A stretch of 40,344 bases of DNA from positions 1 through 40,344 of the forward strand of contig DYDB01000010.1 of assembly GCA_020718085.1 (NCBI GenBank), written 5' to 3'. Both the position numbers and the translations under genes were made by a program. The stretch is from Micavibrio sp. Lineage in GTDB: Bacteria > Patescibacteriota > Minisyncoccia > Moranbacterales > GCA-2747515. The notes beneath the pieces are model-generated. The model was not told where the DNA came from. It saw only the letters and a list, made by a program, of their open reading frames with translations, and made no database searches. Shown in pieces: positions 1-40,344 of this stretch. Position 1 is the first letter of the stretch. Each line of letters begins with the position of its first letter.

Positions 1-3
1 CTA

Positions 4-32
4 TTTACAATTACTGCTGAACGTGCTACAAT
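4..32 (+). promoter_or_regulatory. Predicted promoter of the nrtR-like gene
   Basis: TTTACA (4-9) and TACAAT (27-32) are separated by exactly 17 bases, which fits a sigma-70 type promoter. The transcript would start near 39, leaving a leader of about 25 bases. No Shine-Dalgarno sequence precedes the ATG at 65. The operator at 34-48 overlaps the expected start site. Confidence 0.6.
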
Positions 33-33
33 A

Positions 34-48
34 GTGTTATATATACAC
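34..48. promoter_or_regulatory. GTGT-N7-ACAC operator in front of nrtR (putative autoregulatory site)
   Basis: GTGTTATATATACAC, extended to a TAGTGT/ACACTA inverted repeat at 32-50, lies directly downstream of the predicted -10 box. The same GTGT-N7-ACACTAA pattern recurs at 903 and 8142 in front of the two NAD operons. The gene that follows encodes an NrtR-type regulator, so autoregulation is the simplest reading. This is inference from position and pattern. Confidence 0.65.
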
Positions 49-64
49 TAATATCTTCATTATT

Positions 65-748
65 ATGAAAATTCAAAATTCTCAAAAAAAAGATGCACTG
101 ATTATTGGTCCGGCGCTCGCTGTCGATACAATGATCTTTGCCATACGAGAGGGTAAACTTTGTGTATTGCTTATTCAGATCGGCACTGGTCCGTATAAAG
201 ATCAGTGGGCTTTGCCAGGGGGCATTGTGCAGATCGGTGAAACGCTTGATGAAGCGGCGCAAAATGTTTTGGCAAAAAAAGCCGGCATCAAAGGATTACA
301 TCTGGAACAATTATATAGTTTCAGTAAGTTGGATCGTGATGTGCGTGGAAGAGTGGTTTCTGTAGCGTATTTTGCACTAGTAGATAGTGATAAATTTTCT
401 GTTGAAACAATGGACTATTACATGGCGATTGATTGGAAAAATGTGGAAAAATTGCCGAAAATGGCATTTGATCACAAAGAAATGATCCAATATGGAGTAA
501 AAAGATTGTGTGCCAAAATTGAATATTCAAATATTGTTTATGGTCTGCTACCTAAAGAATTTACGCTTACAGAAATGCAATCAGTATATGAAGCAATTGT
601 TGGGCACGTAATAGATAAAAGAAATTTTCGCAAAAAAATTCTTGCACTGAACATTCTTGTAGAAACGGATAAGGAGCGTACGGGACAAAAGAATCGTCCG
701 GCAAAATTGTACCAATTCAGAAAAAGACAACTGGTGTTTACGGATTAG
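65..748 (+). CDS. nrtR: NrtR-type transcriptional regulator of NAD metabolism (degenerate Nudix domain plus winged helix)
   Basis: The 227-residue protein has an N-terminal Nudix fold (about 15-145) and a C-terminal winged helix (about 150-225) with the family pattern FTLTEMQSVYE, DKRNFRKK and RPAKLYQF. In the Nudix box, G-x5-E is kept at 53-59, but the REUxEExG part reads NVLAKKAG (67-74), so all catalytic glutamates are gone. NrtR proteins are known to sense ADP-ribose or related NAD metabolites through this domain and to repress NAD salvage genes, and many have lost hydrolase activity. The context agrees: five matching operators lie at this gene and at two NAD operons downstream. There is no clear Shine-Dalgarno sequence before the ATG. 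A plain Nudix hydrolase is unlikely given the lost box and the winged helix. Confidence 0.88.
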   Translation: MKIQNSQKKDALIIGPALAVDTMIFAIREGKLCVLLIQIGTGPYKDQWALPGGIVQIGETLDEAAQNVLAKKAGIKGLHLEQLYSFSKLDRDVRGRVVSVAYFALVDSDKFSVETMDYYMAIDWKNVEKLPKMAFDHKEMIQYGVKRLCAKIEYSNIVYGLLPKEFTLTEMQSVYEAIVGHVIDKRNFRKKILALNILVETDKERTGQKNRPAKLYQFRKRQLVFTD

Positions 749-754
749 ATCAAT

Positions 755-786
755 AAAAACGGATGACAAGGTCATCCGTTTTTTTG
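755..786 (+). terminator. Intrinsic terminator after nrtR
   Basis: A GC-containing stem (CGGATGAC at 760-767 pairing with GTCATCCG at 771-778, loop AAG) is flanked by an A-run and followed by seven T. It separates nrtR from the NAD operon A promoter. Confidence 0.85.
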
Positions 787-853
787 TCTGTGAATAGATC
801 ATGAAAAAACTGATGGTAGTTATGAATTTGTGAATTGCACACACATCTACTTC

Positions 854-868
854 GTGTACTCTTGACAC
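854..868. promoter_or_regulatory. Upstream GTGT-N7-ACAC operator of NAD operon A
   Basis: GTGT (854-857) and ACAC (865-868) flank seven bases and overlap the -35 hexamer at 862-867. The matching site of operon B (8093-8107) has the same placement. Part of the right half is forced by the TTGACA box, so this site is less certain than the downstream one at 903. Confidence 0.5.
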
Positions 869-890
869 GATTTAAACCATATGCTAAGAT
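862..890 (+). promoter_or_regulatory. Sigma-70 type promoter of NAD operon A
   Basis: TTGACA (862-867), a 17-base spacer and TAAGAT (885-890). The first 11 bases of the -35/spacer region are identical to the operon B promoter at 8101. Transcription should start near 897, which puts the operator at 903-917 just inside the transcript. Confidence 0.8.
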
Positions 891-902
891 GAGGTCAGAT
901 AG

Positions 903-917
903 GTGTAACATATACAC
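903..917. promoter_or_regulatory. Downstream GTGT-N7-ACAC operator of NAD operon A
   Basis: GTGTAACATATACAC is followed by TAAGT, matching the operators at 34 and 8142. It starts 41 bases after the first base of the -35 box, exactly as in operon B. Its centre is 49 bp from the centre of the upstream site. A repressor bound here would block early elongation. Confidence 0.7.
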
Positions 918-947
918 TAAGTAAAAAGTACTTTATTAAAAAAAGAA

Positions 948-1110
948 GAAACACGACAAATCTCACATATTTGAGGAAGGTTTTTCTCGAGACCCTTTCT
1001 CTCTCTGTGATGCACAATGTGCGTTAGTCGTGTTTCTCACTTGGACATCATGGAGAGATCTATAAGGATCTCGGCAAAAAGCCTGGCTCAATGGGAGTGC
1101 AGGCTTTTTG
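948..1110 (+). promoter_or_regulatory. Structured 5' leader RNA of NAD operon A (candidate novel riboswitch or attenuator, copy 1)
   Basis: A 10-bp closing stem pairs 948-957 with 1027-1036 (GAAACACGAC with GTCGTGTTTC). Inside are a CUCA/UGAG hairpin and an alternative stem GAGGAAGG (973-980) with CCUUUCUC. After it come a perfect hairpin GAGAUC-UAUAAG-GAUCUC (1055-1072) and a terminator hairpin (1076-1109). The same elements occur in the same order at 8189-8340 before nadD, although the flanking bases differ. AAGGUUUUU (977-985) can also pair with the left terminator arm (1076-1084, bulged G), which would prevent termination. I know no riboswitch family with this layout; the nadA and pnuC NAD motifs do not appear to match. 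The ligand is unknown, with an NAD-related metabolite the obvious guess. Confidence 0.65.
1076..1109 (+). terminator. Leader terminator (attenuator) of NAD operon A
   Basis: AAAAAGCCTG (1076-1085) pairs perfectly with CAGGCTTTTT (1100-1109), leaving a 14-base loop. The T-run is part of the right arm. It lies between the promoter and the first gene, so it should act as an attenuator and not as an operon end. Confidence 0.7.
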
Positions 1111-1143
1111 TATCTTAACAATTACATATGAGGAGGATGGATC

Positions 1144-2679
1144 ATGCAACTTAATGATTATCGTGCACTGTTTGGCAAGAAACAATACGCGTCGGTCTCA
1201 GGGCTGTGCGGACGGATCATTCGCGGTACAAAACCGGAAGACTTCGCAACGCTCACTGACGATCCTACGCGCAAACTGGTCATGCTCATGGGTCCGGATG
1301 GATTGGAAAGGATCATGGACAAGACCGGCTATGAGGCACTGGTGACGATCGGGTATGAACCGAATTACATTGTTCGCAAAGTAGTGGATGAAGGAAATCA
1401 ATTCAAACTGGTGGTTTTTGCGGAAGGAGGCGAGGCGAAGTTGGCAACATGGGACAATGTTGCCACTGTAGTTGCTTCCGTATATCCGCGGATCGCTGGG
1501 AATCTCTATCGCAATCTCGATGCGCTAAAAAAGATGTCTTTTGCGCAAATCGAAAAGCAATCAGGATTTTGTTTTGCAGATGTCGATAAGGCTGGCGCGC
1601 AAGATAATCGCTTCATGACGTATGAACGATTTCTTGCAAGCGGCGGTGACCTTGTCGCAGCGCGTGCATTTCTGTATTTCTCCGTTCATTTGCGAGAACT
1701 GTTTTCCGGTGACGGATATACCTATGACGCACAAGGAAATCGCGGGTTGATGGAATATATTGTGCCCAACAAGCCGTTAAACGAGCTTGGTGATCATGAT
1801 GTGATCGACCTGCCGGTATCTGTACCACAACCATCAATTACGAGTAATAAAGGGAGAAAAACTATGAACATTCAACTGCTCATCATCGACCCACAAAACG
1901 ATTTTATGGACATGCCGGAATCTGCGTTGCCTGTTGCTGGTGCTGTTGCGGACATGCAACGCACTGCAGTGCTCATCGATCGTGTCGGGAAAAAGTTAAC
2001 TGACATCCACGTGACTTTGGATAGTCACAGACTTCTGGATATCGCACACCCGGCGTGGTGGATCAATGCGCGAGGAGACAATCCTGCGCCGTTTACGATC
2101 ATCTCTGAAGATGATGTGGCAAATGGCATCTGGACGCCGCGCAATCCGCGGTTTCGAGAACGAGCACTGCGGTATGTGGCAGACCTGGCGCGTGGCGGAA
2201 AATATCCGCTTTGCATCTGGCCACCACACTGTTTGATCGGTACGTGGGGACATAATGTACAAGCTGATCTCAATCGCGCTCTTCAAGAATGGTCGAAGAA
2301 GGAATTTGCGATGGTTGATTATGTGACCAAAGGATCCAATCCGTGGACGGAGCATTATGGTGCTCTGATGGCTGAGGTGCCTGACCCGGAAGATCCCACC
2401 ACGATGATCAATCGTGATTTTCTCACCATGTTGCAGGAAGCAGACATTGTGGCTGTTGCCGGTGAGGCACTCAGTCACTGCGTCAAAGAAACTGTGACAC
2501 AGATCGCCGATAATATCGGAGATGAACACATTAAAAAGTTCGTTATATTGACGGATTGTTCCTCTCCTGTTGGAGCTGTGCCCGGTGGGCCGGACTTTCC
2601 GGCAATCGCCGATGCGTGGCTGCGGGACATGGAAAAGCGCGGTATGAAGTTGATGACATCTGGACAGTTTTTGGCCTAA
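1144..2679 (+). CDS. pncA: Unknown N-terminal domain fused to a nicotinamidase (PncA-like) domain
   Basis: The start has a strong AGGAGG seven bases upstream. Residues 1 to about 235 match no family I recognise. From residue 241 (ATG at 1864) there is a complete isochorismatase-fold nicotinamidase: IIDPQNDF with the catalytic Asp, DSHRLLDIAH with the metal ligands, a Lys in TKGSNPW, and the nucleophile Cys in EALSHCV. It would convert nicotinamide to nicotinate, the first step of the salvage pathway completed by operon B. An AAAGGGAG ribosome-binding sequence precedes the internal ATG at 1864. In the neighbouring frame a TAATAA lies just before it, so the fusion may come from a one-base change joining two genes, or the nicotinamidase may also be made separately. 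It is the first gene of operon A. Confidence 0.8.
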   Translation: MQLNDYRALFGKKQYASVSGLCGRIIRGTKPEDFATLTDDPTRKLVMLMGPDGLERIMDKTGYEALVTIGYEPNYIVRKVVDEGNQFKLVVFAEGGEAKLATWDNVATVVASVYPRIAGNLYRNLDALKKMSFAQIEKQSGFCFADVDKAGAQDNRFMTYERFLASGGDLVAARAFLYFSVHLRELFSGDGYTYDAQGNRGLMEYIVPNKPLNELGDHDVIDLPVSVPQPSITSNKGRKTMNIQLLIIDPQNDFMDMPESALPVAGAVADMQRTAVLIDRVGKKLTDIHVTLDSHRLLDIAHPAWWINARGDNPAPFTIISEDDVANGIWTPRNPRFRERALRYVADLARGGKYPLCIWPPHCLIGTWGHNVQADLNRALQEWSKKEFAMVDYVTKGSNPWTEHYGALMAEVPDPEDPTTMINRDFLTMLQEADIVAVAGEALSHCVKETVTQIADNIGDEHIKKFVILTDCSSPVGAVPGGPDFPAIADAWLRDMEKRGMKLMTSGQFLA

Positions 2680-2688
2680 AAAAATAAT

Positions 2689-2773
2689 TGTCATTTCGAC
2701 TGAAACGGAGTGAAGTGGAGAAATCGTATACAATTGAAGATCTCTCCACTTACTTTGTTCGGTCGAGACGACA
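2689..2773. repeat. Imperfect REP-like inverted repeat
   Basis: The left arm begins TGTCATTTCGACTGAAACGG and the right arm (to 2773) is its imperfect reverse complement, starting GATCTCTCCACTTAC. Together they form a long cruciform of the TGTCATTTCGAC type that is dispersed as intergenic repeats in many bacterial genomes. It sits inside operon A, between the nicotinamidase and vWA genes. Confidence 0.6.
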
Positions 2774-2797
2774 TCATCCTAAAAAGGAGGCAGTGTT

Positions 2798-3553
2798 ATG
2801 CCACGACTTAATGACAGTATGGAATTTGGCAAGATTGGTGGAGCAAACGGGTTTGGTTTCTCGGGTATTCGTACAGAACATCTCGGGGCAACCGAATATA
2901 CTTTGGTAACTATTGCAATCGATGTTACCGGTTCGGTAGGGGGATTTGAAGCAGAATTACTGCGGTGTCTAAAGACTGCGGTGGATGCCTGCAAGAAATC
3001 TCCCAGATCTGACAATCTGCTTCTCCGAGTTATTCTCTTTTCCACCATTTATGCAAATGGTGTGGAAGAACTGCATGGCTTCAAGCCACTTGCAGACATT
3101 GATCCGCAAAAGGACTATAAACAATTGCGGACCGGCGGTGGTACACCGCTACGCGACGCATGCTATAGTGCGATCGGTGCGATGAATGCCTACGGTAAGA
3201 AGCTGTCCGATGATGACTTCGGTGTCAATGCAATCGCGTTTATCATTACTGATGGTGATGATAACGCATCTGCGGCAACCGAGAATATGATCAAACAAGA
3301 GATCGCACAGGCGATTTCCGGTGAAATCTTAGAATCTATGGTCAGCGTGCTGATCGGGATCAATGCCGCATCGTACAAAAATGAACTGGAAGAATTCCAG
3401 TTGAATGTCGGTATCACACAGTATATCGATGCAGGGGACGCTACCGCTGGAAAATTGGCACGCTTGGCAGAATTCGTCAGTCGCTCGATTGCGTCGCAAT
3501 CGCAGGCAATGGGTACTGGTGGACCAAGTCAAAATATCTCCGCAACCATCTAA
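2798..3553 (+). CDS. vWA-domain protein, TerY-like
   Basis: The 251-residue protein is a single von Willebrand A domain. The MIDAS metal site is visible as D42-V-T44-G-S46, T116 in GGGTPLRDA, and D152 in FIITDGDD. There is no signal peptide or membrane segment, so it should be cytoplasmic. Together with the following PP2C and kinase genes it reproduces the TerY-P triad known from tellurite/stress-response loci, where the vWA protein probably acts as a metal-dependent scaffold or substrate of the kinase/phosphatase pair. No TerD, TerC or TerB gene is visible here. The start has AAGGAGG upstream. The annotation as TerY-like rests on the context and the compact single-domain form. Confidence 0.82.
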   Translation: MPRLNDSMEFGKIGGANGFGFSGIRTEHLGATEYTLVTIAIDVTGSVGGFEAELLRCLKTAVDACKKSPRSDNLLLRVILFSTIYANGVEELHGFKPLADIDPQKDYKQLRTGGGTPLRDACYSAIGAMNAYGKKLSDDDFGVNAIAFIITDGDDNASAATENMIKQEIAQAISGEILESMVSVLIGINAASYKNELEEFQLNVGITQYIDAGDATAGKLARLAEFVSRSIASQSQAMGTGGPSQNISATI

Positions 3554-3580
3554 ATGGTGATGCGGGAACATAAAAACCTG

Positions 3581-3620
3581 CGGGCACGCGATCATCGATC
3601 GTCGTGCCCGTATTCTTTTT
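3581..3620 (+). terminator. Strong hairpin with T-rich tail between the vWA and PP2C genes
   Basis: CGGGCACG (3581-3588) pairs with CGTGCCCG (3603-3610), with CGATC/GATCG inside, followed by TATTCTTTTT. This looks like an intrinsic terminator, but the PP2C gene follows 16 bases later and no clear promoter is seen. It may be a partial terminator that lowers expression of the last two genes, or an RNA-stability hairpin. Confidence 0.6.
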
Positions 3621-3635
3621 CTCCAGGAGGCATAT

Positions 3636-4496
3636 ATGAAACGAGTGGATGAGTATTTTACGATTGGATTACAACATCGTGCAGATGGCAAGCCCTGTCA
3701 GGATCATGCGTTATCCGGACATGATGCACAAGAACATGCATATGTCAGTATCGCAGATGGATGCTCCAGTGGTGGAGCAACGGATATGGGCGCACGGATC
3801 GTGAACTATGCGACAATGCAGGCAATCAAAAACATGATCTCATGGCGGAGGAAGTATGATCTTGTCGCGGACATGGTGACAGACGTCGTCAGTCAACGAC
3901 TTCTCACCATTGATCGCGTGCATCGAGAACTGCATATGCAGTACGAAGATCTTCTTGCAACCAATATTTATGTATTCAGCAATCAAGCGCATACCTATGC
4001 ACATGTTGTAGGTGATGGGATCATTGCTGTAGCGATGGTGAATGGATCTACCGAAATGTGGCGATATTTTTGGGCAGATAATACCCCATATTATCCCGCA
4101 TATGATCTTGGTAAACAGGAGCAATTCATCATTGCACACGGTGCCGACGGTATGAAAAATCGTCTTACAGAAGAGCAATGGATCATTGGTGCCGATGGTC
4201 AGGTGACATGTGTGGGTATCACAGAACAGATGATTTTACATGGTATGCGCGGCGTAACGATCGATCTGACAGAGAAGATACGCTGTGGATTGGTGAAGAC
4301 TGTGGCGATTTTCTCTGATGGCGCAGAATTGGTTGATGGACTGACATGGCAACAGGTCATTGGGCAAAGCATGGCATATAAGAACGTCACAGGTGCGTTT
4401 GTCAAAAGACGCATGATGCGACTCATGCGAGATGTATCAAAGGAATATAAGGGGCCGCTGGATGATATTGCTTGTGCGGCTATTCACTTTTCATGA
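3636..4496 (+). CDS. PP2C-family serine/threonine phosphatase of the TerY-P-like triad
   Basis: The 286-residue protein shows the PP2C metal-binding signatures: QDH near residue 22, ADGCSSGGATDMG with D41-G42, VVGDG in the middle, FSDGAEL, and a C-terminal DDIACAAI. It would dephosphorylate Ser/Thr residues, most simply those modified by the kinase encoded 20 bases downstream. No membrane segment is present. The ATG is preceded by AGGAGG with a six-base spacing. The stop is TGA, which shows that TGA is not recoded in this genome. Confidence 0.85.
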   Translation: MKRVDEYFTIGLQHRADGKPCQDHALSGHDAQEHAYVSIADGCSSGGATDMGARIVNYATMQAIKNMISWRRKYDLVADMVTDVVSQRLLTIDRVHRELHMQYEDLLATNIYVFSNQAHTYAHVVGDGIIAVAMVNGSTEMWRYFWADNTPYYPAYDLGKQEQFIIAHGADGMKNRLTEEQWIIGADGQVTCVGITEQMILHGMRGVTIDLTEKIRCGLVKTVAIFSDGAELVDGLTWQQVIGQSMAYKNVTGAFVKRRMMRLMRDVSKEYKGPLDDIACAAIHFS

Positions 4497-4516
4497 AAAT
4501 AAAGGAGAAATGAATC

Positions 4517-6247
4517 ATGACAAAGATCACGCGAAAAACTGAAGTGATGTTGGAAGGACGGGGCATGGTCGAGTTACAGCCGCGTGATCACATGATCACC
4601 GGAGGTGAGGGTTCGATCTACAAAAAAAACAATACAGTGATCAAGTTATATACTGATTCCGACAAGATGAGCCGCGACGGTATGCTGGAAAAGATCATTG
4701 CTCTCAAGCGCGTAGAACATCCGTTTATTGTGACGCCGGAAAATATCGTTACAGATCGTTCCGGCATACCAATCGGATATTACATGCCATTTGTTATGGG
4801 AGAGCCGATCACGCGTGTGTTTACCAATGATTATCGTGCACGATCCCAGTTTGGTGATGATGATGCGCATATTCTTGTAGATCGCATGCGTACAGTTGTC
4901 CAACATGTACACAGTAAAAATGTGATCATGGTGGATGCCAATGAGATGAATTGGCTGGTGGATGAGCACAAAAAACATGCACCGGAACCGCGTGCGATCG
5001 ATGTGGATGCATGGGCGATCGATCGATGGCAAGCACGTGTGATCATGCCCTCAATCCGTGATTGGCATGCAAAGAAATTTGGTGCACTGAGCGATTGGTT
5101 TGCGTGGGGGATCGTGACGTTTCAAGTGTATACCGGTATTCATCCATATAAGGGACGACTCCCGGGATACGTTCAACATGATCTTGTGAAGCGTATGCAA
5201 GATAATGCATCGGTGTTTCACAGTAATGTACGACTCAATCATGCTGTACGAGATTTTGGATCAATTCCTGCCGCTCTACGTATATGGTATGAGGATGTGT
5301 TTGCCAAAGGTAAGCGCGCAGTACCACCGTCACCTTTTGATGTTGGGAAGATCGTGCCAGTATGTGGACGCGTTGCGCATGCGCAAACAACCACACATGG
5401 CATGTTGATCTTTGAAAAGATGCATGAGAGTGCATCGCAAATCGTGCAGGTATTTGATGATGGTGTGGTACTTTGTGCGGATGGATCGCTTGTCGATGTT
5501 ATTCGCAGAAAAAAAATTTGCACCATTGGGCAAAAACATGTTGCTGTTGTGACACGTCAAGATGGATGGTTTGTGGCATCCTGTGAAAATGACATGCTCA
5601 CATGTCGATTCATCGATCTGCATACTGGCAGTGAAGAGATTGTCGATGTGGCGATCGCTGCGCAGAATATTATGAGTGTACAAAAACGCATGTTCATCGT
5701 CAATGAGCGCGGGTTAACAGAAATTGTTCTGTCGCGTATGAAAAAAGTTCTGATCTCAACAGGTAACACGTGGCCGACACTGCCATATGCTACAAAGTGG
5801 TTTTCCGGTGTGGGCGTGGAGGATGTGATGGGACATGTGCATCTAGTGATCCCATTTGGCGAGCGCGCATGCACAACGATTCGCGCAAAAGAATTGGATG
5901 AAATCACTCCGGTGGCTGGTTACGGCGGTACACGATTTGTGACAATCGTTGGACTGGACTCGCAGGGCATGTATCACAAGTACGAATTTCATTTTGATGC
6001 TGAATATCGTGCGTATGACGTGTGGAGTGATGTGGTGGATCATGCAGAGCTCGTGATCACGACACTGCCAAAAGGTGTGTGTGCAACGATCGTAGAGGAT
6101 GGTACATTGGACATTTTTGTACCGTCACATGGCGCGCATACAAAAGTATCAGATGGATTTATAAAAACAGGTACACATCTGGCACATATTGATAATACTG
6201 TGATCTATACAGATGATCACACTGTATGGCGCGTTCGGATGAAATGA
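4517..6247 (+). CDS. Ser/Thr protein kinase with C-terminal beta-rich (propeller-like) region, TerY-P-like triad
   Basis: The 576-residue protein has an N-terminal kinase fold: a glycine loop GGEGS at 29-33, VIK with Lys43, a catalytic-loop variant with D140 and N145 (MVDANEMNWLVD), and D162 in AIDVDAW replacing DFG. The helix SDWFAWGIVTFQVYTGIHPY is typical of this kinase group. Residues about 285-576 are a series of short beta-strands with repeated GxV and aromatic positions, suggesting a propeller-like sensor, though I cannot assign a family. The unusual HRD and DFG forms are shared by vWA/PP2C-linked kinases. It is the last gene of operon A, followed by a strong terminator. Its substrates are unknown; the vWA protein is the natural candidate. 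Confidence 0.82.
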   Translation: MTKITRKTEVMLEGRGMVELQPRDHMITGGEGSIYKKNNTVIKLYTDSDKMSRDGMLEKIIALKRVEHPFIVTPENIVTDRSGIPIGYYMPFVMGEPITRVFTNDYRARSQFGDDDAHILVDRMRTVVQHVHSKNVIMVDANEMNWLVDEHKKHAPEPRAIDVDAWAIDRWQARVIMPSIRDWHAKKFGALSDWFAWGIVTFQVYTGIHPYKGRLPGYVQHDLVKRMQDNASVFHSNVRLNHAVRDFGSIPAALRIWYEDVFAKGKRAVPPSPFDVGKIVPVCGRVAHAQTTTHGMLIFEKMHESASQIVQVFDDGVVLCADGSLVDVIRRKKICTIGQKHVAVVTRQDGWFVASCENDMLTCRFIDLHTGSEEIVDVAIAAQNIMSVQKRMFIVNERGLTEIVLSRMKKVLISTGNTWPTLPYATKWFSGVGVEDVMGHVHLVIPFGERACTTIRAKELDEITPVAGYGGTRFVTIVGLDSQGMYHKYEFHFDAEYRAYDVWSDVVDHAELVITTLPKGVCATIVEDGTLDIFVPSHGAHTKVSDGFIKTGTHLAHIDNTVIYTDDHTVWRVRMK

Positions 6248-6256
6248 ACATTGAAC

Positions 6257-6294
6257 AAAGCCGCTTTTCAGATGAAAAGCGGCTTTCTTTTTTT
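6257..6294 (+). terminator. Intrinsic terminator of NAD operon A
   Basis: AAAGCCGCTTTTC (6257-6269) pairs with GAAAAGCGGCTTT (6274-6286) around a four-base loop, followed by CTTTTTTT. It lies between the kinase and the convergent dapA. Confidence 0.92.
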
Positions 6295-6309
6295 GGTGTG
6301 CTACACGCA

Positions 6310-7194
6310 CTATATGAGATTGTATGTACCCAGGACCGAAAGGATCTTAGATCGATTGGACTGTGAGATCATTGATAATGGTAAACGACACCTCTCGTGC
6401 ATGAGTCCCATGCGTCCCAAAACCGCTTTGACAGGCGCAGGATTGGTCTCACAAAACAAAATGCGATTGAGCGGATACAACTCGAGGTTCAGTTTCTCTG
6501 CAAAAGGAAGATTCCCTTCAGAATATGCTTTCCACAAAGCAGCAACCCGATCCGGCACCACATTCGATGTGACGGAGATGCAACCCTTACCGCCAAGAGC
6601 GTAAATGAGGAAATTCGATGCATCGTCACCGGACAACACAATGAATTTAGGATCACAGAGATGGATGATCTCGCAAACCTGACCAATGAGCTGTCCACTC
6701 GCTTCTTTGATGCCGATGATATTTTTGTGCTGTGACAACCGGTATACGGTCTGCGGTTCCAAATTCACACCAGTGCGCGTTGGCACATTGTACAGAATGA
6801 TCGGTAGATCAGAGGAATCTGCAACACGAATGAAATGTTGGTACAACCCCTCCTGTGTTGGACGATTGTAATACGGGGTAATGACAAGTGCTGCGTCCGC
6901 ACCAAGTTCTTGCGCGCGACGGATGTTTGCACATGTTTCAGCCGTACTATTGGATCCGACACCAGCGATTACTTTCACACGCCCGCGCACTGTTTGTATA
7001 GTCAATTCAATGACGCGATAATGCTCCTCATAGGTCAGTGTTGCGGATTCACCTGTTGTGCCGACAGGTACGATACCGGCAACGCCAGCAGATATCTGTC
7101 GTTCGATCAGTTGTTGTAAAGCCGCTTCGTCAATCGTGTCATCTTTTGCAAATGGGGTAACGATCGCAGTATTGACGCCGTAGATCTTTAGCAT
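6310..7194 (-). CDS. dapA: 4-hydroxy-tetrahydrodipicolinate synthase
   Basis: The 294-residue protein is a typical DapA-family Schiff-base aldolase: VGTTGESATLTYEEH, the Tyr in YYNRPTQEG, LYNVPTRTG, the Schiff-base Lys in IGIKEASG, and LSGDD. The reaction joins pyruvate and aspartate semialdehyde on the way to diaminopimelate and lysine. The ATG has AAGGAG upstream. It faces away from the ACT-domain gene and lies between the two NAD operons without sharing their promoters. Related aldolases such as N-acetylneuraminate lyase share this fold, but the GTTGE and YYNRP motifs favour DapA. Confidence 0.92.
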   Translation of the reverse strand: MLKIYGVNTAIVTPFAKDDTIDEAALQQLIERQISAGVAGIVPVGTTGESATLTYEEHYRVIELTIQTVRGRVKVIAGVGSNSTAETCANIRRAQELGADAALVITPYYNRPTQEGLYQHFIRVADSSDLPIILYNVPTRTGVNLEPQTVYRLSQHKNIIGIKEASGQLIGQVCEIIHLCDPKFIVLSGDDASNFLIYALGGKGCISVTSNVVPDRVAALWKAYSEGNLPFAEKLNLELYPLNRILFCETNPAPVKAVLGRMGLMHERCRLPLSMISQSNRSKILSVLGTYNLI

Positions 7195-7337
7195 GGAAAT
7201 GTCTCCTTATGGGGGAATGAGATGATGGAAAAGAACAAAATTTCTTCTTAAAATAACCTTAACAGCATGTCATTATGTGGCATAATAAAAATATGATATG
7301 ATGTATTTATAATAAAATCTGTTATATTTATAACAAT

Positions 7338-7994
7338 ATGAAAAAGATCTCGGATGCTTTGTCACATATTATTAATGCAAATCCGTCATATAAAGTTGCA
7401 CTTATGCATCGGTTTATCAATATTTCTCAGTTTGCAAAATTTATCAAGCCGCTTGTGGAGTCTCGTACGCGCAAAGATCTTGTCAGCGAAAGCGCATTGG
7501 TCATGGCCATTTCTCGCTATCAGCGTAGCCAAATAAAAAAAATAGAACCCATTGAAATTTTTTCTGTAAAATCACTCACGGTATTTTCTGACCTGTGTAT
7601 TGTTACATATCCAAAAAGTCGTGCATTGATGAAAAATATTGGCATGATCTATGAGATCATACAAAAAAACAATGGATATATGGCACTTGGTCAAGGTACG
7701 GATGAGGTCACGATCATTATTAATAATGCGATATTGAAAGAAGTTGATAAAATGATCAGAGATAAACCTATATATATCGAAAGAAAGATCTCAGCTTTGA
7801 GCATTAAGTTTGATGAAAAGTATTGTGAAGATCCCGGTATATTGCATTATCTCATTCAACAAGTTTCAGTCCAGGGTATTAATATCAGTGAGATCTCCTC
7901 AACAAGAACTGAGATCATCATGTACGTTGAACAGAAAGACATTCGATTGTTATTTGATACGGTGCATGATCAGTTTTATAACAAATCAACGTAG
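7338..7994 (+). CDS. ACT-domain protein related to the regulatory part of aspartate kinase
   Basis: The 218-residue protein has no kinase domain. The C-terminal half (about 140-215) contains two ACT-like stretches, including ISALSIKFDEK followed by ILHYLIQQVSVQGINISEISSTR, which resembles the regulatory end of aspartate kinases. The N-terminal part is helical and unassigned. It is transcribed divergently from dapA across a 143-bp gap, so a role in sensing an aspartate-family amino acid is reasonable but not shown. There is no Shine-Dalgarno sequence. A perfect GTTATA/TATAAC palindrome (7321-7334) directly precedes the start and could be an operator or small hairpin. Confidence 0.55.
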   Translation: MKKISDALSHIINANPSYKVALMHRFINISQFAKFIKPLVESRTRKDLVSESALVMAISRYQRSQIKKIEPIEIFSVKSLTVFSDLCIVTYPKSRALMKNIGMIYEIIQKNNGYMALGQGTDEVTIIINNAILKEVDKMIRDKPIYIERKISALSIKFDEKYCEDPGILHYLIQQVSVQGINISEISSTRTEIIMYVEQKDIRLLFDTVHDQFYNKST

Positions 7995-8028
7995 AAGTTA
8001 TATCATGGTTATTATCTTATAAGAACAT

Positions 8029-8058
8029 AAAAGATCACCAGAAAATAGGTGATCTTTT
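8029..8058 (+). terminator. Intrinsic terminator after the ACT-domain gene
   Basis: AAAAGATCACC (8029-8039) pairs with GGTGATCTTTT (8048-8058). The stem separates this gene from the operon B promoter. Confidence 0.75.
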
Positions 8059-8092
8059 CATTATGGCAAAATGACAGAGAGGATACAACTTA

Positions 8093-8107
8093 GTGTATAC
8101 TTGACAC
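8093..8107. promoter_or_regulatory. Upstream GTGT-N7-ACAC operator of NAD operon B
   Basis: GTGTATACTTGACAC overlaps the -35 box. The sequence ACTTAGTGTATA at 8088-8099 is the exact reverse complement of TATACACTAAGT at 8150-8161, so the promoter is framed by inverted operator half-sites. Confidence 0.6.
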
Positions 8108-8129
8108 GATTTAAGACGTGTGCTAATCT
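8101..8129 (+). promoter_or_regulatory. Sigma-70 type promoter of NAD operon B
   Basis: TTGACA (8101-8106), a 17-base spacer and TAATCT (8124-8129). The geometry is the same as for operon A, with start expected near 8136. Confidence 0.78.
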
Positions 8130-8141
8130 ACAGTTAGATAT

Positions 8142-8156
8142 GTGTATTATATACAC
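8142..8156. promoter_or_regulatory. Downstream GTGT-N7-ACAC operator of NAD operon B
   Basis: GTGTATTATATACAC has six-base perfect arms around three bases and is followed by TAAGT. Its centre is 49 bp from the centre of the upstream site, identical to operon A. Confidence 0.72.
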
Positions 8157-8188
8157 TAAGTAAAAAAGTTCATTATCCAACAATAGAA

Positions 8189-8340
8189 GAAACACGACAA
8201 AACTCACACTGAGGAAGGTTTTTCTCGAGACCCTTTCTCTCTGTAAGAGCGTGCGTTAGTCGTGTTTCTCATGCAATTACAGAGAGATCTATAAGGATCT
8301 CGACAAAAAGCCTTGGCTCTGATGAGTACAAGGTTTTTTG
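8189..8340 (+). promoter_or_regulatory. Structured 5' leader RNA of NAD operon B (candidate novel riboswitch or attenuator, copy 2)
   Basis: It repeats the architecture of 948-1110: the closing stem 8189-8198 with 8259-8268, a CUCA-CAC-UGAG hairpin, the conserved GGAAGGUUUUUCUCGAGACC block, the hairpin GAGAUC-UAUAAG-GAUCUC (8284-8301) and a terminator hairpin (8305-8339). Loops differ between the copies (the CUCA/UGAG loop is three bases here and six in copy 1) while stems persist, which favours RNA-level selection. AAGGUUUUU (8215-8223) can pair with the left terminator arm (8305-8314). The element ends about 45 bases before the nadD start codon. Confidence 0.65.
8305..8339 (+). terminator. 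Leader terminator (attenuator) of NAD operon B
   Basis: AAAAAGCCTTG (8305-8315) pairs with CAAGGTTTTTT (8329-8339), including one G-U pair. Compared with copy 1 the stem has gained a T-A pair and changed G-C to G-U, so pairing is kept despite sequence change. Confidence 0.65.
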
Positions 8341-8384
8341 GTTCTTTGACAATATACACATGTAACGATCGAAGAGGTGAGATC

Positions 8385-8969
8385 ATGAGAATTGCACTTG
8401 GTGGTACTGCAGCTAATCCTGCACATTACGGGCATAAAAGACTTGTAGAAGCAATTATTGATCTAAAATATTTTGATACGATCGCATGGATCGTGTCAGG
8501 TGATCGACCAGACAAGCCCGGCATGCTTCCGGCAATTGACCGCTGGCACATGACGAAACTGCTCATCACAGATCCACGTGTGGATGTCGTGTATGAGGAT
8601 GGGGTGGCTGTCCCGACAGTTGAGGTGATCCGTAAGGCACAAAAAGATTTTCCGTATGCAGATATTACATGGTATTGCGGATTGGATCATTTTGTTGCTC
8701 GTGAACAATTTGATGGGCTATGTAATATCGAAGGGTTTTGGCATGAAGGTGAGATGCTGATGAAAAGACAACACTTTCTGATCGTGAAAAGAAAGGGCTT
8801 GGAGAGATCAGTGACTCGTTACCCAAAGAGATATACATTGATCGATTGTGATATGCCAGATATTTCCAGTACGGAGATTCGTCAACGTCTCGCAAAGGGA
8901 TTGGATAATACGCTGCATACGAGTCAAGCAGTATTGGACTATATTGCAGGGCAAAAACTCTATACATAA
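8385..8969 (+). CDS. nadD: Nicotinate-nucleotide adenylyltransferase
   Basis: The 194-residue protein has the nucleotidyltransferase signature GGTAANPAHYGH at its N-terminus (HxGH) and ISSTEIRQRL near the C-terminus, as in NadD. It transfers AMP from ATP to nicotinate mononucleotide. The ATG at 8385 was chosen because GAGGTGA lies just upstream and the protein then begins directly at the first beta strand; an upstream in-frame start at 8313 would lie inside the leader terminator. It is the first gene of operon B, and the neighbours pncB, nadK and nadE fix its role. A nicotinamide-nucleotide preference cannot be excluded. Confidence 0.88.
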   Translation: MRIALGGTAANPAHYGHKRLVEAIIDLKYFDTIAWIVSGDRPDKPGMLPAIDRWHMTKLLITDPRVDVVYEDGVAVPTVEVIRKAQKDFPYADITWYCGLDHFVAREQFDGLCNIEGFWHEGEMLMKRQHFLIVKRKGLERSVTRYPKRYTLIDCDMPDISSTEIRQRLAKGLDNTLHTSQAVLDYIAGQKLYT

Positions 8970-8980
8970 GGAGAATGATT

Positions 8981-10240
8981 ATGAAAACAAAAAAGGATAG
9001 CATGTTGTTTGGCAAGGCAGATGAACCGATCATCGCGTCACTTATGGAGGTGGATACTTACAAGTTTCTCATGATGTATTTCATTTGGACATACGTGCCG
9101 CTTATGCGAGTCACATTTGCATTCACGAATCGTACGATCAAAGTTGCACTTGGCGATCATGTCTCTGTGGAGCGTCTGAAAGAAGAATTGTCTGCTGTGC
9201 GCATGCTGCGCATTACGGATCAGATCGTCGATTATTTGCGAGCCAAAGGAATATTTTCTGAAGAGTTTCTGACTGATATGCGTACAATCGTGTTGCCAGA
9301 ACCGCAGATCGTCAAAAGGGAAGATAGTCAGCTCGACATCACGGTGAGTGGTATATGGTATCAGGTGACATTGTGGGAAACGATCATTTTGGCCATCGTC
9401 AATCAGTTATATGCGGAAAATGCGATCGGATATGATCCAATTTTCCAGCAAAAAGTGATCGCCGAAGGAGAAAAAAGATTGTTGGAAAAAATTGCGATCT
9501 TGCAAAAAATCGATATCCGCTTTCTCCAATTTGGATTACGGCGAAGGCTTTCCGGATGGTGGGAACAACATGTAACGGAAATAGCACTGGATCGTATGCC
9601 GCAAAATATTGTTGCAGTATCCAATGTGGCGTTGGCGGATAAACTTGGTGTTCCTTGGGGCGGCACGAATGCCCATGAACTGTACAGTGGCTTCTATGCA
9701 CTTCGATGTTATGAAAACAAAGATATCGCACGGTATGCACAATATGAAGTGCTGGAAAAATGGCAGGCATTGTATCCGCAAAATTTGCGGATCATGCTAC
9801 CGGATACATTTGGTTCACAACAGTTCTTTGCGGGACTACCTAAGGAGCTTGCAGAAAGTTTTAAGGGAGCAAGGCAAGATTCCGGTGATCCAATCATATT
9901 TGGTCAACTGCTCATTGAAATGTATCGACGTTTGCATATTGATCCAAGTGCAAAAACACTTCTCTTTAGCGACGGGTTGGATGTTGTGGAGATGGTACGA
10001 TTACACAGTATTTTCGCGCAGATGATCACCGTGTTGTTTGGATGGGGAACAAACTTTACCAATGACACTGGTTTTCTCAAACCGATCTCGATCGTAATGA
10101 AGTTGGTTGAGGCCGCTGGTAATCCTGCAGTAAAGCTGAGCGATAATCTCGCAAAAGCAATGGGAAAACCGGAAGTAATTATGATGGCCAAAGACATCTT
10201 CGGCTACACCAACACTTTTACAAAGCAATGTGTATATTAA
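8981..10240 (+). CDS. pncB: Nicotinate phosphoribosyltransferase
   Basis: About 419 residues, close to the length of bacterial PncB. Motifs in order: VDTYKFLMM near the N-terminus, FGLRRRLSGWW, WGGTNAHELYSGFYA, LPDTFGSQQFF, ARQDSGDP, LFSDGLD, FGWGTNFTND and PAVKLSDN. It makes nicotinate mononucleotide from nicotinate and PRPP, feeding NadD. AAGGAG at 8968-8973 overlaps the nadD stop codon; the ATG at 8981 gives a seven-base spacing, while the in-frame ATG at 8975 is too close. The arrangement suggests translational coupling to nadD. Confidence 0.93.
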   Translation: MKTKKDSMLFGKADEPIIASLMEVDTYKFLMMYFIWTYVPLMRVTFAFTNRTIKVALGDHVSVERLKEELSAVRMLRITDQIVDYLRAKGIFSEEFLTDMRTIVLPEPQIVKREDSQLDITVSGIWYQVTLWETIILAIVNQLYAENAIGYDPIFQQKVIAEGEKRLLEKIAILQKIDIRFLQFGLRRRLSGWWEQHVTEIALDRMPQNIVAVSNVALADKLGVPWGGTNAHELYSGFYALRCYENKDIARYAQYEVLEKWQALYPQNLRIMLPDTFGSQQFFAGLPKELAESFKGARQDSGDPIIFGQLLIEMYRRLHIDPSAKTLLFSDGLDVVEMVRLHSIFAQMITVLFGWGTNFTNDTGFLKPISIVMKLVEAAGNPAVKLSDNLAKAMGKPEVIMMAKDIFGYTNTFTKQCVY

Positions 10241-10248
10241 AAAACTGT

Positions 10249-10273
10249 GGCAAAGAAAGAACATTTCTTTGCC
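10249..10273 (+). other. Intercistronic hairpin between pncB and nadK
   Basis: GGCAAAGAAA (10249-10258) pairs perfectly with TTTCTTTGCC (10264-10273) around a five-base loop. No T-run follows, so it is more likely an RNA-processing or stability element than a terminator. Confidence 0.5.
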
Positions 10274-10362
10274 CAACTTCTTGTGGATATATCTGGATAA
10301 GATGTATACACATTGGTTGATATCGTGTACTTTAACAATATAAATATATAGAGGAGAAGACT

Positions 10363-11094
10363 ATGAAAATTTTACCAGTTCTAGGCAAACAAGAGGGTGT
10401 ACAAGAATATTGGGAAGCCATGCAACTGTGTGGCGTAGAAGTTGATGAAAAAAATCCGGAATATGTGGTTGTCCTCGGAGGCGATGGAACATTCCTGGGC
10501 GCAGAACGTGCACATTATAAATTGGGTGTGCCGTTTGTTGGTGTAGGATTTGGCCATGTGAATTTCCTGTTGAATCGTTCAACAGGATCACCGCAAGATT
10601 TTGTGGAAAATCTACGCAAAAAAGAATGGGTCACATTCCCGATCCATGGCATCAAAGCGCAGATCACAACAAAACACGGTGTGGAGAGCGGAATTGCGTT
10701 CAATGATGTGTATCTCAAATCACTTGATCCGACACATATCGTGCGGTTGGAACTGAAAACCAAAGAATACCCGCAATTGGAGATTGTTGGAGATGGCGTG
10801 ATCGTTGCGACACCGCAAGGAAGTACGGCGTACAATCGCTCTGCCGGTGGTACGATCCTACCTTTAGGTAGCATTCTCTGGTGTCTGACAGGCATCTGCA
10901 CACAAAAACGTCTGCGTGTTGCTGTAGCACACCAAAAGATCACGATCACATCGCACAGTAATGATGTGGTATTTGTGACAGACAATAAGATCTTTCATGA
11001 TGTGCAAGAAGTTGTGTTGACACCGAGCGCATATCATGGAAAGATCTGTTTTGGCTCACATGAGAACTTTGAACAAAGACGATACGAATCATAA
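10363..11094 (+). CDS. nadK: NAD kinase
   Basis: The 243-residue protein carries GGDGT (39-43), GIAFNDVYL in place of the usual Asn-Glu motif, and GDGVIVATPQGSTAYNRSAGG, the hallmark of the NAD-binding region. It phosphorylates NAD to NADP using ATP or polyphosphate. It is shorter than many homologues because the N-terminal domain is compact. GAGGAG precedes the ATG. It lies third in operon B after a 122-bp gap with a hairpin. Confidence 0.93.
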   Translation: MKILPVLGKQEGVQEYWEAMQLCGVEVDEKNPEYVVVLGGDGTFLGAERAHYKLGVPFVGVGFGHVNFLLNRSTGSPQDFVENLRKKEWVTFPIHGIKAQITTKHGVESGIAFNDVYLKSLDPTHIVRLELKTKEYPQLEIVGDGVIVATPQGSTAYNRSAGGTILPLGSILWCLTGICTQKRLRVAVAHQKITITSHSNDVVFVTDNKIFHDVQEVVLTPSAYHGKICFGSHENFEQRRYES

Positions 11095-11123
11095 GATCAT
11101 TTCACAAAAACGGAGGTGTGACC

Positions 11124-12089
11124 ATGTTTATAAAACCGATTGAAGAGACTGTGGAATTTCTGGTGAAAGAAGCAAAAAAATATGGTGCAGGGTGCAAAAG
11201 AGTATATGTGTCACTTTCCGGCGGAGTGGATTCCGCTGTGGTGGCAATGATCTTGATGCGTGCATTTGGTGCGGATAATGTTGTTGCTGTATATCGCGAT
11301 ATTCGCAGTAATCCAAAGCATAAGGTTGATGCACAGGATCTTGCAAAAGTATTTGGCTTCCAACTGATCTGTTTGGATCTCAATGCATTTTATGATCAAT
11401 TTCTTGCGATGAGTCAGGTTGAATTTCGTGCAAATGGTATGTTATGGGTACAAGAGGGTAAAAGTACCGATGACGCGAGTTGGATCAATGCGTATGCGTC
11501 GCTCAAATCTCGTATGATGACACCGTTTGCAGGATTCATTTCCAAGGCGATTGACAATGGTAACGGACGGATCTTTGGAACCGGTAATCTCGAGGAGGAT
11601 TATCTCTTGCGCTACTTCGACAAATTCGGTGATGGTGCGGTGGATAATAATATCCTTGTAGGACTTACTAAAATGGAGGTGCGACAGATTGCAGTGTGGT
11701 TTGGGCAGCAATATAATGCGCCAATCTGCAAAAAGATCGCTGAAAAACTTCCATCTGCTGACTTGCAAGCCAACGGTGATGCACACAATGACGAAAATGA
11801 ACTCACTACGTGGGCACGTCGTAGCGGATATGACATTGCGTTATCTTATGGCACATGCACTGCGGAGGGAAATATTGCATGGATCTGTAAGCAAGATCTG
11901 GATAAAGGTATTGTGCGCGGTAAACGTTCTCGATGGACCAAGGCTTTACAAAACAGGCTTGGCTATAGTGATGAACAGGTGAGGCTCACGTTATTCATGC
12001 GTCAAGCTGAAAAGTCGACACGACACAAGGCATTGGGCATTCCCGGTGTGACGCGAAAAGAATTGCGTCAGAAAGAATTGGTTGATTGA
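11124..12089 (+). CDS. nadE: NH3-dependent NAD synthetase
   Basis: The 321-residue protein has the N-type ATP pyrophosphatase loop LSGGVDS (31-37), a GTGNLEEDYL segment and the late region GLTKMEVRQIA followed by KKIAEKLPSADL. It amidates nicotinate adenine dinucleotide to NAD. There is no glutaminase (nitrilase) domain, so ammonia is the expected nitrogen donor. The ATG at 11124 has GGAGG seven bases upstream; an in-frame GTG at 11118 is too close. This is the last gene of operon B. Confidence 0.92.
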   Translation: MFIKPIEETVEFLVKEAKKYGAGCKRVYVSLSGGVDSAVVAMILMRAFGADNVVAVYRDIRSNPKHKVDAQDLAKVFGFQLICLDLNAFYDQFLAMSQVEFRANGMLWVQEGKSTDDASWINAYASLKSRMMTPFAGFISKAIDNGNGRIFGTGNLEEDYLLRYFDKFGDGAVDNNILVGLTKMEVRQIAVWFGQQYNAPICKKIAEKLPSADLQANGDAHNDENELTTWARRSGYDIALSYGTCTAEGNIAWICKQDLDKGIVRGKRSRWTKALQNRLGYSDEQVRLTLFMRQAEKSTRHKALGIPGVTRKELRQKELVD

Positions 12090-12113
12090 CAGTTCTGGTT
12101 CCTTTAAAAGAAA

Positions 12114-12151
12114 ACAGCTTCCACGCGACAAAATTGTCGGTGGAAGCTTTT
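12114..12151. terminator. Bidirectional intrinsic terminator between nadE and the convergent 108-aa gene
   Basis: AGCTTCCAC (12116-12124) pairs with GTGGAAGCT (12140-12148), with CGACAA/TTGTCG inside, flanked by A-rich and T-rich sequence on the two sides. Confidence 0.85.
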
Positions 12152-12157
12152 ACTTCT

Positions 12158-12484
12158 TTATCCCCTCAGAAATTCGTTTGCCGTGAGTGTTGGCTCGGCT
12201 GTAACGCCAGTAACGGCGGTTAGTGTTACATCGATCACATCTCTTGATTTGATGAGGGAATTCTTTAGCCTTTCCAATAGTCTGGTCACATCACCATTTC
12301 CAGTCAGGCAAAACAGTGTTGTTTCACCCATCTGCGACGTTGCTCTTTTGAAAAAGTTTTCTCGCATGGCAATGCCTTCAATCGCACCAATTAATTTTGC
12401 AATTTTCTGTTCAGTGATGGGACTTCTATCCAGACTATTTGTGCCCGGATGTTGTGCAAAGATCAGTATTGATGGTGTATGCAT
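12158..12484 (-). CDS. Hypothetical protein, 108 residues
   Basis: I do not recognise this family. Support for a real gene: CAGGAGA sits seven to eight bases before the ATG, a clean minus-strand promoter lies upstream (12549-12577), and a terminator follows. The protein starts with a hydrophobic strand (ILIFAQH), has no signal peptide or membrane helix, and shows an alpha/beta pattern ending in a Thr/Val-rich stretch. It converges with nadE and is not part of operon B. Confidence 0.7.
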   Translation of the reverse strand: MHTPSILIFAQHPGTNSLDRSPITEQKIAKLIGAIEGIAMRENFFKRATSQMGETTLFCLTGNGDVTRLLERLKNSLIKSRDVIDVTLTAVTGVTAEPTLTANEFLRG

Positions 12485-12548
12485 GAGTGTCTCCTGTAGG
12501 TTTTTGAAAAATTGGATATGTCATCCAGTAAAGAACTTAGAACAAAAA

Positions 12549-12577
12549 ATTTTAACAAAAAAGTACGAGATTGTCAA
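12549..12577 (-). promoter_or_regulatory. Promoter of the 108-aa hypothetical gene
   Basis: On the minus strand TTGACA (12577-12572) and TAAAAT (12554-12549) are spaced by 17 bases. Both boxes are near consensus. Confidence 0.7.
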
Positions 12578-12643
12578 TAAGGCGAAATAATTTTAATTAT
12601 TTAACTTTTTTAATAACCATCACTATGTCTTCAAAAAAATATA

Positions 12644-12756
12644 CGTCTTTGCAAGGAATGTGGTGCTAGCGGAATGATGAAGAAATCTCATTCAGTTGTA
12701 TTGTATATCGTGCAGTGATCGAGATTGCTTCGCCGTTGCACTTCTCGCAAAGACAA
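12644..12756. repeat. REP-like imperfect inverted repeat
   Basis: The right arm (12720-12755) contains GAGATTGCTTCGCCGTTGCA and TCTCGCAAAGACA, the reverse complement of the TGTCATTGCGAG...GAAGCAATCTC type repeat common between genes in many bacteria. A diverged left arm begins GTCTTTGCAAGGAATG. It fills much of the 418-bp gap between the 108-aa gene and the HAD gene. The rest of that gap holds two promoters and nothing else I can identify. Confidence 0.55.
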
Positions 12757-12812
12757 GTAGCTTACATTTTTAGGAAAAAAGCTAATAGTCATAAAGCGTT
12801 CATTGGACACAT

Positions 12813-12841
12813 TTGACGATTTGGGCTTCATGCACTACAGT
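12813..12841 (+). promoter_or_regulatory. Predicted promoter of the HAD hydrolase gene
   Basis: TTGACG (12813-12818), a 17-base spacer and TACAGT (12836-12841). Confidence 0.45.
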
Positions 12842-12902
12842 TCGGGGTAAATACGATTGTTCTTTATTATGTTCATAAAAATATATACATGCGGAGGAAA
12901 AT

Positions 12903-13541
12903 GTGAAAAAAGGTCTTCTCATATTTGATTGCGACGGTGTCGTGCGTGAATTTTCGATGTTACAGATCTACAGCTTGCATATGATGATATGCGAAAAATT
13001 CAATCTTGATCATAAACTTTTTTTTACGTCACTTGATACATTTAAAAAGTGGTATAGTCATGACTGGAAGTATAATCTGCGACGGATGAAGATCGTTAGT
13101 GAGGGTGACGTACAAAAAGTTGGTCTCATGTTTGTACAAGAGTATGAGCCGCACATCAATATTTTCCCTTGGGTGGAAGAATATTTTGCGGCGTTGTCAC
13201 GCAGGCGGCATATTGCCATTTGTTCGAACAGTAGCACACAAAGTATCAAGCGGACGCTGAATGGTGTATTGCGTTATGTGGATATGGTCGTGGGGTATGA
13301 TGGCATGCCTCGGCTCAAACCACATCCTGATGGATTGCAGATCATCATGCAAAAATTAGGATATGAGCCAAAAGATACAGCTTTTTTTGGAGATGCCGCA
13401 CCGGACATTCAAGCAGGGATCAGTGCCGGCGTATTCACGGGTGCGGTGGCATGGGGCGCAACAGAAAAACATGAGGAACTTGTTGCACTTGGTGCACACA
13501 TGATCCTTCATGAACCGGAGGATTTTTCTCGTATGTTATAA
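12903..13541 (+). CDS. HAD-superfamily hydrolase (phosphoglycolate phosphatase-like)
   Basis: The 212-residue protein has HAD motif I as IFDCDGVV (DxD), motif II in ICSNSS, the motif III Lys in LKPHPDG, and motif IV as FFGDAAPDIQAG. The cap inserted after motif I is helical (about 15-85), as in subfamily I phosphatases. The substrate cannot be told from sequence. GTG is the start: GGAGG lies five bases upstream and the overlapping ATG at 12901 is followed at once by a TGA stop. The next small gene follows after 17 bases. Confidence 0.85.
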   Translation: MKKGLLIFDCDGVVREFSMLQIYSLHMMICEKFNLDHKLFFTSLDTFKKWYSHDWKYNLRRMKIVSEGDVQKVGLMFVQEYEPHINIFPWVEEYFAALSRRRHIAICSNSSTQSIKRTLNGVLRYVDMVVGYDGMPRLKPHPDGLQIIMQKLGYEPKDTAFFGDAAPDIQAGISAGVFTGAVAWGATEKHEELVALGAHMILHEPEDFSRML

Positions 13542-13558
13542 AAATAAGGAGGTGTCTC

Positions 13559-13798
13559 ATGTGTCAACATTTGGGTCAACACATCCATCAATTTTTGTAT
13601 CCAAGGGGTGATCTGTGTATGATGATCTGTAAAGGTGGTGAGAACACGATCGCTGAGGAATTGCCACAAAGTTATTTGCATCATTTGCACATCTTTTTTG
13701 GTCACGGTAAGGAACAACAACCGAGACATAAAAAAATGTGCATAGATGCCCAATTACAAGATAAAAATAGGAGATATCTACAGCGTTTTTTTGGATAG
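13559..13798 (+). CDS. Small His/Cys-containing hypothetical protein, 79 residues
   Basis: I do not recognise the family. AAGGAGGT sits at ideal distance before the ATG, and a strong terminator follows the stop at 13796-13798. The protein is rich in His and contains four Cys, including clusters QHLGQHIHQ and YLHHLHIFFGHG, which could bind a metal. It probably forms an operon with the HAD gene. An overlapping minus-strand ORF has no ribosome-binding site and was set aside. Confidence 0.6.
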   Translation: MCQHLGQHIHQFLYPRGDLCMMICKGGENTIAEELPQSYLHHLHIFFGHGKEQQPRHKKMCIDAQLQDKNRRYLQRFFG

Positions 13799-13818
13799 AT
13801 CCTAAGAAATGAAGTCAG

Positions 13819-13857
13819 CCACCAAGTCCGAAGTACGGGCTTGGTGGTAATTATTTT
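13819..13857 (+). terminator. Intrinsic terminator after the HAD / small-protein operon
   Basis: CCACCAAG (13819-13826) pairs with CTTGGTGG (13840-13847) with CCG/CGG inside, followed by TAATTATTTTG. Confidence 0.8.
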
Positions 13858-13877
13858 GTAAAAAAATCATAGAATAA

Positions 13878-13906
13878 ATGTCAATGTGATGTTTATGTAT
13901 TATAAT
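13878..13906 (+). promoter_or_regulatory. Predicted promoter of the exonuclease III gene
   Basis: TATAAT (13901-13906) is a perfect -10 box; ATGTCA 17 bases upstream is a weak -35. The leader would be under 20 bases with no Shine-Dalgarno sequence. Confidence 0.55.
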
Positions 13907-13929
13907 GTAGACACTATATTTTTTGTATT

Positions 13930-14742
13930 ATGAAAATCATTACATGGAACGTTAACGGTCTTCGTGCTGTAGAGAGAAAAGGGGAATTGGAAAATTTGAT
14001 CGTATCACAGCAACCTGATTTTTTGCTTTTGCAGGAAATCAAAGGCAAAAAAGAGCAATTCAGTGTATTTTTAACAGAGCATGATGCGTATGAACAGTTC
14101 TATCATAGCGCTGAAAAGCCGGGTTATGCCGGTACCGGCATATGGATGCGTAAGGAGTTTGCGGATGTGCATGCAAAAGAGATCAATTTTAATACGCACG
14201 TGCCGGATGCGCCAAATCATGATGAGGGGCGTGTGGCACATCTGACATTTACTGAGAATAAAGAAGTCTATGATATATTATCGATCTATTTTCCCAATGG
14301 GGGTAAAAGTCCAAAGGCATGGGAAGAAAAGTTAATTTTTTTTGATAGAGTTTTGGATTTTATGAATGGACTACGTGCACAAGGACACAATGTGATCGTG
14401 GGAGGAGATATGAATGTGGCGCACGAGGCTATTGATCTTGCACGACCGAAAGAAAATGACGGGAAGATTGGTTTCCATCCGGATGAGCGTGCGTGGATGG
14501 ATCGTGTGATGAAAAATGCATGGGCAGATGTATGGCGTGCCAAAAATCCCGACACAACGGATGTATATTCATGGTGGGATTCCTATACGCGTGCACGCGA
14601 TCGGAATGTGGGATGGCGGCTCGATTATTTTTTTGTCGACAAAAAACAGTTAAAAAATGTACAAGAGATCACATATCTCAATGAACAATACGGTTCGGAT
14701 CACTGTCCACTTCTGCTTGAGTTTAAAGTCGAAGGTTTATAA
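13930..14742 (+). CDS. xth: Exodeoxyribonuclease III (AP endonuclease)
   Basis: The 270-residue protein is a full-length ExoIII/APE1-type enzyme: ITWNVNGLRA, LLLQEIKG with the metal-ligand Glu, YAGTGIWMRK, GGDMNVAHEAIDLARP, WWDSYTRARDRNVGWRLDYFF and the C-terminal GSDHCPL with the catalytic His. It cuts DNA at abasic sites in base-excision repair. The gene stands alone with its own promoter and a very short leader. The ATG directly starts the first beta strand of the fold. Confidence 0.94.
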   Translation: MKIITWNVNGLRAVERKGELENLIVSQQPDFLLLQEIKGKKEQFSVFLTEHDAYEQFYHSAEKPGYAGTGIWMRKEFADVHAKEINFNTHVPDAPNHDEGRVAHLTFTENKEVYDILSIYFPNGGKSPKAWEEKLIFFDRVLDFMNGLRAQGHNVIVGGDMNVAHEAIDLARPKENDGKIGFHPDERAWMDRVMKNAWADVWRAKNPDTTDVYSWWDSYTRARDRNVGWRLDYFFVDKKQLKNVQEITYLNEQYGSDHCPLLLEFKVEGL

Positions 14743-14821
14743 AGAAAAAAGAAATTCTTTTATATCTGCACAAAAATACTTTATGAACTTTTTAACTTTA
14801 AAAACTTTAAACTAACTGATT

Positions 14822-15427
14822 ATGGCAAAAAAACGTGTAAGACATCATGTGAATCCTTTGGCAGATATGACAGAACATTATTTTGATGGTTTTGATAATG
14901 ATAATCCGATTACCATTGATGTTGGTGCTGATCGTGGAGAATTTACGATGCAGCTTTTAGAAATATTTGGTGAGAGAAAGAATTTTATTGTGTGTGAAAT
15001 TCGAAAGCCATTAGCGGAAAAGTTACGCAAAAAATTCGAAAAATATCGAAACGTCGTCGTTTTTGATGGAGATGTCACAAGAAATTTTGAAAACATCATC
15101 AGGCCATCTATTGATAGGTGTGTAACTATTGAAGAGGTCTACATAAATTTTCCTGATCCATGGTTCAAAGATCGGCACAAAAAACGTCGTGTCATCACAG
15201 AAAGGTTCATTTGCAGTGTGATCGATTGGGTGCCGACACAAACCAATTGGATCTTTCAAACGGATCAAAAGCAATTATTTGATGAAACAATGGAAATGCT
15301 ACAAAGCATGAATGGCATACATATTGCTATTTTTGATACGTCGCCACATGGTGTAACAACAAAATGGGAAAATGCAAAAATCGCACAGGAGAGTGCGATC
15401 TATCGCGTGCGATTTCATTTCATTTAG
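14822..15427 (+). CDS. trmB: tRNA (guanine-N7)-methyltransferase
   Basis: The 201-residue protein has a SAM-binding N-terminal motif (TIDVGADRGEF), FIVCEIRKPLAEK, and the TrmB signature INFPDPWFKDRHKKRRV with the catalytic Asp. Methylation of G46 in the variable loop of tRNAs is the known role. No Shine-Dalgarno sequence is visible. It converges on the glycosyltransferase gene, whose stop lies six bases away. Confidence 0.92.
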   Translation: MAKKRVRHHVNPLADMTEHYFDGFDNDNPITIDVGADRGEFTMQLLEIFGERKNFIVCEIRKPLAEKLRKKFEKYRNVVVFDGDVTRNFENIIRPSIDRCVTIEEVYINFPDPWFKDRHKKRRVITERFICSVIDWVPTQTNWIFQTDQKQLFDETMEMLQSMNGIHIAIFDTSPHGVTTKWENAKIAQESAIYRVRFHFI

Positions 15428-15432
15428 AAAAT

Positions 15433-16560
15433 TTATTTTTGAGGGAATGTTGACTGGAGTGCTTCGAGGTATTTTTGTGCGATCTTTTCCCAACTGAAGT
15501 GTTCAATTGTGTATATGCGCGCCTGTTTTCCAAATGCTGATCGGTCAAATGTGTCATTCAAAAGTTCCATGATCTTATCGTGCCACGCTTGAGCGTTTTC
15601 ATGTTCCACAAGAAAGCCATTCTTTCCATCGTGAATAGCATCTTTTAATCCTTGAAAATTTGATGCAATAACTGTTCGTTCACACACAGCTGTTTCGATC
15701 GCATTAATGCCAAATCCCTCCATTGAGCCGGGGATATCAATATTGGGTGATACGACAAGGTCAACAGTGTTGAACAGGACGATTTTTTCGCTGTCTGGCC
15801 TGTTTGTGAGGAGTATGACGCGATTTTCAAGATGATGTTTTTTGATCATTTCTTGCGCACGCGGTAATACATTAGCATCTCCGGCGGTAGTATTGGATAC
15901 AGCACCGCCCATAGCTACAAGTAGGACATTTTGTGGTAAAAGAGGCATAACTTGATCGATAAACCATGCAACCCCTTTGTGTGGCACAAAACGTCCCATA
16001 CGGAATATGATCTTTTTGTTCGAGAGATCTGTTTTGAGAAGTTGCGCCAAATCCTCTCGTGTGTGTGATGCGAAGTGTTCTTCCGGATCAATACCGTTTG
16101 GAATAAAGATGCATTTATCGTGGTCGATGTCAAAACGCACAGCTTCTGTGATCGTGTGCATGCCTACGGCAATGAGCTTATCACATCTTCTGAGGGAGGG
16201 AATATTGATATTTCTATAAATTTTCCCCATGAGAGATGTTTTGCGTGCATATGTAATATCAAGTCCATGAACGATCGATGCAAATTTCTTATGTGGAAAG
16301 AAAAATTTTGCTATACGACCGAGTGGTGCAAGGACACCATCTCCAAAAAGCACAACATCATGTTGGGGGAGTAAAATTAGCATTTTGATCAGTGCATACG
16401 GCAAAAACCACGGTAACGCCTTTTTCCCCTTTCTATTGGCCAAAATCGTTGTGGGCGTGATCTTTTGTAGCGCATGTGCAATGCCATAGTTTTGGTTTTC
16501 AATACCGCCAAATATTGGCGGGTAGGCACGAGAAATGAAGAGAATGCGTAATTTGTTCAT
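15433..16560 (-). CDS. GT4-family glycosyltransferase
   Basis: The 375-residue protein shows a GT-B fold: an N-terminal domain beginning FISRAYPPIFGGIENQN and a C-terminal nucleotide-sugar domain with FRMGRFVPHKGVAWFI and the EGFGINAIETAVCE motif, whose Glu-x7-Glu pair is typical of GT4. It probably builds a cell-surface glycan or glycolipid. Its start lies four bases after the stop of the upstream GT2 gene, so the two form an operon. Donor and acceptor sugars cannot be inferred. Confidence 0.88.
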   Translation of the reverse strand: MNKLRILFISRAYPPIFGGIENQNYGIAHALQKITPTTILANRKGKKALPWFLPYALIKMLILLPQHDVVLFGDGVLAPLGRIAKFFFPHKKFASIVHGLDITYARKTSLMGKIYRNINIPSLRRCDKLIAVGMHTITEAVRFDIDHDKCIFIPNGIDPEEHFASHTREDLAQLLKTDLSNKKIIFRMGRFVPHKGVAWFIDQVMPLLPQNVLLVAMGGAVSNTTAGDANVLPRAQEMIKKHHLENRVILLTNRPDSEKIVLFNTVDLVVSPNIDIPGSMEGFGINAIETAVCERTVIASNFQGLKDAIHDGKNGFLVEHENAQAWHDKIMELLNDTFDRSAFGKQARIYTIEHFSWEKIAQKYLEALQSTFPQK

Positions 16561-16564
16561 AATG

Positions 16565-17515
16565 TTATCGGTTATATTTTTGTTTGCGCATGCGATACAT
16601 GGTCTCTTCAGTAAGTTGACGATTTGTCTTGATCATATCGGCAATAAGTGCAAAAACAAGAAACTGCATACCAACAAAGAATAAGACGATCGATGCAAGA
16701 AGATAATTGCGATAAGGAGTGATCTGAAATTCAGGAAGATAAAGGATCAAGAAAAAAATGAAAAGTGCGATTGACATCACAATGACAAAAAGTCCTGGAA
16801 TACCAAAAAATTTCATTGGACGCACATCACGTACTGCCTTGATGATGATCTTGGCACTATTATTCACGAATTTCCATACACTCTTGACCACACGTGATTT
16901 TCGACCTTCAAAATATCTTACTGTTACTGGGATCCATTGTAACTTAAGATTTTTACCAATGGCATCAATAATTGTTTCTTGTGTATAGGTAAAGCCGGTA
17001 ACTGTATTAAGTCGTAAAAGCGCTTCGCGATTATGGCCACGAAAACCGCATGTGAGATCATGAATATCTGTGTTGAGAAACATGCTAACAAGTTTTGCAG
17101 CAAGTTTATTGAGAAAATTTTTGATGAATGGAATGCCTTGCGCAGAACCACCACGAAAACGGTCGCCAATCGTGATATCAGCCTCTCCGCGAAGAATTGG
17201 TGCGATCATATCACTGATCTGGCGGGGATCAAACTGACCATCTGCATCGATATTTACCATAATATCAGCGTCGTTTTGCAGTGCACTTCGCACAGCGGTA
17301 TTGAATGCAGCGCCAAGGCGACGATTGGTTGTGTGAGACACAATAATTTCAGCGCCTGCCTCACGAGCAACTTTTGCGGTGTCGTCGCGTGAGCCATCGT
17401 CAATTACTTGAATGAGCACGCTGTCAATCCCATCATACACACGGGGAATATTCTTTATTGTTTGCCCGATTGCCTTTGCTTCATTATATGCAGGGATATT
17501 GATGATCAATTTCAT
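16565..17515 (-). CDS. GT2-family polyprenyl-phosphate glycosyltransferase with C-terminal membrane segments
   Basis: The 316-residue protein has a GT2 catalytic domain (about 1-230): NIPAYNEAKAIG, VIDDGSRDDT, the DxD in VNIDADGQFD and DLTCGFRGHNR. Two hydrophobic helices follow (about 238-262 and 273-300), as in DPM1/GtrB-like enzymes that transfer a sugar to polyprenyl phosphate. It lies directly upstream of the GT4 gene, consistent with a surface polysaccharide or glycolipid pathway, and is divergent from the UDP-sugar dehydrogenase gene. Confidence 0.88.
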   Translation of the reverse strand: MKLIINIPAYNEAKAIGQTIKNIPRVYDGIDSVLIQVIDDGSRDDTAKVAREAGAEIIVSHTTNRRLGAAFNTAVRSALQNDADIMVNIDADGQFDPRQISDMIAPILRGEADITIGDRFRGGSAQGIPFIKNFLNKLAAKLVSMFLNTDIHDLTCGFRGHNREALLRLNTVTGFTYTQETIIDAIGKNLKLQWIPVTVRYFEGRKSRVVKSVWKFVNNSAKIIIKAVRDVRPMKFFGIPGLFVIVMSIALFIFFLILYLPEFQITPYRNYLLASIVLFFVGMQFLVFALIADMIKTNRQLTEETMYRMRKQKYNR

Positions 17516-17764
17516 GGCGATGTGTTATAAAATGATAATTTATCTTGATAATCATGCGAATCTCATATGATTTATCCAGTTCCATCATATCGTGTTTTTG
17601 GTGTTCTGACAAAGAAATGATGAGGGATTTTGTCATGCAACCTGTTCATGTTTTGGTGAAAATACTGTATAATCCAGAGAGCCTGTTGTCAATGGGGATG
17701 TCTATTGACAATGCATTATGGTAGAGTACCATACAAATAAATTCATAATCATAAGGTAAAAACT

Positions 17765-19048
17765 ATGAAAAAATCGGAATCGTTGAAAGTTGCTGTGATC
17801 GGTCTGGGATATGTAGGGCTGCCACTTGCAGTTCGCGCCAAAGAACGTGGGTATGACGTTGTGGGGATTGATCTGGATAAAAAAAAGATAGATTTGATCA
17901 ACAAAAAGAAATCCCCTATTGCTGACGAATTTTTAATGGAAAATCTACCAAAATATCCATTTAAGGCTACCGTGGATGCTACGGAGATCAAGAGTGCTGA
18001 CATTGTTCTCATTTGTGTGCCGACGCCTGTAGACCATCTTTACCAACCAGATCTGAGTCCGGTGGAAGGGGCTTGCAAGATGGTGGCGGAGAATCTTAAA
18101 AAAGAGGCTTTAGTCGTTTTGGAATCTACTGTAAATCCCGGTGTATCAGAAGAGGTGGTTAAGCCGATCTTTGAATCATATGGACATAAGATCGGAGTGG
18201 ATGTGCATATTGCACATTGTCCGGAAAGAATTAATCCTGGTGATCCAAAATGGAATGTAACAAATATCCCACGTGTTGTAGGCGCTTTTACGCCAAAGGG
18301 ATTGGACAAGGCAAAGAAATTTTATGAATCAATTGTAGATGGTGTGATCAGGCCAATGAAGCATATTCGTGAAGCAGAGGCATGTAAAGTGGTGGAAAAC
18401 TCATTCCGTGATATCAATATTGCATTTGTAAATGAACTGGCAAAGTCATTTGATGCAATGGATATAGACGTAAAAGATGTGATTGAAGGTGCGAGTACGA
18501 AGCCATTTGCTTTTATGGCGCATTATCCAGGAAGGGGTATTGGTGGACACTGCATCCCTGTTGATCCATATTACTTGATCGAGAGGGCAAAAAAAGCGGG
18601 TTTTGATCATAAGTTTTTGCGTACATCACGAGAGATCAATAACTCCATGCCGGATTATACAGTGGAGCTTTTGCAAGATAAACTCAATGAAGTGAAACTG
18701 CCACTAAATGGGACAAATATTGGAATGCTTGGCATTTCATATAAGGCAAATGTTGATGATGATCGAGAGTCGCCATACTATGTCATTGTTAAAGCGTTAC
18801 GTAAGCATAAGGCAAAAATTCATTCATTTGATCCACACGTTTTGTCAAAATCATCGTGCAAAAGCTTGGAAACGATCTTGAAAAAATCAGAGGCATTGAT
18901 CCTCGTAACAAATCATAAGGAATTCATGAACATTGACGGAAAGTTGCTGAAAAAATATGGTATCAAGGTAATTGTTGACGGAATGAACTGCTTGGATAAA
19001 AACGATATCAAAAAAAATGGAGTGATCTATAAAGGAATTGGACGGTGA
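17765..19048 (+). CDS. UDP-sugar (UDP-N-acetylhexosamine type) 6-dehydrogenase
   Basis: The 427-residue protein has an N-terminal Rossmann motif VIGLGYVGLPLAV, the central domain with ESTVNPGVSEE and CPERINPGD, and the catalytic Cys in GIGGHCIPVDPYYL. The C-terminal UDP-binding domain includes GISYKANVDDDRESP. The form of the active-site loop resembles WbpA/WecC-type enzymes that oxidise UDP-GlcNAc or UDP-ManNAc to uronic acids, rather than UDP-glucose dehydrogenase, but substrate choice is uncertain. AAGGT precedes the ATG. It is divergent from the two glycosyltransferases and likely serves the same surface glycan. Confidence 0.88.
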   Translation: MKKSESLKVAVIGLGYVGLPLAVRAKERGYDVVGIDLDKKKIDLINKKKSPIADEFLMENLPKYPFKATVDATEIKSADIVLICVPTPVDHLYQPDLSPVEGACKMVAENLKKEALVVLESTVNPGVSEEVVKPIFESYGHKIGVDVHIAHCPERINPGDPKWNVTNIPRVVGAFTPKGLDKAKKFYESIVDGVIRPMKHIREAEACKVVENSFRDINIAFVNELAKSFDAMDIDVKDVIEGASTKPFAFMAHYPGRGIGGHCIPVDPYYLIERAKKAGFDHKFLRTSREINNSMPDYTVELLQDKLNEVKLPLNGTNIGMLGISYKANVDDDRESPYYVIVKALRKHKAKIHSFDPHVLSKSSCKSLETILKKSEALILVTNHKEFMNIDGKLLKKYGIKVIVDGMNCLDKNDIKKNGVIYKGIGR

Positions 19049-19057
19049 TCACTAAAA

Positions 19058-19087
19058 AACACCTCGCTATGTGCGAGGTGTTTTTTT
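19058..19087. terminator. Bidirectional terminator between the UDP-sugar dehydrogenase and response regulator genes
   Basis: AACACCTCGC (19058-19067) pairs with GCGAGGTGTT (19073-19082) around TATGT, followed by a T-run on the plus strand and A-rich sequence on the other side. Confidence 0.9.
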
Positions 19088-19091
19088 GACT

Positions 19092-19469
19092 TTATTGAGC
19101 ATTTGGATTAAGTATTTTTTGTACTTCTTCAGCGATTTGATCTGGTGTGTAGTCGGATTTGCGAAGAAATTTGTTGGCACCAGCTTGGAGTGCGCGCTCC
19201 TCCTCTTGCTGATTACTGAGATTGCTAATGACGATAATTTTACAAGAGAGGTTGTGATTGTTCTTGAGAGCATCAAGTACAGTAAATCCATCCATTTGTG
19301 GCATCATAAGGTCCAAAAGAATGACATCTGGCTTGAATTCTGCTGCCTTCATGGCACCGCGCAAGCCATCTGGTTCGGAGCACACATCATATTCTTTCAT
19401 GCGCAAAACGGTTTCATACATTTCGCGAATTTCCGCGTGATCATCAATGATCAATACCTTTTCTTTCAT
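19092..19469 (-). CDS. Stand-alone response regulator receiver protein (CheY-like)
   Basis: The 125-residue protein is a receiver domain only: acidic pair D9-D10, phosphoacceptor D53 in VILLDLMMP, the Ser in VISNLS and the Lys in FLRKSDY. No DNA-binding or enzymatic output domain is present, so it must act by protein interaction or as a phosphorelay member. It lies 20 bases downstream of the histidine kinase gene in the same direction and is its probable partner. Confidence 0.9.
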   Translation of the reverse strand: MKEKVLIIDDHAEIREMYETVLRMKEYDVCSEPDGLRGAMKAAEFKPDVILLDLMMPQMDGFTVLDALKNNHNLSCKIIVISNLSNQQEEERALQAGANKFLRKSDYTPDQIAEEVQKILNPNAQ

Positions 19470-19489
19470 ATTAGTTAGATTAAAACGAA

Positions 19490-21277
19490 TTATTTTTTGA
19501 TGGGTAATATAACATAGAAATCACTACCCATATTCGGTGTACTGTCCACATGAATTGTGCCGCCAAGTTGCACAATGAGCTTTTTCGCAATAGGGAGGCC
19601 TAGTCCCGATCCTCCGGAAACACGCGTCATATGTCCACCAACTTGTTTGAATTTCTTAAAAATATCTTGTATATCAGATGGGGCAATGCCTATCCCATTA
19701 TCTTTGATATGTACCTCAATTCTATCAGAATTTGTTCTTTTGGTAAAAATATCAATCGTGCCTATGTCTGGTCGAGTGAATTTGATGGCGTTATCGATAA
19801 GATTGATAATAATGCGTCGAAGTTGCGTTTGATCAGTTGTGACGATAACATCTTGATCTGTGGCATGAAATGTAATTTTTTTGTTTTCTGTCGCACAGCG
19901 CATACGGAAATCACTGTAAGTGCGCGATATGAGATTTGTTAGATTTATATCTTCAAGGTCAAACTGCATTTTACCTGACTCTAATTTTTCCAGATCAAGC
20001 ATATTTGTTACCATTTCCAATAATTTGTCTGAATTGTCGATGATCTTTTTTGTGTAATTTTTTTGTGTCTCATTGATTTCACCAAACATGCCATTGGCAA
20101 GCATAGATGCAAAGCCTTTGATGATCGTGAGGGGAGTGCGCAATTCATGCGAAGTGATGGAAATGATCTCATTTTTCATCCGGTCAATTTTTTTGAGTTC
20201 TGTATATGAGTGTTGCATAATGCCCTGAATTTTTCGTTTTTCGGTAATGTTCTCAACAGATGCATCAAAATATAATTGTCCCTTATTTTGAATTGTTTTA
20301 CCATATATCTTTACCCATAAAATTTGGCTATCGAATGTTTGTAATTCGATCTCCTCTCCGATGATCTCACCTCTTTTTAATAATAGGGCCTTAAGCTTTT
20401 TTTTGTCTTCTGGATTTTTGAGGAAGTTCATCAAATCAAAATCTGGTTTGTGCAAATATGTTTCATCGGGAATGCATAAAAGATCAAGTAAAGCGGTGTT
20501 CCATAGAATTGGTGGTGCGGATCTATCCAAACGAATGCGGAACATACCGATTGGTAAATGTTGGATAAGTGATGCAAATTCTGAGTAGATCAAGTTTTTC
20601 TGTTGTTCGATCTTTGCGCCGGCTCTGATAATGAAAATAAGAAGTCCAATCAAAAGAAGAAGAATAAACGCGAGCGCGAGCATGATGCGCATGAGAATGC
20701 TAGAAATTTCTTCTTGTACATCATCAATATAAATGCCCGTGCCGATTGCCCATCCCCAAGGTTTGAATACTGAAACATGAGACAATTTTGGTACTGCAAT
20801 TGTTGTATCACCAGATTTTGGCATCCACATATAGCGAACATAACCTTCTTCTTCATTTCGCGCCATGTTAAGCATGACAGAACCAAAATTATAGCCATTT
20901 TCATCAACGAGATCTTCTATATTTGTGTTGCGGACGGTATCATAGGGATGAATAAAAATAATGCCATCATTGATATTGTTAACCCAAAAATAATCATCCC
21001 CATTTTTTCCATATCGATAGTTTTTGATGATTTCTTGGGCAAGATCTTGGGCTTCTTCCCTCGTTAATTCACCGGAAATAACTCTATTGTTCAGATCATT
21101 CAAAGTTGCAATTAAGAAACTGGAAAGTTCATGTAGAACGTATTGCTTTTCATTCATGAGAGATTGATTGATGCGAGGAATGATATAAAAAACAAATGCA
21201 GATGTGGCACACAATACAAAAAGTGTTGCTATGAATGTTACTTTGCCGAAAGTGGTGCTGATCATTTTTTTGAACAT
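19490..21277 (-). CDS. Membrane sensor histidine kinase (Cache-PAS-HisKA-HATPase)
   Basis: The 595-residue protein has a membrane helix at about 14-34, an extracytoplasmic single-Cache domain (about 40-188; YFWVNNINDGIIFIHP and GWAIGTGIYIDDV are typical), a second helix (about 195-218), a PAS-like domain (about 235-345), HisKA with His377 in SITSHELRTPL, and a HATPase domain with NLIDNAIKF, DNGIGIAP and GGSGLGLPIAKKL. Cache domains of this type bind small organic ligands outside the cell. It is translated just before the receiver protein. Confidence 0.9.
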   Translation of the reverse strand: MFKKMISTTFGKVTFIATLFVLCATSAFVFYIIPRINQSLMNEKQYVLHELSSFLIATLNDLNNRVISGELTREEAQDLAQEIIKNYRYGKNGDDYFWVNNINDGIIFIHPYDTVRNTNIEDLVDENGYNFGSVMLNMARNEEEGYVRYMWMPKSGDTTIAVPKLSHVSVFKPWGWAIGTGIYIDDVQEEISSILMRIMLALAFILLLLIGLLIFIIRAGAKIEQQKNLIYSEFASLIQHLPIGMFRIRLDRSAPPILWNTALLDLLCIPDETYLHKPDFDLMNFLKNPEDKKKLKALLLKRGEIIGEEIELQTFDSQILWVKIYGKTIQNKGQLYFDASVENITEKRKIQGIMQHSYTELKKIDRMKNEIISITSHELRTPLTIIKGFASMLANGMFGEINETQKNYTKKIIDNSDKLLEMVTNMLDLEKLESGKMQFDLEDINLTNLISRTYSDFRMRCATENKKITFHATDQDVIVTTDQTQLRRIIINLIDNAIKFTRPDIGTIDIFTKRTNSDRIEVHIKDNGIGIAPSDIQDIFKKFKQVGGHMTRVSGGSGLGLPIAKKLIVQLGGTIHVDSTPNMGSDFYVILPIKK

Positions 21278-21384
21278 AGGTGATATTTAATTTTGATATG
21301 TATGAAAATGTAAAAAGAATGTTGAAAGTACCTCTATAATAACATGGCTTGTGTTATTATATAAGTGTTTTTAATTATAAAAAG

Positions 21385-21759
21385 ATGGAAAGATCATTTT
21401 ATGGAGCGATGTGCATAGTAATTGCATTTGGGTTATTTTTTTGGTATATGGTGGCGCATACAATGTATGATGTTGCGAAAGAAAAGCAAAACACATTTGT
21501 GTCGGACGGGTGTACGATGTTCGTTGATCGATCGTGGGGCGCATGTTGCATAGAACATGATCGTGCATATTGGCAGGGAGGATCTATGGATACGCGTCAG
21601 ATCGTGGATGAAAAATTTAAAGATTGCATGTATAAGAAGACACAAAGCAAAATTCTTTCGATTGCGTCATATGTAGTTGTGCGCATGGGTGGTGTTCCGT
21701 ATCTCGCTACGCCATGGCGCTGGGGTTACGGGTGGTCCTTTGGAAGAGAATATCGGTAA
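21385..21759 (+). CDS. Small membrane-anchored phospholipase A2-like protein
   Basis: About 124 residues: an N-terminal hydrophobic helix (about 7-26) followed by a Cys-rich region with CTMFVDRSWGACCIEHDRAYW. The CCxxHDxxYW pattern is the PLA2 active-site helix with the catalytic His-Asp pair, as in bacterial PLA2-like proteins. It could be a phospholipid acyl hydrolase at the cell surface or a structural relative; activity is not shown. The ATG at 21385 was chosen over an upstream TTG because it begins the signal-anchor directly. No Shine-Dalgarno sequence is visible. Confidence 0.6.
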   Translation: MERSFYGAMCIVIAFGLFFWYMVAHTMYDVAKEKQNTFVSDGCTMFVDRSWGACCIEHDRAYWQGGSMDTRQIVDEKFKDCMYKKTQSKILSIASYVVVRMGGVPYLATPWRWGYGWSFGREYR

Positions 21760-21770
21760 TATCAAGCGGC

Positions 21771-22076
21771 CTAGTTTGTGTTCTCTAGGATGATCCTTTT
21801 ATCAAATCCGCCACGCTGATCCAATTTGTTCAAGCGAATTTTCTCAAGGTCATTTATTTTGATCTTTTTATACTTACAAATGGCATAGAGAACTTCCAAG
21901 ATATCAGCAAACTCTTCAGCTGAAGAATTATCCAAAAATTCAGCAACTTCTTCATGGAGCTTATTATTTAAAGCTTCAGCATATTCAGGATCAGTTGCGG
22001 TATGTATGGTAGGTGTGTTTCCATTTTTCCTTATGATATCAGGGATGTGGTCTCGTACAAGTTTATTATATTGTAT
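21771..22076 (-). CDS. MazG/PRA-PH-like nucleotide pyrophosphohydrolase ORF without a canonical start codon
   Basis: This frame is open for about 101 codons and reads YNKLVRDHIPDIIRKNG near the start, then LHEEVAEFLDN, EEFADILEVLYAI and a C-terminal LDQRGGFDKRIIL. This matches the short 'phosphoribosyl-ATP pyrophosphohydrolase-like' house-cleaning family over its whole length. The frame contains no ATG at all and no usable GTG or TTG near the N-terminus; an in-frame stop lies about 17 codons further upstream. The likeliest start is ATA at 22076-22074, four bases after the stop of the preceding gene. Alternatives are a +1 frameshift at the A-runs of the upstream gene, a sequencing error, or a start-loss pseudogene. 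Confidence 0.6.
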   Translation of the reverse strand: MQYNKLVRDHIPDIIRKNGNTPTIHTATDPEYAEALNNKLHEEVAEFLDNSSAEEFADILEVLYAICKYKKIKINDLEKIRLNKLDQRGGFDKRIILENTN

Positions 22077-22080
22077 AGTG

Positions 22081-22353
22081 TTATTTTTTATACATTGTTT
22101 CGATCCATCTTTTTTTGATCAAGTTTCCAGTGATCGTAGATAACAAAAATCCAACTGTGGGCACTAGTGCATTGGTAAAGGGTTGTGCAAAATCTGCTGA
22201 AAAGAAAAATATCACAATAACTGTGTATGTTAAACACGCGATCATAAATTTACGTGACCAACTAGTTTCCCATGCTTTGTCCGCTTCTACGCGAAAATTT
22301 CGTTCCTTGATCTTTGTAAGTTCTTCCAAGATCTTTTCTTGAGATTGATCCAT
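22081..22353 (-). CDS. Small two-helix membrane protein, 90 residues
   Basis: A charged N-terminal coiled region (about 1-30) leads to KAWETSWSRKF and two hydrophobic helices (about 34-52 and 60-78), ending in basic residues. Short proteins of this form occur widely but have no known function. It lies 15 bases after the HD-domain gene and four bases before the start-less MazG-like frame, so the three form an apparent operon. A run of seven A near its end could allow slippage into the next frame. Confidence 0.65.
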   Translation of the reverse strand: MDQSQEKILEELTKIKERNFRVEADKAWETSWSRKFMIACLTYTVIVIFFFSADFAQPFTNALVPTVGFLLSTITGNLIKKRWIETMYKK

Positions 22354-22368
22354 ATATTAATAATATTT

Positions 22369-22926
22369 TTATGCAAGTAATAACATCGCAGCATCATAGC
22401 GAGGTTTGATCAATTTTTTAGATTGTTCAAAATGTAACTTGTTCCACTTCCTTTCCAGTTTTTGCCGTACGGATATTTGTGCTTCACCTTGAGTTAATTT
22501 TTCATAAATAAATGCGGCTTTGAAAATACCGGAAATATTATCAAAAGCGCTGAGAGTATCTGCCTCTGCAACAATTTGTTCTTCAATTGTAAGTCGCTCA
22601 TTCTTTTGAGACCCTCTGTGATTGAGGATACATTTTTTGACGAGCGCAATTCTTTTTTCCGGATAATGCAGGTCGTGTAATTTTTGTTCTGCGATCGTGG
22701 CCCCGGTGATATGATGGTCCGTGCGCCCATGCATGATTGATCCAATGTCATGCAGCCATGCTGCAATCAAAATGATCTCCCTATCTCCACCCAAAGAATC
22801 TGTTAACTGGGTAGCATACCGTGCCACGGGTGTAAAATGAAAAAGAAAAGGCTCATATCCATAATGACTCGTTGGTTTTTTACACTCTGATTCTACAAAA
22901 TCTCTAACTCGGTCAATGATTGTCAT
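22369..22926 (-). CDS. HD-domain phosphohydrolase
   Basis: The 185-residue protein has an HD-type metal site: His near residue 30 in the N-terminal helix, AAWLHDIGSI with the His-Asp pair, HHITGATIAEQ, and a later Asp in EADTLSAFDN. Proteins of this size in the family cleave phosphate from nucleotides or act on related small molecules; the substrate is not predictable. It is the first gene of the minus-strand operon with the membrane protein and the MazG-like ORF, which would fit nucleotide house-cleaning. Confidence 0.82.
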   Translation of the reverse strand: MTIIDRVRDFVESECKKPTSHYGYEPFLFHFTPVARYATQLTDSLGGDREIILIAAWLHDIGSIMHGRTDHHITGATIAEQKLHDLHYPEKRIALVKKCILNHRGSQKNERLTIEEQIVAEADTLSAFDNISGIFKAAFIYEKLTQGEAQISVRQKLERKWNKLHFEQSKKLIKPRYDAAMLLLA

Positions 22927-23003
22927 AAGGAAAAGATGTTTAATGACAGATTATGTGCCTTAAGATCAGTATAATGCTGTAACAAAAATATGCAATTTTA
23001 TGG

Positions 23004-23756
23004 TCATGTTTTAACATGTATTCTTCCAGATCGATCTATTCTATGGAGAAGTATCGATCTTTTGCAAAAATATTCATCTACGGCTTTCTTTGCACCAAGC
23101 CAATCTCCGTAATCATCAATGATCAAGATGCCGTTGGTTGATATGTGTGGGTACAAATGCAGGAGTTCGTGTTTTGTTGAAGTGTACCAATCCGTGTCGA
23201 GTCGCAGGAGGGATATCTTAGGAGGTGTATTTTGAGGAATTGTCTTCGTTACATCGCCGACGATGTAGATAATATTTTCCGTACCATATCCTGTCGAATT
23301 CATATTCTTTGTTGTTTCTTCCAACGAGGAATGACACCATGCATTGTATGTGGATTTTTGTTTTTTGCGCCAAATATTTGTTGCATGTATGGAAGGATCA
23401 AATAATTTTCGGTCGTCACAACCGGGTTCGACCATCCCTGTAAATGTGTCATAAAGATAGATTTTGCGATCCGTAACATGTAATTTTTTTAGTGTATGTG
23501 CAATAAGCATGGAACTTCCACCTTTCCATACGCCACACTCTACGAAGTCACCAGAAATATCATTTTTTACAATATATTTTACAGATTGGTAGAGTGAATA
23601 CATGCGCTCGCGCGAGGTCATCGTATATTTCTTACACAGATCATAAATTTCCACAAAATCAGTGTCCTGATCAATGATCGGGTCATATTTTTTTGTGATC
23701 TGTAATCCAAAAAGATCGATGACCGTACGTAACATTCTTTTTAGAAAAGTAAGCAT
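23004..23756 (-). CDS. TylF/macrocin-type O-methyltransferase
   Basis: The 250-residue protein carries GDFVECGVWKGGSSMLIA (SAM site), IYLYDTFTGMVEP, VGDVTKTIP, and LLRLDTDWYTSTKHELLHLYP with the metal-binding Asp residues, followed by IIDDYGDWLGAKKAVDEY. This is the pattern of the TylF family, which methylates sugar hydroxyls in a metal- and SAM-dependent way. In this context a role in decorating surface glycans is plausible. There is no obvious operon partner; the gene lies alone between the HD gene and divergent engB. Confidence 0.87.
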   Translation of the reverse strand: MLTFLKRMLRTVIDLFGLQITKKYDPIIDQDTDFVEIYDLCKKYTMTSRERMYSLYQSVKYIVKNDISGDFVECGVWKGGSSMLIAHTLKKLHVTDRKIYLYDTFTGMVEPGCDDRKLFDPSIHATNIWRKKQKSTYNAWCHSSLEETTKNMNSTGYGTENIIYIVGDVTKTIPQNTPPKISLLRLDTDWYTSTKHELLHLYPHISTNGILIIDDYGDWLGAKKAVDEYFCKRSILLHRIDRSGRIHVKT

Positions 23757-23893
23757 TTTAAAATATTTTCACTATTTAATAATAATTTATACCATATTCT
23801 ATGTAAATTGTCACATAGTGAGATTTACTTTTATTGCCAAAGGAGAATTAATGTGATATCCTATATTTTACGTTAATCAAGACTTGAATAAAA

Positions 23894-24478
23894 ATGGAGA
23901 TTACAACGGCACAATTTATACGAGGTGTGATTGGATCACATAATTTGCTTGTGGATGAAAAACCGCAGGTGTCTTTTATCGGTCGTTCTAACGTGGGCAA
24001 ATCCAGCGTGATCAATATGCTTGTGGGACAAAAATCACTTGTGCGATCCTCATCAAGTCCCGGAAAAACACAGGAAATCAATTTCTTTTCAGTCAATGAA
24101 AATGTTTATTTTGTAGATCTGCCAGGATACGGATATGCAAAAATGGGTGTAAAATACCGTGAGAAATTACGAAAATTGATCCTTTGGTACTTTATCAGTG
24201 GGGAAGCGCCCGTGTCACTTGCAGTGCTTATCGTTGATGCAAAAGCGGGGTTGCGAAAATTTGATCGAGAGATGATCGCGGTCCTCAGTGAATATGAGCA
24301 TCCATTCATGATCGTCGCAAATAAAATTGATAAATTAAATCAAAAAGAACTGCATCATTCGTTGACAGAGATCATGTCAGAAATTGGTGAAAATGCAGTG
24401 GTGATCCCGTTTAGTGCACGTACAGGAAGAGGCAAAGATAAAGTGTTGCACGAAATTGATCGTGCAATTAAAAAATAA
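23894..24478 (+). CDS. engB: Ribosome biogenesis GTPase EngB (YsxC/YihA)
   Basis: The 194-residue GTPase has G1 GRSNVGKS (30-37), G2 region SSSPGKTQEINFF, G3 DLPGYGYAK, G4 NKIDK and G5 FSARTG. The DLPGYGYA sequence is diagnostic of EngB, which acts in assembly of the large ribosomal subunit. No Shine-Dalgarno sequence is seen. It ends at a terminator that overlaps the 3' end of the convergent ligase gene. Confidence 0.94.
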   Translation: MEITTAQFIRGVIGSHNLLVDEKPQVSFIGRSNVGKSSVINMLVGQKSLVRSSSSPGKTQEINFFSVNENVYFVDLPGYGYAKMGVKYREKLRKLILWYFISGEAPVSLAVLIVDAKAGLRKFDREMIAVLSEYEHPFMIVANKIDKLNQKELHHSLTEIMSEIGENAVVIPFSARTGRGKDKVLHEIDRAIKK

Positions 24479-24496
24479 TCTTCTTGTGGAACATTG

Positions 24497-24520
24497 ATAC
24501 GCTTCATAGCGTATTTTTTG
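24497..24520 (+). terminator. Terminator of engB, overlapping the 3' end of the convergent gene
   Basis: ATACGC (24497-24502) pairs with GCGTAT (24509-24514), followed by a T-rich tail. Confidence 0.7.
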
Positions 24521-25814
24521 TTTTTTGGTTAAGGATGAGACCTATAAAGAAAGCACAAAGAAAGATACCAATGTGTGAGGACCATAGCCAGTGGTCAAAG
24601 AGAGAAATTGCACAAAATGAAAAAATGATGAGGGAATATGTTACGTAATCAGGTTTTTTAAAGGAATGTGCCTTTTGCAGAGTTCTCAAAAAAAATGCAA
24701 CGAGGAAAAAAAGGATGGAGCATCCGATGATGCCGATCTCAGCACACAAAAGAATGTAAGCATTATGCACTGGCTGGAAAAACCAAATCGGGTAAGGTGT
24801 TGTGTATGTGCGAAAGATCGTATTGGTATAATTACCAATGCCCGTACCAATAAATGGATGATCTTTGATAAGAGTGTAGGCATGTATGAGATATACCTTT
24901 CTATCGCTAAATGAATTGTGGGATAATTGTGTGTCGTGTGTTATGCGTGTAAAAAATAGATGGCCAAAAAATATGCCAAAGAGCGTAATTGTAACGCATA
25001 GTGTAATGAGCAAAATAATGACCTTGGAAATTTTTTTCGTATAGATAAAAAAGTATACAAAAAGCCCACAAAGACTTATGCAGCCAATGAGCCATATTGT
25101 TCGTGAAAAAGTTACAATAATTCCAACAGTAAGAACGATGTATGCAAGAAGGCATGGAATTGTGTATAGACAAGAGCGTTTTGTTATATTTATGTACTTT
25201 GTAACGACAAGCAAAATCGAAACAAGTAATAATCCACCGAGCACATTAGGATGGGGTAATCCGCCATAAGCACGCAACCATTGTTCGCCATGACTGGTAA
25301 TTGTTGCTGTGCCGCCCCAAGAAATATCGTGTATTTGCATGCCGAGATAGGAGAGAGAAATGGTCTTTTGTGTAAAAAATTGTATGATGCCAATAATTGC
25401 ATGTATACAGGCACTCATGATAAATATGATGGATATATTACGTGGAATAGGCAAAATCCACAAAAGGATGAGAAGATCAATTGCGCAAGAGAATGTGATT
25501 GTGCGATAAAATGCAAGCATTGTGTCATCAGCCCACAATATTGACATAAAGAGCCATAACTCAAAGCATAGTAGTACAAAAATTATTTTTTTATTTTGAA
25601 GAAGCCATTCTGAAATGCGATCAAAGTAAAGATATATTGATAAAAATATCCATGCAATCAGAAAAATGTCTGATGCATAAATGCCAATTGTGCCATATTG
25701 CCATTTTTCGTCGCCATAAAAAACTTCTCGTATGATCCACACTGTTTGCCACGGGAGTAAAAAGACAAAAATATAGAGAAAAAAGGAATGAATTTTAAGT
25801 AGATCTTTGTGCAT
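24504..25814 (-). CDS. O-antigen ligase / polymerase-like membrane protein
   Basis: The 436-residue protein has about ten to twelve hydrophobic helices. The large loop contains HGEQWLRAYGGLPHPNVLGG and a later HNAYILLCAEIGIIG, the pattern of the Wzy_C domain of O-antigen ligases and polymerases. It would transfer or polymerise glycans at the outer face of the membrane; whether the acceptor is a lipid, a protein or another glycan cannot be told. It fits the glycosyltransferases and UDP-sugar dehydrogenase earlier in the window. Confidence 0.85.
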   Translation of the reverse strand: MHKDLLKIHSFFLYIFVFLLPWQTVWIIREVFYGDEKWQYGTIGIYASDIFLIAWIFLSIYLYFDRISEWLLQNKKIIFVLLCFELWLFMSILWADDTMLAFYRTITFSCAIDLLILLWILPIPRNISIIFIMSACIHAIIGIIQFFTQKTISLSYLGMQIHDISWGGTATITSHGEQWLRAYGGLPHPNVLGGLLLVSILLVVTKYINITKRSCLYTIPCLLAYIVLTVGIIVTFSRTIWLIGCISLCGLFVYFFIYTKKISKVIILLITLCVTITLFGIFFGHLFFTRITHDTQLSHNSFSDRKVYLIHAYTLIKDHPFIGTGIGNYTNTIFRTYTTPYPIWFFQPVHNAYILLCAEIGIIGCSILFFLVAFFLRTLQKAHSFKKPDYVTYSLIIFSFCAISLFDHWLWSSHIGIFLCAFFIGLILNQKTKNTL

Positions 25815-25864
25815 TTTTCAAGGTTATACTGTAAATTATGCGATCATTCTAGCACATAAGAATC

Positions 25865-26992
25865 TTAGTAGACAATGATCGGTGTGCCGATATCTGCCCA
25901 GTGGTATACTTTTTCTGCAGGTCCAACGCCGAGACGCATGCAACCATGCGACACGGGTATGCCGAGATGATTTTGTCCCTCCTTGTAACCGCCTGGCCAT
26001 TCAGGTAGCTCGTGGATGCCATACTTTCCATCGCCTGTGATCGCCATCCAAAAAGGCATATAAAGACCATATTGTTTGGACCATGGTCGTGGATGTTTGT
26101 TGTACACCTGATGTGTGCCCTTCGGTGTGTTCATACCTGGCTTACCAGAAGAAATGAGAAATGCATCAACAACTTTACCATCATTGAAAAGTGTCATGAT
26201 CTGTGTGGCAAGATTGACATCAATGTATTTGCCACTCTTGATTTGTGCGGTAGTAAATTTTTTTGCCTGCCCGACACGCTCTTGCAGATTTTCTGCCCAA
26301 GTTTTTGGTTTTGGCGCAATTGTGGTAAATGATGAAGTGTGAATAGGTGCATATGTATCATCAGATGCGCCAATCGCTTTGGAGTGAATAGTGAGCGTAT
26401 ATTTTGTATCGTCAGCAAGAGGTTTTTGTGGCAATATGTCAAATTGGGTCTTGCGTTCGTTATTTTGATATTTAACGGGGACAGGAGGTTCGAGTTGAAA
26501 ATCAATGTAAAAACCTTCCGTGGATTTATCAAATTGAATTGTAATTGGATCCTCAATATCAAGGCGTACATCCATTGCGCCGGATGTTGGCAAAACATCA
26601 ATCACATGTGGATGCTCACTGATCGTAAAGGTGAATTCAGCGCTATCGATTTGCATAAAATTCATGGCGCGTCCTTCTGGAATGCGGAGAGTGTATTGTT
26701 TTCCAACCTCCCAAGCAAATGTTGGAGAAAGAGTGATCTGTGTGTGATCATTGTTAATTATTGCAGTCATTGGCGTGCGAGGGAACAGTTCGAGGTTGTT
26801 TTGATAATATTTCGTGTCAATTGGCTTTGAAAATGTGATTGTAAATGAATCAGATGGAAGCATTTCACGACCCATTTGTGGTGCAAGTGGTGTAATGACA
26901 AACGATGGGGAATAGGCATATATATACACACCGGTTAACAGTGTCGGTAGAATAAAAAGAACCAAAAAGAAAAACTGTTTTATTTTTTTCAT
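25865..26992 (-). CDS. L,D-transpeptidase (YkuD) with N-terminal Ig-like domains
   Basis: The 375-residue protein has a signal-anchor (about 5-25), two bacterial Ig-like (Big_5/SbsA-type) domains (about 35-128 and 130-225; FTITFSKPIDTKYYQNNLEL and ITIQFDKSTEGF are characteristic), and a C-terminal YkuD domain (about 255-375). The active site is SHGCMRLG with Cys351, preceded by GIHELPEWPGG. YkuD enzymes make 3-3 peptidoglycan cross-links or anchor proteins to the wall. A cell-wall role fits the presence of dapA and the muramidase-like gene at 37485. Confidence 0.93.
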   Translation of the reverse strand: MKKIKQFFFLVLFILPTLLTGVYIYAYSPSFVITPLAPQMGREMLPSDSFTITFSKPIDTKYYQNNLELFPRTPMTAIINNDHTQITLSPTFAWEVGKQYTLRIPEGRAMNFMQIDSAEFTFTISEHPHVIDVLPTSGAMDVRLDIEDPITIQFDKSTEGFYIDFQLEPPVPVKYQNNERKTQFDILPQKPLADDTKYTLTIHSKAIGASDDTYAPIHTSSFTTIAPKPKTWAENLQERVGQAKKFTTAQIKSGKYIDVNLATQIMTLFNDGKVVDAFLISSGKPGMNTPKGTHQVYNKHPRPWSKQYGLYMPFWMAITGDGKYGIHELPEWPGGYKEGQNHLGIPVSHGCMRLGVGPAEKVYHWADIGTPIIVY

Positions 26993-27022
26993 AAATATGA
27001 GAATAATTTGTTGGAGAGTTTT

Positions 27023-27754
27023 TTATTCGCGTGCGATCACAAGCGCATAAATATTTTTTGCCCCGGATAATTTTAGTTCATGTGCACACGCAGTAATGGT
27101 TGCCCCGGTGGTCATGATATCATCGATGAGCAAAATATTTTTATTCTTTATATGTGAAGGATTTTGAACAACAAATGCATCACTGACATTATTGAGGCGA
27201 CTATCTCGATCACGCATCGTAACTTGTGGCTTGGTATAGCGCACACGTCTAAGTATATCAGTATTGATGGGAATTTGTAAGTCAAGAGCATATGATAATT
27301 CTTCCGCCTGATTGAATCCGCGCCAGCGTTTTCTTCGTGAATGCAAGGGTATGGGAATAATTAAGTCTGGCGTGGGAAAATGGGAATTGTTAAGCGCCTG
27401 TGCCATAAGGAGAGAAAGCGGTTGGGCGAGCTCTTTGATGAAATGGTATTTGAAATGGTGAATAAGGGACCGTATCAAAGGATCTTTATAATAGGAAACA
27501 ACAAAAATACCACAGTAGGGCAGGTTGTGTTTTTTGACGCATGTGGGGCACACTTCGCCGTTTAGAGTGATATGTGTCAAACAAGATGGACAATGTTGCT
27601 CTGTAAGGATTGGAAGTGTGCTATGACAAGTTGCACATAGCCATTGGTCAAAGATGCCACAACGGAGACAACGAATAGGAAAAAGTGCGTTAAGGAACGT
27701 CTTCCAGATAACGGTGAATATGTGGTAAATCTTATGAAAGAGAGAATTTATCAT
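27023..27754 (-). CDS. comF: ComF-family phosphoribosyltransferase-like protein
   Basis: The 243-residue protein has two N-terminal zinc-binding pairs (CLRCG, CATC, CPSC, CPTC) and a C-terminal phosphoribosyltransferase fold with the signature ILLIDDIMTTGATI. ComF proteins are required for DNA uptake in competent bacteria, where they are thought to work with the ComFA helicase. The start overlaps the end of clpC by 23 bases, so translation is probably coupled. Confidence 0.9.
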   Translation of the reverse strand: MINSLFHKIYHIFTVIWKTFLNALFPIRCLRCGIFDQWLCATCHSTLPILTEQHCPSCLTHITLNGEVCPTCVKKHNLPYCGIFVVSYYKDPLIRSLIHHFKYHFIKELAQPLSLLMAQALNNSHFPTPDLIIPIPLHSRRKRWRGFNQAEELSYALDLQIPINTDILRRVRYTKPQVTMRDRDSRLNNVSDAFVVQNPSHIKNKNILLIDDIMTTGATITACAHELKLSGAKNIYALVIARE

Positions 27755-30164
27755 GAATGAGATCGATTGTTATTTTTTTCACGTTGGGATGTAAAACTAC
27801 ATGGTGTGCAACTTTACCCTCTATTTCATCTTGCAAGATTTGTCGTATGCCACGCGCTCCATCATTTTTTTTGAGAGCATTTTGCGCAACATGAGTGATC
27901 ACGCGCGGCTTGATGGTTAAAGCGACGCCTCGTTTTTTAAGTGTATCTTTCATTGTATTACACGCTATGCGAGTAATTTTGACGAGATCTCTGAGAGATA
28001 GGTGGTTGAATACGACGATGTGATCAAGACGGGATAATAATTCCGGCGAAAGGATCTCCTTTGCTGCCGCTGTAACCTTTTGTGATAATTGTCCATGTGA
28101 CATATTGAGAGATCGATCAAATCCAAGTTTCTTTTCTTGAGCGATTGCCGTACTGCCGGCATTTGATGTTAGTATGATAACTGCATTTTTAAAGTTAATA
28201 GCACGACCGCTGGCATCAGTGAGAGTGCCATCTTCTAAAATTTGTAAGAGAATATTGAACACGTCGGGATGTGCTTTTTCAATTTCATCAAAAAGTATGA
28301 CACTGTGAGGATTACGACGCACTTTTTCTGTAAGAGTGCCGCCCTCACCATAGCCAACATATCCAGCAGGAGCGCCAAGGAGCTTTGAAGTGTGATGTCG
28401 TTCCATTAATTCACTCATGTCGACGCGAATTAAAGATTTCTTGTTCCCGTATAGTTCTTTGGCAAGTGTTTGTGCGGTGTATGTTTTACCTGTGCCGGTT
28501 GCGCCGAGGAAGAGGAAAGATCCGTGTGGGCGGTGGATATTACTTAGACCGCTTGCTGAGCGAATGAGCGTATCGGCAATTTTTTGCATTGCCGTATCTT
28601 GTCCAATGATGATCTGGGACAATTTTTTTTGTGCATTAATGATGTGTGATTGAGCATTTTGCATGATCTTTTCTTGTGGTATCCCTGTGTGAGTTGAAAC
28701 GGTATACGCAATATCATCAGCAGTCATGAGGGGTTGATTTTTTGATGATTGTTCTTTGAGCAATGTGCGTGTTTCTTGAATCTCTTGTGTGAGAACATCT
28801 TCCACCTCACGCATCTTGGAAGCATCTTCATATTTTTCTGCATGGACAAATGCTGATTTTTGTTCAGATGCCTCTTTGAGATCATTTTCTAGAGAAATGA
28901 TCTGCTTTTGGACAGTATTTTTTTTATGTGAATTGCAAAGTCGCGCAGCAGTTTCATCAAGCAAGTCAATTGCCTTGTCCGGAAAAAATTGTTCAGAGAG
29001 ATAACGATCGCTAAAGTGCACGATGGCATCAATTGTTTCATCAGGAATGATCACACCATGATGTGTTTCATACGTTTTCTTGATCCCGCGTAAAATAATT
29101 TTTGCGTCTTGTGCAGTTGGTTCGGTAAGGATTACTTTTTGAAAACGGCGTTCAAGAGCAGGATCTTTTTCAATGTGTTTTTTATATTCACCGAGTGTTG
29201 TTGCACCGATAATGCGCACATTACCGCGTGCAAGCGCTGGCTTTAAAATATTTGCTGCGTCAAGACTGCCGCCAGTATTGCCTGTTCCAATGATCGTATG
29301 AATTTCATCAATGAAGAGAATGATGTTGGGATTTTCTTGTGCTTCTGTGATGATGTTCTTGAGACGTTGTTCGAATTCACCGCGAAAACTTGTTCCTGCA
29401 ACAAGAAGAGTAAGATCAAGCGTGATAATCTCTTTTCCATAAAGATAGTGTGGAGCGTCAGGGCTTTTCGCAAGATGCGCAATATGTTCAATTACGGCAG
29501 TTTTGCCGATGCCGGGTTCACCGATAATGAGAGGGTTGTTTTTCGTACGACGGCCAAGAATTGTTGTGATACGATCAATATCTGTTTGTCGTCCAACAAA
29601 TGGCTCTGGCTTTTGCTCAGAAATAAAAGTACAAAAATGTTCCAGTGCGGACTCTGTATTACTATCTCGCTCACCATTCATGAGCGCAGCAAGATTTTCA
29701 ATACCAAAGAGTCCCGCAGTCTGATTAATTGTATGTGGATTTTGCGACGGATTTTTCTTTGGCTTTGCTTTCCCGAGAATTTTTTGAATTTCTTGATTTT
29801 TGGCATTGAGCAATGCATAAACCAAGTGCTCCGTGCCGACGTAGACATAGCCAAACTCTGCAGCAAGTGCATGAGCATCAGTAATAATTTTTTTGAGGGC
29901 GTGGGAAGAACGCACTTTAGTCAATGTTTTTTTTGGAGTCAATTTTTGTGCAAAAAGATGTTTCTCAAAAATTTCCTTATCCAGTCCGATATTGGAAAGA
30001 ATGGTCGTACCCACACTGCCACGTTCAAGAAAAACACCATAAAGTAAGTGTTCGGGGCGTACTTCCAGTGCATCGTGAGCACTTGCAATTTTTTCTGCAT
30101 GCGCAAGGCTTTTGCGTGCATGAAGTGTAAGTTTGTTTGTGATGGATGGTTGTGGCTTGTTCAT
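27732..30164 (-). CDS. clpC: ATP-dependent Clp protease ATPase subunit ClpC
   Basis: The 810-residue protein has the double Clp N-domain (about 1-150), AAA-1 with Walker A GEPGIGKT (215-222) and Walker B IILFIDE (281-287), a UVR-like linker (EKYEDASKMREVEDVL) in the middle region, AAA-2 with GATGTGKT and VILFDEIEKAHPDVFN, and the C-terminal D2-small domain (RGIRQILQDEIEG). It unfolds substrates for ClpP or acts as a chaperone; clpP is not in this window. The presence of the UVR linker points to ClpC rather than ClpA or ClpB. Confidence 0.93.
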   Translation of the reverse strand: MNKPQPSITNKLTLHARKSLAHAEKIASAHDALEVRPEHLLYGVFLERGSVGTTILSNIGLDKEIFEKHLFAQKLTPKKTLTKVRSSHALKKIITDAHALAAEFGYVYVGTEHLVYALLNAKNQEIQKILGKAKPKKNPSQNPHTINQTAGLFGIENLAALMNGERDSNTESALEHFCTFISEQKPEPFVGRQTDIDRITTILGRRTKNNPLIIGEPGIGKTAVIEHIAHLAKSPDAPHYLYGKEIITLDLTLLVAGTSFRGEFEQRLKNIITEAQENPNIILFIDEIHTIIGTGNTGGSLDAANILKPALARGNVRIIGATTLGEYKKHIEKDPALERRFQKVILTEPTAQDAKIILRGIKKTYETHHGVIIPDETIDAIVHFSDRYLSEQFFPDKAIDLLDETAARLCNSHKKNTVQKQIISLENDLKEASEQKSAFVHAEKYEDASKMREVEDVLTQEIQETRTLLKEQSSKNQPLMTADDIAYTVSTHTGIPQEKIMQNAQSHIINAQKKLSQIIIGQDTAMQKIADTLIRSASGLSNIHRPHGSFLFLGATGTGKTYTAQTLAKELYGNKKSLIRVDMSELMERHHTSKLLGAPAGYVGYGEGGTLTEKVRRNPHSVILFDEIEKAHPDVFNILLQILEDGTLTDASGRAINFKNAVIILTSNAGSTAIAQEKKLGFDRSLNMSHGQLSQKVTAAAKEILSPELLSRLDHIVVFNHLSLRDLVKITRIACNTMKDTLKKRGVALTIKPRVITHVAQNALKKNDGARGIRQILQDEIEGKVAHHVVLHPNVKKITIDLIHDKFSLS

Positions 30165-30261
30165 GAAGAATTGTGTTGAATAATCATTAAAACAGTATTC
30201 TATTATGTGCGTATCTTTGCTGTTTTGTCAACGTAGAGGTGTAAATATGTACGTAAATATT

Positions 30262-30290
30262 TTGACAAGTGTGCATATTTATGATATAAT
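30262..30290 (+). promoter_or_regulatory. Strong promoter of the 57-aa gene
   Basis: TTGACA (30262-30267), a 17-base spacer and TATAAT (30285-30290), with an extended TGA before the -10. This is the closest match to consensus in the window. Confidence 0.82.
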
Positions 30291-30303
30291 TAAATAAAGA
30301 AAT

Positions 30304-30348
30304 ATCGGGTGATGCCACATATATATTGTAGCATGACCCGATTTTTTA
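30304..30348 (+). terminator. Promoter-proximal terminator-like hairpin
   Basis: ATCGGGT (30304-30310) pairs with ACCCGAT (30336-30342) and ATGC with GCAT inside, followed by TTTTT. It starts within about ten bases of the expected transcription start. It could yield a short RNA, attenuate the small gene or protect the 5' end of its mRNA. Confidence 0.65.
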
Positions 30349-30363
30349 TTCTAAAACAAAAAT

Positions 30364-30537
30364 ATGGTACATAATGATTATTGTGCAGTGTGTGATGGAA
30401 TATATACCGATACACAAAAAAAAGATATACAAGCACAAGAAATAAAAAAACAGCATGAGGAGATGTCATTTGCCGTTTTACTTGCACTTGTGCCAGCAAT
30501 GACAATGACCTTGTTTGATCTCATTGGTTTAATTTAG
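30364..30537 (+). CDS. Small single-helix membrane protein with a CxxC motif, 57 residues
   Basis: The frame begins at ATG 30364 and ends at TAG. The protein has a CAVC motif near its start, a charged middle with many Lys, Gln and Glu, and a C-terminal hydrophobic helix (about 36-57, FAVLLALVPAMTMTLFDLIG). I recognise no family. A consensus promoter, a leader hairpin and a bidirectional terminator frame it exactly, which supports a real gene despite the lack of a Shine-Dalgarno sequence. A minus-strand ORF over the same DNA has no such support. Confidence 0.6.
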   Translation: MVHNDYCAVCDGIYTDTQKKDIQAQEIKKQHEEMSFAVLLALVPAMTMTLFDLIGLI

Positions 30538-30540
30538 GAA

Positions 30541-30578
30541 CAAAAAAACAACATCCCACCAGGAAGTTGTTTTTTTTG
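30541..30578. terminator. Bidirectional terminator between the 57-aa gene and efp
   Basis: AAAACAAC (30545-30552) pairs with GTTGTTTT (30566-30573), with TCC/GGA inside, flanked by A-run and T-run. It serves both converging genes. Confidence 0.85.
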
Positions 30579-30584
30579 TTTGCT

Positions 30585-31148
30585 CTATTCTTGTGATTTG
30601 CCAACATAATCACCACGTTCTGTATTTATGATGATGCGATCGCCTGTATTAATAAAGAGAGGTGTCGTAACTTGCGCCCCGGTTTCTACTGTAACAAGCT
30701 TGTCACCGCCGGATTGCGTGTCACCCTTAAGTCCTGGAGGTGCTTCGGTTACAGTGAGGATGACTTTGACTGGAAGCTCAATATTGATTGGATTACCGTT
30801 GAAATTTAACATGGTCACTTCCAATCCTTCGGTGAGATAATTTGGTGCATCGCCAATCACATTCTTGTCGAGAGGAAATTGATCATACGTATCATTATCC
30901 ATAAAATAATATTGATCACTATCAACATAGAGATACTGAGCTTTTGACTTGGTGATGTCGGCTTCTTTTACTTTATCTGCACCCTGAAAAGTCTTATCCA
31001 TCATGGCACCATTCATCAAATTTCTGAGTTTAGTGCGCAATACAGCTCCTGCACGACCCATTTTGGAATGTTCGCTTGCTACAACAACATAGGGCGAATT
31101 ATCCAAAACGATTCTTTTACCGACTTTGATATCACTGATATTTAACAT
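30585..31148 (-). CDS. efp: Translation elongation factor P
   Basis: The 187-residue protein is a standard three-domain EF-P: the N-terminal KOW-like domain with ASEHSKMGRAGAVLRTKLRNL, an OB domain with YVDSDQYYFMDNDTYDQF, and the C-terminal OB domain with PLFINTGDRIIINTERGDY. EF-P relieves ribosome stalling at proline runs. The loop carrying the usual modified residue is SKMGRAG. The gene follows the rpsF-ssb-rpsR cluster on the same strand. Confidence 0.96.
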   Translation of the reverse strand: MLNISDIKVGKRIVLDNSPYVVVASEHSKMGRAGAVLRTKLRNLMNGAMMDKTFQGADKVKEADITKSKAQYLYVDSDQYYFMDNDTYDQFPLDKNVIGDAPNYLTEGLEVTMLNFNGNPINIELPVKVILTVTEAPPGLKGDTQSGGDKLVTVETGAQVTTPLFINTGDRIIINTERGDYVGKSQE

Positions 31149-31156
31149 ATTTTTTT

Positions 31157-31192
31157 GTTAAGACGAAAGACATATATTGCTATATGTCTTAA
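31157..31192 (-). other. Mutually exclusive hairpins upstream of efp
   Basis: On the minus strand AGACATATA pairs with TATATGTCT, while the overlapping GTTAAGAC can instead pair with GTCTTAAC about 30 bases later. The segment lies between rpsR and efp and may be a weak terminator or a leader switch for efp. No U-run directly follows the first hairpin. Confidence 0.35.
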
Positions 31193-31209
31193 CGTTTTGA
31201 GTGAGATGA

Positions 31210-31416
31210 TTATTTTACTGTGAATGGAAGTAATGCCATGTGACGTGCGCGCTTTACTGCACGTGCGAGTTGGCGTTGTGAGTATGCATCGACATTGTAT
31301 CTTTTTGGAGGATAGATCTTTGCCTGTGAATTAAGAAATCGACGGAGGAAAATGCTATCTTTGTAATCGAGAGTATCGAGCGTTTTTTCGCCGATACGAA
31401 TTTTGCGTTTAGCCAT
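31210..31416 (-). CDS. rpsR: 30S ribosomal protein S18
   Basis: The 68-residue protein contains DTLDYKDSIFLRRFLNSQAKIYPPK and RAVKRARHMALLPF, the standard S18 pattern. It binds S6 in the platform of the small subunit. The gene order rpsF-ssb-rpsR is conserved across bacteria. Confidence 0.95.
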   Translation of the reverse strand: MAKRKIRIGEKTLDTLDYKDSIFLRRFLNSQAKIYPPKRYNVDAYSQRQLARAVKRARHMALLPFTVK

Positions 31417-31456
31417 AAGAATTTGTGGTTAGTGATTAGTGTGTAGTAAGTAGAAT

Positions 31457-31957
31457 TTAAAATGGAACATCTTCAATTTTGATCTCATCCTGTTCATCAT
31501 CGAGATTGATCGTTGGAATTTCATCATCCTTTTTTGGTGCCGGATTTGCTGCGGGGCGATTTTGCTGCGGGGCATTGTTGTAGCCTCCTTGTCCAGCACT
31601 ATTTCCACCCGGCTTAGCACCAAATTCAAATTTTTCCAAAACAATTTCTGTCTTATACATTTTTTTACCGCTATCTTTGTCATCCCAGTTGCGTGTTTCA
31701 AGACGACCTTCAACATAGATCTCTTGTCCCTTGGTAAAATATTGCCCGATCACCTCACCTTGTTTTCCCCATGCGACAACGTTGTGAAATTCAGTTTTTT
31801 CTTGTTTCTGACCACTTTGATCTTTCCATTGTGTGGACGTTGCAACAGAGAGATTTGCGACTGTTTGACCGGTTTGTGTTGTGCGCATTTCTGGGTCACG
31901 GACGAGACGTCCAATGATAATAGCTTTGTTGACATTCATAGTTTTGGTATTAGGCAT
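31457..31957 (-). CDS. ssb: Single-stranded DNA-binding protein
   Basis: The 166-residue protein has the SSB OB fold (about 7-110: NKAIIIGRLVRDPEMR, FHNVVAWGKQGEVIGQYFTKGQEIYVEGRLETR) and a Gly/Asn/Pro-rich tail ending in the acidic hydrophobic tip IEDVPF, which recruits partner proteins. An alternative start six codons later (Met7, 31939) fits the family length better; neither has a clear Shine-Dalgarno sequence. Confidence 0.95.
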   Translation of the reverse strand: MPNTKTMNVNKAIIIGRLVRDPEMRTTQTGQTVANLSVATSTQWKDQSGQKQEKTEFHNVVAWGKQGEVIGQYFTKGQEIYVEGRLETRNWDDKDSGKKMYKTEIVLEKFEFGAKPGGNSAGQGGYNNAPQQNRPAANPAPKKDDEIPTINLDDEQDEIKIEDVPF

Positions 31958-31996
31958 TATGATCTTGTGAGATCAGTATGCGTAAATTAGATGATA

Positions 31997-32431
31997 TTAG
32001 ATATTGAGAGCTTCTTCGAGTTTCTCATCAATCTTCTCTCCTGTTTCTTTTAGTTGTTTTTTGTCTTCGCGTTGTGCTTTGTCAAATTGTTTTGCGAAGT
32101 CGGCAAGCGGTGGAAGTTCTGCGGCATTAACGATGAGATAACGCAAGATCTCTTGATTGAGATTAAGTTGGCGTGTGATCTCTGCAACAGCACCTTCTGT
32201 TGTTGCGCCAGTTTCTTCACATTCGTCTTTTCCAGGAAGTGTAAAGCGTTGTACGAAATATGTACCACGCCAGTTATGTTTGACTTCGTATGCGAGTTTG
32301 CGATCAAACTCGAGAGCATTTCCGGTCCATGTGCCACCTGCAGTTTCTACAAGGGCGTGGATCTCATCTTTGATGCGGGCAAATTCCGGCTTTTTTGCTT
32401 CCGCGATGAGGAACATCAATTCGTATTCCAT
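31997..32431 (-). CDS. rpsF: 30S ribosomal protein S6
   Basis: The 144-residue protein begins MEYELMFLI and contains LAYEVKHNWRGTYFVQRF and NLNQEILRYLIV, as in S6. The C-terminal tail is Lys/Glu rich. The ATG at 32431 was preferred over an in-frame TTG at 32443. It is the first gene of the rpsF-ssb-rpsR cluster and is preceded by a 150-base structured leader. Confidence 0.93.
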   Translation of the reverse strand: MEYELMFLIAEAKKPEFARIKDEIHALVETAGGTWTGNALEFDRKLAYEVKHNWRGTYFVQRFTLPGKDECEETGATTEGAVAEITRQLNLNQEILRYLIVNAAELPPLADFAKQFDKAQREDKKQLKETGEKIDEKLEEALNI

Positions 32432-32483
32432 AGGAATAATCAATAGTGAATAATTAATAATGAATAACTAAAAAAAATAATAA

Positions 32484-32560
32484 TCCATTCAAAATCAAAA
32501 GCTCAAACGCTTTCCATGAATGGAAATGGTCTGCATCCTGTCCCGAAAAATTCGGGCGGA
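32484..32560 (-). promoter_or_regulatory. rpsF leader: candidate S6:S18-binding motif plus attenuator hairpin
   Basis: On the minus strand, GUAUUCC pairs with GGAUGC around a CCCGAA/UUCGGG hairpin (about 32533-32564), leaving an asymmetric internal loop. Next comes a long hairpin UCCAUUCA...UGAAUGGA (32524-32484) with GAAAGC/GCUUUU inside, followed by a run of U (plus-strand A-run 32470-32477). S6:S18-binding leaders with a CCG-containing stem-loop are known in front of rpsF in many bacteria; the match here is by layout only. The hairpin plus U-run suggests transcription attenuation. This accounts for most of the 370-bp gap. Confidence 0.5.
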
Positions 32561-32589
32561 ATACAATGGACTTTTGAAGTTGTGAACGC

Positions 32590-32618
32590 AGTCTAGCATG
32601 TCTATGACGTTTTGACAA
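32590..32618 (-). promoter_or_regulatory. Promoter of the rpsF-ssb-rpsR cluster
   Basis: On the minus strand TTGTCA (32618-32613), a 17-base spacer and TAGACT (32595-32590), with a TG two bases before the -10. Confidence 0.65.
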
Positions 32619-32814
32619 GGTTCTCCAAAACATTTTGATATTTAAATTGAAATAAAAGTAAAAGAAGATTCTGAAAGAAAAAATATAGGGCATGAAAGAA
32701 ATATGGTACATGTGCGTAGTATTGTGCAGAAAGTACACATCATGCTTATTCTGGAGAGCACTTGTGGTGTAGAAATTAATAATTGGTATAATAATTTTTT
32801 CAACATAAAGATCT

Positions 32815-33714
32815 ATGATCAATCATAAAAAGGGATTATTCGCTGCCGTTGCCGTTCTTGGAGGAGTTTTTTTGTTAACAGGATGTGCGTTACCCGGTCA
32901 ACAAAAAGAGCAAGTGCAACAACAAATAACAACACGAGGATCTGGCATGCAACAACAAAATAATGTACAACAAGGTGCTGCAAATCGTATGAATGGTGGT
33001 ATGGGACAAGGCGAACATATGACCAATATTGATAGTATCGCAAAGGGAGAATTGAGCGAAGCGGAAAAAGAAGGTATTTTGCAGATGCGCGAAGAAGAAA
33101 AATTAGCGCGAGATGTTTATGCGGCACTTGGTGCAAAATGGGGTCAGAATGTCTTCCTTAACATCACATCCAGTGAACAAACACATATGGATGAAGTTAA
33201 ATTGTTGATCGATCGTTATGGATTAACTGATCCGGCAACAGATGGTACAGCTGGCAAATTTGTGTCCGCTGAAATGCAAAAATTGTATAACGATCTGATC
33301 GCACAAGGAAACACATCTCTCGTTGATGCGTTTAAAGTTGGTGCAACAATTGAGGATATGGACATCAAGGATCTTCAAGATCTCACAACTGCAACGGATA
33401 ATGCAGATATTAAATATGTTTATGAGAATCTCATGAACGGTTCAAAGAGACATTTGCAATCATTTGTAAAAAATCTTTCAAAAAATAGTGCAACATATAC
33501 ACCGCAATACATTTCACAAACCGACCTTGATACGATCATTGGTATGGATCGAGAAAATGGTGGCAAATCAAATGGTGGATGTATGAAGGATGATGCTTCA
33601 TGTGATATGCAGGGAAGTGGTGGATGTATGGACGGAACAACATGTGGCATGCATGATGGATCTGGTGCAGGACAAGGGAACGGTGCCGGCAGCGGCATGC
33701 GTCAAGCACAATAA
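32815..33714 (+). CDS. Lipoprotein with DUF2202 ferritin-like domain and Cys/Met/His-rich tail
   Basis: The 299-residue protein has a lipoprotein signal (LLTGC, lipidated Cys at 24), a Gln/Asn/Met-rich linker to about residue 75, and a DUF2202 domain (about 80-225) with MREEEKLARDVYAAL, SEQTHMDEVKLLIDRYG and GSKRHLQSFVKNL. These Glu and His positions are those of a ferritin-like four-helix fold. The C-terminal 55 residues contain repeated GGCM, CDMQ and CGMH units, a likely soft-metal (copper or iron) ligand set. It should sit on the outer face of the membrane. No neighbour explains its role. Confidence 0.85.
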   Translation: MINHKKGLFAAVAVLGGVFLLTGCALPGQQKEQVQQQITTRGSGMQQQNNVQQGAANRMNGGMGQGEHMTNIDSIAKGELSEAEKEGILQMREEEKLARDVYAALGAKWGQNVFLNITSSEQTHMDEVKLLIDRYGLTDPATDGTAGKFVSAEMQKLYNDLIAQGNTSLVDAFKVGATIEDMDIKDLQDLTTATDNADIKYVYENLMNGSKRHLQSFVKNLSKNSATYTPQYISQTDLDTIIGMDRENGGKSNGGCMKDDASCDMQGSGGCMDGTTCGMHDGSGAGQGNGAGSGMRQAQ

Positions 33715-33736
33715 AATATTGACAATGTAAAACCAC

Positions 33737-33766
33737 AAAACACTCCTTGATCATGGGAGTGTTTTT
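33737..33766 (+). terminator. Terminator of the DUF2202 lipoprotein gene
   Basis: ACACTCC and GGGAGTGT pair around a loop with TGATCA, flanked by AAAA and followed by TTTTT. Confidence 0.8.
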
Positions 33767-33890
33767 GTATTCCAGAATGTGTTCGCTCAGGAGGAATACA
33801 ATGTGATTTATTGAGTTTCACATACGGATGTGTCACAATGAGGATGTGTGAGAATTTATAAATTTATTTAAAATTAGTGGTGTCAAATCA

Positions 33891-34367
33891 ATGAAAATAA
33901 ATATAAATGAACTTCGTGCATTCTTGATCAAGGCAAAAAAGTCTACATATGCGGCTGGAGAGAGTGCAAGAAAAGTTATACAAGAGGACAAATCAACGAC
34001 CATGGTTTTTGAGGAAGAGAATTGGAAATATCATGACAACTATTTTGGAGGAGAGCCATATGGTGGACGAGAAGTAGTTTTTTTCCACGGTGAGCCGGCA
34101 TATATGATGGTATATTATGGATGGGTGGACGAGAATGTGGCAGATGTAAAGTTGGTCTATGGAATTTTGCAAAGTGCACTGACATGTGTATCTGAGGACA
34201 AACCGTTCCGTGGACCGAAGAAATATGTGCAGGATGAATTGATATATGTAAATCACTTTGAAGGTGAAATAGAAAATTTTTTTGGTCATGAGATGATCCT
34301 CAATGAAAATGGAGAAAAGATGTACGAAGCAAGGTATATAGGAGGCTTAGTGGATCAGCGAAGATAA
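33891..34367 (+). CDS. DUF5680-like protein
   Basis: The 158-residue protein contains LRAFLIKAKKSTYAAG, WKYHDNYFGGEPYGGREVVFFHGEPAYMMVYYG, and a C-terminal FRGPKKYVQDELIYVNHFEG with NENGEKMYEARYIGGLV. This pattern is found in a small family of unknown function often fused to XRE-type DNA-binding domains in other bacteria; no such domain is present here. It lies 16 bases before the Nudix gene and may share its transcript. No Shine-Dalgarno sequence is seen. Confidence 0.65.
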   Translation: MKININELRAFLIKAKKSTYAAGESARKVIQEDKSTTMVFEEENWKYHDNYFGGEPYGGREVVFFHGEPAYMMVYYGWVDENVADVKLVYGILQSALTCVSEDKPFRGPKKYVQDELIYVNHFEGEIENFFGHEMILNENGEKMYEARYIGGLVDQRR

Positions 34368-34383
34368 TTAATTTTTTGACTGA

Positions 34384-34824
34384 ATGGCATATTATAACAA
34401 AATTGGACTACTTGTCTTAAATGCAGATCGAACGATGTTTTTAGCTTGTGAACCGGGTGTTCTGTATAAGGACAAATCAGTATCGCAATACTTGATGCCT
34501 GGTGGTCAATTTTTAGAAGACACTGTAGAAGCATGTCTTAGGGCAGAGATCAAAGAAGAATTAGGTTGTGATATTGATATGGATAGCATTGAATTTGTCG
34601 GGGAATATAATGATGTTGCAGCATCTGGGTTGAATCGTGATGTCATGATCAAATTATATACGGGCAAGTTAATTGGCGTGCCAGTCGCATCAACAGAGAT
34701 TGGCGCGTTGCATTGGATTGGTGTAAAAGATATTAATAACGAAAAGTTGTCGCCCATCATTAAGAACAAAATAATCCCAGATCTGCTCAAAAGAGGAATG
34801 TTGAAGAGACTTAAAAATAATTGA
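34384..34824 (+). CDS. Nudix hydrolase
   Basis: The 146-residue protein has a Nudix box GGQFLEDTVEACLRAEIKEELG. The conserved Arg is replaced by Ala and the first Glu by Asp, but the metal-binding glutamates (AEIKEELG) remain, so hydrolase activity is likely. It would cleave a nucleoside diphosphate linked to another moiety; the substrate is unknown. Unlike the nrtR product it has no winged helix. It lies between the DUF5680-like gene and uvrB. Confidence 0.83.
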   Translation: MAYYNKIGLLVLNADRTMFLACEPGVLYKDKSVSQYLMPGGQFLEDTVEACLRAEIKEELGCDIDMDSIEFVGEYNDVAASGLNRDVMIKLYTGKLIGVPVASTEIGALHWIGVKDINNEKLSPIIKNKIIPDLLKRGMLKRLKNN

Positions 34825-34856
34825 AATTTGTACGCAATTATGCCACAATGGTGCAT

Positions 34857-36815
34857 ATGCAAGAATTTATACTCCACAAACAATTTGAGCCAACAGGAGA
34901 CCAGCCGACAGCAATTATGGCGCTGACGGAAGGCATCGTGCGTGGTGACAAAGCACAGACGTTACTGGGTGTGACAGGTTCGGGAAAGACGTTCACTGTG
35001 GCAAATGTCATCGAAAAAGTGCAGAAACCAACTCTTGTGATCGCGCATAATAAAACACTTGCAGCACAACTTGTACAAGAATTTCGCACATTTTTTCCAA
35101 CAAATGCGGTGGAATACTTTGTGTCATATTATGATTATTACCAGCCGGAAGCCTATGTACATGCATCAGATACCTATATTGATAAAGAAGTAGAGATCAA
35201 TGAAGAGATCGATCGATTGCGTCATGCTGCAACAGCGGCACTTCTTACACGTCGTGATGTGATCATTGTGGCGAGTGTGTCGTGTATTTATGGCTTGGGA
35301 TCACCGGAATTTTATCGTGACAGTATGATCACGATTACTATTGGCGATACGATCGATCGTGAAGCGTTGATGGCAAAATTAATCGATCAACACTATGAAC
35401 GCAATGATATTTTACAGAGATCGCGGTTTCGTGCAACAGGTCCAACGATCGATATTGTGCCGGCAGGACGTGAGGCGATCATTCGTATTGTGCTTCGCGG
35501 ATCGCGTGTTGCGGCGATCATGGAATTGGACATTGTGAGTGGTGAGAGACGAGTGGATATGGATCAGGTGATCATCTATCCTGCCAAACACTTTGTTGTG
35601 CCGGAGCCTGTGCTTAAAGAATCTTTGACACAAATTGAAAATGATCTCACAAAACAATTAAGACTTTTTCAAAAAGAAAACAAATTACTCGAAGCGCAGC
35701 GATTGGAGATGCGTACCAGGCAAGATCTGGAAATGATGCGTGAACTGGGATATTGTAATGGAATTGAAAATTATTCACTTTATCTTACACAACGCAAAGT
35801 GGGCGAGGCACCATATACGCTCATGGATTATTTTCCCAAAGACTATCTTCTTGTGATCGATGAGTCACATGTGACTGTTCCGCAAATTAGCGGAATGTCT
35901 ATTGGCGATCGTGCACGCAAACAAAACCTTGTGAATTTTGGATTTCGTTTACCGAGTGCGTTGGATAATCGTCCACTAAATTTTGATGAATTTCAAAATC
36001 GTATGGGACAAACGATCTATGTATCAGCGACGCCTGCAAATTATGAAAAAGAAAAAAGTTCGCAAATTGTGGAGCAGATCATTCGTCCAACAGGACTGAT
36101 CGATCCAGAGCTCATCATTCGACCGACAGGTGGACAAATTAAAGATGTCATTGAAGAAATTGCCGAGGTAGCGAATAAAAAGGAGCGAATTTTGATCACG
36201 ACACTCACTAAAAAACAAGCAGAAGACCTCTCAGAATATTTGGAGGATCATAAGATCAAAGCAAAATATCTTCATTCTGATGTGGACACATTGGATCGTA
36301 TCACCATTCTCGAGGAATTGCGTCGGGGCGTCTTTGATGTATTAGTGGGTGTGAATTTGTTGCGCGAAGGATTGGATCTGCCAGAAGTATCGCTTGTGGC
36401 AATTTTGGATGCTGATAAGGAAGGGTTTTTGCGATCTGAAGTATCGCTTATCCAGACGATTGGGCGTGCTGCACGTAATGTGGGAGGTCGTGTGATACTT
36501 TATGCGGACAAAATTACCGGATCACTTAAAAGAGCAATCGATGAAACAGAACGTCGTCGCGTGATCCAATTGGCATACAATAAAGAGCACAATATTACAC
36601 CACAGACAATCCAAAAAAATATTGCGTCAATTGTAAAAACGGAAGATTCTCAGATCAAAGAAGCAAAAGAGTTTATCACACTTGCACGAATCGAAAATAT
36701 TGAAGGTTATCTCAAACAACGTGAATCTGATATGCGAAAAGCTGCAGCAGGATTAAATTTTGAAGAAGCAGCGATGATCCGTGATGAAATTAAAGAATTA
36801 CGCAAGCTACGATAA
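34857..36815 (+). CDS. uvrB: Excinuclease ABC subunit B
   Basis: About 652 residues: Walker A GVTGSGKT (38-45), the beta-hairpin segment YYDYYQPEAYV, LVIDESHVTVPQI, YVSATPA, helicase motifs IGRAARNVGGRVILYAD, and the C-terminal UVR domain with FEEAAMIRDEIKELR. It verifies DNA damage and recruits UvrC in nucleotide-excision repair. ATG 34857 fits the family N-terminus; ATG 34848 and TTG 34821 are upstream in frame. TTGAAA (34821) and CACAAT (34844) are 17 bases apart, so the message may begin at or very near 34857 and be leaderless. Confidence 0.96.
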   Translation: MQEFILHKQFEPTGDQPTAIMALTEGIVRGDKAQTLLGVTGSGKTFTVANVIEKVQKPTLVIAHNKTLAAQLVQEFRTFFPTNAVEYFVSYYDYYQPEAYVHASDTYIDKEVEINEEIDRLRHAATAALLTRRDVIIVASVSCIYGLGSPEFYRDSMITITIGDTIDREALMAKLIDQHYERNDILQRSRFRATGPTIDIVPAGREAIIRIVLRGSRVAAIMELDIVSGERRVDMDQVIIYPAKHFVVPEPVLKESLTQIENDLTKQLRLFQKENKLLEAQRLEMRTRQDLEMMRELGYCNGIENYSLYLTQRKVGEAPYTLMDYFPKDYLLVIDESHVTVPQISGMSIGDRARKQNLVNFGFRLPSALDNRPLNFDEFQNRMGQTIYVSATPANYEKEKSSQIVEQIIRPTGLIDPELIIRPTGGQIKDVIEEIAEVANKKERILITTLTKKQAEDLSEYLEDHKIKAKYLHSDVDTLDRITILEELRRGVFDVLVGVNLLREGLDLPEVSLVAILDADKEGFLRSEVSLIQTIGRAARNVGGRVILYADKITGSLKRAIDETERRRVIQLAYNKEHNITPQTIQKNIASIVKTEDSQIKEAKEFITLARIENIEGYLKQRESDMRKAAAGLNFEEAAMIRDEIKELRKLR

Positions 36816-36848
36816 TTAATTTTTCAAATTTTTTAATTCTGAACAATG

Positions 36849-36889
36849 GTTACATAATCTCACGGCCGTAAGATTATGTAACTTTTTTT
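36849..36889 (+). terminator. Terminator of uvrB
   Basis: GTTACATAATCT (36849-36860) pairs perfectly with AGATTATGTAAC (36871-36882), the loop holds ACGGCCGT, and seven T follow. Confidence 0.95.
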
Positions 36890-37052
36890 GTGTAGAAATA
36901 TGATCTTGAAGAATGAGAGCTTGCCAAAATCAAATTGACAGAAAAATGCTTTTTTTATATTCTTGTTTTATACGCTGTCGCATATCACGTTTCGGAAAGG
37001 CCGTTATGTTGATGACAGGTTTGCAGATGCTTCCAGACACAGGAGGTTCACG

Positions 37053-37214
37053 ATGAAAAAGCAGTTCTTTGGTTGTTCACCCCCGAGTTTCACTACTCTC
37101 CTCGCGCAGGAAATGGGCTCAACGGCAATGTCATGCACATCGACCTCAGTCATGATCGCCATCACCGGTAAAGCAGCAGGCTACATGCAAGCCTCGGAGA
37201 CCGCCACCAGATGA
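37053..37214 (+). CDS. Possible small protein of 53 residues with a strong ribosome-binding site
   Basis: CAGGAGGTTCACG places AGGAGG at an ideal distance from ATG 37053, in a genome where most genes lack such a site. The product is Ser/Thr/Met rich (MKKQFFGCSPPSFTTLL near its start) with no recognisable family. The surrounding 36970-37370 region is richer in GC than its neighbours. Between uvrB (36815) and the next gene (37485) this ORF, a structured RNA-like segment and two terminators are all that I see. The ORF could be a leader peptide or part of an RNA gene. Confidence 0.4.
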   Translation: MKKQFFGCSPPSFTTLLAQEMGSTAMSCTSTSVMIAITGKAAGYMQASETATR

Positions 37215-37335
37215 AAAGGCCACCAGTCCTTTTAACAAGACAAGGAGAGAAAAACGCTCCATGGGAGGCTAAGTAGAAGAGCGGCTTAGCTCATCCCAAG
37301 AAAAATCGCTCTACAAGAGTAACACCTCAAAAATC
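37215..37335 (+). ncRNA. Structured RNA-like segment of unknown class
   Basis: Three consecutive stems can form: AAAAGG with CCTTTT (37215-37232), GGAG with CTCC, and GGGAGGCTAAG with CTTAGCTCATCCC, the last around an 11-base loop. A strong terminator follows directly. No protein frame spans it. I do not recognise 6S RNA, SRP RNA, tmRNA or RNase P here. Confidence 0.35.
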
Positions 37336-37372
37336 ACGTGCAGTAGCCAATCGGTTGCTGCACGTTCTTTTT
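37336..37372 (+). terminator. Terminator after the small ORF / structured RNA segment
   Basis: ACGTGCAG (37336-37343) pairs with CTGCACGT (37358-37365), with CC/GG inside, followed by TCTTTTT. Confidence 0.88.
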
Positions 37373-37386
37373 GTCAAGAGGTGCTA

Positions 37387-37415
37387 TTGCCCAGAGGCTC
37401 TTTTCATGCTATAAT
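37387..37415 (+). promoter_or_regulatory. Promoter of the muramidase-like gene
   Basis: TTGCCC (37387-37392), a 17-base spacer and TATAAT (37410-37415) with TGC immediately before it (extended -10). Confidence 0.65.
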
Positions 37416-37423
37416 TAAAACAA

Positions 37424-37472
37424 GAGAATATAAGTTCAACAAAGCGGGTGCCTCTCGCTTTTTTCTATTCTC
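37424..37472 (+). other. Promoter-proximal hairpin enclosing a terminator-like stem
   Basis: GAGAATA (37424-37430) pairs with TATTCTC (37466-37472) and encloses AAAGCG/CGCTTT followed by T-run. It starts at about the transcription start and ends 12 bases before the start codon, as in the leader at 30304. Confidence 0.5.
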
Positions 37473-37484
37473 ATAAATAAAAAT

Positions 37485-38093
37485 ATGAAAAAAAAGATCA
37501 AAAAATTGCATAAAATAAAGGAAAAATGGTATACGCATATTGTTCGTAATCACGTAATTGTTGCATTGTCCCTTGCTTTGTATGGAGGTGTTTTTGGTGT
37601 AATCATGTTGATCAATATGATCAATCAAGATTTTGATCGCGCAAATCATCAAATTATTTCTTTTGATCGCACAAATCCTGTCGTGCTTGCACAAACGACA
37701 AAAATGTTACAAGGATATCCAATGGAGGCAATGGCACCATATATTGCGCAACAAGATCCTCAAGTAGCTGCTTTTTTGGTGGCAATAGCAAAAAAAGAAA
37801 GCGCATGGGGTAAACGTGCACCGAAATTAAATGGGGAGGATTGTTTTAATTATTGGGGATTCAGACAAAAAAGAGAACGTATGGGAAGTGGTGGACATAC
37901 GTGTTTTGATTCACCGCGTGAAGCGGTGGCAGTCGTCTCTGATCGTATTGAAGATTTGATCAAAAAAAAATATGACACTCCACAAGAAATGGTTGTGTGG
38001 AAGTGTGGATATACGTGCCAAGGACACAGTAATACAAGTGTTGCAAAATGGATTCAAGATGTGGATTATTACTACAATATGATGTACCAGTAA
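37485..38093 (+). CDS. Membrane-anchored muramidase/glucosaminidase-like protein
   Basis: The 202-residue protein has a basic N-terminus, one membrane helix (about 25-46), and an extracytoplasmic domain with FLVAIAKKESAWGKRAP, CFNYWGFR and HTCFDSPREAVAVVSDRI. The KKESAWG Glu and the NYWGFR segment resemble the catalytic region of lysozyme-like peptidoglycan hydrolases of the glucosaminidase group. Four Cys may form disulfides. It would remodel peptidoglycan. No Shine-Dalgarno sequence precedes the ATG. Confidence 0.65.
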   Translation: MKKKIKKLHKIKEKWYTHIVRNHVIVALSLALYGGVFGVIMLINMINQDFDRANHQIISFDRTNPVVLAQTTKMLQGYPMEAMAPYIAQQDPQVAAFLVAIAKKESAWGKRAPKLNGEDCFNYWGFRQKRERMGSGGHTCFDSPREAVAVVSDRIEDLIKKKYDTPQEMVVWKCGYTCQGHSNTSVAKWIQDVDYYYNMMYQ

Positions 38094-38100
38094 AATTTTT

Positions 38101-39234
38101 TTAGAAGAGAGAACATGGCGCGGAAATATTACTTTCCGCGTTTTTTTCTATAATATTGTTTGTTTTTGTAATGACAGATTGAAAAAAAGGACGCGGCTTG
38201 TCTGGATAAATGGTGTGACGCGCACAACGGATGCCATATTGTTGGTTGTTTGTGATCGTGGAATCTTTGATGATCATGTTGCCAATGCCATATGACGTGT
38301 TGAACCCAATGCCATTTTTTATATTGCCATCAAATATGCTATTTGTGACTGTGACAATATTGTCATAAATTTCAGTTTCAAGACCACTTTCACCATTGCG
38401 AAGAGATTCTGTGTGTGAGATGAGTACTAGCATGTGCGCATGGAGGTCGATGCCTTCCTCGCCATTTTCGATAATGTGAGAATTTTCGATTGTAACGCGA
38501 CCATCGCGGAGATACATGCCTTGATTTTTGTTATGTGTGATCGTAACATTGCGAAAGTATACATGTGGTAGCGTGCTCATTTCTTCTTCCGACAACCCAT
38601 AATATTCATAGGGAATCGGTTCATTGGAATCATCAATGATTGGAGCTCGATCACTCTTGCCCATGAGCACACCAAAATCGTCAGCATTGGATGCCGTAAT
38701 CTTGAGAAGTGTGGCAGATGTGTCATATGGGATCATGATCGCATTTTGTCCTCCGGAGATATGTAAATTGTACAAAGTGACATGATCTCCTGTTTGCACA
38801 ACGTTTTGTAAAGAAAGGGGATCATAGGATATGGTCACCTCACCTTGTCCGTGGAGAATGGTATGGTCCGGTATGATGAGTGATTCATTATACGTGCCAG
38901 AAGAAACAGTGACTATCGGCACATGTGATTTTTGAACATGTGCGAGGGCGTCTGTAATTGTGGTATAGGGAAAAAGTTGTGTTCCGGTGTGAATATTTGT
39001 AAGATCTGGTGTATGTGTCAAAGATAGTAATTTGTGTGTAATTACATCATATTGCTCAAAATATATAGTAGCTGGATGAGGGTCGGTTTTGTAATTTTGG
39101 TCAACAAATATAGCGGTTGTTGGTGGCATAGAGATGGTTGCAAGTGTTTCGTGTGCACTATAAAACTGTCCGCCATACCATATGCCGGCACAAATAAATA
39201 TGTAGATAAAAATACGAAAAATTAACCAATACAT
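38101..39234 (-). CDS. Right-handed beta-helix protein, membrane-anchored or secreted
   Basis: The 377-residue protein has an N-terminal hydrophobic helix (about 5-24) and from about residue 85 a parallel beta-helix: TVSSGTYNESLIIPDHTILHG followed by repeats such as VYFRNVTITHNKNQGMYLRDG, VTIENSHIIENGEEGIDLHAH and VTNSIFDGNIKNGIGFN. Such proteins bind or cleave polysaccharides; no pectate-lyase catalytic set is obvious, so a binding or structural role is as likely. Its last codons overlap the terminator of the convergent gene. Confidence 0.82.
   Translation of the reverse strand: MYWLIFRIFIYIFICAGIWYGGQFYSAHETLATISMPPTTAIFVDQNYKTDPHPATIYFEQYDVITHKLLSLTHTPDLTNIHTGTQLFPYTTITDALAHVQKSHVPIVTVSSGTYNESLIIPDHTILHGQGEVTISYDPLSLQNVVQTGDHVTLYNLHISGGQNAIMIPYDTSATLLKITASNADDFGVLMGKSDRAPIIDDSNEPIPYEYYGLSEEEMSTLPHVYFRNVTITHNKNQGMYLRDGRVTIENSHIIENGEEGIDLHAHMLVLISHTESLRNGESGLETEIYDNIVTVTNSIFDGNIKNGIGFNTSYGIGNMIIKDSTITNNQQYGIRCARHTIYPDKPRPFFQSVITKTNNIIEKNAESNISAPCSLF
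38117..38147 (+). terminator. Terminator of the muramidase-like gene, inside the convergent coding region
   Basis: CGCGGAAA (38119-38126) pairs with TTTCCGCG (38133-38140), followed by seven T. The hairpin encodes part of the last ten residues of the beta-helix protein. Confidence 0.85.
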
Positions 39235-39278
39235 ACTGTGCAGTATAAATTATTCTGTTTAATTTGTCGAAAAATAAA

Positions 39279-39307
39279 GAGGGTATATGACTTTGTCATA
39301 TACCCTC
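39279..39307 (-). terminator. Terminator of the 193-aa hypothetical gene
   Basis: GAGGGTATATGAC pairs with GTCATATACCCTC around a three-base loop. On the minus strand it is followed by TTTATTTTTCG. Confidence 0.85.
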
Positions 39308-39318
39308 AGTGAGCCTTC

Positions 39319-39897
39319 TCATTTCAAATGTGTTGCAATCAGTGTAACTGCATCATTGATATTCTCTGCAACATCACGAATCATTCTCTGTGTATTTCGT
39401 ACAAATGTGATCCGGATGTCATACATTTTAGTTTGACGATTGCGGCCAATCACGATTTTCAAGGGACGTTTTTCAGATTGCAAAATAATTTCTTGCAATT
39501 GTCTCACAATGTCATTGTATAGAGGTACATTTTCGTGCACGCTGATGGAGCAGGCAAGTCGTTTTTGTGTTACCCATTGTTCATTATAGATCTTGAATGC
39601 CTCACCACGTACGAGTGGCATTTTGTAGCGTTTTTTCAAGAGGAATTGCTTAGTGATGTCTTCTGGAAAAGAAAAAAACAAGCTGTTATTTTTCTTTTGC
39701 GCATGAATAAGCATTTCTTCGATGATGTGAGATGTTCTTTTGCGATCATCGAGGTAAATTGCACCGTCCAAGAAACAATGAAGATATGCTATCAGATCAT
39801 TTAAGACGATATCTATTTCAGCTGCTTTATTGATGTCCAAAGGCATGCCAAAATAAAAATCAATTTCACCAGCAACTCTAATCCGTTTTCGTGTCAT
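39319..39897 (-). CDS. Hypothetical protein, about 192 residues
   Basis: I do not recognise the family. The protein begins MTRKRIRVAGEIDFYFG, has no membrane helix and mixes alpha and beta segments; the C-terminal part (LKIVIGRNRQTKMYDIRITFVRNTQRMIRDVAENINDAVTLIATHL) looks like a small alpha/beta domain. The ATG at 39897 has GGGGGATCC just upstream, better than the upstream in-frame TTG at 39912. It has its own terminator and no operon partner. Confidence 0.7.
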   Translation of the reverse strand: MTRKRIRVAGEIDFYFGMPLDINKAAEIDIVLNDLIAYLHCFLDGAIYLDDRKRTSHIIEEMLIHAQKKNNSLFFSFPEDITKQFLLKKRYKMPLVRGEAFKIYNEQWVTQKRLACSISVHENVPLYNDIVRQLQEIILQSEKRPLKIVIGRNRQTKMYDIRITFVRNTQRMIRDVAENINDAVTLIATHLK

Positions 39898-40156
39898 GGA
39901 TCCCCCGTACAAACGATTTTAATGAATATACTACAATTTTTAAACAACCAAATGAAATTATACCCTTTTTATGACATTTTGTCAAATATAAAGATAAATT
40001 ACAAGTTTTAAATTAATACATGTAATTTGACGATAAGATGATACTTTTTTAAATTAAAACTAATAGAAAACTTAGAATTAATTTTTTTACTTGTGAGTTG
40101 TAGTCGGTTATTTTTATGCAAGATCTCAAAAGGTATTATATCGATTTCAATAAATA

Positions 40157-40165
40157 TGATATAAT
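40157..40165 (+). promoter_or_regulatory. Extended -10 promoter of the partial secreted-protein gene
   Basis: TGATATAAT is a perfect extended -10, with no good -35. The transcript would begin near 40172 and contain the small GGTAAGCTACC hairpin before the start codon. The rest of the 300-base gap (39913-40156) is very AT-rich and shows nothing else I can name. Confidence 0.55.
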
Positions 40166-40201
40166 CTGAGGAGATTTGGTAAGCTACCATACGTGTCTTT
40201 T

Positions 40202-40344
40202 ATGAGAAAAACAAAAAATCGCAACTTTCTTTATTTATCAATAATTCTCTCTAGCGTATCTCTCCTTTCATTTTTTATAGGCTGTTTTACAGATGTCTCC
40301 GCCACCCCAGATCAAGAACTTACATACCATGGCAAACTGACCGA
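40202..40344 (+). CDS. Start of a secreted protein (truncated by the window end)
   Basis: Only the first 47 codons are present. A basic start (MRKTKNRN) leads to a hydrophobic stretch (about 9-27) ending IGCF, then TDVSATPDQELTYHGKLTD. Cleavage after VSA is likely; the Cys could instead be a weak lipobox. The ATPDQELTYHGKLTD beginning resembles large repetitive secreted proteins that I associate with Patescibacteria, but this is recollection, not a search. The rest of the gene lies outside the window. Confidence 0.6.
   Translation, partial: MRKTKNRNFLYLSIILSSVSLLSFFIGCFTDVSATPDQELTYHGKLT

Follow-up and report, generated by a model that had tools for sequence, protein, structure and literature searches.

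The NAD locus and its duplicated leader

The analysed stretch (the window, 40,344 nt of contig DYDB01000010.1) belongs to a genome of 1.29 Mb, to which a Ca. Moraniibacteriota MAG is a near relative. It contains a gene for an NrtR-type repressor and two NAD operons, A and B, each preceded by a copy of the same leader (copy 1, 946-1112; copy 2, 8187-8340) (Table 1). The fusion protein encoded first in operon A scores against NF008623 (E=1.4e-4) and Isochorismatase (E=0.014), both under cut-off, and its gene is followed by three others, including one that scores as PP2C and one as protein kinase. No Pfam family above threshold was found for its N-terminal ~240 residues (window 1144-1860); the relatives G004 and G130 have this domain, and G113 and contig JALULG010000009 (JALULG below) lack it ahead of the nicotinamidase. 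At 2798-6247, downstream of the nicotinamidase, lie a gene that weakly matches vWA-containing chelatase subunits and genes for a PP2C phosphatase and a protein kinase; all are kept in JALULG and G004, and possibly they encode a TerY-P-like phosphorylation triad linked to NAD. In operon B, nadD is followed by genes for NAPRTase, NAD kinase and NAD synthase.

Five NrtR-type palindromes were found in total, one ahead of nrtR and two at each NAD promoter, those at 34-48, 903-917 and 8142-8156 having the form GTGTAnnnTATACAC. At each NAD promoter, the palindrome overlapping the -35 element and that following the -10 element lie ~49 bp apart, suggesting paired-site repression, and the palindrome before nrtR suggests autoregulation. 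The nrtR product is the probable owner of these operators. With an NrtR-type protein and matching operators both present, the promoter layer is predicted to be an NrtR regulon. The promoter of copy 2 has, judged by eye, the same spacing as that of operon A. A boxA-like element, UUCUUURACAA, lies 3' of the terminator in most NAD leaders (8341-8352 in the window) and also ahead of leaderless NAD operons of relatives; its count within the window alone is at chance level, and a role in Nus-factor antitermination is possible.

Table 1 Features of the two leaders, their promoters and neighbouring genes (positions in the window)
Feature	Position	Strand	Sequence or motif	Remark
NrtR-type repressor (NUDIX + NrtR_WHD)	65-748	+		NF050029 170 bits, under 400 cut-off
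NrtR-type imperfect palindrome	854-868	+	GTGTACTCTTGACAC	overlaps -35; kept in copy 2 (8093-8107), G004 and G001
Operon A promoter	862-890	+	TTGACA, 17-nt spacer, TAAGAT, extended TG	
NrtR-type operator	903-917	+	GTGTAACATATACAC	just 3' of promoter; also 34-48 (before nrtR) and 8142-8156 (copy 2)
P1 5' strand	948-957	+	GAAACACGAC	from fold and comparison
P3 5' strand	973-980	+	GAGGAAGG	overlaps antiterminator 5' strand
Antiterminator 5' strand	977-997	+	AAGGUUUUUCUCGAGACCCUU	pairs with 1064-1084
Antiterminator segment	977-985	+	AAGGTTTTT	
P3 3' strand	994-1001	+	CCTTTCTC / CCUUUCUC	
P4 5' strand (linker La)	1000-1012	+		inside closed domain
P1 3' strand	1027-1036	+	GTCGTGTTTC / GUCGUGUUUC	sits in loop of alternative hairpin
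P4 3' strand (Lb)	1046-1058	+		3' of closed domain
Local hairpin	1055-1073	+	GAGAUC-UAUAAG-GAUCUC	competitor of P4 and antiterminator helix B
Antiterminator 3' strand	1064-1084	+	AAGGAUCUCGGCAAAAAGCCU	3' half is the left terminator arm
Intrinsic terminator hairpin and U tract	1074-1111	+		arms 1074-1089/1095-1111
Operon A gene 1: N-terminal domain fused to nicotinamidase/isochorismatase-like domain	1144-2679	+		
Copy 2 P1 5' strand	8189-8198	+		
Copy 2 antiterminator 5' strand	8215-8235	+		
Copy 2 P4 5' strand	8237-8246	+	CUCUCUGUAA	
Copy 2 P1 3' strand	8259-8268	+		
Copy 2 P4 3' strand	8277-8286	+	UUACAGAGAG	inverted repeat
Copy 2 antiterminator 3' strand	8293-8314	+		
Copy 2 terminator	8303-8341	+		
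Operon B gene 1: nicotinate-nucleotide adenylyltransferase (nadD)	8385-8969	+		

The two copies are 81% identical across ~230 nt, operator included, and are the only ones in their own genome. Both fold more stably than dinucleotide shuffles (z = -6.45 for copy 1 and -5.66 for copy 2). The original prediction placed a closing stem (P1), an inner stem (P3), the GAGAUC hairpin, a terminator and an antiterminator in copy 1 and announced a second copy, and all of these were recovered where predicted. The copy 1 terminator was overlooked in a simple terminator scan because of its bulge. The antiterminator, although present, had been drawn too short: the duplex is about twice as long (~20 bp, 977-997 with 1064-1084), and the "bulged G" proposed within it is more plausibly a U.G wobble, given the C-G pair at that position in G113 and JALULG.

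Within a single genome, antiterminator complementarity is not exceptional. A survey of 1.09 Mb of their own genome gave 1,066 terminator-like sites, among which the two leaders ranked 47th and 29th, making antiterminator energy alone a poor genome-wide discriminator, and gapped pair counts likewise separated the leaders poorly from other terminator-like sites. When a duplex of -19.9 kcal/mol or lower was combined with a nested helix of -20 kcal/mol or lower, thresholds that were picked after the values of the leaders were known, only the two leaders qualified (2 of 1,067 sites). The case for a switch therefore rests on comparative evidence from covariation.

Homologues among Patescibacteria

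Ten leaders were found in nine Patescibacteria genomes, from the Ca. Moraniibacteriota order and one unclassified MAG; eight of the nine belong to the 131 genomes examined for the order. Two genomes within the genus yielded leaders in a DNA search, and a four-sequence covariance model retrieved those of G113 and G130 (other families), JALULG and, weakly, G003. A pattern based on P1 had seven exact sites in the 131 genomes and none in a reversed control, and uncovered an intermediate form in G125 that bridges the NAD type (AGGAAGGUUUUUCUCGAGACC) and the G003 type (AGGAAAGUUCCUUGCAAGAC). The leader of G007, whose P1 differs (AUCAAAUGUGAA/UUCACAUUUGAU), was retrieved with a nine-sequence model. 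Thus, the covariance-model search of relatives proposed with the original prediction led to homologues beyond the window, and the element is not peculiar to the locus where it was first described.

These ten sequences, seven of which are close in the core, perhaps represent four or five independent lineages. In all ten, a terminator hairpin is positioned between the switch and the gene. No extra members were found in 384 genomes of the class (models R2 and R3) or 380 of the phylum (model R3), strict filters being applied in these large searches. The leader is not universal: within the order, five genomes carry a clearly related nicotinamidase gene without it. When the window and five homologous loci were compared with Rfam 15, no family reached its gathering score; the best sub-threshold match, to Thr_leader (E 0.042, 22 bits vs 55), is at chance level.

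Several candidates were rejected. Weak covariance-model matches in G024, G002, G123, G055, G033, G765, G240 and G125:C48 lacked a credible P1 followed by a terminator, and the rejected weak matches (L136-L141, L205, L105) lay mostly within reading frames. Pattern matches in G118 and G039 had no P1 or terminator and were mostly inside genes, and seven matches to a core 16-mer on viral contigs gave no covariance-model match. Two further observations concern the genomes searched. The minus strand of G003:C71 (L123 3200-7250) carries, near a TrmB regulator, a small GC-richer gene cluster without assigned function, whose genes are spaced by long, repeated and strongly self-complementary intergenic stretches (CUCUCUAA...UUAGAGGG). 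L046, from a record titled Thermosynechococcus sp. MAG, carries a close homologue (67%) of the Patescibacteria nicotinamidase and may be a mis-binned contig.

Compensatory change and two exclusive folds

The closing stem and the antiterminator, for which a search for compensatory changes had been suggested, both vary while remaining paired. Alignments A7-A9 were hand-registered and had their bulges excised, a procedure that is biased towards structure, and the shuffles ignore relatedness. Double-sided changes were found in 6 of the 10 pairs of P1 (G007 counted; 98% of cells paired), in 6 of the 17 antiterminator pairs and in all six sampled pairs of P4 (98.3% of cells paired). P3 has double-sided changes in two of its eight pairs. 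In the antiterminator, 92.6% of cells are paired, compared with 20-60% after sliding by 1-3, and its cognate duplexes have energies of -24 to -33 kcal/mol, compared with -7 to -21 kcal/mol when strands of the NAD group are crossed with those of the G003/G125 group.

P4 is a further helix, joining the "variable" linker of the closed domain to the stretch just 3' of P1, and its sequence is particular to each leader. In an alignment-free swap test, its mean energy was -15.3 kcal/mol for cognate partners vs -5.8 kcal/mol for swapped ones, and none of 20,000 permutations equalled the real pairing; the weak case is G125 (-5.7 kcal/mol, second-ranked). P4 is nested in the antiterminator, and together they make a single giant hairpin whose loop encloses the 3' strand of P1, so that the full giant hairpin and P1 are mutually exclusive. 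Covariation was thus found in both folds of the terminator/antiterminator switch that had been predicted, with compensatory changes in P1, P3, the antiterminator and P4.

These features are those of a transcription attenuator: an intrinsic terminator lies between promoter and first gene, and the sequence comparison points to an antiterminator that excludes it and to an upstream domain that excludes the antiterminator, each conserved through compensatory change. The leader therefore probably represents a new family of bistable transcription attenuator RNAs. A DNA-level or mobile inverted-repeat element is a very improbable alternative. The minus strand does score weakly too, since the element is near-palindromic, but terminator and gene lie on the same strand in every case, the genome has only two copies, and the sequences of P4, the antiterminator and P1 vary among genomes yet remain complementary.

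As an attenuator, the leader would act as a second control layer beneath the promoter with its NrtR-type operators. In state T, P1 and P3 would close during transcription and sequester the antiterminator 5' strand in P3, the terminator ahead of the first gene would form, and transcription would stop. In state R, P1/P3 would open or never form, and La would pair with Lb as P4; from P4 the duplex would zip outward via antiterminator helix B and then helix A, which would capture the emerging left terminator arm while the right arm has yet to be transcribed. The giant hairpin would then hold that arm, and RNA polymerase would read on. We infer this order of events, that state R is the ON state and that an outside signal chooses between the states. 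Antiterminator helix B and P4 are compatible with the terminator and only helix A excludes it, so read-through requires helix A to win kinetically. In some leaders, a shortened P4 and P1 might instead coexist as a pseudoknot, which is hardly possible in G007 because almost no bases lie between the two strands.

The calculated energies of the two states (first/second) are -65.7/-64.3 kcal/mol for copy 1, -59.1/-58.8 for copy 2, -69.6/-69.6 for G001 and -46.3/-45.6 for JALULG. The states lie within 0-1.5 kcal/mol in these four leaders and in those of G004 and G125; the leaders of G113 and G130 favour the first state, and those of G003 and G007 the second. In this energy model, near-equal states are what a switch requires, short of proof. 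They would also suit a constitutive partial terminator, in which both folds exist and nothing selects between them, as would the presence of the same operon type without a leader in several relatives and the lack of a known effector. Such a terminator is nevertheless doubtful, as two exclusive, covarying folds kept over divergent sequences are hard to explain without switching.

Two structural details vary among the leaders. The apical part of P3 (985-992) is an 8-nt palindrome, UCUCGAGA in the NAD type and CUUGCAAG in G003, G007 and G125, which could permit loop-loop dimers. In G001 (L032 5775-5880) and G004 (L033 5245-5300), a different hairpin (GUAGAGACAC...) replaces GAGAUC-UAUAAG-GAUCUC; it looks like an inserted repeat, because similar hairpins stand elsewhere in relatives (e.g. 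L123).

The nature of the signal and comparison with known systems

The original prediction described the leader as NAD-linked, which fits seven of the ten, found on NrtR-type promoters that as a rule belong to NAD operons, but does not define the element. Most operons of this group carry nicotinamidase, nadD, pncB or NAD kinase genes; the G001 leader precedes a kinase gene in a cluster that also has nicotinamidase and nadD-like genes. The other three precede a gene for an SPFH/Band_7 protein (G007) or for proteins without a family match (G003, G125), each near a TrmB-family regulator gene. The RNA is thus mostly, not exclusively, an NAD element, and one consistent pathway does not cover all ten leaders.

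If the leader were a riboswitch for an NAD-pathway metabolite (NAD+, NMN, nicotinate mononucleotide or ADP-ribose), the ligand would stabilise P1-P3 and cause termination as end-product feedback. The bistable energies and the seven leaders ahead of operons with NrtR operators, most with NAD genes, are consistent with this, as is the near-invariant core of these seven, P1 included, which pairing alone need not demand and which makes contact with a ligand or protein possible. However, three homologues precede non-NAD genes, few unpaired positions are common to all ten leaders and no large invariant unpaired core is apparent among them, most of the conserved bases are in doubly paired strands that are slow to change anyway, and control by NAD or ADP-ribose is already supplied by NrtR, which makes a metabolite riboswitch unlikely. 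We give a similarly low probability to an NAD-pathway riboswitch of a third class, unrelated to the known two, or to a modular aptamer-attenuator that Patescibacteria would place beneath different repressors; ligand-bound P1-P3 would then prevent the giant antiterminator hairpin.

Because the same RNA precedes unrelated operons beside TrmB-type regulators, we doubt that NAD metabolites alone provide the signal, and it may be general. The form of explanation that we favour, with roughly an even chance of being right, is an attenuator with a general gate (an RNA-binding protein, RNA polymerase speed or NTP level, Nus factors or another RNA) that would tighten or time locally repressed operons. 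It is suggested by the TrmB-family regulator gene near all three non-NAD leaders, by the nrtR genes adjoining several NAD leaders and by the boxA-like element after most NAD-type terminators; on the other side, no candidate protein was found, the adjacency to regulators comes from few cases, and the role of boxA is putative.

The pyr (PyrR) leader and the S-box are attenuators with a terminator, an antiterminator and an anti-antiterminator. The present leader resembles them in that its 5' domain would serve as anti-antiterminator and its antiterminator takes the left terminator arm. It differs from them in sequence and in layout, its antiterminator and P4 merging into a single giant hairpin whose loop contains the P1 3' strand, and neither PyrR nor SAM families of Rfam matched at gathering score.

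The leader is also unlike the known NAD riboswitches, as had been predicted. NAD+-I (the nadA motif) consists of two bulged stem-loops in tandem, the bulges being ACANCCCC, and its second domain contains a putative RBS (PMC7297122). It too is a leader of NAD genes for which OFF control is proposed, whereas the present leader has neither tandem bulged stem-loops nor an RBS domain and ends in an intrinsic terminator; the only two occurrences of ACANCCCC in the window, at 6843 and 17694, match chance expectation, and neither lies in a leader. NAD+-II (the pnuC motif), a short aptamer, comprises P1, P1a and a pseudoknot that involves the ribosome-binding site, giving translational OFF control (PMC7749635, PMC10085692). 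It shares with the present leader a place before NAD-salvage genes; here, in contrast, the downstream gene is not pnuC, and the conserved long-range pairing reaches the left terminator arm, which lies about 60-70 nt upstream of the start codon (motif definition, PMC7749635).

As in NrtR regulons, a gene for a NUDIX + NrtR_WHD repressor and palindromic operators at the same promoters are present; the difference is a candidate post-initiation RNA layer below NrtR, of which no report was found in the literature searched. Nor did that literature yield a paper combining "Moranbacteria" and "riboswitch" or a description of a native RNA switch in Patescibacteria, in which very little is known of gene regulation. 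The arrangement suggests a double check on NAD salvage in these small, dependent bacteria, by NrtR at the promoter and by the leader, and the two covarying, exclusive folds are testable with purified RNA and polymerase, without culture of the host. In summary, we regard the leader as real, conserved and new as a family; as an attenuator it is ordinary in kind, and it is unusual in form and host.
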